Source: Actinophytocola oryzae (GTDB lineage: Bacteria; Actinomycetota; Actinomycetes; Mycobacteriales; Pseudonocardiaceae). Taken from it: a DNA stretch of 64,000 nt. A model generated the notes under the pieces. It saw only the letters and a list, made by a program, of their open reading frames with translations. It was not told the origin of the DNA and searched no databases. The stretch covers positions 372,001 through 436,000 of the forward strand of contig NZ_SOCP01000007.1 in the NCBI RefSeq assembly GCF_004364325.1, written 5' to 3'. Below are positions 1 through 64,000 of this stretch, piece after piece. Position 1 is the first letter of the stretch, and the number at the start of each line of letters is the position of its first letter. The position numbers and the translations under genes are program-made.

Positions 1-260
1 CCGCCACCGCCGTCGAGCTGGGACTGGCCTCCCGCACCACCGCACCGGCGGCACTGCTGCCCGAGGCCCGTTCCCTCGCCGAGCGCCTGGCCGCCCAGCC
101 CACCGAGGCGCTGCGCGGCACCAAGCGGGTGGCGAACATGTACCTGTCCCAGGCGCTGGCGGGCGCGGTGCAGGCGGGTTTCGCCGCCGAGGCGGTCACC
201 ATGCGGTCCGCGGAACACCGTGACCGGCTGACGGCGTTGCGACGGAGAGCGGGCCGATGA
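1..260 (+). CDS. Enoyl-CoA hydratase/isomerase family protein, C-terminal part (cut by window edge)
   Basis: The open frame enters at the left edge and ends at a TGA at 258-260. Only the last 85 or so residues are present. They read like the C-terminal helices of the crotonase family, with the stretch ARSLAERLAAQPTEALRGTK followed by a helix ending near the stop. Crotonases hydrate the trans-2-enoyl-CoA produced by acyl-CoA dehydrogenases, which fits the two dehydrogenase genes immediately downstream. The stop overlaps the start of the next gene (ATGA), so all three are probably one operon. The catalytic region lies outside the window, so hydratase versus isomerase cannot be decided. Confidence 0.8.
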   Translation, partial: ATAVELGLASRTTAPAALLPEARSLAERLAAQPTEALRGTKRVANMYLSQALAGAVQAGFAAEAVTMRSAEHRDRLTALRRRAGR

Positions 261-1423
261 GCACGCGTCCCGACGAGTTCCGCGCCGAGGTGCGGGAGTG
301 GTGCCGCACGCACGTGCCTGCGGGCTGGCGGACGCGGACCGGCGGCGACGCGGAGTTCGCCGCGTTCCAGCGGGACTGGTTCCAGGAGCTGCGTGGCGCG
401 GGCTTCGCCGTCCCGCACTGGCCCGCGCGGTGGGGCGGCGGCCTGCCGGTGGACGAGCAGGTCGTGCTGTACCAGGAGCTCGCCGCCTCGGACGCGCCCC
501 GGCTGGTGCTGGCCTTCGTCGCGATCCACCACGCCGCCGCGACACTGCTCGCCGCGGGCACCGAGGAACAGCGCCGGCGCCACCTCCCGGCCATCCTGGA
601 CGGCGAGTTGTGGGTCCAGGGCTTCTCCGAGCCCGACGCCGGCTCCGACCTCGCCGCGCTCCGCACGACCGCGCGGCGGGACGGCGACACCTACGTCGTC
701 ACCGGGCAGAAGCTGTGGGCGAGCGGCGCCGCGCACGCCGACCGGTGCCTGCTGCTGGCCCGCACCGATCCCACCGCGCCGAAGCGGCACGGCATCTCCT
801 ACTTCCTGCTGGACATGCGCACCCCGGGCATCGACGTGCGGCCCGTCCGCCAGGCCACCGGCGAGTCCCACTTCAGCGAGATCTTCCTGACCGACGTGGC
901 CGTCCCGGCGACCGACCTCGTCGGCCGGGAGAATGCGGGATGGCAGGTGGCGCAGGCGACCCTGGCCGCCGAACGCGGCATGACCATGCTGGAGCTGGCC
1001 GAACGGCTGGGCAACGCGGGCTTCCGGCGCCTCCTGGACACCTGCGCGCGGACCGGGTCGCTCGACGATCCGCTCGTGGCCGACGGGCTCGCCGCGTTCG
1101 ACACCGAGATCACCGGACTGCGCGCGCTGTGCCGGGACCTGGTCGGGACCGGGGAACCCGGCCCGGCCGACGCCTCGATCGTGAAGCTGTACTACAGCGA
1201 GCTGTTGCAGCGGATGACGGACTTCGGCGTCACCGTGGCCGGCCTCGCCGCACACACCGAGCTGACCAGGCCCGCGTCCAGCAGCTGGGAGTCCGGCGCC
1301 TGGATGCTGGACTTCGTGGGCTCGTGGGAGTGGACGATCCCGGGCGGCACCAGCGAGATCCAGCGCACGATCATCGCCGAACGCGGCCTCGGCCTGCCCC
1401 GCGAACCGAGGCCGACCCGATGA
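257..1423 (+). CDS. Acyl-CoA dehydrogenase (FAD), first of an adjacent pair
   Basis: This 388-residue protein has the usual acyl-CoA dehydrogenase layout: an N-terminal helical domain, a middle beta domain with WVQGFSEPDAGSDLAAL and TGQKLWASGAAHAD (FAD and substrate contacts), and a C-terminal helical domain ending in GGTSEIQRTIIAERGLGLPR, the classic signature. It would oxidise an acyl-CoA to the 2-enoyl-CoA and pass electrons to ETF. It is overlapped by the hydratase upstream and by a second, divergent dehydrogenase downstream. Such adjacent unequal pairs in actinobacteria often form heterotetramers for sterol side-chain thioesters (FadE26/27 or FadE28/29 type). The sterol assignment is inference, helped by the neighbouring cholesterol-oxidase-like gene. 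Confidence 0.9.
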   Translation: MSTRPDEFRAEVREWCRTHVPAGWRTRTGGDAEFAAFQRDWFQELRGAGFAVPHWPARWGGGLPVDEQVVLYQELAASDAPRLVLAFVAIHHAAATLLAAGTEEQRRRHLPAILDGELWVQGFSEPDAGSDLAALRTTARRDGDTYVVTGQKLWASGAAHADRCLLLARTDPTAPKRHGISYFLLDMRTPGIDVRPVRQATGESHFSEIFLTDVAVPATDLVGRENAGWQVAQATLAAERGMTMLELAERLGNAGFRRLLDTCARTGSLDDPLVADGLAAFDTEITGLRALCRDLVGTGEPGPADASIVKLYYSELLQRMTDFGVTVAGLAAHTELTRPASSSWESGAWMLDFVGSWEWTIPGGTSEIQRTIIAERGLGLPREPRPTR

Positions 1424-2487
1424 CCGGCTTCGCCGCGGTCCACGACGAACTCCGGGCGGTGGCCAGGAACCTGCTCGCGAAGCCGACCCGGGTGGACCGG
1501 AAGCTGTTGGCCGAGACCGGATGGCTGGGCCTGGAGGTGCCGGAGGCACTCGGCGGCGCGGGCGCCACCTTCGCGGAGACCGCGGTCGTGCTGGACGAGC
1601 TGGGCCGCACGGCGGCTCCCAGTGCCTACCTGGGCGCGGGAGTGCTGGGCGTGGGCACGCTGACGGCGCTCACCCCGAACGCGGACCGCGACGCGTTGCT
1701 CCGCGACACCGCGTCCGGCGCCCTGCTGCCCGCGGTGGCACTGGTGCCGGACGCGAACACCGCGGCCCCGAACGAGCCCCCGTTCCGGCTCGAGCGCGGC
1801 ATGCTGCTGCACGGCAGCGCGACGTTCGTCCCGGACGCCGCGGACGCCGACCGGTTGCTGGTGCTGGCACGGGACCACGACGGTGTGCCCGTGGTCGTGG
1901 ACGTGCCGCCCTCGGCACCGGGTCTGGTCCGGGAGCGGCAGCCGGTGCTGGACGCGACCCGGCGCCTGGCGACGGTGACCGCGACCGGTGTGCGCCTCCG
2001 CGAGGACGCGCGGTGGCGGTTCGCCGACGACCCGGACACGGCGGTGCGCGGCCTGTTCGCCAGGGCGGCGACCGCCGTCGCGTGCGACAGCCTGGGGATG
2101 AGCGAGGCGATGCTGGCCGCGACGGTCGGCTACGTCGGCGTGCGGGAGCAGTTCGGCCGCCCCGTCGGCTCCTTCCAGGCGGTGCAGCACGCGTGCGCCG
2201 ACATGCTGGTCCGCGTCTCGGTGGCGCGCCGCCTGGTGACCGCGGCGGTGGCCGCCGGGGTGACCGGCGAGGCCCCGGAGGTCGCCGCGGCGATGGCGAA
2301 GTCGTACACGTGCGAGACCGCGGTCGCCGTGGCGGGCAAGGCGATGCAACTGCACGGCGGCATCGGCTACACCTGGGAATGCGGCCTCCACGTCCACCTC
2401 AAGCGCGCGACCCTGAACCGGGCCCTGTTCGGCTCGCCCGCCGCCCACCGCGCCCGCCTTGCCGAGCGGTACCGCCCCACCCGCTGA
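1420..2487 (+). CDS. Acyl-CoA dehydrogenase (FAD), second of the pair
   Basis: This protein is about 355 residues long and starts at the ATG overlapping the TGA of the previous gene. Family features are the N-terminal helical part with TGWLGLEVPEALGGAGATFAE, the segment YVGVREQFGRPVGSFQAVQH, and the C-terminal GKAMQLHGGIGYTWECGLHV, all typical of this superfamily. It lacks the GGTSEIQ signature of its partner and is shorter. That is the usual situation for the second subunit of actinobacterial alpha2beta2 dehydrogenases, in which only one active site per pair is retained. The tight overlap supports co-translation and hetero-oligomer assembly. Substrate is not evident; steroid or branched side-chain CoA is my inference. 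Confidence 0.88.
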   Translation: MTGFAAVHDELRAVARNLLAKPTRVDRKLLAETGWLGLEVPEALGGAGATFAETAVVLDELGRTAAPSAYLGAGVLGVGTLTALTPNADRDALLRDTASGALLPAVALVPDANTAAPNEPPFRLERGMLLHGSATFVPDAADADRLLVLARDHDGVPVVVDVPPSAPGLVRERQPVLDATRRLATVTATGVRLREDARWRFADDPDTAVRGLFARAATAVACDSLGMSEAMLAATVGYVGVREQFGRPVGSFQAVQHACADMLVRVSVARRLVTAAVAAGVTGEAPEVAAAMAKSYTCETAVAVAGKAMQLHGGIGYTWECGLHVHLKRATLNRALFGSPAAHRARLAERYRPTR

Positions 2488-2564
2488 CGGCCGCCTCGCC
2501 ACCGCCTCCCCGGGGCCCGCCCGCACCGCGGCGTGGACGGACCCCGAGCGCTACGGCGGCGCCG

Positions 2565-4187
2565 TCAGAAGACGCGGCCCACGTCGGTGCGCACGATCGT
2601 GGCCATGCTGTGCTCGGCCAGCGCCGCGATGGTCATCGACGGGTTGCACGCCCCGGTCGAGCCCGGGATCCGCGCGCCGTCGAGGACGTACAGGCCGGAG
2701 TGGCCGAGCACCCGGCCGTACCGGTCGACCGCGCTGCCCATCGGGACGCCGCCGAGCGCGTGCCACGTGGACGCGCCCGCCGCGTTGGTGTCGATGATCG
2801 TGCCGCCGCCGACGGTGGCGAAGCGCCCCACCTGTGCGCTGATCGCGGCGAGGGTCGTGGCGTCCGCGTCGGCGGGCCAGGTCAGCCTGGCGTCGTCGGC
2901 GCTCGCGTCGTAGGCCCACGTGCCCGCGCCGGGCACGATGCCGAAACCGACGAGGGTCACCAGCGACGGGCCCTGGGGCGGCTGCTGAGGTGAGCCCGCG
3001 TGGATGATCGTGGTCGGGACGGGACCGCGCGGGTCCCGGCCGCCGACACAGGCTGGGCCGCCCTGGACCTTGCCCGGGTCCTCGTTCATGCCCAGCCACG
3101 CGTAGATCCGGTCGCCGTTGTTGCCCCACCCGGTGCCGATCGCGTCGGGCAGGCCGGGGACCAGGCCCTTGGCCTTCGCCTTGACGAGCAGCCGGGTGGT
3201 GCCCGCGGTGCCCGCGTTGAGGAACACCGCGTCGGCGATGACGCGCTTGCGTTCCTGGACCTCGCCGTCGGTGTTGACGCGGTCGACGTGCAGCACCCAG
3301 CGCCGGTTCGCGTCCAGGGCGATGTCCCGCACCACGTGCAGGGGCGCGACCCGCACCCGCAGCGTCGCCTCGGCGGCGGCGAGGTAGGTGACGTCGATGG
3401 AGTGCTTGCCGCCGTTGTTGACGCCGAACACGAGGTCGCTGGTCGTGTAGGTGGGCTGGTAGCGCCCGGACAGCTCGCCGCGCACGAAGTTCCAGTCGAC
3501 CGGCAGCGGGACCCGGAACGTGTCGAGTCCCGCCCGGGGCGCGGTGTCCAGGAACAGCCGCGACGAGTGGTACTGGGGTGCGGCGAGGATGTCGTCCGGG
3601 ATGGTCGAGATGCGCAGCATGCGGGCCACGAGCGGGTAGTAGACGGCGTTGAGCACGGCGTAGTCCGCGGCGGCCGTCGGCATGGACCGGGCGAAGTCCG
3701 CCTCACCGGGTTTGAGCGTCATCCCGTGGTACATCAGGGATCCACCGCCCACGGCGGCGCCGCAGTTGATGGTCATGCCGTTCTCGACGAGGGTCTCGAT
3801 CAGGCCGGTGAACGGCTTCCACGTGGTGGGTGGCATGCCGGGCAGCAGGCTGTGGTCGGTGAGCCACGACGAGCGGCGGTCGACGTTGTCGATGCGGGGG
3901 AACGTGGTGGCGTTCGGGCCGGTCGGCCAGCGCAGGCCACGCTCGAGCACCAGTGTGGACACCCCGGCCAGCCCCAGTCGCAACGCGGTCACCCCGCCGC
4001 CGAACCCGGAGCCGACGACGACCGCGCGTTCGCGTTGTTCGGTCACCGGCACGGTCGTGGCCAGGGCGGGGCTTCCACGCAGGCCGATCGCCGCGCCCAG
4101 CCCGGCGGCGGCAGCCGCACCGAGCAGCCGGCGGCGGTCGAGCGTGGGGGAGCGGTCGGGGACGGTCCGGGCAGCGTTGTCCGGCAT
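2565..4187 (-). CDS. Secreted GMC-family flavoprotein, cholesterol-oxidase-like
   Basis: I chose the ATG at 4187, preceded by GGAGGT seven bases upstream, giving 540 residues; the frame stays open further up. The N-terminus has a Tat-type motif (DRRRLLGAAAAAGLGAA), an export signal. A dinucleotide-binding motif VVVGSGFGGGVTALRLG follows, then the FAD segment CGAAVGGGSLMYHGMTLKP. The C-terminal WHALGGVPMGSAVDRYGRVL and GACNPSMTIAALAE match the conserved His and Asn of class I (GMC) cholesterol oxidases. Expected reaction: oxidation of a 3-beta-hydroxysteroid with O2, outside the cell. It converges on the acyl-CoA dehydrogenase operon. Other GMC alcohol oxidases are possible, but the C-terminal motifs favour a sterol enzyme. 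Confidence 0.85.
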   Translation of the reverse strand: MPDNAARTVPDRSPTLDRRRLLGAAAAAGLGAAIGLRGSPALATTVPVTEQRERAVVVGSGFGGGVTALRLGLAGVSTLVLERGLRWPTGPNATTFPRIDNVDRRSSWLTDHSLLPGMPPTTWKPFTGLIETLVENGMTINCGAAVGGGSLMYHGMTLKPGEADFARSMPTAAADYAVLNAVYYPLVARMLRISTIPDDILAAPQYHSSRLFLDTAPRAGLDTFRVPLPVDWNFVRGELSGRYQPTYTTSDLVFGVNNGGKHSIDVTYLAAAEATLRVRVAPLHVVRDIALDANRRWVLHVDRVNTDGEVQERKRVIADAVFLNAGTAGTTRLLVKAKAKGLVPGLPDAIGTGWGNNGDRIYAWLGMNEDPGKVQGGPACVGGRDPRGPVPTTIIHAGSPQQPPQGPSLVTLVGFGIVPGAGTWAYDASADDARLTWPADADATTLAAISAQVGRFATVGGGTIIDTNAAGASTWHALGGVPMGSAVDRYGRVLGHSGLYVLDGARIPGSTGACNPSMTIAALAEHSMATIVRTDVGRVF

Positions 4188-4304
4188 GAGACCTCCAGGG
4201 GCGCAGGGGGAAGACGAGCGGTGACCACGCACGAGTCGACGTGACGGCACGGAACACCGGCGGCCTGCGGGGGTGGGCGGCCACCGGGCGATGCGTGGAA
4301 CCAA

Positions 4305-4345
4305 ACTCTAACAAGGAGAGAATGTAATTACCACATTCAGAAAAC
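4305..4345 (-). promoter_or_regulatory. AT-rich promoter/operator region upstream of the cholesterol-oxidase-like gene
   Basis: This is an AT-rich island in an otherwise GC-rich stretch. It contains an inverted repeat GAATGT-7-ACATTC at 4320-4338. Read leftward it also contains TACATT, a good actinobacterial -10 hexamer (TAnnnT). Position and composition suggest the promoter and a repressor site for the leftward gene. The transcription start and the regulator are unknown. Confidence 0.4.
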
Positions 4346-4596
4346 TACGAACTCCCTGTGGTGTCAAGGCTTTGCGCGACCCCGGCGATCGGCACGCAGC
4401 GCCGTGGACGTCGGCGACGCGGTCGTGCTCCTCGCCTTCGCTTCAGCCGACCACCAGGGGCAGGCGCTCCCAGCCGCGCACCACCCGGTCCCGCGGGGGC
4501 CGCGACGCCGTTGAGCGATCCGCATCACCGCCGCGCCGAGCCGGTCCGTCTCATGCCGCTGAGGGCCGCCCCGGCGTCGGACGCGTGTCGTTTTCC
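4346..4596. other. Gene-free stretch with a possible cytochrome P450 tail remnant
   Basis: No complete gene is visible here. Read leftward, a short frame ending at a TGA at 4443-4445 spells RDRVVRGWERLPLVVG. This resembles the last residues of some actinobacterial cytochromes P450, but the rest of such a protein is absent upstream. I treat it as a weak remnant at most. Confidence 0.2.
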
Positions 4597-5121
4597 CTAC
4601 TGTGCCAGGCGTTCGCGGAGGCCGACCGCCAGACCGGCGACGGTGACGAGGTCGACGAACCCGCCGCCGTACTCGGCCAGGCGGCGACGACGTACACCGG
4701 CCAGGCGCAGTCGCAGGTGGACTCTGGTGCCGTCGGCCGTGGGGCGCAGGGTGATGGCCCAGCTGAGGTGCATCGCGCCGCGCGTGGAGCGGTGCACGAG
4801 GGTGCCGGGCGGGTCATGGGTGACGATCTCGAACGTCGCGTCGCGGCCGCCCCAGTCGTCGATGATGTCGCCGGGGCTCAGGTGCTGGAGCGACTCCTCG
4901 AGGTGGCGCAGTGCTCGCGTGCGGGGTGGCATCAGGCACTCGACGGCACGCGGGAGGTACCAGCCGGCGCGGTTCCTGCCCAGCTGGGCGAACCACGGCC
5001 ACACGTCGGCCGGTGGCGCGGGGAGGTCGAAGCCGCGGTCCATGACGACCTCGGCGTCGGGGACGAGATCGTCGCCCGGCAGGTCGGCGGCGACCTCCTC
5101 CGGGTGGGGTCGGATCCGCAT
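4597..5121 (-). CDS. SRPBCC-fold (polyketide cyclase/START-like) protein
   Basis: The ATG at 5121 gives 174 residues. The sequence has the start of an SRPBCC domain: a first strand (VVMDRGFDLPAPPADVWPWF), the WPWFAQLGRNRAGWY loop, later strands (DATFEIVTHDPPGTLVHRST, SWAITLRPTADGTRVHLRLR), and a long C-terminal helix. This family binds hydrophobic ligands in a helix-grip cavity; many members have no known reaction. The gene is divergent from the methyltransferase at 5197, and a perfect palindrome lies between them. A MarR-type gene follows the methyltransferase, so the three probably form one locally regulated unit. Ligand and function cannot be read from the sequence. Confidence 0.7.
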   Translation of the reverse strand: MRIRPHPEEVAADLPGDDLVPDAEVVMDRGFDLPAPPADVWPWFAQLGRNRAGWYLPRAVECLMPPRTRALRHLEESLQHLSPGDIIDDWGGRDATFEIVTHDPPGTLVHRSTRGAMHLSWAITLRPTADGTRVHLRLRLAGVRRRRLAEYGGGFVDLVTVAGLAVGLRERLAQ

Positions 5122-5149
5122 CGGCCGCTCCGTGCTAGTTTCAGGTGAT

Positions 5150-5169
5150 ATAGTTTCATATGAAACTAT
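5150..5169. promoter_or_regulatory. Perfect 20-bp palindrome, probable MarR operator
   Basis: ATAGTTTCATATGAAACTAT is a perfect inverted repeat with no spacer, an AT-rich island in GC-rich DNA. It lies 28 bases upstream of the SRPBCC start (leftward) and 27 bases upstream of the methyltransferase start (rightward). A partial second copy of the half-site (TAGTTTCA) sits just to the left. Length and symmetry fit MarR-family operators, and a MarR gene is the third gene of this locus. Confidence 0.65.
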
Positions 5170-5196
5170 CACGAGCGAATCTAACACGGAGGTGGC

Positions 5197-6009
5197 ATGG
5201 GCACCACCCGGCTCGACGCGATCGGCAGCACCTCGCTGTTCGTGGCGGCGTTGCGCGCGAAGGAGACACTGCGGCCGGACCGGCTGGTCGACGACCCGTT
5301 CGCGGCACGGTTCCTCGACGCGGCGGGCGTCGCGGGGGTGAGCGCGCCGGGTGACGTCACGAGGTTCGTCGAACTCATGGCCGACCAGGTCGCACTCCGC
5401 ACCCGCTACCTCGACGACGCACTGCTCGCCGCCGGTTGTCGGCAGGTCGTCCTGGTCGCCGCCGGTATGGACAGCCGCGCGTTCCGGTTGCCGTGGCCGG
5501 CAGGCGTGGAGGTGTTCGAGCTCGACCAGCCCGCCGTGCTGTCCTTCAAGGACGAGGCGCTCGACGGCGCCGAGCCGCGGTGCGTCCGGCACGCGGTCGG
5601 TGTCGACCTGCGGGAGGACTGGTCGACACCGCTGCTCGACGCGGGCTTCCGCGTCGACCGGCCCACCGCGTGGCTGGCCGAAGGGCTGCTCTACGCCCTC
5701 ACCCCGTGGGCCGCCGACGTCCTGCTCGAGACCGTCGGGTCCCTGTGCGAGGTGGGCAGCATGATCGCCTTCGACCACATCCAGATGTCCGACGCGATGC
5801 GCCGGGCCCTGCTCGACGCCGATCCCGGACTCGTCGACCTCTGGCAGGGCGGCCCCACCGACCCGCAGACCTGGCTACGACAGCACGACTGGCGACCGCG
5901 GGTCGAGGAACTCGCCGACACCGGCCGCCGCCGTGGCCGTCCGGTCCACCCCGCCTACGACCCGGCCGCCGACGGCGCACACAGCTGGCTCGTCACCGCG
6001 GCCCGCTAG
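5197..6009 (+). CDS. SAM-dependent methyltransferase, leucine-carboxyl-methyltransferase-like (PF04072/TIGR00027 type)
   Basis: The 270-residue protein starts at an ATG preceded by GGAGG. N-terminal features TSLFVAALRAKETLRPDRLV and DDPFAARFLDAAGV are characteristic of this actinobacterial methyltransferase family, followed by the SAM-binding strand VVLVAAGMDSRAFRLPWPAG and the acidic FELDQPAVL. Family members methylate unknown small molecules or carboxylates, many in secondary metabolism. It is divergent from the SRPBCC gene across a palindromic operator and lies just upstream of the MarR gene, so expression is probably repressed until a ligand appears. The substrate is unknown. Confidence 0.85.
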   Translation: MGTTRLDAIGSTSLFVAALRAKETLRPDRLVDDPFAARFLDAAGVAGVSAPGDVTRFVELMADQVALRTRYLDDALLAAGCRQVVLVAAGMDSRAFRLPWPAGVEVFELDQPAVLSFKDEALDGAEPRCVRHAVGVDLREDWSTPLLDAGFRVDRPTAWLAEGLLYALTPWAADVLLETVGSLCEVGSMIAFDHIQMSDAMRRALLDADPGLVDLWQGGPTDPQTWLRQHDWRPRVEELADTGRRRGRPVHPAYDPAADGAHSWLVTAAR

Positions 6010-6019
6010 CGTGACCGCC

Positions 6020-6487
6020 ATGAGCAGCGTTCCGCGTGCCACCGGCAAGCCGGGCGACCCCTCGCCCTTCGCCCTCGGCCTCCTGCTCAGACGCGCCCAC
6101 AACCGTGCCGCCACGGCGATGGCCGAGGCCATCCGTCCCTTCGGGATCGAGCTGCGCCACTTCGCCGTCCTCATCGAGCTCGCCAACAACGGCCCGGCCA
6201 ACCAACGCGACCTCGCGGCCGCCGTCGGCAGCGACAAGGCCTCCATGGTCCGCGTCATCGACGACCTCGAGAACGCCGGGTACGCCACCCGCCGCACCGA
6301 CCCCGCCGACCGCCGCGCGAGGACCGTCGAACTGACCGGCGCCGGCCTCGAGGTGTTCGACGCCGCCCACCTCGCCGCCGGGCCCCTCGCCGACCGCACC
6401 ACGGCCCACCTCGACCCCGGCGAACGCGCCCAGCTCCTCGACCTGCTCACCCGTTTCACCTACCCACCCGGCGAGACCGACCCGTGA
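6020..6487 (+). CDS. MarR-family transcriptional regulator
   Basis: I use the ATG at 6020 (155 residues); an in-frame GTG at 6011 is possible. The middle holds a winged helix: NQRDLAAAVGSDKASMVRVI as the recognition-helix region, then NAGYATRRTDPADRRARTVE as the wing with its DxRxR motif. Flanking helices would form the dimer interface. The gene follows the methyltransferase by 10 bases. The likely target is the perfect palindrome at 5150-5169 between the first two genes of the locus. The effector is not known; the methyltransferase substrate or a phenolic compound are typical possibilities. Confidence 0.88.
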   Translation: MSSVPRATGKPGDPSPFALGLLLRRAHNRAATAMAEAIRPFGIELRHFAVLIELANNGPANQRDLAAAVGSDKASMVRVIDDLENAGYATRRTDPADRRARTVELTGAGLEVFDAAHLAAGPLADRTTAHLDPGERAQLLDLLTRFTYPPGETDP

Positions 6488-6650
6488 GCCCGCGAGGGTC
6501 GGCCACGTACTCCCGTTCGCGCGGCCACCGGACCGCGTCCACCGCCGTGCACCGGGTGCGGGTCACCGTGATCCGGTGACGCCCGCTCTCCTCGGCGATG
6601 TGGTGCACGGTGCCGCCCCACCCGCCAGACGTCGCGACCGATCCGGCGCA
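6456..6650 (-). pseudogene. Possible decayed coding fragment of unknown type
   Basis: Between the convergent MarR and beta-galactosidase genes, one leftward frame has strongly coding-like third positions and reads GGTVHHIAEESGRHRITVT, then a segment ending PREREYVADPRGL before a TGA at 6456-6458. It overlaps the end of the MarR gene and has no clear start. I do not recognise the family. It may be the tail of a lost gene or chance coding-like composition. Confidence 0.2.
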
Positions 6651-6698
6651 GCTTGTCGACGGTTCCTCGATCCTCGACGTGGGTCGAACGCGGCCCGG

Positions 6699-10619
<3,921 letters not shown>

Positions 10620-10652
10620 TCACAGATTCACACTCACTCACACTAAGGCTCG

Positions 10653-10686
10653 ACACTTTCCCTCCATATTGTCTGTTGGAAAGTGT
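10653..10686. promoter_or_regulatory. Inverted repeat upstream of the beta-galactosidase gene, candidate operator
   Basis: ACACTTTCC at 10653-10661 is repeated in reverse complement as GGAAAGTGT at 10678-10686, with 16 bases between. The site lies about 60 bases upstream of the beta-galactosidase start. Read leftward, the interval contains CAATAT, a plausible -10 element. The arrangement suits a sugar-responsive repressor with two half-sites; the cognate regulator is not in the window. Confidence 0.4.
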
Positions 10687-11195
10687 TGACTCGCGAGCGG
10701 TCTGTGCGAGGGTGGCCGGTGGGATCGGCCGCGCCCGGTGCCGGGACACGACGTACCAGGAGGTGACGCGGCTGCGCACCGTGGCGCTCCGCGAAGCGGT
10801 GCTCCAGGCCACGACCCCCTGGCGTTGACCGACGGCACGCGACCGCCGCTCGTCAGGGCGCCGTCGAGGTACGCCTCGGCGCCCACCGCGGGCCAAGCCC
10901 CGTCCACCGCTTCCCCGACGCCACCGAGACCCTCCAGGCCCCGCGCCTCGCGGCGGGTGCCGGTGCGCCGGCCAGACTGCCGAGCCGGAGACAGTAGGGC
11001 CGGACCGGAGTCGCGGAAGGCCGCGGGGTTCGCGGTCGGTCAGTGCCCTGCGCGTGTGCCGCTCCGGTCGGGCTCGTCGGCGCGGTTGATCTTCGGTGAT
11101 TGCGCACTGCGCGTGCACTGTGGCACGGTCTCAGCCCACCGGGTACGGGGGACCATGGCGTGCCGGCCTGGGCCTACCATCTCGGCTGATCAACG
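10687..11195. other. Intergenic stretch with no recognisable gene
   Basis: About 500 bases between the beta-galactosidase promoter region and the solute-binding lipoprotein gene. Frames are open by virtue of GC richness, but none gives a recognisable domain or a start with a ribosome-binding site. A short rightward frame ending at a TGA at 10826-10828 has coding-like third positions and may be the end of a lost gene. Confidence 0.4.
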
Positions 11196-11219
11196 CCGAT
11201 CTTTCGGAGGGTACGCAGA

Positions 11220-12494
11220 ATGTCTTGGCAGGCGGGGAGAACACGCCGGTTCGGCGCGGTGCTGGGCACGGCACTCCTGGTGGCCGGCTGCGGCGGCGCG
11301 GCCTCGTCGGTCGACGAGGTGGTCGTCGGGCTCCTCTTCCCCACCACGGGCCCCATGGCGGCGCTGGGCACCGACCAGAGCAACGCGGCCAGGATGGTCC
11401 TCGAGTGGGCCAACGACCGTGGCGGCGTGGGCGGCGCGAAGATCAGGATCGTCGAGGGCGACTCGGAGAGCGATCCCGCCACCGGTGCCGCCGTGGCGCA
11501 GCGGATGGTCGACGACGACGGCGTCCAGGTGATCATCGGCTCGTACGCCTCCAGCATCGCGCAGGCCGTCGCGCCGGTCGCCGAGCGCAACCGCGTCATG
11601 TTGTGGGAACTGGGGGCGGCCGCGCCGAACATCGCCAGTGACGGCAACCGTTACGTCCTGCGCACGGTCAGCACGGCGACCACCTACGCCGCTGCCGACA
11701 TCGACTTCCTGGAGCAGTACCTCGCGCCGACGATGGGCAGGCCGCTCGCGGACGTGCGGGTCGCGATCGCGCACGAGGACGGTCCGTTCGGCACCAGCGT
11801 CGCCGAGGCGATCGACGACCTGGCGCGGAAGAAGAACGTGACCATCGTGGCGAACGAGTCCTATCCGGAAAGCTCGACCGACCTGACGCCCGTGGTGCAG
11901 CGGCTCAAGGAGGCGAGCCCGGACGTCGTGCTGGCCGCCCCGCTCGTCGCCTCGACCCCCCTGTTCTGGCAGGCGGCGCGGGCACAGGACCTGCGGCTGA
12001 CGGCTCTCATCGGGTCGGCCGGGTTCAGCTCGTCCGCGTTCCTGGACAAGTTCGGCGCCAGGGGAATCGAGGGTGTCTACGACGTGGAGCCACCCGCGGT
12101 GGCCGAGATGAACACCCTCCAGTTCGCCTCCGACGCCCGGGAGGTGGCCGACGACCTGCGGTCGGCGTTCAGGCAGCGGTACGGCCGCGACTGCCTGGTG
12201 CACTGCGGTGACGGGCTCGGCGGCACCTTCGTGCTCGTCAAGGACGTGCTGCCGAGGACGGTCAGGTCCGGACAGGTGACCGGCGACTCCATCCGCGAGG
12301 CGGCGAACGCCACGAACATCGCGGACGGCGGCACCCCGCAGGGCTTCGGTGTCAAGTTCGACGCGAAGGGCGACAACGAGCGGGCCGAGTCGTACATCAT
12401 GCAGTGGCAGGGCGGCGTCCTGAAGGTGGTGTTCCCCGCCGACCGGGCCGTGGCCGAACCGGTCTTCCCCATGCCCGGCTGGGAACGGGGCTGA
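11220..12494 (+). CDS. ABC transporter substrate-binding lipoprotein, branched-chain amino-acid (LivJ/LivK) type
   Basis: The ATG at 11220 follows GGAGGG and gives 424 residues. The N-terminus is a lipoprotein signal with lipobox LVAGC at about residues 20-24. The mature part is a type I periplasmic-binding fold: VVVGLLFPTTGPMAALGTDQ is the typical first strand and loop of the LivK family, and VQVIIGSYASSIAQAVAPVA and DVRVAIAHEDGPFGTSVAEA are standard Leu/Ile/Val-binding-like segments. It should capture an amino acid, amide or similar small ligand at the membrane. No permease or ATPase genes are adjacent, so it is an orphan receptor or works with a transporter elsewhere. The ligand is unknown. 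Confidence 0.88.
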   Translation: MSWQAGRTRRFGAVLGTALLVAGCGGAASSVDEVVVGLLFPTTGPMAALGTDQSNAARMVLEWANDRGGVGGAKIRIVEGDSESDPATGAAVAQRMVDDDGVQVIIGSYASSIAQAVAPVAERNRVMLWELGAAAPNIASDGNRYVLRTVSTATTYAAADIDFLEQYLAPTMGRPLADVRVAIAHEDGPFGTSVAEAIDDLARKKNVTIVANESYPESSTDLTPVVQRLKEASPDVVLAAPLVASTPLFWQAARAQDLRLTALIGSAGFSSSAFLDKFGARGIEGVYDVEPPAVAEMNTLQFASDAREVADDLRSAFRQRYGRDCLVHCGDGLGGTFVLVKDVLPRTVRSGQVTGDSIREAANATNIADGGTPQGFGVKFDAKGDNERAESYIMQWQGGVLKVVFPADRAVAEPVFPMPGWERG

Positions 12495-12555
12495 CGGTGG
12501 CGTGAAACTGTTGACGCACGACGCGTTGCGGTTGACGAGGTGAGGGGGAGACGCG

Positions 12556-12729
12556 GTGGGGTGTCGGGACTGCCGGACATGCACCATGTCGAGGGTCTTC
12601 AGGGGGCTGCGCGGCCTGTTGCTGGTCTGGTGGGTGTGGTTGCCCAAGCTGTTCGTGCGCAACTGCCCGCAGTGCGGCCACACCCTGCGGCGCCACCGCT
12701 ACCGCGAGGACGGGTCGTTTCGGGACTGA
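12556..12729 (+). CDS. Small cysteine-containing protein with CPxCGH motif (uncharacterised actinobacterial type)
   Basis: A GTG at 12556 preceded by AGGGGGAG gives 57 residues. A later in-frame ATG at 12586 is the alternative, but it would drop the N-terminal cysteines. The protein begins VGCRDCRTCTMSR, has a hydrophobic middle (GLLLVWWVWLPKLFV), then NCPQCGHTLRRHRYREDGSF. The paired cysteine groups suggest a small zinc ribbon split by a hydrophobic helix, a plan I have seen in uncharacterised small actinobacterial proteins. Function is unknown. It lies 61 bases after the solute-binding gene and may be co-transcribed. Confidence 0.6.
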   Translation: MGCRDCRTCTMSRVFRGLRGLLLVWWVWLPKLFVRNCPQCGHTLRRHRYREDGSFRD

Positions 12730-12853
12730 CCCCGTCGTCGGCGGCGTGGCCTCGGCAAGAAGTGGTTGGTAACTGGCCACCGAACGGTTGATTGCGGAAC
12801 GTGTCCCCTCGACTAACGTGAGAAAGAGTCGCGTTCAGCCGAGGAGGCGTTCC

Positions 12854-13099
12854 ATGGTTCGTCGGGTTGTCAGCACCGTCGCTCTGGTGTCCGCGCTGGT
12901 CGCCGCCCCACTGGTGGTGGCCGCACCGGCGTCGGCGATCCCCGCGTGCAGGGCGGGCTATCAGTGCGACCGCATGTACTACACGGACGTCACCCACGAG
13001 GTCATCGTCGGCGGCTTCACCCTCTTCTGCGACGGCTCCACGATCTCCTGGGGCGAGACGACGATCTACCAGGTGACGACACAGGCACGATGCCAGTGA
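12854..13099 (+). CDS. Small secreted protein, DUF6289-like
   Basis: This 81-residue protein starts at an ATG with GAGGAGG upstream. A Sec signal peptide is clear: VRR charges, the hydrophobic run VALVSALVAAPLVVA, then APASA cleavage. The mature part of about 50 residues has four cysteines (CRAGYQC, FCDG and the final CQ) and a pattern of short strands (MYYTDVTHEVIVGGFTLFCD) typical of small secreted actinobacterial proteins annotated as DUF6289. It is probably stabilised by two disulfides outside the cell. No function is known for the family. Confidence 0.7.
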   Translation: MVRRVVSTVALVSALVAAPLVVAAPASAIPACRAGYQCDRMYYTDVTHEVIVGGFTLFCDGSTISWGETTIYQVTTQARCQ

Positions 13100-13152
13100 C
13101 CTGCGCCGGGACGGTTCGCGCCTGACGTTCGGGGTACCTGGCCGAGGGCGGG

Positions 13153-13476
13153 TCAGATCAGGCCGCACCGGACGGCCGACGCGACCGCGTGCGCGCGGTT
13201 GCGGGCCTGCAGTCGCGACATCGTCTCGTAGATCACGTTCTTCACCGTGTGCTCGGAGCACGACAACCCGGCCGCGATGTCGGCGTTGCCGAGACCGTCC
13301 GCCATCAGGCTCAGCACGGCCGTCTGGCGCGGGGTCAGGTGCGGGCGCGGCGCGGGGTGGCACCTCGTGCCGCCGCCCAGCGCCCGGAACAGCAGCTCCC
13401 TCGGCACGGACCCGTCGCCCGCGCGGACCGCCACCTGTGCCGCCACCACGTCAGCGTCCAGCACCGGCGCGCTCAC
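13153..13476 (-). CDS. Short LuxR-type DNA-binding protein
   Basis: The start is a GTG overlapping the TGA of the preceding gene, giving 107 residues. The C-terminal half is a clear LuxR/GerE helix-turn-helix: LTPRQTAVLSLMADGLGNAD, then SEHTVKNVIYETMSRLQARN, ending AVRCGLI. The N-terminal 40 residues are too short for a receiver domain, so this is a naked HTH protein or a shortened copy of its neighbour, to which its HTH is clearly related. Coupled translation suggests the two act together, perhaps as a heterodimer, on the divergent lanthipeptide genes. The regulatory signal is not apparent. Confidence 0.8.
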   Translation of the reverse strand: MSAPVLDADVVAAQVAVRAGDGSVPRELLFRALGGGTRCHPAPRPHLTPRQTAVLSLMADGLGNADIAAGLSCSEHTVKNVIYETMSRLQARNRAHAVASAVRCGLI

Positions 13477-14072
13477 AGCAGGCCCGTCCGCAGCGCGTAC
13501 GCCACCGCGTGCGCCCGGTTCCGCAACCGGAACCTGCTGATCACGTCGTGCACCACGCTCGCCACCGTCCTCGGGGAGTAGCACAGCTCCCGTGCGATCT
13601 CGTCCGTGTCCTGACCGTCCGCGACCAGGCGCAGCACGGCCCGCTCCCGCTCGCTCAGTGCCGACGCGCCGTCCTGCGCCCCCGACACGCAGGTCAGCAG
13701 GTCGTCCAGCATCTCAGGCAGCACCGTCGTGGCCCCGTCGGCCGCCGCCAGCACCGCGTCCGCCAGCCGGTCGGCACTCGCCTCGCGTCTGCGCAGCAAC
13801 CCGCGGGTGCCCGCGGCGAGCGCGTGCAGTGCCGCCGTCACCGTCAGGTCCGCCGCCACCAGCACCACCTCCGGGCGGTGCGCGGCGTCGCGGGTCCGCC
13901 GCACCAGATCCAGCTCTCGTTCGCCCACGTCGTCCACCACCACGACGGTGACGAGCGGGCTCTCGCCGGGCGGGACCACCGTGATGTCCGGGCGGGAGCG
14001 CAGTACGGCCGTCGCGCCGGACTCCACCATGGGGTCGAGCGCCGCGACGCTCACGGGGACCGGGACACCCAT
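13473..14072 (-). CDS. LuxR-type regulator with atypical receiver-like domain
   Basis: The ATG at 14072 follows a strong AGGAGGAG site and gives 199 residues. Residues 1-120 show an alternating strand/helix pattern like a response-regulator receiver (SPLVTVVVVDDVGERELDLV, EVVLVAADLTVTAALHALAA). The acidic pocket and phospho-Asp context are not convincing, so phosphorylation is doubtful. Residues 135-195 form a LuxR helix-turn-helix (LSERERAVLRLVADGQDTDE, SPRTVASVVHDVISRFRLRN). It is divergent from the LanM gene with about 250 bases between, and is a good candidate for its pathway regulator. The next gene overlaps it. Confidence 0.82.
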   Translation of the reverse strand: MGVPVPVSVAALDPMVESGATAVLRSRPDITVVPPGESPLVTVVVVDDVGERELDLVRRTRDAAHRPEVVLVAADLTVTAALHALAAGTRGLLRRREASADRLADAVLAAADGATTVLPEMLDDLLTCVSGAQDGASALSERERAVLRLVADGQDTDEIARELCYSPRTVASVVHDVISRFRLRNRAHAVAYALRTGLL

Positions 14073-14318
14073 CGCCACTCCTCCTCGAACCGGGCCGCAA
14101 ACCTTGGGAGAAGCTTCACCGAAGGACACGGGCACGCACATCCGGTGCGGCCCCGCACATTCACCACGCAGCCGCCCACCTGCGCGAAACCGGTCCAGGC
14201 GCGTACCAGCACCCCACCCCGGCCCGCAGTCCACCGCACGGGCGCTCCTCGGCCCGCACGAGAAAGTGCGGGTTCGACCCTCATGACGTGCGTGCCGGGT
14301 CCCGGCAGTGTGGTGGAC

Positions 14319-17300
14319 ATGACACCGAGCAGCCCCGACACCGGGCCCACGACCTGGCCGAACCCGGCCTGGTGGGCACCGGCGCTGGCGCTGCACGAGC
14401 GCGTCACCGACCGTGGACCCGCGGTCCCCTCGGACCCGGCCGACCTGTTCGCCGTGCTCGCCGCCGACCTCGGCGCCGACGCGAGCACCGTCGCCGACCT
14501 CCGGTCCGAGGCGCCTGCCGCGCTCGCCGCCCGGACTCGCAGGCCGGTGTGGGTCGAGACCACCGAGCGGGTCGTCCGCGCCGCCGACCCCGACACCGAC
14601 CTGGGGCAGACCTGGCGGGACGCGTTCGGGCACGTGCTCGACCCGTTCGTCGCCGACGCCCTCGACCGGATCGGCGCGGCTGCCCCGCAATCCCTGGACC
14701 TGCCGGCCATCGGCGCCGTGCTGCGCCACGACCTCGTCTCCCTCGCGGTCCGCACACTGGTCACCGAGCTGCACGACTGGAAGGGCGCGGGCCGCCTCAC
14801 CGGCGCGGACGGCCGGGCCCGCTTCCTCTGCTTCGCCCGTGCGATCGCCACCACCGAGGGCCTGACCGGCCTCTTCGGCCGCTACCCGGTGCTGGCCCGG
14901 CTGCTCGCCCAGACCACCGACGCCTCCGTGACCGCCACGCTGGAGCTGCTCGACCGGCTCGACGCCGACCGCACCCTGATCGTGGCGACGCTGTGCGGCG
15001 GCACCGACCCTGGCGCGGTCACCGCGATCACCGCCGGGCGCGGCGACCGCCACGACGGCGGCCGCACCGTCGCGTTCGTCGACTTCGCGGACGGCACCCG
15101 GATCGTCTACAAGCCAAGGGATGTCACGACCCAGGTGCGCGTCGGGGAGTTCCTCGCCCTGCTGGCCGAGGCGCTGCCCGGCCAGTGCCCTCGGGCCGTC
15201 ACCACGATCGCGAGGCCCGGGTACGGCTGGTCCGAGTTCGCCCCGGCCCGCGAGCTGACCGGCCGTACCGGCGCCGACCGGTTCTACCGCCGCCAGGGCG
15301 CGCTGCTCGCGGTGCTGCACCTGCTGCGTGCCACGGACATGCACTACGAGAACGTGATCGCCGCGGGCGACACCCCGGTCCTGATCGACACCGAGACCCT
15401 GTTCAACGCCGAACTCGCCGCGGGCACGGGCGACCCGGCCACCGACGTGTTGTCCTCGTCGGTCTATCGTACCTGCCTGCTGCCGCTCATGGTCGTGGGC
15501 GAGCAGGGTGTCGCGGACCTGTCCGGCCTCGGCGGCGACCGGGGCGGCAACAGCCCGGCGAGCGTCGTCGACTGGCTCGACGCGGGCACCGACTCGATGC
15601 GCATCACCCGCCGCGAACTGGTGATGACCGGCTCGGCGAACCGGGCGCGGATCGCCGGTGCCGACGTCGACCCCGGCGACCACGAACAGGCGCTGCTGAC
15701 CGGTTTCCGCCAGGCCTACGACGCGATCACCACCCACCGCGCGGACTTCGCGGCGCTCGTGCGGACGTGCGCGGACCTGGAGGTCCGCGTGGTCACCCGG
15801 CCCAGCTGGATGTACGCGACGCTGCTCGACGAGACCACCCACCCGGACGTGCTGCGTGACGCGCTCGACCGCGACGAGGCGCTGTCCGTGCTGTACGCGG
15901 GCCGCGCCGCGCACCCCCTGTTCGGTGCGCTGGTCACCCACGAGCTGGCCGCGCTGTGGAACGGCGACGTGCCGATGTTCCTGGCCTGTGCCCGTTCCGG
16001 CGAGCTGCGGCTGCCCGGCGGGCGGCCCCTGCCGGTGTCGTTGCCCCAGGCGGGGGTGAGTGCCGCACTGGCGACACTCGCCGGGATGGGCGAGGTGGAC
16101 CGGCGTGCGCAGGAGTGGATCATCTCGGCGACGCTCGCGACCCGCCGCGGCGCGCCCGCGCATCCGCCGGCCGGTGCCCTGCCGAACGTCGCCACGACCT
16201 CCGTCGTGCACCCGGACGCGTTGGTCACCGCCGCCCGTGCGATGGGCGACCGCATCGTCGCGCACGCGGCGGCGGGCGAGCACGTCAACTGGCTCGGCCT
16301 GGAGCACGTCGACGGCCAGTGGCTGGTGCTGCCGATGGGCGCGAGCCTCGGCACCGGATATCTGGGGGTGGCGCTCTTCCTCGCGCAGCTCTCCGAGGTC
16401 ACCGGCATCGGCCGGTACGCCGAGTACGCCGGCCGGGTCGTCGCCGACGCACCGGCGTTCACCCAGGCCTTCACCGCGCGGCCCGAGTTGGCCGAGGCGG
16501 CGGGCTGGGGTGGCATGACCGGCCTCGGTGGCATCACCTACGCGTTCGCCCGGCTCGCCTGCCTGCTCGACTCCCCGGTCCTGCGTGACTGCGCCACCCA
16601 CCTGTCCGAGGTGGCCGCCAAGTCCGCGGGCACGACGACCGAGCCCGGCTGGTCCGGCGGTCTCGCCGGCTGCCTCGCCGCGATGACCGCGGTGCACACC
16701 GACCTCGGGCTCGAGACCGCGGCGACCGCCGCGCGCGACTGTGCCGACCGGCTCGCCGACCTCGCCGACCGGGACGTGGGCACCCGCCCGCTGTCCTTCG
16801 CCGACGGCCTCGCCGGGGTCGCGTGGGCGCTGAACACCTTCGGCCCGCAACCACGCCACCGGGAGGCCGGGCACCGGGCGGCCGCTCTGGTCGCCGCGCG
16901 TGCCAGGACCGGCGGCGGCTGGTGCGAGGGCGGTGCGGGCCTTGCCCTGGCCGCCTCGTGCGTGCCGGGGCAGGCCTCGGCGGCCGACGTCACGGCTTTG
17001 GCCGACGGCCCGCCGTGCCGGGACCTTTCCCTGTGCCACGGCGAGCTGGGGGTGCTCGAGGTGCTCGCCACGCTCGCCGAGGCGGGCCCGCGGCACGGCC
17101 CCGCCACCCGCGCGCTGTCGCGCCGCACCGGTCAGGTGCTGGAGCTGTTGCGCAGGGCGGGGCCCGTGTGCGGCACGCCAGGCCGCATCCCCACGCCGAG
17201 CCTGCTGACCGGTTGCGCGGGCATCGGCCACGGGATGCTGCGGCTCGCCACCCCGCGCGAAGTGCCGTCCGTGTTGCTGCTGCAGCCGGAGATCCGCTGA
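14319..17300 (+). CDS. lanM: Class II lanthipeptide synthetase LanM
   Basis: I take the ATG at 14319 (993 residues); an in-frame ATG at 14283 would add 12. The N-terminal two thirds is the kinase-like dehydratase domain (DUF4135), with RIVYKPRDVTTQVRVGEFLA, RATDMHYENVIAAGDTP and LIDTETLFNAEL. It phosphorylates and eliminates Ser/Thr to dehydro-residues. The C-terminal third is a LanC-like cyclase: GGMTGLGGITYAFARL, WCEGGAGLALAASC and LCHGELGVLEVL supply the Cys, Cys and His zinc ligands, so cyclisation should be intact. The precursor gene follows after 37 bases. No LanT transporter/peptidase accompanies it. Two LuxR-type regulators are divergent, and a LAL regulator lies downstream. Confidence 0.93.
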   Translation: MTPSSPDTGPTTWPNPAWWAPALALHERVTDRGPAVPSDPADLFAVLAADLGADASTVADLRSEAPAALAARTRRPVWVETTERVVRAADPDTDLGQTWRDAFGHVLDPFVADALDRIGAAAPQSLDLPAIGAVLRHDLVSLAVRTLVTELHDWKGAGRLTGADGRARFLCFARAIATTEGLTGLFGRYPVLARLLAQTTDASVTATLELLDRLDADRTLIVATLCGGTDPGAVTAITAGRGDRHDGGRTVAFVDFADGTRIVYKPRDVTTQVRVGEFLALLAEALPGQCPRAVTTIARPGYGWSEFAPARELTGRTGADRFYRRQGALLAVLHLLRATDMHYENVIAAGDTPVLIDTETLFNAELAAGTGDPATDVLSSSVYRTCLLPLMVVGEQGVADLSGLGGDRGGNSPASVVDWLDAGTDSMRITRRELVMTGSANRARIAGADVDPGDHEQALLTGFRQAYDAITTHRADFAALVRTCADLEVRVVTRPSWMYATLLDETTHPDVLRDALDRDEALSVLYAGRAAHPLFGALVTHELAALWNGDVPMFLACARSGELRLPGGRPLPVSLPQAGVSAALATLAGMGEVDRRAQEWIISATLATRRGAPAHPPAGALPNVATTSVVHPDALVTAARAMGDRIVAHAAAGEHVNWLGLEHVDGQWLVLPMGASLGTGYLGVALFLAQLSEVTGIGRYAEYAGRVVADAPAFTQAFTARPELAEAAGWGGMTGLGGITYAFARLACLLDSPVLRDCATHLSEVAAKSAGTTTEPGWSGGLAGCLAAMTAVHTDLGLETAATAARDCADRLADLADRDVGTRPLSFADGLAGVAWALNTFGPQPRHREAGHRAAALVAARARTGGGWCEGGAGLALAASCVPGQASAADVTALADGPPCRDLSLCHGELGVLEVLATLAEAGPRHGPATRALSRRTGQVLELLRRAGPVCGTPGRIPTPSLLTGCAGIGHGMLRLATPREVPSVLLLQPEIR

Positions 17301-17337
17301 AACTGACGGAAGAAACGAATGTAGGGAAGGGAAACAC

Positions 17338-17559
17338 ATGTCGGGGATCCAGAACGAGACCGCCGAGCCCGGGATCGACGCACCGGCGGGCCGCATGCGC
17401 CTGCTGCCCTCGGTCACCTTCGGCGTCCGCGCCGCCGCTCTCGCCAGGGTGGCGCTGCCGGTGGCCATGGTGACCGCGAGCCTGGTCGCCGGCGGCCCCG
17501 CGGCGGGGGCCGAGAGCTACTTCACCATGGACACCACCTGCTGTCCGCCGCAGGTCTGA
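17338..17559 (+). CDS. lanA: Lanthipeptide precursor peptide with signal-peptide-like leader
   Basis: This 73-residue peptide starts at an ATG with GGGAAGGG upstream, right after LanM. Residues 1-30 are polar. Residues 31-55 are a hydrophobic Ala/Val-rich segment with two arginines. Then GGPAAGA leads into the probable core ESYFTMDTTCCPPQV. The core has one Ser, three Thr and two adjacent Cys near the end, so up to two (methyl)lanthionines are possible. The leader lacks a classical LanT context. AGA before ESYF fits an AxA signal-peptidase site as described for cinnamycin-type precursors, while the GG four residues earlier is the alternative. A perfect hairpin terminator follows 11 bases after the stop. 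Confidence 0.8.
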   Translation: MSGIQNETAEPGIDAPAGRMRLLPSVTFGVRAAALARVALPVAMVTASLVAGGPAAGAESYFTMDTTCCPPQV

Positions 17560-17570
17560 CGCGACCTGTC

Positions 17571-17626
17571 CCGACCGGACCACCGAACCGTTGCGGCGTA
17601 GGGCAACGGTTCGGTGGTCCGGTCGG
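17571..17626 (+). terminator. Strong hairpin terminator after the lanthipeptide precursor gene
   Basis: A perfect 24-bp stem (17571-17594 pairing with 17603-17626) encloses an 8-base loop (GGCGTAGG). It begins 11 bases after the precursor stop codon. There is no long T-run, as is usual in actinomycetes. It should end the lanM-precursor transcript and insulate the LAL regulator gene downstream. Confidence 0.85.
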
Positions 17627-17699
17627 TCTTCCGCGTGGCAGTGGGCGAGCCCCTTCGTCGTCGGGCCTCTCACGCAGCGGCGCAGTACCATTACTTCTC

Positions 17700-20612
17700 G
17701 TGTACCACGGATCGACAGCCATGATCGGGCGCGATCGGGAGCTGAGGACCGTCGGGACCGCGCTGGCACGGACGATGAACGGCCAGGGGGGAGCGGTGTT
17801 CATCGCCGGTGATGCCGGCGTCGGGAAGTCCCGCCTCTTAGCCTCGATCAGCGAGGAGGCCTACGCGGCAGGCATGAGCCTGATGCGGGGCCGCGCCAGC
17901 ACCATCGGACCGACGACCCCGTTTCGCCCACTGACCGAGGCCATCCTCTACCTGTTGCGCGCTGACCGGATCGACCCGGCCGCGCTCGGCCCGTACGGGC
18001 CCATCCTCGGCCGCGTCGTGCCCGGGTGGGGCGACCCGGCCGCCGGCCACGACGGCGAGTCGCTCGTCGTGCTCGCGGAGGCGATGCTGCAGCTGACGGG
18101 ACTGACCGGCCAGAGCAGGGGCTGTCTGCTCACGCTCGACGATCTGCACAACGCCGACGCCGAGACGCTCGCGGTGCTCGAGTACCTGGTCGACAACGTC
18201 GACTCGCAGCCGACGCTGGTCGTCGGCGGCATCCGGGAACGCGACAGCACGGCCTACACGCTCGCGCGCACCGCCGCCCAACGCGGCCGGTGCACGCTGA
18301 TCGAGCTGGACCCGCTGAACGAGGACGAGCTGTGCCGGATGGCCGCCGCGTCGCTCGACGTGCCCGCCGAGCAGGTGCCCGCGGACGTGATGGCGCTGCT
18401 GTGGGCGGGCAGCACCGGCAACCCGTTCATGGCCGAGGAGATGCTGCGGGTCATGCTCGACGACGAGGTCATCGTGCGCACCGGCGACACGTGGACCCTC
18501 GCCGTGGAGCCGGACAACGCGACGCTCGGGCTCGTCGGCCCCCTCGCGGGCCGCGTCGCGAACGTCGGCGCGCAGACCCGTGAGGTGCTCTCGGCCGCGG
18601 CGACGTTCGGCACCCGGTTCCCGCTCGCCGTCATCCAGCTCGTCACCGGGCTTTCCGACCAGGTGTTGCTGAGCCTGCTACAGGACGACCTCGCGAGCAG
18701 GCTCGTCACGATCGACGAGCAGACCGCCGACTGGTACGCCTTCCACCACCAGCTCTCCCGCGACGCGGTGCTCGCACAGCTCGACCAGTCCGAACAGGCG
18801 CGGCTCGCGGGCAGGATCGCCGACGCGGTCGACACCGTCCACCCGGACCACCCCGGCGAGTGGTGCGAGATCGCGGCGCGGCTGCGACTCGAGGCGGGCG
18901 ACCGAGTCGCGGCGGGGGAGCTGTTCGCGGAGGCGGGCAGGCGCGCGCTCGCCATCGGCGCGGCGTCGTCGGCGGTGTCGCTGCTGGAGCGGGCGTGGGA
19001 GCTGCTGGCCGAGGCGCCGCAGTCGCGGGCGGAGGCGTTCGAGCAGCTCGTGCTGGCGCTGGCCGAGGCCGGTCAGGTGGAGCGCGCGCTGGCCGAGATC
19101 ACGGGCCTGGACCAGGTCAGCGGCCTGCCGCCACGCAGGCGGGCGAACCTGCACACGCGGCTGGCGTGGGCGGCGGCCGTGGCGGGCCGGATCGACGAGG
19201 CGATGCGGCAGGTGGAGGTCGCCCGGGTGCTGCTCGGCGCGGACGCGCCCGCGGAGGACCTCGCGCCGGTCGACGTGGTCGCCGCGCACCTGGCGCTGGA
19301 CCAGACGGGCGCGGACCGGTTCCCCGACGCGGAACGCATGGCGCGGCAGGCGGCGATGGTGGCGGAGACCGTGCCGCTGCCGGTGGTGGCGTGCCAGGCG
19401 TGGCAGCTGCTGGGCGCGATCGTGCGCCACCGCGAACCGGACGAGGCGACGCGGTGCCTGGAGCGCGCCAACTCCCTGGCCGTGCGCCACGGGCTGCCGA
19501 TCTGGGAGATCCACGCGCTGATCCGGCTGGGCAACGACGACGCGCTGCGCACCGCGGACACGACCCGGCTGGAGCAGGCTCGCGTCAAGGCTGGTGCGGT
19601 CGGTGCCGTGACCGCCCGGTACCAGGCGGAGTCGAGCATCGCGCTGCACCTGATCCTGCGGGGCGAGTACGCGGAAGCGCGGTCGATCATCGACCGGGTG
19701 CTGGCGTCCACGGGGCGGTTGAAGCTGCTGGAGACGACGCGGTACGTGGCGCTGCTGCGGGCGGTGCTGGCCGCGCACGAGGGCGACCGCGACGCGATGG
19801 CGGCGGCCCTGGGGGTGTTCGAGCACTGGGGCGGCAACCTGACGCTGCACGCGCCGAGGGTGCACGGGCTGGCCGGGGCGTTCTGCGCGCTGCTGGACGA
19901 GGACCGCGAGCTGGCGCATGACGAGCTGGCACGTGCGGTGAGCAGTGCGGACAGCGGGTCCAGCGTCTACTACCTGTCGGGCAGACACGGGCTGGACGTC
20001 CTGTTGCGGGTGCTGTCGGGGCAGGCGGGCTGGCCGGAGTACGAGGCGGTCGCGAAGGATCCGGCGAGTGCCCTGCGCTGGGACCGGCAGTTCACGTCGT
20101 TCGCGCACGCCGTGCTGCTGGGCCGGTTCGGCGGCGCGGCCGACGCCGTTGCCGCGATGGACGACGCGCTGGCACTGGCCGAACCGTTCGAGATGAGCCG
20201 CCATCTCGGGTTGCGGCTGGTCGCGGAGGCGGCACTGGCGGACGGCTGGGGTGATCCCGCGGCCTGGCTCCGCGAAGCCGAGGGCTACTTCCACGGCCGG
20301 GACGTGCGTGCGGTGTCGGCGGCGTGCCGTGCGCTGCTGCGGAAGGCGGGTGCGAAGGTCCCGCAGCACCGCACCGGCGCGGACGACATCCCGGTGGAAC
20401 TGCGGACAGCGGGCGTGACGGTCCGGGAGTTCGAGGTGCTGGGACTGTTGGTGGGGCGCCTGGGAAACCAGGAGATCGCCGCACTGCTGCACCTGTCGCC
20501 CCGCACGGTGGAGCGGCACGTGGGGAACCTGAAGACGAAGACCGGGCTGCCGAACCGGATCGCACTCGGCGAGTTCGCGGCGGAGTTCGTGGCGGACACG
20601 GTCGACCCGTAG
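17700..20612 (+). CDS. LAL-family (large ATP-binding LuxR) transcriptional regulator
   Basis: The protein is 970 residues from the GTG at 17700; an ATG at 17721 (MIGRDREL) is the alternative. TACCAT ends 8 bases before the GTG, so a leaderless transcript is possible. The N-terminal AAA/STAND ATPase has Walker A FIAGDAGVGKSRLLAS (about residues 40-48) and Walker B CLLTLDDLHNAD (about 145). A long helical TPR-like middle follows, and a C-terminal LuxR HTH: VTVREFEVLGLLVGRLGNQE, then SPRTVERHVGNLKTKTGLPN. LAL proteins are typically pathway activators for secondary metabolism. An in-frame TTA codon at 17838-17840, just after Walker A, implies dependence on the rare bldA-type leucyl tRNA. Confidence 0.9.
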   Translation: MYHGSTAMIGRDRELRTVGTALARTMNGQGGAVFIAGDAGVGKSRLLASISEEAYAAGMSLMRGRASTIGPTTPFRPLTEAILYLLRADRIDPAALGPYGPILGRVVPGWGDPAAGHDGESLVVLAEAMLQLTGLTGQSRGCLLTLDDLHNADAETLAVLEYLVDNVDSQPTLVVGGIRERDSTAYTLARTAAQRGRCTLIELDPLNEDELCRMAAASLDVPAEQVPADVMALLWAGSTGNPFMAEEMLRVMLDDEVIVRTGDTWTLAVEPDNATLGLVGPLAGRVANVGAQTREVLSAAATFGTRFPLAVIQLVTGLSDQVLLSLLQDDLASRLVTIDEQTADWYAFHHQLSRDAVLAQLDQSEQARLAGRIADAVDTVHPDHPGEWCEIAARLRLEAGDRVAAGELFAEAGRRALAIGAASSAVSLLERAWELLAEAPQSRAEAFEQLVLALAEAGQVERALAEITGLDQVSGLPPRRRANLHTRLAWAAAVAGRIDEAMRQVEVARVLLGADAPAEDLAPVDVVAAHLALDQTGADRFPDAERMARQAAMVAETVPLPVVACQAWQLLGAIVRHREPDEATRCLERANSLAVRHGLPIWEIHALIRLGNDDALRTADTTRLEQARVKAGAVGAVTARYQAESSIALHLILRGEYAEARSIIDRVLASTGRLKLLETTRYVALLRAVLAAHEGDRDAMAAALGVFEHWGGNLTLHAPRVHGLAGAFCALLDEDRELAHDELARAVSSADSGSSVYYLSGRHGLDVLLRVLSGQAGWPEYEAVAKDPASALRWDRQFTSFAHAVLLGRFGGAADAVAAMDDALALAEPFEMSRHLGLRLVAEAALADGWGDPAAWLREAEGYFHGRDVRAVSAACRALLRKAGAKVPQHRTGADDIPVELRTAGVTVREFEVLGLLVGRLGNQEIAALLHLSPRTVERHVGNLKTKTGLPNRIALGEFAAEFVADTVDP

Positions 20613-20624
20613 CCGGCGACGACA

Positions 20625-20655
20625 CCGACCCGGGACAGGACGAGTCCCGGGTCGG
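20625..20655. terminator. Bidirectional hairpin terminator between convergent genes
   Basis: CCGACCCGGGAC at 20625-20636 pairs perfectly with GTCCCGGGTCGG at 20644-20655 around a 7-base loop. It lies between the stop of the LAL regulator and the stop of the leftward acyltransferase gene, so it can terminate both transcripts. Confidence 0.7.
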
Positions 20656-20668
20656 CGCCGCTCGCGGG

Positions 20669-21970
20669 TCAGGCCGGTCGGCCGGCCAGACCTGGCACGG
20701 GGTCGTCCAGAGCGCTGGTCCAGTCGACCCGGACGCCGTGCGTGTGCGCCTTCGCCACCGCCGTCAGGAACCGGCTCTGGTCGCCGTCGTACTTCCTCGA
20801 CGTCGCGATGACCGTCGGGTCCTGCTCGCGGAGGGTGTTCGCGATCGCGGGCGCCAGGATCGGGTGCGGGCTCGTCTCCACGTACGTGCCGTGGCCGTCC
20901 GCCCACAGGGCCCTCGTCGCCTGTTCGAAGTGGACGGTCTGCCGCAGGTTGCGATACCAGTACTCCGTGCCGAGCACACTGGTGTCGGCCAGCAGGCCAC
21001 CCGTCACCGTCGAGTAGAACGGCGTCCTGGCCTGCCTCGCCCGCACACCCGCGAGGTCACGGCTGAGCCGGGCCTCGATCCGCTCCACCGCGGGCGAGTG
21101 CGACGCGTAGTCCACGTTCACCTTCCGGACGGTCACCTCCTCCGCCGACCCGAGCAGCGACGCCTCCAGTTCGGCCAGCGCCTCCGTCTCACCCGCCACC
21201 ACGGTCGAGCCGGGGCTGTTCACCACCGCCACCGCGATGTGCCGTGACCACGGCGCGATCCGCGACGCCAACTCCGCCGCGGGCAACGAAACCGACACCA
21301 TCCCTCCCGTGTCCGACAGCTCCGACAACGCCTGGCTCCGCAACGCCACGATCCGCGCCGCGTCCGCCAGCGACAACGCACCGGCCACGTGCGCCGCCGC
21401 GATCTCGCCCTGCGAGTGACCGACGACCGCGTCCGGTTCGACACCGTACGAGCGCCACAACCCCGCGAGCGCCACCATCATCGCGAACAGTGCGGGCTGC
21501 ACGACGTCGGTCCGCGCGAACGGCGTCGGGTCCGGGGTCGTCAGCACGTCGTGCAGCGACCAGTCCACATAGGAGCCGAGCGCGTCCGCGCACGCATCGA
21601 GGTGCGTCCGGAACACCGGCGACGCCGCGTACAGGTCCCTGCCCATGCCGGGCCACTGCGAACCCTGACCGGGGAACACGAACACCACCCCGCCCGGCTC
21701 CACCGGACCGGCCTGCGTCAGGTTCCTGGCCTGTTCCCCGGCAGCCAGCGCGGCCAGCCCCGCCAGGAACTCCTCGCGCCCCGAGCCGACGAGCACGGCG
21801 CGGTGCGCTAGCGCAGGCCCACGGGCCAGACCGCGGGCAAGACGGGGTGGGTCCAGTGACGGCAGGGACGCCACGAACCCGTGCAGGCGGGCGGCCGCGG
21901 CCCGCAGACTGGTGTCCGACTCCGCCGACAGCAGCCACGGGACGACGGCCCTCTGGTCGGTGCCCGTCAT
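20669..21970 (-). CDS. Free-standing acyltransferase (AT), methylmalonyl-CoA type by motif
   Basis: The ATG at 21970 overlaps the TGA of the upstream gene and gives 433 residues. The first 100 residues resemble the KS-AT linker of modular PKS (WLLSAESDTSLRAAAARL). The AT domain follows: FVFPGQGSQWPGMGRDLY, the nucleophile motif GHSQGEIAAAHVAGALSL, and YASHSPAVE. In AT domains, GHSQG with YASH predicts methylmalonyl-CoA, while malonyl enzymes usually have HAFH. There is no intact KS or PKS in the window, so this AT acts in trans, most simply on the carrier protein encoded two genes upstream. It is the last gene of a three-gene leftward operon divergent from the NRPS genes. Confidence 0.85.
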   Translation of the reverse strand: MTGTDQRAVVPWLLSAESDTSLRAAAARLHGFVASLPSLDPPRLARGLARGPALAHRAVLVGSGREEFLAGLAALAAGEQARNLTQAGPVEPGGVVFVFPGQGSQWPGMGRDLYAASPVFRTHLDACADALGSYVDWSLHDVLTTPDPTPFARTDVVQPALFAMMVALAGLWRSYGVEPDAVVGHSQGEIAAAHVAGALSLADAARIVALRSQALSELSDTGGMVSVSLPAAELASRIAPWSRHIAVAVVNSPGSTVVAGETEALAELEASLLGSAEEVTVRKVNVDYASHSPAVERIEARLSRDLAGVRARQARTPFYSTVTGGLLADTSVLGTEYWYRNLRQTVHFEQATRALWADGHGTYVETSPHPILAPAIANTLREQDPTVIATSRKYDGDQSRFLTAVAKAHTHGVRVDWTSALDDPVPGLAGRPA

Positions 21971-24282
21971 CGCGTCCGCTCCTGGGTGTCGTCCACGGCC
22001 ACGAACCGCAGCTCCGAGGTGTACCGGTTGCCCGTGCCGTCGGTCAGCCACGTCTGCTCCGGGCTGGGCAGCATCTCGCTGATCGTCACGCGGCCGGACG
22101 GGTCGTCCCGCACCAGCCTGCGCACGGCCTTCGCGAAGATGTTGACGTACACGGGACTGTCGAAGTCCACGTAGAACGGCCGAGGCTCCGTAGGGGAGAC
22201 GACGAACACGAACCGGGGCAGCCCCAGCGACTCGCGCCACTGGCGGGCCCGGACGTACCGGCGCGCCTCGCTCTTCTCGTTCGCGAAGTCCATCGTGGAC
22301 GGTTCGAACCGCCACGTCTCCCGCGTCACGACCATGCGGTCGATCGTGACGCGCGGGAAGTAGTCCGCGTCGGCGGGCACGATCCGGAACAGGTCCAGCG
22401 CGAGCACGGTCATCGCCTGGGAGAAGACGTCGATCACGTCGAAGACGGCGCCGTCGGGCAGCACGGCCACCAGCTCGCCGTCCCGGTCCTCGACCCGCAC
22501 GTCCGCGCTCGCGACCGTCCTGGCGCGCTCCGGGTCGGCGCTGGCGTCCGCGAGCGCCACGTTGTAGTCCTGGTCGCGGACCAGCGCGTACCGGGTGCGC
22601 AACGACAGCCGCGCGCGGCTCGCCTTGGGCTGCAACGGCATCAGCCGCGGCGTCGGGTGGTCGGCGTCGATGAGCGACAGCAGCTCGGCCCGGTCGGGGT
22701 GCTGGTGCACGAACAGCGACGCCCCGAGCGTGTTCATGGCGATGTGCATCTCGCCGATCGCGACCTCGTAGTCACCGCGGTTCACCGCGTCCGCGTCGTC
22801 GGCCACCACCATCATGTCCGGGCACGCGTACCGGGCCGTCGACCACTGGTGGCCCGTCTCGCCGAACGCCTCCCGGACCCGGTCCGCGATCTCCGCACTG
22901 GTCAGCCTCACCCGCCGGGCGCCGGGCGCCGGCTGCAGGATCGACTCCCAGTGCTTGCAGAACAGCCGGTGGATGTCGGTCGCGTCGGCGACGGCCTCGC
23001 CGTGTGTCATGCCGATGCACGCGAACCACAGCGTCGACAGGTCCAAAGTAGACTGACCGGCCTTGGCCGCCTGCTTGTCGAAGATGCCGCGCATGTGCTC
23101 GCGCACGTGCTCGGTCAGGGTCGAGGTCACCCAGTTCGCGCTGGACAGCAGCAGGTCCAGCGGGCCGAGCGCGTCGAGCAGGTCGGTGCCGAGCCGGACG
23201 CGGGTCGAACGGCGGCTGTCGGAGTAGATGACCGCGCGGGACGTGCTCGTGCCCTGGCCCTTCTGCCGCTGCGCGGCCGTCTGTGTCAGCTCGGTGAAGT
23301 CGTTCTCGAGCGCCTCCATCGCCGCGGTCAGTGCCGCCGGGTCCCCCAGCGACGCGCGCACGCGGTCGCGTCCTGCCTCGAGGACGCCCAGGCGGGCGAG
23401 TGCGGGGTCCCGGAGCGCGGGATCACCGATCCGGTCGAGGATCTCCCGCAGCCGCCGCTCCGGGTAGGTGTCGGCGGGCACCTCGAGCTGCCACACGATC
23501 CAACGGCGCTTCACCAGCCCGTCCAGCACCGCGGCCACGTCCACCCCGGCGCCCAGCTCGCGCTGGAGGTCGCGGGCCGGGCGCACGCCGTCACACAGCT
23601 CGAGCACCCGCCGCTGGACCGGGTCGACCGCGCGGGGCCGCAGGCCGGGCACGGCGATCTCGTCACCGAGGATCCGCACGAACGGCATCCGCGTGGGTGC
23701 CACCCACTCGCGGACCGCCGGGTCGTCGCTCACGGTCCTGGCGAGCGCGTCGATGGCCCAGCTCGCGAAGTACACGTTCTGCTCGGCGATCAGGCCGTCG
23801 TCCTCGTGGTCGAACTCGACGCCTCGGACGGAGTCGTCCCAGCTGCCCCAGCCGACCGGGCCGAAGAAGCCGATGGTGTCGTTCTTGACGCAGAACCGCT
23901 GCCAGTACTGCGCGACGAACTCCTCGCGCTGGCGGGCCATGCTGGGCCGCTTCCCCAGCTCCGGCTCCCACTTCAGGAACGGCTCGATGCCCGACTTCAG
24001 CACCGCCCGGTTCTGCCACGCCACGGCGGCCTGGAACATGGGCTGTGCCGCGATGTCGAGCAGCGCCTTCGACATCTCCAGGGCCGAGGCGTCGAACAGC
24101 TTCTCGAACTCCTGCCACGCGGGTCCGCCCAGCTGCCTGCCCTCGGCGAACTCCGCCGCGGCCGCCGCCAGCTCCTCGGGCGCGAGCCGCAGCACCCCGT
24201 CGGCCGGGAACCCCGGGCCGCGCAGGCCGAACTGGTCCCAGAACCGCCACTTCCCGACCCGCGGTGCCGACGCGTCGTTCAT
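21967..24282 (-). CDS. LanB-like lantibiotic dehydratase, glutamylation-domain-only protein
   Basis: The ATG at 24282, with GGAGAGCGGAG upstream, gives 771 residues; the frame stays open to a TTG at 24333. The sequence matches the N-terminal LanB domain (PF04738 type): FCVKNDTIGFFGPVGWGSWD, RAVIYSDSRRSTRVRLG, and near the end LPRFVFVVSPTEPRPFYVDF. Full LanB enzymes are about 1000 residues and end in a SpaB_C elimination domain, which is missing. The protein therefore resembles split LanBs or PEARL enzymes, which use glutamyl- or other aminoacyl-tRNA. Its neighbours are a lone carrier protein, an AT and a Ser-activating NRPS, with no lanthipeptide precursor nearby. Action on a carrier-bound substrate is my inference. 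Confidence 0.82.
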   Translation of the reverse strand: MNDASAPRVGKWRFWDQFGLRGPGFPADGVLRLAPEELAAAAAEFAEGRQLGGPAWQEFEKLFDASALEMSKALLDIAAQPMFQAAVAWQNRAVLKSGIEPFLKWEPELGKRPSMARQREEFVAQYWQRFCVKNDTIGFFGPVGWGSWDDSVRGVEFDHEDDGLIAEQNVYFASWAIDALARTVSDDPAVREWVAPTRMPFVRILGDEIAVPGLRPRAVDPVQRRVLELCDGVRPARDLQRELGAGVDVAAVLDGLVKRRWIVWQLEVPADTYPERRLREILDRIGDPALRDPALARLGVLEAGRDRVRASLGDPAALTAAMEALENDFTELTQTAAQRQKGQGTSTSRAVIYSDSRRSTRVRLGTDLLDALGPLDLLLSSANWVTSTLTEHVREHMRGIFDKQAAKAGQSTLDLSTLWFACIGMTHGEAVADATDIHRLFCKHWESILQPAPGARRVRLTSAEIADRVREAFGETGHQWSTARYACPDMMVVADDADAVNRGDYEVAIGEMHIAMNTLGASLFVHQHPDRAELLSLIDADHPTPRLMPLQPKASRARLSLRTRYALVRDQDYNVALADASADPERARTVASADVRVEDRDGELVAVLPDGAVFDVIDVFSQAMTVLALDLFRIVPADADYFPRVTIDRMVVTRETWRFEPSTMDFANEKSEARRYVRARQWRESLGLPRFVFVVSPTEPRPFYVDFDSPVYVNIFAKAVRRLVRDDPSGRVTISEMLPSPEQTWLTDGTGNRYTSELRFVAVDDTQERTR

Positions 24283-24325
24283 CTCCGCTCTCCGTTCGTT
24301 CGGGGCCGTGCGCACAGCAGGCCGG

Positions 24326-24562
24326 TCAGTCAAGGTCGTCGACGGCGGATGCCAGGTCGGCCGGGGTGGGGCAGGCGAACACGAGCGCGATGGGGACCTC
24401 GACGTCGAGCGCGGCGGTGAGCCGCGTGACGATCTGGAAGGCCACCATCGAGTCCCCGCCCGCCTCGTAGAAGTCGCTGTAGGGCCCGAGCTCGTCGCGG
24501 CGGAGCGTCTCGCGGTAGGTGGACACGACGAGGTCGAGTACGTCGGTGGTGGCGCTGGTCAT
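24326..24562 (-). CDS. Free-standing phosphopantetheine carrier protein
   Basis: This 78-residue protein starts at an ATG preceded by GGGAGGACGGAACC. Its centre is DFYEAGGDSMVAFQIVTRL, with the phosphopantetheine serine in GGDS. GGDS rather than GGHS is the version usual in carrier proteins that precede epimerisation domains and in some stand-alone ones. It is the first gene of the leftward operon with the LanB-like and AT genes, 43 bases before the former, and is divergent from NRPS-1. It could carry an aminoacyl or acyl unit made by its operon partners for the first condensation domain of the NRPS. The loading enzyme is not certain. Confidence 0.85.
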   Translation of the reverse strand: MTSATTDVLDLVVSTYRETLRRDELGPYSDFYEAGGDSMVAFQIVTRLTAALDVEVPIALVFACPTPADLASAVDDLD

Positions 24563-24754
24563 GGTTCCGTCCTCCCGAAAACCGTTGAACTACACGGGAA
24601 GGAACGTATGGCCGGGGGCGGCGGCCACGGCAGGGGCAAAGGTGACCACCCCGGCCGTGGCCGGAACTGCCCAGCTGGCAACGGGTCCGTCCGCTGACAC
24701 GCTGGGAACCGCCAGAGAAACCTGACCCCGGCGCCGAACTCGGTGGAGACCAGC

Positions 24755-27700
24755 ATGTCGATGACGATCAGCTCGCCCGTCGGTCACACGCGGGTGGACC
24801 GCACCCCGTTGTCGTTCGCCCAGCAGCGTCTGTGGTTCCTCGACCAGCTGGAGCCCGATGGTGACGAGTACCTGATCCGCCGCGCCCTGCGCCTGAGCGG
24901 CCCCGTGGACGTGACCGCGCTGCGGGTGGCGCTGTCCGGGGTGGTGGCCCGCCACGACGCGCTGCGCACCCGGTTCGCCGCCGGTGAGGACGGCCGCCCG
25001 TACACGGTCGTCGGCCCGCCCGCCCCGGTCCCGGTGCGGGTGGTCGAGGTGCCCGCCGCCGACGTCGACACGGTGGTCAACGCCACAGCGGTGGCACCTT
25101 TCGACCTCGCCGCCGGACCGCTGCTGCGGGCGGTGCTCGTCCGGTCCGGACCCGAGGACGCGGTGCTCGTAGTGTGCCTGCACCACATCGTCTTCGACGG
25201 CCTGTCCGAGCCGGTCCTCGCCCGCGAGCTGGGGGTGCTGTACGCGGCCGCCACCGGCGACCCGTCGGCCGTGCTGCCGGAGGTGCCGGTCCGCTACGCC
25301 GACTACGCGGTGTGGCAGCACCGGCGCCTCACCGACGAGCGCCAGCGGATGCTGCTCGACTACTGGCGCGACAAGCTCTCCGGCCTGCGACCGCTGCAAC
25401 TGCCGACGGACCGGCCGCGCAGGGCCGTCCGCGGCACCGCGGGCGACGTGGTCGGATTCACCATCCCCGCCGAGACGCTCCGCCCGCTCGCCCGCACCGC
25501 GGGACGGGCCGGTGCGACCCTGTTCATGGCTCTGCTGGGCGGTTTCCAGGTCATGCTGTCCCGCTACAGCGGACAGGACGACGTCGCCGTCGGGACCGCG
25601 GTCGCGGGCCGCACCCTGTCCGGCACCGAGAACCTCATCGGGTTGTTCGTGAACAGCCTGGTGCTGCGCACGGACCTGTCCGGCGATCCCACGTTCGCCG
25701 AGCTGCTCGGCCGCGTCCGAGACACCGCCGTCGGCGCCTTCGGCCACCTGGACCTGCCGTTCGAACGGCTCGTGGAGGAGCTCGCCGTCGGGCGCGACCT
25801 GTCCCGCAACCCGCTGTTCGACGCGATGCTGGTGCTGCAGAAGAACCCGCCCGGCTCCGCGTGGCGGCTCGCGGGGGTCGAGGTGGAGCAGTACCCGCTC
25901 GCCGCGCCCGACTCCGAGACCGACCTGACCCTGCACCTCACCCAACAGGACGACGGCAGCGCGGTCGGGCGGCTGTACTTCAGCACCGACCTGTTCGACC
26001 GGTCCACTGTGGAGCGGATGGGCGAGCACCTCCTGGTGCTGCTGGACGAGCTGGCCCGGCAGGCGGATGTCCCGATCTCGGCGGTCAGCATGATCCCCGC
26101 CGTCGAGCGCGCGCGGGTCCTCGTCGAGTGGAACGACACGGCGGGCCCCTTCCCGGCCGGGAGGCTCCTCCACGAGCTGGTCGCCGAACGGGCCGCGACG
26201 CACCCCGACGAGCCCGCGGTCGTCGGCGGCGGTATGGTGCTCACCCACGGCGAGCTGGACGAGCGCGCCCGCCGCCTGGCCCACCGCCTCCGCGACCTCG
26301 GCGTGCGGCCGGGAGTGCTGGTCGGGGTGTTCCTGGAGCGGTGCCCGGAGCTGGTCGTCGCGCTGCTGGCCATCCTCAGGGCGGGTGGTGCGTACGTGCC
26401 GCTGGATCCCGAGCACCCGGCCGACCGCATCGGGTTCGTGCTCGACGACACCGCCGCACGACTCGTGATCACCCAGGAGGACCTCGCCGACCGCCTGCCC
26501 GCCACGACCGACCGGCTGCTGGTCGACGCCGACTGGCCGACCGTGGCTACCTACCCGGCGACCGAGCCCGCACCTATCGCCACCCCGAGCGACCTCGCGT
26601 ACGTCATCTACACGTCGGGCTCGACCGGCCGCCCCAAGGGTGTGATGGTCGAGCACGAGGGGATCGTCAACTACCTCGCCGGCATGCAGCACGACTTCCC
26701 GCTGCGGCCCGGTGACGCCTTCCTGCAGGCCACGCCGCTGACCTTCGACGTGTCGGCCTACGAGATCTTCTGGCCGCTGTGGCAGGGCGGCACGGTCGTG
26801 CTCGTCCCCGGCGCGACCCGGCTGGACATGGCGCACGTGTCGTCGCTCATGCGGGAGCACCGGGTCGTGGGCCTGCACTTCGTGCCGAGCCTGATGGACG
26901 TGTTCGCGAACGAGGCGGACCCGGCGGACTGCGCGGCGCTGCGGTACGCGTTCTGCAGTGGCGAGGCGCTGCCGCGCACACTGGTGCGGCGGTTCGCCGA
27001 GCGGTTCACCGGCGACCTGGTCAACCTGTACGGCGCCACCGAGGTCTCGGTCGACACGACGTACTGGCGTGCCGAGCCGGACACCCCGGTGCTCGCGGGC
27101 CGCCCGATGCTCAACCAGACCGTGTACGTGCTGGACGCGGCGCGCAGGCCCGTGCCGGTCGGTGTGGTGGGGGAGGTCTACCTCGGGGGGCTGTGCGTCG
27201 GGCGCGGGTACTGGAACCGGCCGGAGCTGACCGAGGAGCGGTTCGTCCTGGATCCCTTCCAGCCCGGCGGCCGCCTGTACCGGACCGGTGACCTCGGCAG
27301 GTTCACCTCCGACGGGCAGCTGGACTTCCTCGGCCGCGCCGACACGCAGGTGAAGCTGCGCGGGGTGCGGATCGAGCTGGGGGAGATCGAGGCGGCGCTG
27401 CTGTCCGATCCGGACGTCGGCGCATGCGTGGTCGTGCTGCGGCAGGACCAGGGCGGCGACAAGCACCTCGTCGCGTACTGCGTGGGTGACGGCGAGTTGG
27501 ACACCGTGGCGGTGCGGGAGCGGTGTGCCGGGCTGCTGCCGTCGGTGATGGTGCCCGCGGTGTTCGTGGCGCTCCCCGAACTCCCGTTGACCTCCAACGG
27601 GAAGGTCGACCGAGGACGGCTGCCCGAACCCGACCTTGCGCGGGTGGTGACCGGTGCCGTGCACGTGCCTCCCGGCGACGAGGTCGAGGAGGCCATCGCC

Positions 27701-27906
27701 GGGGTGTGGGCCGACGTGCTCGGTGTCCGCGACCCCGGTGTCCACGACGACTTCTTCGCGTCCGGCGGCCACTCGCTGCGCGCCGTCCAGCTGGTGAACC
27801 AGGTGGAACGGCTCACCGGCGTCCGCATCAGCCTCCGGGCGCTCTTCCTCACGCCGACGATCGCCGGCGTCAAGTCCCAGCTGCTCGCGATGATCGAGGA
27901 CCAGTC

Positions 27907-27910
<4 letters not shown>
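24755..27910 (+). CDS. NRPS module 1: C-A(Ser)-PCP
   Basis: The ATG at 24755 has GGTGGAG six bases upstream and gives 1051 residues. A condensation domain (residues 1-450) has an intact HHIVFDG. An adenylation domain (about 460-960) has TSGSTGRPKGVMVEHEG and NGKVDR. The carrier has SGGHSLRAV. Pocket residues read by alignment to GrsA are D, V, Y, H, F, S, L, V, D, K. This differs only at the third position from the EntF serine code DVWHFSLVDK, so L-serine is the predicted substrate. Having a C domain at the start of the first protein implies an acyl or aminoacyl donor from elsewhere, perhaps the divergent carrier protein. The stop overlaps the next gene. Confidence 0.93.
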
Positions 27911-34541
<6,631 letters not shown>

Positions 34542-34545
<4 letters not shown>

Positions 34546-37500
34546 GCGCGAACGTGGAAGACGTCTACGGCCTGTCGCCGATGCAGTTCGGCATGCTCTT
34601 CGACTCGCTGCGCGACGGGGAGGGCATCAGCCCGTACCAGGTGCAGATGGTCGAGGAGATCACCGGCCCGCTGGACGACCTGGCCTTCCTGGACGCCTGG
34701 CAGGCCCTGGTCGACCGGCACTCCGTCCTGCGCAGCGCGTTCCTGTGGGAGGAGGTGTCCACCCCGGTCCAGGTCGTGCAGCGCACCGCCGACCTGCCAC
34801 GGGAGGCGCTGGACTGGCGCGAGCACGACGCCGGGACCCAGGACACGATGCTGCGCCGGCTTCTGACCGACGACTGGCAGGAGGGTTTCGACCTGGCACG
34901 GCCGCCGCTGCTGCGGGTGCGGCTGGTCCGCACGGCCGACGAGGCACGCACGGTCGTGTGGTCGTTCCACCACCTCCTGCTCGACGGCTGGAGCATCCAG
35001 GTGCTCAAGAAGGAGCTGTTCGAGATCTACGAGGCCGCGCTGCGCGGCCGGGAACCGGGGCTCGCGCCCGCGACCCCGTACGTCCGGTACGCGACGTGGC
35101 TGCACGAGCAGCCCGCCGAGCCTGCCCGCGAGTTCTGGCGCGGGTACCTGCGCGGCATGAGCGAGCCGTCCGAGCTGCCGGTCCGGCACAGCGCACGACG
35201 CGGTGTGGACGAGCACGTGCTGGTCCTCGACCCCGAGCAGTCCCAGCGCGTGCGCGGGTTCGCCCGCGAGCAGCGGGTCACGGTCAACACGGTCGTGCAG
35301 GGGGTGTGGTCGGCACTGCTGTCGCGCTACACCGGCCGAGAGGACGTCCTCTACGGCGCCACGACGTCCGGGCGGTCCATCGAGCTGGCCGGGGTCGACG
35401 CGATGGTCGGGCTGTTCATCAACACCCTGCCCGTGCGGTCCCGTGTGGACGGCCGGGCGAGGGTCGCGGACTGGCTGCGGGACCTGCAGGTCGAGCAGAT
35501 CGAGCTGCGGCAGTGGGAACACACGAGCCTCGTCGAGGTGCGGGAGTGCGCCGAGATCCCGCACAGCAAGCCGCTGTTCCAGTCGATCCTCGTGTTCGAG
35601 AACTACCCGGACCTGGCCGGTGCCGACACCCTGGCGCTGCGGACCGTCGGGTGCGTCGAGCGCACCGGGTACCCGCTCACGGTCGTCGTGTCCGCCGGCG
35701 AGGTGGTGGACGTCAGGTTCGCCTACGACCGCGCGCTGTTCGACGCGGACACGATCTCGCGGCTGGCCGGGCACTTCGCCGCACTGCTGGCCGGTTTCGT
35801 GGCCGCCCCGGACGCGGCGCTGGCGGACGTGCCGATGCTGGGCGAGGACGAGCTGTCGCGGATGGTCGTCGAGTGGAACGACACCGCGGGGGAGTTCCCG
35901 AGTGGACGGACGATCCACGGTCTGCTCGCGGAGCAGGCATCGGATCGTCCCGCGGTGATCTGCGGCGACGTGGTGCTGTCCGGTGTGGAGCTGGAGGCAC
36001 GGGCCTGCCGCATGGCCCACCACCTGCGTGAGCGCGGGGTCGGGCCGGACGTGCTGGTCGCGGTGTTCCTGGACCGGTCGCCGGACCTGGTCGTCACACT
36101 GCTGGCGATCATGAAGGCCGGTGGCGCGTGGGTGCCGATGGATCCCGACTACCCGGCCGACCGCCTCGCCTACCTGGTCGAGGACACGGCCGCGCCACTG
36201 GTGGTCACGCAGCAGAGCCTCGCCGACCGCCTGCCCGCGGGAGCCGCGAAGGTCCTCGTCGACGAGGAGTGGCCCGCCATCGCGGCGCACCCCGCCACCG
36301 AGCCCGAGCCACTCGCCGGGCCGCACGACCTCGCATACGTGATCTACACGTCCGGTTCGACCGGCAAACCGAAGGGCGTGATGATCGAGCACGAGGGTGT
36401 CGTCAACTATCTCCACTGGTGCGCCCGGAACTACCCGCCTTCGGGGAAGATCGGCACGCTGCTGTACTCGCCGGTCGCGTTCGACCTGACCGTCACGGCG
36501 CTGTTCCTGCCGCTGCTGCAGGGACTGCCGATCGTGATCCCCGTGCCGCAACCGGGGGAGTCGGCGTTCAGCGCCGCCACCGAGGTGCTGCTGTCCGGTG
36601 CACACGTGAGCTTCCTCAAGCTCACGCCGTCACACGCCGAGCTGCTCGTCACCTCCGCCGAAGCCGCCGACGTCACCCTCGACGTGCGGACGATGGTCCT
36701 GGGCGGGGAAGAGCTGACGGCCGACCTCGCCCGCCGGATCCTCGCGGTGTGCGAGCAGGAAACGGTGATCTACAACGAGTACGGCGCGACCGAGTGCTCG
36801 GTCGCGAACGTCATGTCCGCCACCAGCCAGGTCGCCGACGGCGCCACCGGTGGGGTGGATGTCGGCGGCCCCATCACGAACACGACCGCCTACATCGTGG
36901 ACGGGCACAACCGGCCGGTGCCGGTCGGTGTGGCGGGGGAGGCGTTGCTGGGTGGGATCTGTGTGGCCCGCGGTTACCTCAACCGGGAGGAGCTGACGGC
37001 GACACGGTTCGTGGAGCTGGACCTGGGTGACGGTCCACAAAGGCTGTACCGCACGGGTGACCTGTGTCGTTGGCTGCCCGGCGGCGAGATGGAGTTCATC
37101 GGCCGCATCGACAACCAGGTCAAGCTGCGGGGCTACCGCATCGAACTGGGCGAGATCGAGGCGACGTTCATCGACCACCCCGCCATCACGGCCGCCGCGG
37201 TCGTGGTGCGTGAGGACACCCCGGGCGTGAAACGCCTGGTCGCCTACCTCGTCGGCACGGGTATCCCCGACGTGGACGAGCTGAAGGCCCACGCGGCACG
37301 CACGCTGCCCGCCTACATGGTGCCCAACGCGTTCGTCACCCTCGGCACGCTTCCGTTGACCCCCAACGGAAAGGTCGACCGCGCCGCACTGCCCGCGCCG
37401 GCAACCGAGGTGACGCACACCCCGCCGAGCACCCCCACCGAACAGGTCGTCGCCTGCGCCTGGCAGGACCTCCTCGGCCTGCCCACGGTCGGCGTCCACG

Positions 37501-38450
37501 ACAACTTCTTCGACCTGGGCGGCCATTCCCTGCTCGCGATCAAGCTCGTGACGCGCCTCGGCCGCGCGGGCCGACCCACGACGCTGCGGCAGGTCATGGC
37601 AAACCCGACCATCCACGAACTCGCCGCCGCCCTCGACCGGACCGGCGACGAGCACGGCGGCCTGGTGACCGAGGTACGACCGACCCGGCCCACCGACGCC
37701 GAACCGCCCACGTTGTTCTGCGTCCACCCCGGCGGCGGCCAGGTCCACTCGTACCAGAAACTCGCCGACGCGCTGCGTGGCCGCTACCGCCTCCTGGGCG
37801 TGCAGGCCGCCGGACTCGCCGAGGGAGAGCAGGCCATCGACGACGTGCGTGCCATGGCCGAGCGCTACTGGAAGGAGATCGCGAACGTCGCGCCCGTGGG
37901 GCCCTACCGGCTGCTCGGCTGGTCCGCGGGCGCGGTCATCCTCCACGAGATGGCCGCCATGCACCCCGACCAGGTCGAGGCCGCCTACCTGCTCGAGCCC
38001 GCCGTCACCGGACCCGACCGCGAGGCCCGGTTCGAGGCCCTCGTGGCGACGTTCGGCCGGGCCGAGTCGCTGTGGCGGCGCGGCCAGACCGAGACAGGCA
38101 CGGCACGCGCCACCACCGAACGGGAGCTGAGATCACTCGCCGGCCCGATGAACATCCCCGTCGAGTCGGTGAACCTCGACGAATGGCTGCCGTTCACGGT
38201 GCTGCGCGCGGAATCCCGAGCCCTGGGCACCTATCGCGCGCCGGTGTCGACGGCACCGGCGACGCTGGTCGTGAGCGACGAGATCCACCGCGACGGGCAG
38301 GAACTCCTGCCCTCCGGTGACCGCGGCGAGTACCTCGCCCACTGGCACGGTCTCTACCCCGGAGGACTGCGGATCGTCGAGATGCCCGGCGGGCACTACG
38401 ACATGATCGGCACCACCGGTGTGTCCACAGTGGCCAGTGCCATCGAGTGA
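34542..38450 (+). CDS. NRPS module 4: C-A-PCP-TE (termination)
   Basis: The protein has 1302 residues and its start overlaps the previous stop. The C domain begins with YGLSPMQFGMLFDSL, the pattern of D-donor/L-acceptor (DCL) domains, as expected right after an epimerisation domain; HHLLLDG is intact. The A domain carries TSGSTGKPKGVMIEHEG and the same pocket as module 2 (D, L, T, K, V, G, E, V, A, K). The carrier has LGGHSLLAIK. The C-terminal type I thioesterase has FCVHPGGGQVHSYQKLAD, LLGWSAGAVILHEMA (catalytic Ser) and MPGGHYDMIG (catalytic His), so it should release or cyclise the peptide. The stop is followed by the glutamate-mutase genes, probably in the same operon. Confidence 0.93.
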
Positions 38451-38554
38451 TGGCGGAAATGACCGGCGACCGGTGGTCAGAAATCCCTGCCGGGCAACCG
38501 TTCCACCGCCGCATGCTGAACATGACCAATGAGCAGGCAGAAAGGCCGGAGAAA

Positions 38555-39010
38555 ATGGCGCACGGCTTAGTGGAGAAACGACCGAAGCCCTGTGCGGTCC
38601 TCGCGGGCACACCGTCGGACTCCCACACCTGGAACCTGCTGTTCGTCCAGCTGCTGCTGGAGGAGAACGGCTGGGACGTACACAACCTCGGCGCGTGCGT
38701 GCAGCCCACGATGCTCGTGGACGAGTCACTGCGCGCGAAACCGGACCTCGTCGTGATCAGCACGGTCAACGGGCACGGCGCCCAGGACGCCCGCCAGGTG
38801 ATCGCGGCACTACGTGCCGAGCCCGCGCTGGCGCAGGTGCCGGTCTCACTCGGCGGCAAGCTGTGCGTCAGCGAGGACCGGGCCCGCGACGCGGTACCCG
38901 GCCTGCTGGCCGCCGGCTTCGACGCCGTGCTCGTCGGCGACACCGCCGTCCCCGACTTCCAGGAGCTGCTCGCCCGCGTGGCGGCAGCCCGGTACGCGAG
39001 GCGGCCATGA
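38555..39010 (+). CDS. Glutamate mutase (methylaspartate mutase) small, B12-binding subunit
   Basis: I chose the ATG at 38555 with GGAG just upstream (151 residues), near the usual size of about 137; in-frame starts further left exist. It is a cobalamin-binding Rossmann-like domain: VLAGTPSDSHTWN contains the DxH that supplies the cobalt-coordinating His, although the usual following G is N here, and SLGGKLCVSE is the GG loop. Together with the next gene it should interconvert L-glutamate and (2S,3S)-3-methylaspartate. Codon 5 is TTA (38567-38569), so translation may depend on the rare leucyl tRNA. The gene follows the NRPS thioesterase by about 100 bases, pointing to 3-methylaspartate supply for the peptide. 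Confidence 0.9.
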   Translation: MAHGLVEKRPKPCAVLAGTPSDSHTWNLLFVQLLLEENGWDVHNLGACVQPTMLVDESLRAKPDLVVISTVNGHGAQDARQVIAALRAEPALAQVPVSLGGKLCVSEDRARDAVPGLLAAGFDAVLVGDTAVPDFQELLARVAAARYARRP

Positions 39011-40278
39011 ACACCGACGGCACCTTCCACACCTTCATGGCCAGGGCCGCGCGGGCGGGAGAGCTGGTCGTCCAGCCCCGCATGGGCTTCGGCACCGTCG
39101 GCCGGATGCGTGCCGGGCTCCTCGCCACCAGGGACGCGGGCCCACGCACCATCGGCACCCTCACCCTCGACAGCTACACCCGGATCGGCGACTTCGCCGC
39201 CGCTGCCCGCGCCATCCACGCGGGCGACGAGCTGAACGGCTACCCGATCGTGAACCTGGGCCCCCAGGTCACGAAGGAGATGCTCGACGGAGTGCGAACC
39301 CCCGCCTTCCCCGTGCAGGTGCGCCACGGCTCCGCCACACCCGGCCCGATCATCGACGCGCTCGTGGCCGCGGGCCTCGACGCCACCGAGGGCGGCCCCA
39401 TCTCCTACTGCCTGCCCTACGGCCGCACCCCCGTGAACCGGTCGGTCGCGGCGTGGCGGGAGGCAACGCGGCGGTTCGCCGAGCTGGCCTCCACCGGAGC
39501 CACACCGCACCTGGAGAGCTTCGGCGGGTGCATGCTGGGCCAGCTGTGCCCGCCGTCGCTGCTGGTCGCGATCTCCGTCCTCGAGGGGATGTTCTTCGCC
39601 CAGAACGGCATCACGAGCGTCTCATTGAGCTACGCACAGCAGACGCACCCCGGCCAGGACGAGGAGGCCGTGCGCGCACTGCACGACATCGCCGCCGACC
39701 TGCTGCCGGGCATCTCCTGGCACGTCGTGATCTACGCGTACATGGGCCTCTACCCGGCCACACGCCGCGGCTCGCTGGAGCTGCTGGCCGCGGCCGCCCG
39801 GCTCGCCAGGCGCGGCGGCGCGACCCGCCTGATCGTGAAGACCCCGGCGGAGTCCAGCCAGATCCCGTCCATCGAGGACAACGTGACCGCCCTGCGCGTC
39901 GCCGCGGCCGCCGCGGCCGCCGTCACGCGCTCCGCGACCGAGCCCGAGTGCACGGGCATCGAGGCCGAGGCCCGCCAGATCATCACCAGGGTCCTCGACC
40001 TGCACGACGACATCGGCCGCGCCCTGACCGCCGCGTGCGCACTCGGCTTCCTCGACGTGCCGTACTGCCTGCACCCCGACAACGGCGGCCGGACCAGGAG
40101 CTACATCGCCGGCGACGGCCACCTGCGGTGGGCCGCGACCGGCACCCTGCCCGTCCTGGAACCAACCGGCCGGACCGGCTCGCACCGGATGACCTCCGCC
40201 GAACTGCTGCGGTCCCTGTCCTACGTCAGGAACCGCTACGACGCCACAGCCGGACGACAGAAGGAACCGCTCTCATGA
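39007..40278 (+). CDS. Glutamate mutase (methylaspartate mutase) large (epsilon) subunit
   Basis: The 423-residue protein overlaps the small-subunit stop. Family features are the N-terminal VQPRMGFGTVGRMRAGL, TIGTLTLDSYTRIGDFAAAA, the substrate-barrel segments VQVRHGSATPGPIIDALVAA and EGGPISYCLPYGR, and the cobalamin-interface region FGGCMLGQLCPPSLLVAISV. Known family members are about 480 residues, so this one is on the short side but spans the barrel. It catalyses the adenosylcobalamin radical rearrangement of glutamate. Similar gene pairs supply 3-methylaspartate for lipopeptides such as friulimicin. Here the likely consumers are the A domains of modules 2 and 4, possibly after amidation by the next enzyme. 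Confidence 0.92.
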   Translation: MNTDGTFHTFMARAARAGELVVQPRMGFGTVGRMRAGLLATRDAGPRTIGTLTLDSYTRIGDFAAAARAIHAGDELNGYPIVNLGPQVTKEMLDGVRTPAFPVQVRHGSATPGPIIDALVAAGLDATEGGPISYCLPYGRTPVNRSVAAWREATRRFAELASTGATPHLESFGGCMLGQLCPPSLLVAISVLEGMFFAQNGITSVSLSYAQQTHPGQDEEAVRALHDIAADLLPGISWHVVIYAYMGLYPATRRGSLELLAAAARLARRGGATRLIVKTPAESSQIPSIEDNVTALRVAAAAAAAVTRSATEPECTGIEAEARQIITRVLDLHDDIGRALTAACALGFLDVPYCLHPDNGGRTRSYIAGDGHLRWAATGTLPVLEPTGRTGSHRMTSAELLRSLSYVRNRYDATAGRQKEPLS

Positions 40279-41285
40279 CCACACAACTGATCCGACCCGA
40301 GACCACCGGTTCGTCCACGGCCACCGTGGTGCCGGGCCCGCGCGAACACCTGATGTCGCCCAGGACCCAGGCCGTCCTGAGGATCCAGCAGGCACTGGTG
40401 GCAGGCGCACGCGAGCTGATGGCCACCGAGGGCGCCGTCGAGCTGTTCCAGCCGCTGATCGGCCCGGTCACCGACCCGGGCGCACGCGGCGCGAAGCAGG
40501 TCGACGTCGACTACTACGGGCACAAGTACAAGCTGATGGCGAGCGCCATCCTGTACAAGCAGGCCTCGCTCGTCGCGTTCGACAAGATCTTCCTCATCGC
40601 GCCGAACGTGCGCCTCGAGCCGCTCGAGACCAGCGCGACCCACCGCCACCTCACCGAGTTCCACCAGATCGACGTGGAGCTGGCCGGCGCGTCCCGCGAG
40701 GACGCGATCGCGCTCGTGGAACGCCTGGTGCGGCACATGGTGCGCAAGGCAGTCGAGACACAGGGCGACGCACTGCGCTCGATCGGCCGCGACACCGACG
40801 TGCTGTCGTCGTTCGTCGAGCAGCCGTTCGACGTCCTCACCCACGGCGAGGTCCTCGGCCGTCTCGGCCACGCGCACCCCGGCACGGAGATCGAGTGGGA
40901 GGCCGAGGAGCACATCTCCGGCCAGGCCTCGCGGCCGTTCTTCATCGTGGACTACCCGAAGGGCTCCCGCGGCTTCTACGACAAGGAGGACCCGGCGCGG
41001 CCCTCGACCCTGATGAGCTTCGACCTCATCGCACCCGAGTCCTGCGGTGAGATCTGCAGCGGCGGCGAGCGGGAGGCCGACTACGCGCGGATCGTCACCC
41101 GCATGCGGGAGACCGGCGAGAACCCGGCCAAGTACCGCTGGTACCTCGACGTGGTGCGCCAGGGCATCCCGGGCAGTGCCGGCTTCGGCATCGGCCTGGA
41201 GCGGCTGACCCGCTGGGTCGCGGGCCTCGACTCGGTGTGGCAGGCCAACGCCTTCCCGAAGCTGCCGGGGGTGGTGTCACCATGA
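40275..41285 (+). CDS. Asparagine synthetase related to Asn/Asp-tRNA synthetase (class II core without anticodon domain)
   Basis: The 336-residue protein overlaps its neighbours on both sides. It is a class II aminoacyl-tRNA-synthetase catalytic core of the AspRS/AsnRS type. Motif 2 appears in VRLEPLETSATHRHLTEFHQ and motif 3 in GFGIGLERLTRWVAGL, with LIAPESCGEICSGGERE in the substrate-binding part. An N-terminal OB-fold anticodon-binding domain is absent. This is the build of the archaeal asparagine synthetase (AS-AR) that makes Asn from Asp via aspartyl-adenylate. In this operon it most simply amidates aspartate or 3-methylaspartate to the corresponding asparagine, matching the Asn-like codes of modules 2 and 4. 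Amide formation with another amine is an alternative. Confidence 0.82.
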   Translation: MTTQLIRPETTGSSTATVVPGPREHLMSPRTQAVLRIQQALVAGARELMATEGAVELFQPLIGPVTDPGARGAKQVDVDYYGHKYKLMASAILYKQASLVAFDKIFLIAPNVRLEPLETSATHRHLTEFHQIDVELAGASREDAIALVERLVRHMVRKAVETQGDALRSIGRDTDVLSSFVEQPFDVLTHGEVLGRLGHAHPGTEIEWEAEEHISGQASRPFFIVDYPKGSRGFYDKEDPARPSTLMSFDLIAPESCGEICSGGEREADYARIVTRMRETGENPAKYRWYLDVVRQGIPGSAGFGIGLERLTRWVAGLDSVWQANAFPKLPGVVSP

Positions 41286-42532
41286 ACCCACTGAAGGCAC
41301 ACGGTTTCCCGGAAGCCGACGTGCGGCGGCGAGCACGCGAGGGTGCGGCGGCGATCTTCCCGGACCTGTCGGAGTACGGCTCCGCCGTGTTCGGGGCCGA
41401 GGGCTCCGCACCCTGCGACGGGATCGACGCGCTGCGCCTGGTGCCGCCGGTGTTCATGCCGAGGCGCCTGGAGAAGCTGATCGAGCTGGGCCGGGAACCG
41501 CTGTACGAGGACGTCTCGTTGGCAACGTCCGTCGGCGGCTTCGACTCGCCGATGCCGCTGTACCTGTCCGCGCTCGGCTCGACGAGCGTGGCCGCCGCGG
41601 GCACCGCGCTCGCGGCACAGGCGGGCAGGCTCGGCCTGCCGATGGTGATCGGCGAGAACGTGGCGCCGGTCAACGGGTTCCGCGCGGGCGGCGAGCACCG
41701 CGCGCTGCTGGCCCGCATCACCGCCTACGCCGACGCGAACACCACGGGCACCGGCGGTGTCGTGGTCCAGCAGAGCACGGAGGACGCCAACGCGGAGGTG
41801 TGGAACAACGTCTACACCGACCCCGCGGTCCGCGACCTGATGGAGTCCGGGCGGCTGGCGTTCGAGCTGAAGGTCGGCCAGGGCGCCAAACCGGGTCTCG
41901 GCGGCCTGACGATGGTGGACGAGCACACCGCGGCACGGCTGGAGGAGCAGTACGCGCTGCAGCGCATGGGCGACGGGCAGGTGCTGCGTGCGAGCAGCCC
42001 CGGCACGTTCATCGGCGAGATCCTGCGCCAGCAGGTGCACCTCATGCGCAACAACTACCCACGCGCGAAGTGCTGGGTGAAGCTGCCGCCCGCCCGCGAC
42101 GTCGCCGAGGCCGCCGAGATCGCGTGGGAGGCGGGCGCCGACGCGGTGACCGTCGACGGCGCGGAGGGCGGCACCGGCTGGGCGCCGACCGTGTTCGTCG
42201 ACCAGGTCGGGCTGCCGCTGTCCGAGTGCCTGCGCCGCATCGGCAGGCCCGAGGGCACGCTCCTGGCGAGCGGCCGCGTCCACGACGGTGCCCGCGCGGT
42301 GAAGGTGCTCGCACTGGGCGCACGCGCGGTCGGCATCGGCCGCGCCGCCCTGATCTCGGTCGACGAGGACCCCGAGCAGGGCCTGGTCCGGTTCGCCGAG
42401 TCGCTCGCGTGCGAGATGCGGATGCTGGTCAGCGCCCTGGGCAAGTACGCGGCGGACGAACCGGGCCCCGAGGACCTGTGGGACCCGGCCGAGGCCGTCG
42501 CCGTCCACACCGAGGGAAAGGTCCTCGCGTGA
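41282..42532 (+). CDS. Free-standing glutamate-synthase FMN domain protein
   Basis: This 416-residue protein corresponds to the central FMN barrel of glutamate synthase large subunit (PF01645 type). It has PMPLYLSALGSTSVAAAGTA, the long helix region, LKVGQGAKPGLGGLTMVDEH, AGADAVTVDGAEGGTGWAPT and GARAVGIGRAALIS. The glutaminase and GXGXG domains of GltB are not present. The canonical iron-sulfur cysteine cluster is not obvious, so electron transfer would differ. Full overlap with the AsnRS-like and SbnA genes ties it to amino-acid supply for the peptide. Provision of glutamate for SbnA or for glutamate mutase is plausible but unproven. Confidence 0.82.
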   Translation: MNPLKAHGFPEADVRRRAREGAAAIFPDLSEYGSAVFGAEGSAPCDGIDALRLVPPVFMPRRLEKLIELGREPLYEDVSLATSVGGFDSPMPLYLSALGSTSVAAAGTALAAQAGRLGLPMVIGENVAPVNGFRAGGEHRALLARITAYADANTTGTGGVVVQQSTEDANAEVWNNVYTDPAVRDLMESGRLAFELKVGQGAKPGLGGLTMVDEHTAARLEEQYALQRMGDGQVLRASSPGTFIGEILRQQVHLMRNNYPRAKCWVKLPPARDVAEAAEIAWEAGADAVTVDGAEGGTGWAPTVFVDQVGLPLSECLRRIGRPEGTLLASGRVHDGARAVKVLALGARAVGIGRAALISVDEDPEQGLVRFAESLACEMRMLVSALGKYAADEPGPEDLWDPAEAVAVHTEGKVLA

Positions 42533-43512
42533 TCCACGCCAACGCCATGGACGTCGTCACCGACGACGTGTTCGTCGCACTGCCGTACCTGTCCCGGCAC
42601 GCCGACGTCTTCCTCAAGGTCGAGGGGCTCAACCCGGCGGGCTCGATCAAGCTGAAGACGGCGGTCGGGCTCGTCGAGGACGCCGAGCGCCGAGGTGTGC
42701 TGTCCGTCGGCGTGCCGCTCATCGAGTCGTCGTCGGGCAACCTCGGGGTCGCGCTGAGCTGCATCTGCGCGGCCAAGGGGTACGACTTCACCTGTGTGGT
42801 CGACCCCAACACCTCCGAGTCGTCCATCGCACACATGCGTGCCCTGGGCACGGAGGTCGTGGTGGTGCGCAAGCCCGACACCAACGGCGGCTACCTCAAC
42901 ACCCGCATCGACTACATCAGGGAGCAGCTGCGCCGCAGACCGGAGATGGTGTGGCTCAACCAGTACGCCAACCCGGCCAACCCAGCCGCCCACCACGACC
43001 GGACGGCGAGGAGCCTGCTCGACGGGTTGCAGCACATCGACCACCTCTTCGTCGGCGCGGGCTCGACCGGCACGTTCGTCGGCTGCGCCACCTACCTGCG
43101 GGAACACTCGCCCCACACCCGGATCATCGCGGTGGACTCGGTGGGCTCGGTGACGTTCGGCACCGCGTCCGGTCCCCGCCGCATCCCGGGCCTCGGCGCG
43201 AGCCGCCGCCCGGAGCTGTGCAGGCCCGCGCTCGCGCACGAGGTCGTGCACGTGGCCGAACGCGACGCGATCCGTGAATGCCGCCGCATCGCCCGCAACA
43301 CGGGCCTGCTGGTCGGCGGCTCGACCGGTTCGGTCCTGGCGGCGATCACCGCCTACGAGGACCGCTTCCGCGGCGGAAGGCCCCGCGTGGCGGCCATTTC
43401 CCCGGACCTGGGCGACCGCTACCTGCGCACCGTCTACGACGACAACTGGGTGCGCGCCCACTTCGGTGAGATCGGGACCGAGGACCCCCTGGTCGCCACC
43501 GCCGAGCGGTGA
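42529..43512 (+). CDS. sbnA: SbnA-like PLP enzyme for 2,3-diaminopropionate synthesis
   Basis: A GTG at 42529 overlapping the previous TGA gives 327 residues. It is a fold-type II PLP enzyme of the cysteine-synthase family: EGLNPAGSIKLKTAVGLVED (PLP lysine), IESSSGNLGVALSCICAAKG and FVGAGSTGTFVGCATYL (phosphate-binding loops). In the staphyloferrin pathway, SbnA joins O-phosphoserine with glutamate to give N-(1-amino-1-carboxyethyl)-glutamate, which SbnB oxidatively splits to 2,3-diaminopropionate. The SbnB partner is at 46055, divergent from the exporter. Plain cysteine synthase is less likely given the SbnB partner and the NRPS context. A strong terminator follows the stop. Confidence 0.88.
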   Translation: MIHANAMDVVTDDVFVALPYLSRHADVFLKVEGLNPAGSIKLKTAVGLVEDAERRGVLSVGVPLIESSSGNLGVALSCICAAKGYDFTCVVDPNTSESSIAHMRALGTEVVVVRKPDTNGGYLNTRIDYIREQLRRRPEMVWLNQYANPANPAAHHDRTARSLLDGLQHIDHLFVGAGSTGTFVGCATYLREHSPHTRIIAVDSVGSVTFGTASGPRRIPGLGASRRPELCRPALAHEVVHVAERDAIRECRRIARNTGLLVGGSTGSVLAAITAYEDRFRGGRPRVAAISPDLGDRYLRTVYDDNWVRAHFGEIGTEDPLVATAER

Positions 43513-43513
43513 C

Positions 43514-43555
43514 GCCTCTCGCCGTGCCCCGAGTCCCCGGGGCACGGCGAGAGGC
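43514..43555. terminator. Bidirectional hairpin terminator closing the NRPS operon
   Basis: An 18-bp perfect stem (43514-43531 pairing with 43538-43555) around the loop AGTCCC lies directly between the sbnA stop and the stop of the leftward regulator gene. Its symmetry suits termination in both directions. Confidence 0.85.
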
Positions 43556-43562
43556 ACCGGGC

Positions 43563-44567
43563 TCAGAGGATCTCGGCCGGGTCGATGAGGTTCCGGGTGA
43601 TCGCGACAGCGCCGAGCTGGAAGCGGCTGCGGGTGCCGAGGCGTTCGGTGAGGCGGTCCGACAGGCGCCGCACGGTGCGCAGCGACACGGCCATCCGCCG
43701 GGCCGCGGACGCGTCGGTGTGGCCCTGCGCCCACAGCTTCAGCACGTGCACCTCCTGCGGCGACAACGCGTCACCCCGCCGCGCCCTCGGACCCACCCCC
43801 AGCGGCTCGGCCTCGGCCCACAACTTCGCGAACAACGTGACGTACGAGCCGACCACCGCGTCACAGCTGACGACCAGCTCACCGGCGACCCCGGTGAGGT
43901 TGTCGACCGAGACGACCGCGTGCCGCTGGTCGAAGATCCGCACGTGCGCGGGCAGCGTCGGCAGCGTGCGGATCTCCGCACCCGCCTGCGCCTCCCGTGA
44001 CAGCGCGGCCATGGTCTGCCTGTCGTTGCGGGCACTGTCCAGCACGACCGAGCGCACGCTGACCCCGCGGGCGGACAGGTCCTCGTCGACAGTGCGGGGG
44101 CTCGTGGCCGGCCGCATGGACAGGCACTCCTCGACGCACCCGGCGGCCAGCTCGGCCGTGCGGGCCCGCACCGTGGGGCCGCCGACGACCCACTCGACGC
44201 CGACGGTGTCGTGCCGCCGCCCGACGCGTGCGAGCAGCCGTGCCACGGTCAGCCTGCTGTCCTCGACCTGCTGCTGGTGACGCGCCAGCTCACCCTGCTG
44301 CCGCGCCAGCAAAGCGGCCAGGCCGACCTCCGGTTCGATGGCCGTCAGGTCCTCACCCCCGTTCACCCGCGTGACCAGCCCCAGGCTCGCGAGGTGCTCC
44401 ACGGCGAACCGCACGGTGACCTCGCTCTGCGCCATCAGCTCGGCGAGCGTGCCCGCGCTGATCTCGGGGTGCTCGAGCACCGTCTGGTACACGGACTCGG
44501 TGGTCGCGTCGAGCGCGAAGCCGCTCTCCGTCCCGGGTAACGCCATCAGATCAGGCAGTACGGACAT
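43563..44567 (-). CDS. TrmB-like / LuxR-type helix-turn-helix regulator
   Basis: The 334-residue protein has two DNA-binding-type ends. The N-terminus carries a TrmB-like winged helix (TLAELMAQSEVTVRFAVEHL, then ASLGLVTRVNGGEDL). A helical linker (LARQQGELARHQQQVEDSRL) and a central ligand-domain-like region follow. The C-terminus is LuxR-type (LSPQEVHVLKLWAQGHTDAS, AVSLRTVRRLSDRLTERLGT). This architecture is common among actinomycete regulators near biosynthetic clusters. It overlaps the end of the exporter gene by 17 bases, so exporter and regulator are co-transcribed leftward. It probably senses a pathway product or a small molecule. The target may be the palindrome at 45996-46022. Confidence 0.82.
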   Translation of the reverse strand: MSVLPDLMALPGTESGFALDATTESVYQTVLEHPEISAGTLAELMAQSEVTVRFAVEHLASLGLVTRVNGGEDLTAIEPEVGLAALLARQQGELARHQQQVEDSRLTVARLLARVGRRHDTVGVEWVVGGPTVRARTAELAAGCVEECLSMRPATSPRTVDEDLSARGVSVRSVVLDSARNDRQTMAALSREAQAGAEIRTLPTLPAHVRIFDQRHAVVSVDNLTGVAGELVVSCDAVVGSYVTLFAKLWAEAEPLGVGPRARRGDALSPQEVHVLKLWAQGHTDASAARRMAVSLRTVRRLSDRLTERLGTRSRFQLGAVAITRNLIDPAEIL

Positions 44568-45858
44568 GCTCGACGCCCTTCTCCTCGTTCTCGGTGCGTG
44601 CCGGCTCGCTCGTCGGCCGGTCGGTCCGGCGCATCTGCGACCACTCGGGCCGCATGCCGGGCAGGACGATCGCGGCGAGGTACAGCCCGCCGACGATCAA
44701 CAGCGAGCCGGTGAGGCCCGACGTGGTGAGCAGCAGGGCCGCGAACGGCCCGCCGAACGGGATGCCGGCCCAGGCCAGCGCATTGCTGAGCGTCCGAACG
44801 CGGCCCAGGAGCCGATCCGGGATGCGCTCGTAGGTCACGGCACCGACGATCGGGTTGATGAACCCCGACCCCAGCCCGCCGACCGCGAAAACGGCGAGCA
44901 CCGCCCACAGCGGCAGGCCTGCGGCCATGGCGACGAACCGAGGCACGCCGCCGACGAGAAACCCGACCATGTAGACGATGCGGCGGGGGAGCCTGCCGCC
45001 GATCGCGGCGGCGACCAGCGCGGCGAGGATCGACGTGCCCGCGAAGACACTCACGACCAACCCGACCGTCTCCGGCCCGTGCCCGGACTCGCGCGCCCAC
45101 ACCGGCAACAACACCGCGATGAACGCCTGGTCGAGCAGGTTCGTCACGACGACCATGCCGGTGATGGCCCGCAGCAACCCGTCCTGACGGAGGAACGCGG
45201 CACCCTCCCGCAGCTGGGCGACGTACCCGCCGACCTCGGTGGTCCTCGGCCGCTCCGGGTCGAGGTCGTCGGTGAGCGCGAACGCGACGATCACGGCGGC
45301 GAACCCGAACAGACCGGCGGCGAGCCACAGCGCCTGCGCGTTGCCGAGCACGGCGACGACGAACCCCCCCGCTGCCGGTCCCGCGACGGTGGCGGTCCGC
45401 TCGATCGCGGTCGACAGCCCGGTGCCGCGCTCGAGCGGCACGCCGGCGGCGCGCGTGGCGGAGGGGATGAAAACGGACTTGGCGGACCGTGCCGGACCCT
45501 CGGCCGCACCCGCCACGGCCATCAGCGCCATCAGCGCCCAGATGTGCAGCCCGCCGGTCGCGTGCAGCAGACCGACGACGACCATCACGCCCGTCGAGAC
45601 CACGTCACCGGCGACGGCGATGCGCCGCGGCCCGATGCGGTCGATGAGCGGGCCCGCGAGTGCCTGCGCCAGCACGAACGGCGTGATCTGACAGAACGCG
45701 ACCAGACCGGTCTGGGCGGCGCTCCCGGTGGAGGAGAGCACGAACCACGGCACCGCGACGAGCAGCAGACGGTTGGCGGTGAGCGAGACGAGGTCGGCGC
45801 CGAGCACGCCCACCAGCCCGCGTGCGGAGCGAGGGGGGTCGACTGCCGGGTTGTTCAT
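44551..45858 (-). CDS. MFS exporter (probable product efflux)
   Basis: The ATG at 45858 is preceded by GGGAGG and gives 435 residues with about 12 hydrophobic segments. Family hallmarks include the loop between helices 2 and 3 (GPLIDRIGPRRIAVAGDVVS) and its second-half counterpart (IGGRLPRRIVYMVGF). It resembles the MFS group related to enterobactin exporter EntS and macrolide-efflux proteins. It is divergent from sbnB and co-transcribed with the regulator gene. Export of the NRPS product, giving self-resistance, is the most likely role. The polar C-terminal tail is typical. Confidence 0.87.
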   Translation of the reverse strand: MNNPAVDPPRSARGLVGVLGADLVSLTANRLLLVAVPWFVLSSTGSAAQTGLVAFCQITPFVLAQALAGPLIDRIGPRRIAVAGDVVSTGVMVVVGLLHATGGLHIWALMALMAVAGAAEGPARSAKSVFIPSATRAAGVPLERGTGLSTAIERTATVAGPAAGGFVVAVLGNAQALWLAAGLFGFAAVIVAFALTDDLDPERPRTTEVGGYVAQLREGAAFLRQDGLLRAITGMVVVTNLLDQAFIAVLLPVWARESGHGPETVGLVVSVFAGTSILAALVAAAIGGRLPRRIVYMVGFLVGGVPRFVAMAAGLPLWAVLAVFAVGGLGSGFINPIVGAVTYERIPDRLLGRVRTLSNALAWAGIPFGGPFAALLLTTSGLTGSLLIVGGLYLAAIVLPGMRPEWSQMRRTDRPTSEPARTENEEKGVEHVRTA

Positions 45859-45995
45859 GTGGTGCCTCCCTGGTCGAGCCGGTCGTTTCTGCCGGCCAGA
45901 ACTGACACTGCCCGCAGGGACCGGCCGTCCCCAGGGAAGGAACCGCACGGTCGGCTGCCGGTTCTGCTGCAGGTTCTTCTCTCCCGCACGGCGGT

Positions 45996-46022
45996 GTGGC
46001 TCGGTCACGCTGACCGAGCCAC
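45996..46022. promoter_or_regulatory. 27-base palindrome upstream of sbnB (operator or leader hairpin)
   Basis: GTGGCTCGGTCA at 45996-46007 is followed by CGC and then its exact reverse complement at 46011-46022. The site ends 32 bases before the sbnB start in the divergent region shared with the exporter. It could be an operator for the TrmB/LuxR-type regulator or a hairpin in the sbnB leader. Confidence 0.55.
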
Positions 46023-46054
46023 CACATCCGGCGGCCGGAACGGAGAGGCGACAG

Positions 46055-47056
46055 ATGTTGGTCCTGGGCAACGCGGACGTGCGGCAGGTACTGGACGGCG
46101 AGGAGGAGGCGGTGCTGGCCGCGGTGCGCGGGGCGTACGTCGAGCACGAGCGCGGGCGCACCACCGTGCCGGAGTCGTTGTTCCTGCGCTTCCCGGACAC
46201 CGGCAACCGAATAATCGCGCTGCCCTCCTATCTCGGCGGTGCCAAGCCGGTCGCGGGCATGAAGTGGATAGCGTCGTTCCCCGACAACGTCGCCGAGGGC
46301 ATGGAACGCGCGTCGGCGGTGGTGGTGCTGAACTCCACGGCCACGGGCAGGCCGCTGTGCGTGATGGAAGGCTCGGTGATCTCCGCCAGACGAACGGCCG
46401 CGAGCGCGGCACTGGCCTCGGCGACCCTGCCGGGCGCCACCGCGGTGACGGCGGTGACGGTAGTCGGCTGCGGCGTGATCAACACCGAGATCCTGCGGTT
46501 CCTCAGGTCGGTGCACCCGTCGCTGAGCGCGGTGACGATCGTCGACCTGTCCGCGAAACGGGCGGCGGCATTCGCGCACCGGTGCGAGTCGGAGCTGGGC
46601 CTGTCGACGTCGGTGGCACGAGACCTGGACACCGCACTGGCGGCGAACCACCTGGTCAGCATCGCGACCACGGCGAGCACCCCCTACACGGACCTGACCG
46701 CGGCCCGCCCCGGCACGCTGGTACTACACGTGTCACTACGTGACGTGACAGTGGAAGGCGTACGCACCGCGGTGAACGTGGTGGACGACCGCGACCACGC
46801 CTGCCGGGCGGCGACGTCGGTACACCTGACGGAACAGGCGGTGGGACACCGCGACTTCATCGAGTCGACGATCGGAGAACTGTTGCTGAAGGGCGAGGCG
46901 CACCAGCGCAGTACCGAGCGGGTGACGCTGTTCAGCCCGTTCGGGCTGGGTGCCCTGGACCTGGCCGTGGCAGAGTTCGTACACGGCCGGGCCCGTGCCC
47001 ATGGCCTGGGCACCGACCTCCCGGACTTCCTCCCGGAGCAGACCCTCTCGGCGTGA
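46055..47056 (+). CDS. sbnB: SbnB-like NAD-dependent dehydrogenase (ornithine cyclodeaminase/mu-crystallin family)
   Basis: The ATG at 46055 with GGAGAGG upstream gives 333 residues. Family motifs are SYLGGAKPVAGMKWIASFPD (substrate-binding), VMEGSVISARRTAASAALAS and the Rossmann motif VTVVGCGVINTEILRFLR with a following acidic strand end (VTIVDLS). SbnB oxidises N-(1-amino-1-carboxyethyl)-glutamate and hydrolyses the imine to 2,3-diaminopropionate and 2-oxoglutarate. With sbnA at 42529, the diaminopropionate pathway is complete, although the two genes are in separate transcription units. Ornithine cyclodeaminase or another imine reductase is less likely given sbnA nearby. Confidence 0.88.
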   Translation: MLVLGNADVRQVLDGEEEAVLAAVRGAYVEHERGRTTVPESLFLRFPDTGNRIIALPSYLGGAKPVAGMKWIASFPDNVAEGMERASAVVVLNSTATGRPLCVMEGSVISARRTAASAALASATLPGATAVTAVTVVGCGVINTEILRFLRSVHPSLSAVTIVDLSAKRAAAFAHRCESELGLSTSVARDLDTALAANHLVSIATTASTPYTDLTAARPGTLVLHVSLRDVTVEGVRTAVNVVDDRDHACRAATSVHLTEQAVGHRDFIESTIGELLLKGEAHQRSTERVTLFSPFGLGALDLAVAEFVHGRARAHGLGTDLPDFLPEQTLSA

Positions 47057-47145
47057 GGTGTGGACCAGGCCGCGCATGTGGTGCCGTAACGAGGATCCAC
47101 ACCGGACACCCGCCGGTCAGCCGGATCGTGGATTAGCGTGGCGTG

Positions 47146-47496
47146 ATGGACACGCCCAGCTTCGTGCACGCCCGGGTCAACGTGACCGATCTTCGCGCGG
47201 CGATCACGTGGTACGAGTCGCTGTTCGGCGTACCCGCACAAGGCCACTGGCCGCCGCACGCGCCGACCTACGCTCACTTCACCCTCGGTGCCGCGCAGTT
47301 CGCGCTGGGCCGCTACGACCCGGTACCGGCCGCAGGCGCACGGTTCAACTTCGAAGTCGACGACGTCGATGCCTGGTGGGCCCGACTGGGACCATCAGCC
47401 GACGTCGTCGAACCGCTCCACGACACCGCGTACGACACACGCAGGTTCACTATCCGCGACCCCGACGGCAACGAACTCGGCTTCGTCAACACCTAG
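47146..47496 (+). CDS. VOC (glyoxalase/bleomycin-resistance fold) protein
   Basis: I use the ATG at 47146 (116 residues). The two-beta-alpha-beta-beta-beta pattern is clear: HARVNVTDLRAAITWYESLF, then FEVDDVDAWWARLG and the ending FTIRDPDGNELGFVNT, a standard VOC signature. Members bind metals or antibiotics, or act as lyases. With only one domain it would dimerise. Its position after the biosynthetic block makes drug binding possible, but nothing in the sequence identifies a ligand. Confidence 0.82.
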   Translation: MDTPSFVHARVNVTDLRAAITWYESLFGVPAQGHWPPHAPTYAHFTLGAAQFALGRYDPVPAAGARFNFEVDDVDAWWARLGPSADVVEPLHDTAYDTRRFTIRDPDGNELGFVNT

Positions 47497-47548
47497 GGCC
47501 GCACGTCGACGCCAACCTCGCAGACTACCCCGTCCGGAGGACGGTCCG

Positions 47549-48427
47549 TCAGCTCTTCGTTTCGGCTGAGGTACGTCCCTGCGTCGCGGCCCAGGTGGCG
47601 AGCAGTTCGAGGCCGTCGCCGGACGAGGTGCCGGGTTCGGCGGAGTAGGTGAGGACCGTGAGGCCGCCCCCGCCCACCGGCTCGAGTCCTTCGAACGCGA
47701 GTTCGAGTTCGCCGACGGCGGGGTGACGGAAGCGCTTGGTGCCGTGGCGGTGGACGTAGACGTCCTGCGCGGCCCACCAGCCGCGGAAGGGCTCGCTGCG
47801 CATGGACAGCTCGCCGATGAGGTTCATGAGCTGCTGGTCGTCTGGGTTCTGGGCGGACGCGATGCGCAGCGCGGCGGCAGCAGCGCGGGCGACCTGCGCC
47901 CAGTCCAGGTAGAACGCCTGGGCGTGCGGGTTCAGGAAGGTGAACCTCATGGAGTTGACCGGCAGTTCCACGTCCGCGGTGATCATGGGGGAGTAGAGAG
48001 CCATGCCGAGCGGGTTCGCGGCGAGGATGTCGAAGCGGTGGTTGCGCAGGAACGCGGGGACTCCGGTCATCGAGTCCAGCACCCGGCGGATCGCCGGCCG
48101 GATCTCCGGTGGCTTGTTCCGGCTGGCGCGGGCGCGAGCCGGCGCGGGGCCGGCGGCGCGGGCCAGATGGTGCAGGTGCGCGGTCTCGGTATCGTCGAGC
48201 CGCAGTGCGCGGGCGACGGCCTCCAGGACGCTGTCGGAGGCACCGGCGAGGTTGCCGCGTTCGAGGCGGGTGTAGTACTCGACGCTGACGCCTGCGAGGG
48301 CGGCGACCTCGCCGCGGCGCAGGCCTGCGACCCGGCGGTTGCCGTACGCGGGGAGCCCGACCTGTTCGGGGCCGACCCTCTCCCTGCGTGAGCTGAGGAA
48401 CGCACGGACCTCGTCGCGGTTGTCCAT
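47549..48427 (-). CDS. XRE-family regulator with MmyB-like ligand domain
   Basis: The 292-residue protein has an N-terminal helix-turn-helix (YGNRRVAGLRRGEVAALAGV, then SVEYYTRLERGNLAGASDSV). The C-terminal MmyB-like domain has FDILAANPLGMALYSPMI and AFYLDWAQVARAAAAALRIA, the family thought to bind a fatty-acid-like ligand. Directly upstream, read leftward, TAGCCT ends 6 bases before the ATG, so the message may be leaderless. Such regulators usually lie next to, and control, small oxidoreductase genes. Here they are the rightward aldo/keto reductase, flavodoxin-like and SDR genes. Confidence 0.88.
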   Translation of the reverse strand: MDNRDEVRAFLSSRRERVGPEQVGLPAYGNRRVAGLRRGEVAALAGVSVEYYTRLERGNLAGASDSVLEAVARALRLDDTETAHLHHLARAAGPAPARARASRNKPPEIRPAIRRVLDSMTGVPAFLRNHRFDILAANPLGMALYSPMITADVELPVNSMRFTFLNPHAQAFYLDWAQVARAAAAALRIASAQNPDDQQLMNLIGELSMRSEPFRGWWAAQDVYVHRHGTKRFRHPAVGELELAFEGLEPVGGGGLTVLTYSAEPGTSSGDGLELLATWAATQGRTSAETKS

Positions 48428-48844
48428 ACACCCAGGCTAGACATCACGCTCCGCGGGAGAGGGTCCCTGTTGTTACCCCCTTCGAGTGGTGACAGCCCAC
48501 CAACCGGCGGGTATCCCCTGGAGTAGTGGTCACCCGACTCGCGCCCGACTACAACGCACCCGACCAGCACCACCGGTCATGGAGCAGGGCGACCACGAAT
48601 GGGCGGGTGACCCCACCGATGGCGTGGACAAGGAGCCGACCGCGTGCATGAGCAGCTTCTCGCCATCCAGGGCCGGTGGCGCGAACCCGTGACGGGAGAC
48701 CCTGGCAGTACCCCTCACAGCAGAGCCTCCCCGCACTCGCGGCGTCGATGTTGACTGACCTCCGACGGGGTATGCCCTTGGCGAGAGCGCACAGCCGCCG
48801 CGGCTCCGCTCCGCACCTCCCCAACCGAGAAGGAGCACGTGCTG
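48428..48844. promoter_or_regulatory. Divergent promoter region between the XRE regulator and the aldo/keto reductase operon
   Basis: About 400 bases without a recognisable gene. The left end holds the leftward -10 element (TAGCCT read on the minus strand) of the regulator. The right end holds AAGGAG in front of the reductase start. A candidate operator should lie here, but I see no convincing symmetrical site. Confidence 0.4.
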
Positions 48845-49732
48845 ATGTCCACCGTCCCGAACCTGACGCTCAACAACGGCGTCGAGATGCCCGCCATCGG
48901 TCTCGGTGTCTTCCAGACCCCGCCCGAGGAGACCCGCGCGGCCGTCGAGGCGGCCCTGTCGACGGGTTACCGGCACATCGACACCGCCGCCGCGTACGGC
49001 AACGAGCGTGAGGTCGGCGAGGCCATCGCCAGGTCCGGTGTGGACCGTGTCGAGGTGTTCGTCGAGACCAAGATCTGGATCAGTGACTACGGGTATGAGG
49101 AGACGCTGCACGGGTTCGAGAAGAGCGCTGGCAAGCTCGGTGTGGACCAGATCGACCTGTTGATCCTGCACCAGGCGCTGCCGTCGACCTTCGACAGGAC
49201 CCTCGAGGCCTACCGCGCGCTCGAGACGCTGTTGGCCGACGGCAAGGTCCGCGCCATCGGCGTCAGCAACTTCATGGTCGACCACCTCACCGGGCTCCTC
49301 GAGAAGACGACGGTGGTGCCCGCGGTGAACCAGATCGAGGTGCACCCGTACTTCGCCCAGCGCGAGGTGCAGGAGTTCGGCGCCCAGCACGGCATCCTGT
49401 CCCAGGCGTGGTCGCCGATCGGCGGCATCACCTTCTACCGTGACGGCGAGCACACGAGTACCCTGCAGGACCCGGCGATCGGGGAGATCGCGGCGGCGCA
49501 CGGCAAGAGCCCCGCACAGGTGATGCTGCGCTGGCACCTGCAGCAGGGCCGCTCGGTGATCCCGAAGTCCACCAAGCCGGCACGCATCGCCGAGAACTTC
49601 GACGTCTTCGACTTCGACCTCGGCACCGAGCAGCTCGCCGCGATCGACGCCCTGGACACCGGCAAACGCGGCGGTCCCGAGCCGACCGCCATCACGCTCG
49701 AGTCCTTCGGCCGGCCCATCCCCGAGGCATGA
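48845..49732 (+). CDS. Aldo/keto reductase
   Basis: The 295-residue protein starts at an ATG 10 bases after AAGGAG; a GTG six bases earlier is possible. It is a classic TIM-barrel reductase. The tetrad is visible as Asp and Tyr in HIDTAAAYGNEREVGEA, Lys in VFVETKIW and His in LLILHQALP. The NADPH-binding end reads VIPKSTKPARIAENFDVFDF. This is the 2,5-diketo-gluconate-reductase-like group found in many bacteria. It should reduce aldehydes or ketones with NADPH. It is first in a rightward set with a flavodoxin-like protein and an SDR, divergent from the XRE regulator. Confidence 0.92.
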   Translation: MSTVPNLTLNNGVEMPAIGLGVFQTPPEETRAAVEAALSTGYRHIDTAAAYGNEREVGEAIARSGVDRVEVFVETKIWISDYGYEETLHGFEKSAGKLGVDQIDLLILHQALPSTFDRTLEAYRALETLLADGKVRAIGVSNFMVDHLTGLLEKTTVVPAVNQIEVHPYFAQREVQEFGAQHGILSQAWSPIGGITFYRDGEHTSTLQDPAIGEIAAAHGKSPAQVMLRWHLQQGRSVIPKSTKPARIAENFDVFDFDLGTEQLAAIDALDTGKRGGPEPTAITLESFGRPIPEA

Positions 49733-49736
49733 CCAC

Positions 49737-50381
49737 GTGAACCGGCGCGGATTTCTCCGTGGCGGGGCCGCGGCGGCCGTAGGAGCCCTGGGAGGTGCCT
49801 GGCTGGTGGGCTGTGCGAGCCCGGCGGAATCGGCGGCACGACCCGCCGATCCGGCGGACGGGCGTGTCCTGGTGGCGTACTTCTCGCGTGCCGGTGAGAA
49901 CTACCACCACGGCGGCCGCAGGTTCCTGGATGTCGGCAACACCGAGGTCCTGGTGAGGCTGGTCCGCGACCGCGTCGCGTGCGACGTCCATCGCATCGAG
50001 GCGGCGGAACCGTACTCGGAGGACTATGACGACACGGTGGCCCGCAACGTGCGGGGGCAGGACGCCGACGCGCGGCCGGCCATCGCGAACCCGCTCCCGG
50101 ACCTGGCCGGCTACGACGTCGTCCTGTTGGGCAGTGGTGTGTGGAACGTGAGCCCACCCATGATCATGCGGACGTTCGCCGAGAGTCTCGACTTCACGGG
50201 GAAGACCGTCCTCCCGGTGGTCACCTACGCCGTGAGCGGGATCGGCGGCGCACCCGACACCTACGACCAAGCCTGCCGAGGTGCGGCCGTCGGCGAAGGG
50301 CTCGCCGTGCGTGGCGAGGAAGTACGAGACGCGGGCGACGCCGTCACGTCGTGGCTGCGACGCGTGAACCTGACGACCTGA
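49737..50381 (+). CDS. Exported flavodoxin-like lipoprotein
   Basis: A GTG at 49737, four bases after the previous stop, gives 214 residues. The N-terminus combines a twin-arginine motif (NRRGFLRGG) with a lipobox (WLVGC at about residues 22-26), so it should be exported folded and lipid-anchored. The rest is flavodoxin-like: the FMN phosphate loop RVLVAYFSRAGENYHHGG, then YDVVLLGSGVWNVSPPMIMR and TVLPVVTYAVSGIGGAPDTY. Related proteins are annotated as flavodoxin or NADPH-dependent FMN oxidoreductase. Its partner on the outer face of the membrane is unknown. Confidence 0.85.
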   Translation: MNRRGFLRGGAAAAVGALGGAWLVGCASPAESAARPADPADGRVLVAYFSRAGENYHHGGRRFLDVGNTEVLVRLVRDRVACDVHRIEAAEPYSEDYDDTVARNVRGQDADARPAIANPLPDLAGYDVVLLGSGVWNVSPPMIMRTFAESLDFTGKTVLPVVTYAVSGIGGAPDTYDQACRGAAVGEGLAVRGEEVRDAGDAVTSWLRRVNLTT

Positions 50382-50392
50382 CGAGGAGTGTG

Positions 50393-51247
50393 ATGACGAT
50401 GGCGACCTGGCTGATCACGGGATGTTCAACCGGCCTGGGGCGTGCGCTCGCCGAGGAGGTCCTCGGCGCCGGGTACAACGCGGTCGTGACGGCGCGGAAC
50501 GCCACCGAGGTGCGGGACCTGGTCGACGCCCATCCCGCGACAGCCCTGGGCGTCGCACTGGACGTGACCGACCCCGCCCAGGTCACCGCGGCCGTGGCGC
50601 AGGCCGAGCAACGCTTCGGCCAGATCGACGTGCTGGTGAACAACGCCGGCTACGGCTACCGCGCCGCCGTCGAGGAGGGCGACGATGACGACGTCCGGCG
50701 ACTGTTCGACACCAACCTGTTCGGCGTGGCCGCGATGGTCAAGGCCGTCCTGCCGGGCATGCGTGCGCGCCGCGCCGGGACGATCGTGAACATCTCCTCG
50801 ATCGGCGCGCGGGCGTGCCCGCCGGGGTCGGGCTACTACGCCGCGTCCAAGGCGGCGTTGGAGGCGTTGACCAGTGCGCTGCGCAAGGAGGTCGGGCCAC
50901 TCGGGATCACCGCGATGGCGGTCGAGCCGGGCGCGTTCCGCACCGACTTCGCGGGCCGCTCGCTCACCCAGTCCGCGACGGCCATCGCGGACTACGCCGA
51001 CACGGCCGGCAAGCGCCGCAAGGAGAACGACACCGTCCATGGCACACAGCCCGGTGACCCCGCACGTGCTGCCGCCGCACTGGTTGACGTGGTCAACTCC
51101 GGCGAGGCACCAGCGCTACTCGTCCTCGGCACGGACGCCCTGGGCATGTTCCGGTCCGTCGTGGACGGACAGCACGCGGAGCTGGACGCGTGGGAACACC
51201 TCAGCACGAGCACGGACTTCGACACGAACGAACCCGCTCCACAATGA
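50393..51247 (+). CDS. Short-chain dehydrogenase/reductase (SDR)
   Basis: The ATG at 50393, with GAGGAG just upstream, gives 284 residues. SDR landmarks are all present: WLITGCSTGLGRALAEEVL (cofactor glycine motif), LDVTDPAQVTAAV, VLVNNAGYGYRAAVEEGDDD, and the active-site Ser and YxxxK in ISSIGARACPPGSGYYAASK. The size and C-terminal extension fit the classical group often called oxidoreductase YusZ-like. It probably uses NADP(H). It is the third gene of the redox set, and the following SDR fragment overlaps its stop. Confidence 0.9.
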   Translation: MTMATWLITGCSTGLGRALAEEVLGAGYNAVVTARNATEVRDLVDAHPATALGVALDVTDPAQVTAAVAQAEQRFGQIDVLVNNAGYGYRAAVEEGDDDDVRRLFDTNLFGVAAMVKAVLPGMRARRAGTIVNISSIGARACPPGSGYYAASKAALEALTSALRKEVGPLGITAMAVEPGAFRTDFAGRSLTQSATAIADYADTAGKRRKENDTVHGTQPGDPARAAAALVDVVNSGEAPALLVLGTDALGMFRSVVDGQHAELDAWEHLSTSTDFDTNEPAPQ

Positions 51248-51494
51248 GTGACACACAGAACCAGGCCCGCGTCGCGGTCACCACCGGCGCCTCGTCAGGA
51301 ATCGGCGCGGCAACCGCCGCGCGCCGGCCGCCGACGGACACCGCGTCGCGCTCCTCGCGCGTCGCACGAACCGGATCACCGCCCTGGCCGAGGAGTCGGA
51401 CGACGGCTCCGTCGCGATCGAGGCCGACGTGACGAACCGTCCGGCGGTCACCGAGGTGTTCCTCGACCAACTGAGGGACGGCGCGGTGATGTAG
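51244..51494 (+). pseudogene. Truncated, frameshifted SDR
   Basis: The first 25 residues (QNQARVAVTTGASSGIGAAT) are an SDR N-terminus in the frame starting at the overlapping ATG. The homology then moves to another frame: DGHRVALLARRTNRITALAE and SVAIEADVTNRPAVTEVFLD, ending at a TAG at 51492. The catalytic Ser/Tyr/Lys region is absent. A frameshift near 51320 and loss of the distal two thirds make it non-functional. Confidence 0.75.
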
Positions 51495-51515
51495 TGATGT
51501 CGTGGCAACGGACTG

Positions 51516-53333
51516 CTACCCGGACACGCGACCTGGCCGGACCGGGTACGTAGGCACGTCCGAGTAGGCGGCGGCCTGGATGAGGTACAGCTCGGCGTAG
51601 TGCTTCCCGTGGGCCATCAGGTCGTCGTGGGTGCCCTGTTCGACCACCTCGCCGTCGTGCAGCACGATGATGTGGTCCGCGTCGCGGACGGTCAGCAGGC
51701 GGTGGGAGATCAGGAGGATCGTTCTTCCCGGGTACAGCTTCCTGATGCGGGAGAACAGGTCCGCCTCGGCGCGTGCGTCGAGCGCGGCGGTGGGTTCGTC
51801 GAGTACCACGAACCGGGAGTCGCGGAAGAACGCGCGGGCCAGGGCCACCCGCTGCCACTGTCCCAGGGACAGGTCCACCCCACCCGGCAGCTCCGGGCTC
51901 AGGGTCGTTCGGTAGCCCCGCGGCAGGTTCTCGAGGACGGCGGCGGCGCCGGCCAGCTCCGCGGCGGCCGCGATCGCCGTGTCGTCGGCTCCGTCCGCGT
52001 GGCCGAGACCGATGTTGTCGGCCGCGGTCATCTTGTAGCGCTGGAAGTCCTGGAAGACGATCGCCGACGCCGTCCGCAGCCGGGCCGGGTCGGTCACCGG
52101 TTCGCCGTTCCACGACACGGTGCCCGAGTCCGGCCGGTACAGTCCAGTGAGGACTTTCGCCAGGGTGGTCTTCCCGGAGCCGTTCTCGCCCACCAGCGCG
52201 ACCACCTCGCCCGCGCGCAGCTCGACCGTCACCTCCCGCAGTGCGGGCCGGCCCGATCCCGGGTAGTGGAAGGAGATCCGGTCCGTGGACAGTGTCGTGA
52301 ACTCCTCGGGGTCCGCCGCAGGTGCGGCCGGCGGCCCGCCCGTGAAGTCACGCAGGTCGGCCACGAACAACAGGGTGCCGCCCGCGGTCTCGCTCATCCG
52401 CATCGCCATGCGCAGCTGGGTGGACAGCAGGTAGGTGGCCGCCAGGGCGGCCAGCACCGTCGGGAGGGCCAGCCACCCGCGGGAGAGCATGACCAGCAGG
52501 ACGACCACCGTGGTCGCCACGAACAGGTCGCCGAACAGACGCGCCACGAGCGCCCGCCGGGCGAAGTGGCGGACGAACACGGTCTCCTTGTCCACCGCCT
52601 CCCGGAAACGCCGCACGAGCCGGTCGCGGAGCGGCTCCGCCAGGTCGAACGCGCGCACCTCCTGTGCGGGCGCACGGCCGGTGAGCAGCCACAGGAGGTA
52701 TCGCCGCATCCGGCGGTTCTCCGCGAGCTCGGCCCGCAGCCCGAAGTTGCGCCGCTGCCGGGCCACGGCGACGCGGACCGAGGGCAGCGCGGCGAGCAGC
52801 ACCAGCGGGAAGAGCCACCAGGCGGTCAGCACGACGGCGACGGTCACCGCCACGATGCCGGTGATCGCACGCAGCACGCTCACACCGCTGGTCAGCAACG
52901 TGGTGGTGTGCTGCTCGGCGGTGCTCACCGCGCGCTCCACCCGGTCGTGGAAGTCCGGGTGCTCGTAGGCGGCCAACTCGACCGCACACGCCGCCGTGGC
53001 GACACGGTCCGTGGCGAGCGCCTCCGTCTTCAGCTTCAGCACCTGCTCCCACACACCGGTACACACCTGCGTCACGCTGCTGACCACACCGACGGCGCCG
53101 AGTACCACGAGCCCAGTCAGCGTCGCCGCGAGCCGGCCGCGGTCGTCGGACACCGCCGCGGAATGCGCCAGCACGTCCCGCAACGCAAGGAGCGCGACGC
53201 CCTGGCCGACCGCCATCACCACCTGTGTCGTCAGCAGTAGAGCGAGCCGGCGGCGGTCGGCCCGCCAGGCCAGGGCGAGCACGAACCGCACCGCCGCGGC
53301 CTTCTCGCGGAACCGGAGGGGCCGCGCCGCCAT
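51516..53333 (-). CDS. ABC exporter (fused membrane and ATPase domains), probable peptide exporter
   Basis: The protein has 605 residues from the ATG overlapping the HxlR stop. The first 330 residues are a six-helix transmembrane domain. The ATPase follows: Walker A EVVALVGENGSGKTTLAKVL, signature VDLSLGQWQRVALARAFF (LSLGQ instead of LSGGQ), Walker B RFVVLDEPTAALDA, and the switch His in ILLISHRLLTVRDADHI. There is no N-terminal C39 peptidase domain, so cargo must be cleaved by another enzyme. It is divergent from the cysteine-rich peptide operon beginning at 53981, whose S9 peptidase could supply the cleavage. Export of that peptide is the best guess. Confidence 0.88.
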   Translation of the reverse strand: MAARPLRFREKAAAVRFVLALAWRADRRRLALLLTTQVVMAVGQGVALLALRDVLAHSAAVSDDRGRLAATLTGLVVLGAVGVVSSVTQVCTGVWEQVLKLKTEALATDRVATAACAVELAAYEHPDFHDRVERAVSTAEQHTTTLLTSGVSVLRAITGIVAVTVAVVLTAWWLFPLVLLAALPSVRVAVARQRRNFGLRAELAENRRMRRYLLWLLTGRAPAQEVRAFDLAEPLRDRLVRRFREAVDKETVFVRHFARRALVARLFGDLFVATTVVVLLVMLSRGWLALPTVLAALAATYLLSTQLRMAMRMSETAGGTLLFVADLRDFTGGPPAAPAADPEEFTTLSTDRISFHYPGSGRPALREVTVELRAGEVVALVGENGSGKTTLAKVLTGLYRPDSGTVSWNGEPVTDPARLRTASAIVFQDFQRYKMTAADNIGLGHADGADDTAIAAAAELAGAAAVLENLPRGYRTTLSPELPGGVDLSLGQWQRVALARAFFRDSRFVVLDEPTAALDARAEADLFSRIRKLYPGRTILLISHRLLTVRDADHIIVLHDGEVVEQGTHDDLMAHGKHYAELYLIQAAAYSDVPTYPVRPGRVSG

Positions 53334-53686
53334 CAGCTCGCCGTCCGCGTCGGCCGCAGCGTGCTCCCCGGGTACCGCCGGTCCCTGGCCTCGGACCGGG
53401 TGCACGTCCGCCACTCGGTCGCAAGGCCCGCGACGGCGTGCAGGACGCCGCTGGCGTGCGCGGTGAGCCGGTAGTGGACGCGGAGCGGTACCGGGTGCAC
53501 CTCCCGGACCACCAGATCGGCGTCCTGCAGCCTGCGCAGCGTCTTGTCGAGAGTCTTGTGGTCGACCTTCACCGCGCGGGCCAGCTCGTTGTGCCGCCTG
53601 GTGCCGCACGCCAGTTCCTCCAGCACGGACAGCACGCCCTTGCTGGAAAGCACCTTGATCGCCTGTTCCGCCAATTCGATGTCCAT
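53333..53686 (-). CDS. HxlR/winged-helix transcriptional regulator
   Basis: I chose the ATG at 53686 after GGGGGA (117 residues). The protein is a winged helix: IKVLSSKGVLSVLEELACGT, RHNELARAVKVDHKTLDKTL (recognition helix), LQDADLVVREVHPVPLRVHY (wing) and YRLTAHASGVLHAVAGLATE. This matches the HxlR layout, although the usual N-terminal cysteine is not present. It overlaps the ABC exporter start (TGATG), so they form one unit. It probably controls itself and the divergent peptide operon through inverted repeats at 53789-53830. Confidence 0.8.
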   Translation of the reverse strand: MDIELAEQAIKVLSSKGVLSVLEELACGTRRHNELARAVKVDHKTLDKTLRRLQDADLVVREVHPVPLRVHYRLTAHASGVLHAVAGLATEWRTCTRSEARDRRYPGSTLRPTRTAS

Positions 53687-53788
53687 CGGTTCCCCCAACC
53701 TGGTTGACCTGCTGCTCGACGGAACGGCGCGACCAGGGATTTCCGCCAACTATCGCGAAACGGTCTCATGATCCCCCGACGAGTGCTG

Positions 53789-53830
53789 TTTCGAACATAC
53801 GCGAAAAGGCGAGTGACCAAAAGTTGTCAC
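53789..53830. promoter_or_regulatory. Two adjacent inverted repeats in the divergent promoter, candidate HxlR operators
   Basis: TTTCG-8-CGAAA at 53789-53806 and GTGAC-8-GTCAC at 53813-53830 have the same 5-8-5 geometry. They sit in a relatively AT-rich part of the region between the HxlR/exporter unit and the cysteine-rich peptide operon. They are reasonable binding sites for the winged-helix regulator encoded next door. Confidence 0.4.
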
Positions 53831-53980
53831 AGTGGTTGCCGCTGGTCCAGCTAGGGGAGTCGATTCCCCTTGGTGTCACCGGGAAGGGCTTGCGGCCACT
53901 GTCGAAAACGGGATTCCATTCGGGTCCCGCCGGAGAGAAAGCCAGGAGCCGGCCGGGAATACCAGGAAAGGAGAGCCGCG

Positions 53981-54178
53981 ATGACCGGTCTCGATTCGAT
54001 GTGTGCTTCCTACAGCGGGCTCGAGTTGGTGGACTACCAGATCAGCCAGGAGACGATCTGCGCGAACATCATCCTCTGCTCGGACTTCCTCTGCAACGAG
54101 GTGTGCTCGGACCTGTGTTACCCCGTCGGCGGTGGCGGCACCTGCGACGGCACGACCTGCTGCTGTGACTGTCTCTGA
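53981..54178 (+). CDS. Cysteine-rich RiPP-like precursor peptide (11 Cys in 65 residues)
   Basis: The ATG at 53981 follows AAAGGAGAG with ideal spacing and gives 65 residues. The N-terminal third (MTGLDSMCASYSGLELVDYQ) is leader-like. From about residue 25 cysteines dominate, with spacing ICANIILCSDFLCNEVCSD, then LCYPVGGGGTCDGTTCCCDC and a final Leu. It is acidic, has no Lys or Arg, and has no signal peptide. I do not recognise a named family. As the first gene of an operon with lasso-type B and C homologues, an RRE-like protein, a thioredoxin fusion, a peptidase and a divergent exporter, it is most probably the substrate: a disulfide-rich modified peptide. Confidence 0.8.
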   Translation: MTGLDSMCASYSGLELVDYQISQETICANIILCSDFLCNEVCSDLCYPVGGGGTCDGTTCCCDCL

Positions 54179-54244
54179 CCGCACGGAGGACACGGGCCGG
54201 CTCTGCCGGCACGTGTCCGCGACGGACTGGAGGAGGACGGCCCC

Positions 54245-54619
54245 ATGAACCTGTTCCGGGTGGCCGTGCTGGTGCTGCGGTGCCGGACCCGCTCGACCGA
54301 GGAACTCTTCGGGCAGGCGGCGGCCACGCCCGTGGCGCGGCGGACACCGGCACAGCCCGCCGCGACGTCGGTGCGACGGGCTCGCGCGGTGCAGCGCCTG
54401 TTGTGCGGCTTCCACAACCCGTTGCGGGAGAACGCCGTGGTCGCGCTCGCACTGCGCGCGACAGGACACCCCGCGGATCTCGTGGTCGGCTGCGAACCGG
54501 TCCCGATCTCCGGTGGCAGGCGGTTGTTCTCCTGGCTCGAGGTGGCGGGCAGGACGGAAGGAACCACCCTGCCGGCGCCCGCGTTCTACCCGGAGCTCTG
54601 GAGGTTCCCGGCATCATGA
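54245..54619 (+). CDS. Lasso-peptide B-like (transglutaminase-fold) protein with altered active site
   Basis: The ATG at 54245, eight bases after GGAGGAGG, gives 124 residues. It has the lasso B (PF13471) plan: a helix with the nucleophile-position Cys in AVQRLLCGFHNPLRENAVVA, then LRATGHPADLVVGCEPVPIS, and the strand where active enzymes have F-x-A-H-A-W-V-E-V-D-G. Here that reads RRLFSWLEVAGR, so the catalytic His is Ser and the following Asp is Ala. A normal Cys protease mechanism therefore looks lost. It might be a scaffold or leader-binding protein, or carry a different reaction. It overlaps the next gene. Confidence 0.7.
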   Translation: MNLFRVAVLVLRCRTRSTEELFGQAAATPVARRTPAQPAATSVRRARAVQRLLCGFHNPLRENAVVALALRATGHPADLVVGCEPVPISGGRRLFSWLEVAGRTEGTTLPAPAFYPELWRFPAS

Positions 54620-56154
54620 GCACCGTCGCCAACCTCGCGCCCACGACGCCCGCGTGTGAGCACGGTGGTCGTCCCACCGGCTTCTCCGCCACCTTCGACC
54701 CGACGCGACCCGCGAGCGCGGTGACCGTCGGCTACTCCTGCGGCTGCCGGCGACCCGTCGACGCGCCGGTCACGATCTCGCCCTTCCGCTCGGCGTCACC
54801 GCTCACCACGACCACGTGCGACCCGGCACGGCGCACGGTCCGCCGCGGTCCACTCGCGACGGTGCCGGTCTTCTACACCCGCACCGACAACGGCGTGGTC
54901 CACGTCGGCACCGCGTTGTCGCGCCTGCACACGGACTCGGCGGTGTCGGTCGCCGCACTCGGCGCGGCCCTGGCCGGACAGCCGCTGCCCAGCCCGCTCA
55001 CGCCGTCGACCGACGTCTTCCGCCTCGCCACGGGAGCCGCGCTGCGGTGCCTGGACAACGATCGTGGCGTGCGGCTGCACCTGGAGGAACTCGACTGGCG
55101 GGAACTGTTGCCTGCGGGCTTTCGCCGTGCCGAGCCGCGAGAGCTGCTCCGCACGGCGCTGGTCACCGCGCTGGCCGACTCGCAGGCCGACCTCGTCGCG
55201 GTCAGCGGTGGTCCCGCCTCCACCCTGCTCGCCGCGCTGGCCACGCCCCTCCCGGCCCGGCACGTCTCCGTGCGGATGCCGGTGCTCGACCGGCGAACGG
55301 TGGCGGTCGGCCGGTTCGCCGACGTCGGTCTGCCCGAGATCGACGTCGTGGACGGCACGGCGGACTGGGCGGCGGTGCGGGACGGGGACGTGCCGGTCCT
55401 GCCGGAACACTGCGACCCGTGGTTGGACCGGGTGGCCGGCGAGGCGACCGGGAGCGTGGTGAGCGGCTACGGTCTCGGGCTTCTCCTCGCCGCCGCGGGC
55501 CGTCGGGAGCGCCCCCGCCGTCGGGACCTGCTCACCGGCGAACAGGTCTCCCCGGAACTGTGGGGCAGGTCGTTCTTCCGCCGGGCACCGGCGGCCGGCG
55601 TGCACGACGTGCCACCCCACTGGTTCGGACCCGAGGCGTTGGCCGCGCTGCGCACCGCACAGGCCGCGGCGGCCACGAACCACCTCGTCCCCGAGGGGCG
55701 GGCCGACCGGTGGCTCGGACCGTTGCTGTCCCAGCTGACCGCGCTGCTGGACGGGTGCGGGCTCAGCCGGGTCGACCACACGGCCGGGGACCGTCCCGCA
55801 CCGCTGCTGCCCGGCCTGCACCCGGCGGTCGTCGGGGCGGCCCTGGCGCTCGCCGCCCGGGGCCGTTCCCTCGCACCGGTCGATCTGCTGCCGGACGGGT
55901 GGCGCCCGGCCGACCCGCCCGTCGGTGGCCGGGACCGGCTCTTCGCGGCCGCCTACGTGTCCGAGCGCCTGGCCACGGCGTCGGCGCGCGCCGACCTCCT
56001 GCGGCGGCTCGGCGACGGCGGCTGGGTACGGGCCGACCGGCTCGCCGTCGTGCTGGCGGAGCCCGGAGCGCGGCTCGCGAACAGTTGGCCGCTGCACCGC
56101 CTGCACGTGCTGGCCACGACCCATCGCGACCTCATGACGGGAGCACGATCGTGA
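54616..56154 (+). CDS. Asparagine-synthetase-like (lasso C-type) protein with degenerate PP-loop
   Basis: This 512-residue protein overlaps the B-like gene. The first 180 residues resemble the N-terminal domain of the asparagine synthetase family as found in lasso cyclases (VPVFYTRTDNGVVHVGTALS, LATGAALRCLDNDRGVRL). The synthetase part contains ADLVAVSGGPASTLLAALAT, where the ATP PP-loop should read SGGxDS; the Asp is replaced by Ala. Later segments (GSVVSGYGLGLLLAAAG, LTGEQVSPELWGRSFFRRAP) keep the family outline. Lasso C enzymes adenylate an Asp/Glu side chain to close the macrolactam. With this PP-loop, activity is doubtful or changed. Confidence 0.7.
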   Translation: MSTVANLAPTTPACEHGGRPTGFSATFDPTRPASAVTVGYSCGCRRPVDAPVTISPFRSASPLTTTTCDPARRTVRRGPLATVPVFYTRTDNGVVHVGTALSRLHTDSAVSVAALGAALAGQPLPSPLTPSTDVFRLATGAALRCLDNDRGVRLHLEELDWRELLPAGFRRAEPRELLRTALVTALADSQADLVAVSGGPASTLLAALATPLPARHVSVRMPVLDRRTVAVGRFADVGLPEIDVVDGTADWAAVRDGDVPVLPEHCDPWLDRVAGEATGSVVSGYGLGLLLAAAGRRERPRRRDLLTGEQVSPELWGRSFFRRAPAAGVHDVPPHWFGPEALAALRTAQAAAATNHLVPEGRADRWLGPLLSQLTALLDGCGLSRVDHTAGDRPAPLLPGLHPAVVGAALALAARGRSLAPVDLLPDGWRPADPPVGGRDRLFAAAYVSERLATASARADLLRRLGDGGWVRADRLAVVLAEPGARLANSWPLHRLHVLATTHRDLMTGARS

Positions 56155-56375
56155 GAGCACGGCTCAACCCCGGGTTCGCGGTGCACGCCATGCCGTTCGG
56201 TGGCGCGGTGCTGGCGGACCGGGAACGGCTGGCGGTGGTCGAGGTGGACGAGGACGTCGCCCGCGTGGTCACCGGCGGGCTCGTGGTGGATGTCGACGGG
56301 TTGCCCGAGCGGTTGCGCCCGCGTCTGGTCGCGGGGATCGCGGAAGGCTGGCTGAGTGTGGAGGAACCGGCATGA
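56151..56375 (+). CDS. Small RRE/PqqD-like protein (putative leader-binding)
   Basis: A GTG at 56151 overlapping the previous stop gives 74 residues. The pattern is short strands (NPGFAVHAMPFGGAVLAD, ERLAVVEVDEDVARVVTGG) followed by a C-terminal helix (LPERLRPRLVAGIAEGWL). This is the size and order expected of a RiPP recognition element, and lasso systems encode such a small protein beside B and C. The similarity is by pattern only; no strict motif exists. It is embedded by overlaps on both sides, so it must be co-translated with the C-like and MauE-thioredoxin proteins. Confidence 0.55.
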   Translation: MRARLNPGFAVHAMPFGGAVLADRERLAVVEVDEDVARVVTGGLVVDVDGLPERLRPRLVAGIAEGWLSVEEPA

Positions 56376-57145
56376 CTGGTGTGGTGCTGATGGGTTGGTC
56401 GCTCGCGGTAGCGGTGGTCGCGGCGAGCGTGCTGGCGAAGCTGGTCGACTGGACGGCCACCCGCGCGGCGTGGCCGGTCCGGTCCAGGAGGTGGCGATGG
56501 CTGCTGGGACCCGGGCAGGTGGTGTCCGGTGAGGTGGTGGTGGTCGCCCTGACGCTGTTGCCACTGCCCGGTCGGAGCCGCCTGCTCGTGCTGGCCGCGT
56601 TGTACGTCGGCTACGCGGTGGCCGGTCTGGTCCTCCGCGGCCGGCCGTGCGCGTGCTTCGGCACCACTCTCGCCACCCGGTTCGGGTGGCGGCACGCCGC
56701 GCTGTGCGCCGCCGTCGCGGCACTTCTCGGTGCGGGCGCCTTCGCGTCGCCGTCCACGGTGGACGCGAGTGTCGCGGCGGCCGCCGGGATCGTGGTCGGG
56801 GTGGTCGCGATGAGTGGCGTGTACCTGCGCCGCCGCGTGGCCCGGCAGCGGATCACCGACCCCGCCAAGCTCGCCCTGGTCGACCACGTCGTCGTCTACG
56901 GCTCCACCGGGTGCCCCGGTTGCCGGGGCGTGTGGGCGCAGCGTGACCAGCTCGCGGCGCTCGCGTCCTGCGACGTGGCCTTCGAGCTCGTGTCGGAGAA
57001 GGAGGCCATGGCGCGGGCCGGCGGCGCCATCCCCGCGGCCATCGGGTACGACCGCCACGGCGACCGCGTGTTCGGCCCGGCGGTCGGTCTGGCGGCCATC
57101 CGCGCGATGTTCACCGGCACCACCCGCGAGATGGCGCCTCGGTGA
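56372..57145 (+). CDS. MauE/DoxX-type membrane protein fused to a thioredoxin-like domain
   Basis: In this 257-residue protein, the first 150 residues contain four or five hydrophobic helices of the MauE type, with the paired cysteines RPCACFG between helices as in MauE/DoxX redox proteins. After a basic linker (LRRRVARQRI) comes a thioredoxin-like domain with active site VVVYGSTGCPGCRGVW and the cis-Pro region GGAIPAAIGYDRHG. This pairs a membrane quinone- or redox-linked module with a CPGC thiol oxidoreductase, suited to making or shuffling disulfides. Beside an 11-Cys peptide gene, oxidative folding of that peptide is the obvious role. Confidence 0.82.
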   Translation: MTGVVLMGWSLAVAVVAASVLAKLVDWTATRAAWPVRSRRWRWLLGPGQVVSGEVVVVALTLLPLPGRSRLLVLAALYVGYAVAGLVLRGRPCACFGTTLATRFGWRHAALCAAVAALLGAGAFASPSTVDASVAAAAGIVVGVVAMSGVYLRRRVARQRITDPAKLALVDHVVVYGSTGCPGCRGVWAQRDQLAALASCDVAFELVSEKEAMARAGGAIPAAIGYDRHGDRVFGPAVGLAAIRAMFTGTTREMAPR

Positions 57146-59058
57146 GGACACCCGAGGCGCTGCGCGGGTACGTCGAGGAGTTGCTCGGCCGGTCCGTGAC
57201 GCCCCGGGTCGACGCGTCCCCGGACGGCGTGTGGGCGTGCGTCGGACCTGAGGACGCGGAGGTAACAGCGGGAACGGTGGCCGTGCACCGCGCTGCCGCG
57301 TCGGTCGAGGATGGGTGGGTGCTGCCCGAACTCGTCCCCGGCACGGTGGCGTGGGCGCCGACCGGGGCCGTGCTCGCAGGCTACGGAGAACGCGACGGCG
57401 TCCTGGTCCCGGGTGTGGCACGCCTGGAGGAACGGTCGGTGCGGTGGTTCGACGTGCCGGCCGGTCCGCTGCCGATGGCGTGGCTCGACTGCCACCGCCT
57501 GGTCGTCCCCGTGTCCGTCACCGAACCGTCCGCGCCGCCCGTGCCCGCCGTCTTCGAGGCCGACCGCTTCTCCCGGGTGCGGGTCCTCTGCGCGGATGTG
57601 CCACCACCGCGGCGATACACTCTGTCCACACTGGACATCCGCGACGGGACCGTCGGCGCGCTCTCCCTGCCCACCGCGTCCTACCACGCGCTGCACGCCT
57701 GTCCGTGCGGCGGTCACCTCGTCGCGGGCACGGCCGACGCCGTCGTCCTGGCCGATCTCCCGGCCGGGGTCGCGCGGCCGCTCGAGCCGAACCCCGTCGG
57801 CGTCGGCTGGTTCCGCGACGGCACCACGGAGTTCCTCGTTTCTCTCCTGTCCACCCGGCACGGCACGGAGATCCGCGCCCGCACGCCGGACGGCGCCGAC
57901 CGGATCGTGGGCGTCGTCCCTGGCGCGCCGCTGTACCACTCGTTCGCGCCGCCGGCGCCACGCCTGTTGCTCGGCGACCCCGGCACCGGCACCGCGAGCC
58001 ACCTCGTCCTCATCAGCCCGGGTGCCGACGGTCCGGCCGTCCGGTCGTGGCGGATCGACGGCAGGCCGTTGACGCACGCGCGTGTCGCGGCGGTCGACGA
58101 GTCCGCGGGAGTCCTGCGTGCGGCGGTCGTCGAAACGCGGCGGACCCGGTCCCTGGTGCGGCTCCTGACCGAGGACACCCCGGGCGGGGGCGTGGTGTGG
58201 ACCGGCCGCCGGCATGCCGACGCGACCGGTCTCGGGCTGCTCGGCGTGGAAGACTGGGCCGGGGGAGCGGTCCGCCTGGCCGGTCCGGGACCGGACCCAC
58301 CGCGTCGCGTCCGGCTCCGCGACACCCGGATCGTCGGCGAACCGGACGAACTGGCGGCGCGGGTGTTGCTGCACCCGCCGGCCGACGGACAGGCGCCGGT
58401 GGCGACCGCGGTGTCGTTGCTGCCGCGGCTCGCCGGTCCGCGCTCGCGGGCACCGGGCCTGCTCACCGAACACGTGCACTGGCTGACCCGGCTGGGTTTC
58501 GCCGTTGCGGCGGTCGACGTGCCGCTGCGCTGGTGGCCGGAGGTGCCGGACGAGAGGATCCGGGCAGAAGCCGTGTCGACGATCACCGCCGCGGTCACCT
58601 CGTCCGGCCTGACGGGTCGCCTCGTCGTCCACGGCCACAGCTTCGCGGCGACGCTGGCCCTGCAGGCACTCGCGGACACGGACCTCTTCGCGGCGGCCAT
58701 GGTGTCGGGCGGCGGGTACTGCCGTTCGCTGACACCGCTCGGTTTCCAGTACGAGAAACGCGCGTTGTGGGCGGCGGAGCGGGTCTACCGGGACTTCGAC
58801 GCCGTCCTGTCCGCACCCCGCATCCGCCGCCCGGTCCTGATCGTGCACGGGCAACGGGACCGCAACCCGGCCACCCCACCCGAGGCGGCTGTCCTGTTGT
58901 TCCAGTGCCTCACAGCTCTCGGCACGCCGAGCCGCCTGGTCCTCCTCCCCGATGACGGCCACCGCGTGCGCACCCGCGGCGGGCGCGCCACGCTGCTCAG
59001 CGAACAGGCCGCGTGGATGTACCGATGGGCCACCACTACCGCCGAGGAGTCGACATGA
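57142..59058 (+). CDS. Prolyl-oligopeptidase family (S9) serine peptidase
   Basis: A GTG overlapping the previous stop gives 638 residues. Roughly 400 residues of repeated beta strands (propeller) precede an alpha/beta-hydrolase domain. Catalytic elements are Ser in VVHGHSFAATLALQAL (GxSxA rather than GxSxG), Asp in VLIVHGQRDRNPATPPEA and His in LVLLPDDGHRVRTRGG. There is no signal peptide, so it acts in the cytoplasm. S9 enzymes cut short unfolded peptides, and some mature RiPP leaders. As the B-like protein lacks its catalytic His, this peptidase is the likeliest leader protease for the cysteine-rich peptide. Confidence 0.85.
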   Translation: MRTPEALRGYVEELLGRSVTPRVDASPDGVWACVGPEDAEVTAGTVAVHRAAASVEDGWVLPELVPGTVAWAPTGAVLAGYGERDGVLVPGVARLEERSVRWFDVPAGPLPMAWLDCHRLVVPVSVTEPSAPPVPAVFEADRFSRVRVLCADVPPPRRYTLSTLDIRDGTVGALSLPTASYHALHACPCGGHLVAGTADAVVLADLPAGVARPLEPNPVGVGWFRDGTTEFLVSLLSTRHGTEIRARTPDGADRIVGVVPGAPLYHSFAPPAPRLLLGDPGTGTASHLVLISPGADGPAVRSWRIDGRPLTHARVAAVDESAGVLRAAVVETRRTRSLVRLLTEDTPGGGVVWTGRRHADATGLGLLGVEDWAGGAVRLAGPGPDPPRRVRLRDTRIVGEPDELAARVLLHPPADGQAPVATAVSLLPRLAGPRSRAPGLLTEHVHWLTRLGFAVAAVDVPLRWWPEVPDERIRAEAVSTITAAVTSSGLTGRLVVHGHSFAATLALQALADTDLFAAAMVSGGGYCRSLTPLGFQYEKRALWAAERVYRDFDAVLSAPRIRRPVLIVHGQRDRNPATPPEAAVLLFQCLTALGTPSRLVLLPDDGHRVRTRGGRATLLSEQAAWMYRWATTTAEEST

Positions 59059-59224
59059 CGGACTCCGGTGGGAAACTCGCCGCACCGGCACCACCCTCGG
59101 TGACCCGATCGAGCTGCAGGCACTGCTCGCGACCGGCGACACCGCCATCGGCGGACTGTCCGTCAAGGTCGTGCCAGCCGCGGACGGCAACGCCGAGTTC
59201 GAGGTCACCCGGGCGCCCGGCTGA
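59055..59224 (+). pseudogene. Small frameshifted reading frame at the end of the peptide operon
   Basis: An ATG overlaps the peptidase stop and begins MTDSGGKLAAP. From about 59085, coding-like third positions switch to another frame reading TGTTLGDPIELQALLATGDT, then GLSVKVVPAADGNAEFEVTR, ending in a TGA at 59222. A single-base change near 59085-59095 would join them into a protein of about 56 residues. The TGTTLGDPIELQALLATG stretch is strikingly like the beta-ketoacyl synthase motif, but what follows is not. It may be a decayed or mis-sequenced small gene of unknown function. Confidence 0.45.
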
Positions 59225-59253
59225 GCCGGCGGGCGTGATCGCTGGAGTAACGG

Positions 59254-59610
59254 TCAGACCTCGGACTCGCGTTCTTGGAACTCGCGTGGGGAGAGGCCGT
59301 GGAGGCGGGTGAAGGCGGTGCTGAAGCTCGGTAGGTGGGCGTAGCCGACGCGGCGGGCGACGGCGCCGGGCCTGGCGCCGCCGACGAGCAGATCGCGGGC
59401 GATGCGCATGCGGGCGGCGTAGCGCCAGCGAGCGAAGGTCATGCCGGTCTCGTCGCGGAAGGCTCGGTGGACCTCGGCGGGGACGTCGAACGCGGCCGAC
59501 TCGCGGGAGACGTCGATGTGGCGCAGGTAGTCCATCGCGGCCGCGCGGGCACGCGGATCGGTGGGCATCGGGACCGTCAGCGCTCGTTGCGTGGCGACCC
59601 CCCGTCATCG
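59254..59610 (-). pseudogene. Truncated AraC-family regulator (DNA-binding domain only)
   Basis: Read leftward, RALTVPMPTDPRARAAAM and FDVPAEVHRAFRDETGMTFA lead into the second helix-turn-helix, GAVARRVGYAHLPSFSTAFT, and the ending LHGLSPREFQERESEV. This is a clear AraC C-terminus. An ATG at 59568 would give 104 residues, but family homology continues in frame upstream to about 59610, where a stop intervenes and the N-terminal ligand domain is missing. It is probably inactive. Confidence 0.7.
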
Positions 59611-59685
59611 TTCGTGGCGGCGTTCGCCAAGGAGTTCGGCCACACCCCCGGACAACGTCGCGCAGTCGGACATTCCCCCGTCTGA
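59588..59685 (+). pseudogene. AraC-type C-terminal remnant
   Basis: A rightward frame ending at TGA 59683-59685 reads PPSSFVAAFAKEFGHTPGQR, the final helix of an AraC-type DNA-binding domain (SSFxxAFxxxFGxxPGxxR). Nothing upstream in this frame completes the domain, and it abuts an AraC remnant on the opposite strand. It is a relic. Confidence 0.6.
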
Positions 59686-59689
59686 CCTG

Positions 59690-60222
59690 CGTACCGGGTC
59701 GGGCCGGTAGGCGTCGTTGACCTGCTTGAGCCGATCCAGAACCGCGAACGAGGTCCAGGTTCTCGTCGGCCCGCGCGACCGGCGCGGTGTCGTCACCGGC
59801 GGACCTGCCGCCCTCGCGCAACGCGGCCAGGCCGGTGGCGAAGACCGCGGCCTCGCGGACCCCGCTGGCGTGCGGCCGGCGAACGTCCTGGATGCCGACG
59901 GACGGCGACGCCGCGGCGAGCACCGACCTGGCCACCCCAGCCGGAATCACACCACGCCGGACGGCTCGCTACTCGTCACCGACGTCGGCGACCACCAGGT
60001 GTACTCGGTGGCCGACGGCGTACTGCACGTCCTCGCCGGGCTCGGCTGTACGGCACCAGAGTTCGCCCGGCCCGCACCAGGTACTCTCGGCACGACCCGG
60101 ATGTCCAATGTGGACCAACAGGTTCACGCGACGCGGACGTCAGTGTTCTGTAAGGACTTTCTCCCTTCGATCGTGCCAGGCTTTGTCCGGTTGGCCGGTT
60201 CTGGTGGGAGGGGTTCTGGTTC
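59690..60222. other. Stretch of decayed gene remnants
   Basis: No intact gene. A leftward fragment near 59700-59750 reads AVLDRLKQVNDAYRPDPVRR, like the end of a BBE-type FAD oxidase. A rightward fragment at about 59950-60050 reads DGSLLVTDVGDHQVYSVADG, like an NHL/SMP-30 propeller blade. Frames change repeatedly, indicating decay. The right end holds GGGAGGGG in front of the next gene. Confidence 0.4.
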
Positions 60223-61830
60223 ATGCGTAACCTTGCGACCGGCGCGATCACAGGAGTTCTCTGTGCCGCGCCGATCATGGCCCTGCAGGGGATGGCCCAT
60301 CCCTGGAGCGGTGTGTACGCCCTCGGCGCGGGCGTCGTCGTGGCGGCGGTGAGCGGGCGTGGACGGACGAACGCGGCGGTGGTCGCCTCGGGTGGCGTGC
60401 TCATCGGCGTGCTCGGCTGGTTGCTGGTCCCGCTCACGCTCGAACCCCTGCTGCGGGGCGACCTGCCGACGTGGTCCGCCGCAGCCGTTCTGCGGACCTA
60501 TCCGGTGCTGGTCGCGGATGTCCTGCACGGCGGGCTGACCGGGTTCTTACTCGCACTGCTGCCCGCCGCCAACCGGGACCCACGGCCGGCTCGACCGGAG
60601 CGGGAACTCGCCAGGATCGTCATCGTGGGCGGCGGGTTCGCCGGCGTCAACGCGGCGAAGAGGTTCGAACGGCTCGCGGTCCGCGGGGTCCCGCTGGACG
60701 TCACGCTGATCAGCGACTCGAACTTCCTGTTGTTCACGCCGATGCTCGCGGAGGTGGCATCCGGCGCACTGGAACCGACCCACATCAGCGCACCGGTTCG
60801 ACCGGCCGTGTCGCACACCCGCTTCCGAAACGGCCGGGTGCGCAAGTTCGACGCGGAGGCCCGCGTCGTCCACCTGGGTGACGAGCTGGTTCCCTACGAC
60901 CACCTGGTGCTCGCGGTGGGATCCGTGCCCCATTCCTTCAACCTGCCAGGTGTGTCCGACCACGCGTGGACCCTGAAGAACCTCACCGACGCCACACGGC
61001 TGCGCAACCACGTCGTCAGGCAGCTGGAGACGGCCGACAACGAACCGAATCCCACACAACGCAGGCGGCTGCTGACGTTCGTGGTGGCCGGGGCGGGCTT
61101 CGCGGGAACCGAGACGATCGCGGAGCTCTTCGATCTCGTGCACCGGGTCGCGCACTACTTTCCCGGAATCGGCCCCGACGAGCCGCTCTTCGTCCTAGTT
61201 CATTCCGGCGACAGGATCCTTCCCGAGATGTCCCCCGAGTTGGCCGGCTACGCACTGGAACGGCTGCGCGCCAGGGGAATCCGCTGCCAGCTCGACACGC
61301 GGGTCACGGCCGCGACCGCGGACGGAGTCACACTGAACGACGGTTCCTCGGTCACCACGAACACCTTCGTATGGACTGCCGGCAACCGGCCGAGTCCGCT
61401 CGTGGGACACGATGCGCTCGACACGGACTCATGCCTGCGTGCCGTTGGAATGGAAAACGTCTGGGCAGTGGGTGACTGCGCCCGGATTCCCGATCCGGAC
61501 GGTACGCACTACCCGCCGACCGCCCAGCACGCGCTGCGACAGGGGCGCGCGGTCGCGGACAACATCGCGGCCGTGCTCCGCGGACGTGATCCGGTCGAGT
61601 TCCGGTTCCGGACACTCGGCATGCTGGTCGCCTTGGGGCATCGGACGGCCATCGCGGACATCCGGGGCCGCCGGTTCTCCGGCCTCGCCGCATGGCTGCT
61701 GTGGCGCGGGATCTACCTCGCGAAGCTGCCGGGCCTCGACAAACGGATCAGAGTGCTGATCGACTGGCTACTGGATCTGGTGTTCCCCCGGGACATCGTC
61801 GTCACCAGCCCGGACGGGGTGAAGAGATGA
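60223..61830 (+). CDS. NDH-2-type NAD(P)H dehydrogenase with an added N-terminal membrane domain
   Basis: This 535-residue protein has two parts. Residues 1-125 hold four hydrophobic helices (GAITGVLCAAPIMALQGMAH, AAVVASGGVLIGVLGWLLVP). Residues 130-535 are a two-dinucleotide-binding flavoprotein: ARIVIVGGGFAGVNAAKRFE (FAD), LTFVVAGAGFAGTETIAELF (NADH), NTFVWTAGNRPSPLVG and NVWAVGDCARIPDPDGTHYP, as in type II NADH:quinone oxidoreductases. A C-terminal amphipathic region is also present. It should pass electrons from NAD(P)H to quinone. Ordinary NDH-2 enzymes lack the N-terminal helices. A TTA codon occurs at 60547-60549. The stop overlaps the next membrane-protein gene. Confidence 0.88.
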   Translation: MRNLATGAITGVLCAAPIMALQGMAHPWSGVYALGAGVVVAAVSGRGRTNAAVVASGGVLIGVLGWLLVPLTLEPLLRGDLPTWSAAAVLRTYPVLVADVLHGGLTGFLLALLPAANRDPRPARPERELARIVIVGGGFAGVNAAKRFERLAVRGVPLDVTLISDSNFLLFTPMLAEVASGALEPTHISAPVRPAVSHTRFRNGRVRKFDAEARVVHLGDELVPYDHLVLAVGSVPHSFNLPGVSDHAWTLKNLTDATRLRNHVVRQLETADNEPNPTQRRRLLTFVVAGAGFAGTETIAELFDLVHRVAHYFPGIGPDEPLFVLVHSGDRILPEMSPELAGYALERLRARGIRCQLDTRVTAATADGVTLNDGSSVTTNTFVWTAGNRPSPLVGHDALDTDSCLRAVGMENVWAVGDCARIPDPDGTHYPPTAQHALRQGRAVADNIAAVLRGRDPVEFRFRTLGMLVALGHRTAIADIRGRRFSGLAAWLLWRGIYLAKLPGLDKRIRVLIDWLLDLVFPRDIVVTSPDGVKR

Positions 61831-63158
61831 AAGAGCTCTACCGGGGCGCGATCGCGGGATTCTTCGGCGGCTTGGTGTTCGGCGCGGCGATGGCGGTGTA
61901 CGGCACGCTGCCGACCGTCGCGGGGATAGTCAGAACGGACTCGGCCGTCGTGGGATTCGCCGTGCACATGGTGTTCGCGGTGATCATCGGGGCGGGGTTC
62001 GGGCTGATCGCGGCACGCCAGCGACAGTTGGTCCTGTGGGGCCTGCTGTACGGCGCGTCCTGGTGGTTCCTCGGACCCCTGACCCTGCTGCCGCTGTTGC
62101 GCGGAGAGCTGGTGAACTGGGACCTGTCCACGGCACGGGCGTTGGTGCCCAGCCTCATCGGCCACCTCTGCTACGGCATGGCGGTCGCGTTCGCCTACCT
62201 GGTCCTGCGTGGTGACCAGATACCGGCACGACCGGCAGGCAAGGTGGTGCTGCGTGGCGGCGTGGCCGGCGCGATCGCCGGGATACTGTGCCTGCTGGGC
62301 TCCGGGTTCCTGATCGGCGTAGCCGCGGGCCTGCTGTACCCGTACCTGTTCCGCACACGGGAGAACACCGGCCCCGCGCTCGTCCGCGGCACCGTCTACG
62401 GGTTCATGTGGTGGGTCCTGTTCGCGCTGACGGCAGAGCCGTTGCTGCTCGACGTCGAGCTCGACTGGGCGCGGCCCCCGATCGACCAACTGCCGGGCTA
62501 CGTGCTGCTGGGCAGCCTGACCGCGGTACTGTACACGTGGCTGGGTGCGTTGGCGCGCAGGCTCTTCGTCGACGACGTACGACAGTTCACGGTCGAGTCA
62601 CCCGGAACCCGAGGGCTGCGCGCGGTCGGGTACGGCGCCGCGGCAGGTCTGGTCGGCGGCGCGCTGTTCACCGTCGTCATGGTCGTCGTGGGAGTACTGC
62701 CGACGGTCGCGAGCATGGTCGGCTCGTCGGATCCCGTCGTCGGCCTCGTCGTGCACCTGGTCATCTCCCAGATAATCGGCGTGTCCTATGCGGTGTTGTT
62801 CCGACGCCAGAGCTTCAGCGTCGCCTCGGGCATCGGCTGGGGCGTCTGTTACGGCCTGTTCTGGTGGGTACTGGGGAACCTCACGCTGCTGCCCGCGTTC
62901 ACCGGGAACCCGGTGCGGTGGGATCCCGCGGCCCTGTCCGCAGGCTTTCCGTCGCTGGCGGGACATCTGGCGTACGGCGCCGCGCTGGGTGCCGTCTACT
63001 ACTGGCTCGAGACCCGGACGAACCCGTGGTGGATGACCCGCAACGCCGTGGAGGAGGCAAGGCTGGAGGGCCGACGGGCGCAGTACCTGGGTTCGGCGCC
63101 CGCGTTGTGGACCTTGACGGTCTTCATCGCCATCAGCGTGCCGGTACTGATCCCCTGA
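61827..63158 (+). CDS. Polytopic membrane protein with internal duplication
   Basis: The ATG overlapping the NDH-2 stop gives 443 residues with about ten hydrophobic helices. The two halves are repeats: GGLVFGAAMAVYGTLPTVAG, then VHMVFAVIIGAGFGLIAARQ and GPLTLLPLLRG, recur as GGALFTVVMVVVGVLPTVAS, VHLVISQIIGVSYAVLFRRQ and GNLTLLPAFTG. The N-terminal membrane domain of the coupled NDH-2 protein looks like a further divergent copy (LTLEPLLRG). I do not recognise a named family. Translational coupling and shared repeats suggest it forms a membrane complex with the dehydrogenase. Confidence 0.8.
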   Translation: MKELYRGAIAGFFGGLVFGAAMAVYGTLPTVAGIVRTDSAVVGFAVHMVFAVIIGAGFGLIAARQRQLVLWGLLYGASWWFLGPLTLLPLLRGELVNWDLSTARALVPSLIGHLCYGMAVAFAYLVLRGDQIPARPAGKVVLRGGVAGAIAGILCLLGSGFLIGVAAGLLYPYLFRTRENTGPALVRGTVYGFMWWVLFALTAEPLLLDVELDWARPPIDQLPGYVLLGSLTAVLYTWLGALARRLFVDDVRQFTVESPGTRGLRAVGYGAAAGLVGGALFTVVMVVVGVLPTVASMVGSSDPVVGLVVHLVISQIIGVSYAVLFRRQSFSVASGIGWGVCYGLFWWVLGNLTLLPAFTGNPVRWDPAALSAGFPSLAGHLAYGAALGAVYYWLETRTNPWWMTRNAVEEARLEGRRAQYLGSAPALWTLTVFIAISVPVLIP

Positions 63159-63179
63159 CCGTGACCAAGGGCTGCATTC

Positions 63180-63305
63180 CTGGTCGCGGCTGACCGTCAG
63201 AACGGCCAGGCGCAGGCTGCCGGCCTTGGACCACAGGCTGGCGACGTGCGTCCTCACTGTCGCGATGCCGAGGTGCGGACGTCGTGCACTGTCCGCGTTG
63301 CCGAA
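63180..63305 (-). pseudogene. LuxR-type helix-turn-helix remnant
   Basis: Read leftward, FGNADSARRPHLGIATVRTH and VASLWSKAGSLRLAVLTV match the recognition-helix half of a LuxR/NarL DNA-binding domain, in the position of NADIAxxLxIxxxTVRTHV. The preceding half and any receiver or ATPase domain are missing or in other frames. It is a relic. Confidence 0.5.
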
Positions 63306-63382
63306 TGGGCTGCTCGACGACGCTTCGACGACGTTCGGCCAGGAGGATGGACGTGCTTGTGCTCGTAGTGGTCTCCCCGCTG

Positions 63383-64000
63383 TCAATCGTCGCCCTCCCG
63401 CCCCGAGCGGCGTGAGTGACAGCCATGGCGGCGGGCCGCGCTGCCAGAGAGGGCGCAGACGAGCCGGCAGAGTTGCGTTCGGCGGGTGACGCCGAGTTTG
63501 GTGAACGCTTTGTGCAGGTGATAGCCGACGGTCCGGTGGCTGAGGTGGATGCGGTCACCGATCTCGCGGTTGCTGAGGCCGACCGCCGCGAGCTGGACGA
63601 CGCGGAGTTCCTGTTGCGTCAGGGTGTTGGCATCGCTCGCTGCGCGGCCGGTGCGTTGCTGGCCGCAGGCACGCAGTTCGCCGATCGCGAGATCGGTCCA
63701 CGGGTCTGCGGCGAGGTCGGTGAACAGGCTCGCGGCCAGGTGCAGTGGTTCGGCGACCTCGGTGATGCGGCGTGCGCGGCGCAGCCACTGCCCGTGCAGC
63801 AGTGCGGTGCGTGCGCGTTCGAACGGGGACTGCGGTTCGGCGCCGGCGAGCAGGTATGCCTTGTCGGGTCCGCGAGCTTGTCGAGCAGGGCGTTGCCGCG
63901 GAGGAGCAGTCCGTGGGCCCAGGCAGGTCCGTGTTCGCCGGTCCAGTCGTGCAGGGCGGCCAGTTGTGTGACGGCCTGTTCGTCGGCGCCGGATCGCACG
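63383..64000 (-). pseudogene. LuxR-family (LAL-like) regulator, C-terminal part, frameshifted and cut by the window edge
   Basis: Read leftward, the stop is at 63383-63385. Upstream is a full LuxR helix-turn-helix: LTQQELRVVQLAAVGLSNRE, then HLSHRTVGYHLHKAFTKLGV. Before it lies a TPR-like helical region (SPFERARTALLHGQWLRRAR, EPLHLAASLFTDLAADPWTD) as in LAL regulators. At about 63870 the family-like sequence changes frame: upstream it is WTGEHGPAWAHGLLLRGNAL, downstream it resumes as PDKAYLLAGAE. Either a frameshift mutation or a sequencing error explains this. The N-terminal part is outside the window. Confidence 0.65.

What the first reader, a model, noticed from the sequence alone, without database searches (positions are those of the whole stretch)
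53981..59224. Candidate new RiPP class: an 11-cysteine peptide with repurposed lasso-peptide enzymes and its own disulfide machinery
Seen: seven overlapping or closely spaced genes starting with a 65-residue, 11-Cys peptide, then lasso B-like, asparagine-synthetase-like (lasso C), a small RRE-like protein, a MauE-thioredoxin fusion and an S9 peptidase, with an exporter and HxlR regulator divergent. Known: lasso loci combine precursor, RRE, B and C, and MauE-type proteins accompany some cysteine-rich peptide loci, such as actinodefensin loci as I recall. Inference: this pathway makes a disulfide-rich peptide in which B and C homologues have been given new tasks. No known class I can name has this whole set.
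Basis: partly seen in the sequence, partly recalled or inferred. Interest (0 to 1): 0.92.

Follow-up and report, generated by a model that had tools for sequence, protein, structure and literature searches.

The report
Defensin-type locus with disarmed lasso enzymes
An actinobacterium carries genes for a cysteine-rich, probably defensin-like peptide beside much the same helper genes that Actinomyces uses for its defensins, and two of those helpers are lasso-peptide enzymes that have lost their catalytic residues.

Summary
The genes are really there: a 65-residue, 11-Cys peptide, lasso-B-like, lasso-C-like, a small RRE-type protein, a MauE-thioredoxin fusion and an S9 peptidase, with an HxlR regulator and ABC exporter divergent. 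A seventh gene is doubtful. By gene set it is not a new class. The small protein scores 64.7 bits (cut-off 45) on NCBIfam actinodefensin-associated protein B, and four loci with that protein, from genomes inferred to be Actinomyces, hold homologues of the B-like, RRE, MauE-Trx and S9 genes. A soil actinobacterial contig (L026) has the window's order B, C, RRE, MauE-Trx with a divergent ABC gene and a clear defensin. What seems new: in 6 of 6 such loci the B-like protein lacks the catalytic Cys and His kept in 12 of 12 lasso B2 proteins, and the C-like protein lacks SGGxDS. The peptide misses the published defensin motif by one residue and has no homologue found; most, not all, tests hint at a divergent defensin. 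Verdict: a new variant of the actinodefensin kind.

The parts
53981..54178 (+). Precursor peptide, 65 aa, 11 Cys; proposed leader 1-24, core 25-65 with ten Cys
   Evidence: cleavage site inferred
54245..54619 (+). Lasso-B2-like protein without catalytic Cys and His (afnD counterpart)
54616..56154 (+). Lasso-C-like (asparagine-synthetase-like) protein with SGGPAST in place of SGGxDS; counterpart of actinodefensin-associated protein A through L026
56151..56375 (+). RRE-type protein, actinodefensin-associated protein B family (NF038044)
56372..57145 (+). MauE-thioredoxin fusion with CxCFG and CxxC
57142..59058 (+). S9 peptidase related to glutamyl endopeptidase; Ser500, Asp573, His607 kept
51516..53333 (-). 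ABC exporter, divergent; 31% identical to the divergent ABC protein of L026
53333..53686 (-). HxlR-type regulator, divergent

Best explanation
This is an actinodefensin-type locus. It makes and exports a cysteine-rich, probably defensin-like peptide. Proposed steps: the RRE-type protein binds the leader; the B-like and C-like proteins, descended from a lasso protease and cyclase but without their catalytic residues, act with it as a non-catalytic scaffold that holds the reduced precursor; the MauE-thioredoxin fusion oxidises the cysteines and passes electrons into the membrane; the divergent ABC exporter carries the peptide out; the S9 peptidase, which resembles a glutamyl endopeptidase, removes the leader after Glu24, leaving 41 residues with ten Cys (five disulfides, about 4189.8 Da). 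Shown by sequence: the gene set, its kinship with actinodefensin loci, the loss of the B and C residues, the intact redox and S9 residues. Inferred: scaffold role, place and order of oxidation, export, cleavage site, defensin fold, antibacterial use.
For: RRE-type protein over the cut-off of actinodefensin-associated protein B. Four loci (L037-L040) hold homologues: B-like E 3e-9 to 4e-6, RRE 1e-4 to 0.009, MauE-Trx 1e-11 to 1e-5, S9 9e-12 to 3e-10; in L037 the peptide and the next gene are NF038042 actinodefensin and NF038043 associated protein A. L026: RRE 63.7 bits on NF038044, C-like E 1.3e-4 on NF038043, B-like Transglut_core3 26.5 of 26 and peptide Defensin_2 24.7 of 20.4, divergent ABC gene 31% identical. 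Dead B: 6 of 6 lack Cys and His, 12 of 12 lasso B2 places keep both. Dead C: window and L026 have Ala for the Asp of SGGxDS, the 4 Actinomyces-type proteins lack the motif; 16 of 16 lasso-C frames (8 distinct genes) keep it. L026 C-like reaches the lasso-C profile at E 8.7e-14; window plus L026 against 7 lasso C, hhalign probability 93%, E 2.6e-7. Peptide: 11.9-bit domain score on an 8-defensin profile without bias correction, reached by 32 of 20,000 core shuffles and 45 of 20,000 full shuffles; single-sequence AlphaFold2 gives strand 25-29, helix 35-45, strands 52-55 and 59-63, pLDDT 74-78 over residues 31-65. Actinobacterial defensins are said to mature mostly at Glu or Asp (PMC8819291, section 9 read), which fits the S9 match.
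Against: The peptide hits no defensin or actinodefensin model and misses the published motif C-X5-12-C-X3-C-X9-10-C-X4-5-C-X-C (PMC6989792, passage), as C46-C55 spans 8. With HMMER's bias correction its best-domain score is -3.1 bits, equalled by 15,530 of 20,000 full shuffles and 20,000 of 20,000 core shuffles. Its leader is no better than shuffles on a leader profile (4144 of 20,000 as good). The core is acidic (net -5) whereas 80% of bacterial defensins are said to be positive. The window C-like protein shows no direct likeness to associated protein A (BLASTP E 2.4; hhalign probability 2%), no hit on NF038043, and only 4.3 bits on the lasso-C profile, reached by 22 of 5000 shuffles; that link rests on L026. 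No subtilisin was seen beside these genes. Scaffold role and cytosolic oxidation are untested; deletion of the thioredoxin gene sviF left sviceucin's disulfides in place (PMC9266682, passage).
Confidence: 0.6

Rival explanations
1. A new RiPP class in which B-like and C-like are active enzymes with new chemistry on the Cys-rich peptide.
For: Peptide without homologue found; gene order partly its own; B-like and C-like kept intact as genes although changed in motif.
Against: Gene set shared with actinodefensin loci, whose product actifensin showed only a loss of about 6 Da, three disulfides (PMC6989792, section 9 read); Cys, His and SGGxDS lost.
Confidence: 0.15
2. The peptide is not a defensin: the actinodefensin-type machinery matures an unrelated Cys-rich peptide, for example a metal-binding or otherwise knotted one, by the same route.
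For: Motif not met (with positions); bias-corrected score negative; acidic, CCC cluster; structure searches inconclusive.
Against: Shuffle tests without bias correction, strand-helix-strand-strand model, and defensins as the peptide in the related loci where one was seen.
Confidence: 0.3
3. A divergent class I (disulfide-bearing) lasso-peptide locus that still makes a macrolactam.
For: B, C and RRE homologues; class I lasso loci hold DoxX and thioredoxin proteins too (PMC9266682, passages).
Against: Loss of B and C residues; closest kin are actinodefensin loci.
Confidence: 0.04

Closest known systems
Actinodefensin / actifensin loci of Actinomyces (NF038042, NF038043, NF038044; afn genes of PMC6989792)
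   Same: Homologous B-like, RRE, MauE-Trx and S9 genes, an ABC exporter, and a C-like protein related through L026; the same losses of B and C residues
   Different: Peptide not recognised as actinodefensin, 11 Cys; C-like does not match NF038043 itself; B-like is second in the operon instead of after S9; ABC divergent instead of inside; no subtilisin seen beside it
L026, soil actinobacterial MAG contig JAJPIR010000116.1 with a defensin gene
   Same: Order B, C, RRE, MauE-Trx and divergent ABC gene; SGGxAST in C; Pro at the B cysteine
   Different: Defensin gene lies after MauE-Trx, not before B, and has six Cys; no S9 gene recognised in the 8 kb held
Class I lasso peptides (sviceucin type)
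   Same: B2, C and RRE proteins together with DoxX and thioredoxin proteins (PMC9266682, passages)
   Different: Lasso B2 and C proteins examined here keep Cys/His and SGGxDS; product is a threaded macrolactam

Membership tests
Actinodefensin locus | peptide matching NF038042 actinodefensin | tested here: not met
   no such hit at E<=1; the L037 peptide scores 118.1 bits
Actinodefensin locus | associated protein A (NF038043) | tested here: not met
   no hit for the C-like protein; kinship only through L026, whose protein scores 21.4 bits against a cut-off of 250
Actinodefensin locus | associated protein B (NF038044) | tested here: met
   64.7 bits, cut-off 45
Actinodefensin locus | B-like, MauE-Trx and S9 neighbours homologous to those of actinodefensin loci, and an ABC exporter | tested here: met
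   the ABC match to those loci is of a general kind
Actinodefensin locus | subtilisin-type protease | tested here: inconclusive
   none among the nine reading frames scanned at 51516-59225; the rest of the window was not searched for it
CS-alpha-beta C6 defensin | C-X5-12-C-X3-C-X9-10-C-X4-5-C-X-C | tested here: not met
   best register C33-x8-C42-x3-C46-x8-C55-x4-C60-x-C62, one residue short (positions, motif)
CS-alpha-beta C6 defensin | strand-helix-strand-strand fold with cystine-stabilised helix | tested here: inconclusive
   model has that order; no Foldseek match at E<=0.001; defensin and scorpion-toxin rows at Z 2.7-3.8 among unrelated rows up to Z 4.0
Lasso peptide | B2 protease with catalytic Cys and His | tested here: not met
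Lasso peptide | C cyclase with SGGxDS | tested here: not met
   SGGPAST
RiPP | ribosomal precursor, leader removed, residues modified | not testable with these tools
   needs mass spectrometry

The most novel reading that the evidence does not exclude
A whole lasso-peptide synthetase, protease and cyclase alike, has been disarmed and reused as a dedicated scaffold for oxidative folding of defensins inside the cell before export, and the scaffold serves peptides as different as a six-Cys defensin and an acidic ten-Cys one. Actinobacterial defensins would then be products of a former lasso pathway.
Probability: 0.35. Interest if true: 0.85.

Novelty: new variant of a known kind. Interest (0 to 1): 0.62.

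Why it matters
The actifensin paper gives no function for afnD and afnG-afnI (PMC6989792, section 9 read). Here they resolve into a former lasso protease and cyclase without their catalytic residues, an RRE-type protein and a thiol-redox fusion. That makes the question of how actinobacteria fold defensins testable gene by gene, and extends the machinery to a Cys-richer peptide in another family. If the scaffold idea holds, it is a portable folding system for disulfide-rich peptides.

Tried and rejected
New class by gene set: dropped. Direct homologues of the C-like protein P0003: none in genome contigs (exact short patterns), plasmids or PDB sequences; 1 of 120 relatives, the window itself; 3 of 390 family genomes, the window itself and two rows at E 2e-4 and 7e-4, judged chance because no other window gene lay within the 19.5 kb fetched around each. 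Peptide P0001: none in viral contigs; 3 of 100 relatives at E<=0.1, the window, a G042 row that by my reading lies antisense to another gene and a G109 row that was fetched but not examined. S9: 19 plasmid records at up to about 35% identity, none covering 80%; 1 further genome of 198 at E<=1e-20. MauE-Trx: none in plasmids; its alignment A2 found the window and one weak row, not followed, in 216 class genomes. A1 in viral contigs: none. NF038044 in 394 class genomes: 9 at E<=0.001, 1 over cut-off, the window's own; those in G284, G293 and G304 are lasso B1 proteins between C and B2; the other five were not resolved. Leader motif: a regular expression written after seeing the sequences gave 0.0002 in shuffles, a profile gave nothing; dropped. 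Defensin profile with bias correction: negative. Model of the C-like protein: useless, pLDDT 31. Searches chose comparison proteins by the motifs in question; one search repeated the count for B without that choice, and for C with a profile whose seven members had been chosen by the motif. Cytosolic placement of the thioredoxin part rests on a hydropathy and charge count of three homologues, which marked one extra segment each in window and L037. No empty site could be shown: the best same-genus homologues of one gene on each side of the locus were distant. That a structure library row was missing or weak was not used against the fold.
Full report
What is there. Six genes run from 53981 to 59058 on the + strand, with a divergent pair (HxlR, ABC exporter) at about 51516-53686. 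The five genes after the peptide overlap by 4 bases at each of their four junctions. The peptide has GGAGAG shortly before its ATG and GC3 0.88. A seventh gene ending at 59224 is not credible. The genome is 10.7 Mb in 52 contigs, rated 98.6% complete and 5.1% contaminated.

What the genes are. NCBIfam and Pfam place the RRE-like protein in actinodefensin-associated protein B (64.7 bits, cut-off 45), S9 and HxlR over their cut-offs, B-like and MauE below theirs, and the C-like protein and peptide nowhere. The nearest solved relatives of the S9 peptidase are chloroplast glutamyl endopeptidases (E 3.8e-24); Ser500, Asp573 and His607 are shared with the L037 protein (that these form the triad is recalled).

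Finding the relatives. NF038044 was sought in 394 genomes of the class (9 at E<=0.001, 1 over cut-off, the window itself), 278 of the order of G148 (3 and 1) and 161 of the family of the genome found there (4 and 4). The four loci L037-L040 were fetched. In L037 the order is actinodefensin (NF038042, 118.1 bits), associated protein A (NF038043, 676.1), associated protein B (81.9), MauE-Trx, ABC, S9, B-like, subtilisin-type. Defensin frames were seen in L037, L039 and L040, not in L038, whose contig begins at the A gene. The order fits the published actifensin locus: unknown genes afnG-I, ABC afnF, alpha/beta hydrolase afnE, unknown afnD, subtilisin-like afnC (PMC6989792, section 9 read). BLASTP of window proteins against the four loci: B-like E 3e-9 to 4e-6, RRE 1e-4 to 0.009, MauE-Trx 1e-11 to 1e-5, S9 9e-12 to 3e-10; the C-like protein had nothing better than 0.065.

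The bridge. A defensin DNA motif scanned over genome contigs matched 7 stretches; of these 7 only L026, a soil actinobacterial MAG contig, showed homologues of the window genes. On its minus strand lie B-like, C-like, RRE, MauE-Trx and a 70-residue defensin (Defensin_2 24.7 bits, cut-off 20.4), with an ABC gene divergent; that ABC protein is 31% identical to the window's over 578 columns. L026's RRE scores 63.7 bits on NF038044 and its C-like protein reaches NF038043 at E 1.3e-4, far below the cut-off. Window C-like to L026: BLASTP E 1e-7; L026 to associated protein A: E 3e-5; window straight to associated protein A: E 2.4, nothing (single comparisons). So the C-like kinship runs through L026.

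Disarmed enzymes. Twelve lasso B2 places in six genomes, found by NF033537, keep Cys and His; the six B-like proteins (window, L026, L037-L040) keep neither: Pro or Asp stands at the Cys, Phe or Leu at the His, in front of the Trp of HAW (that these columns are catalytic is recalled). The L037-L040 proteins have a His three residues after that Trp. For C, a profile of seven lasso C proteins found 16 frames (8 distinct genes by my count of overlapping loci), all with SGGxDS, and L026 at E 4.5e-11 with SGGLAST. The window has SGGPAST, the GGD motif is gone from both, and the four Actinomyces-type proteins show neither. hhalign against the seven: window plus L026 probability 93%, E 2.6e-7; associated protein A (four rows) probability 62%, E 7.5e-5; all pooled E 1.4e-9; but associated protein A against window plus L026 only probability 2%. 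The window protein alone has 4.3 bits, reached by 22 of 5000 shuffles. NF038044 also touches lasso B1 proteins lying between C and B2 in three genomes, so the RRE-type protein fits the same origin.

The redox part. MauE-Trx keeps CxCFG and CxxC in the window, L026 and L037. Hydropathy and charge suggest that both face the cytosol; this is weak. If right, disulfides form before export. Class I lasso loci have a DoxX and a thioredoxin protein too, although deletion of the thioredoxin gene left sviceucin's disulfides in place (PMC9266682, passages).

The peptide. Residues 33-64 can be laid on the defensin frame: C33-x8-C42-x3-C46-x8-C55-x4-C60-x-C62 (or C62-x-C64 at the end), with CYPVGGGGTC set against CQSVGYRGGYC of L037. 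Four patterns that I wrote after seeing the sequence occur in 2.4%, 0.47%, 0.21% and 0.02% of 200,000 core shuffles. A profile of 8 defensins gives 11.9 bits for the best domain without bias correction, reached by 32 (core), 45 (whole), 114 (Cys fixed) and 35 (only Cys moved) of 20,000 shuffles. Among 157 Cys-rich frames of the sequence then held, it came after two frames and just above one at 11.2. With bias correction the score is -3.1 and most shuffles equal it. AlphaFold2 on the single sequence gives strand, helix, strand, strand in residues 25-63, pLDDT 74-78 over 31-65, 62.7 overall; structure searches are inconclusive. The published motif is missed by one residue. I call it probably defensin-like. 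Cleavage after Glu24 is proposed because actinobacterial defensins are said to mature mostly at acidic residues (PMC8819291, section 9 read) and the S9 enzyme resembles a glutamyl endopeptidase; it leaves Cys8 in the leader and an even ten in the core (4199.85 Da reduced; minus 10.08 for five disulfides).

Literature. In the held library, actinodefensin has 0 papers; defensin with lasso peptide, asparagine synthetase and Actinomyces 0; lasso peptide with defensin, RRE and pseudoenzyme 0; bacterial defensin with biosynthetic gene cluster, disulfide and lasso 0; listings showed no title on this. 'Lasso' occurs once in the actifensin paper, about other operons, and not in PMC8819291, PMC11561630 or PMC12284004 (passages only). 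So I found no report of a lasso origin of this machinery there; preprints and most subscription journals are not held, and the notes of the NCBIfam families were not visible.

Verdict. Real, and a new variant of the actinodefensin kind with an unusual peptide. It is not filed as an actinodefensin, because the peptide and protein A models are not met. The most interesting result reaches beyond the window: lasso enzymes stripped of their catalytic residues are a shared part of the six actinobacterial loci of this kind examined here, in five of which a defensin or defensin-like peptide was seen.

Noticed in passing
window 59085-59135: In the frame of 58952-59224 the stretch GTTLGDPIELQALLATG resembles a polyketide ketosynthase motif (recalled); possibly a relic rather than a seventh gene.
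   Followed up: no
G000:C7:9281-9637 (L045, L053), G000:C19:2107-2466 (L048, L054), G000:C10:72475-72819 (L052, L055): The same genome has three further lasso B2 hits with Cys and His kept; the first two lie near a C gene with SGGMDST. The first is on the same contig, about 363 kb before the window.
   Followed up: partly
L026 1-8000 (JAJPIR010000116.1): An uncultured soil actinobacterium with a defensin gene beside the same B, C, RRE and MauE-Trx genes.
   Followed up: yes
L025 (JAQBQF010000143.1): A Myxococcales contig with a Cys-rich frame of 37.9 bits in all (best domain 14.5) on the defensin profile; no homologue of the window genes beside it.
   Followed up: partly
L040: Four defensin frames in one locus, one of them (starting MELF) with an extra Cys in the leader, as in the window peptide.
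   Followed up: no
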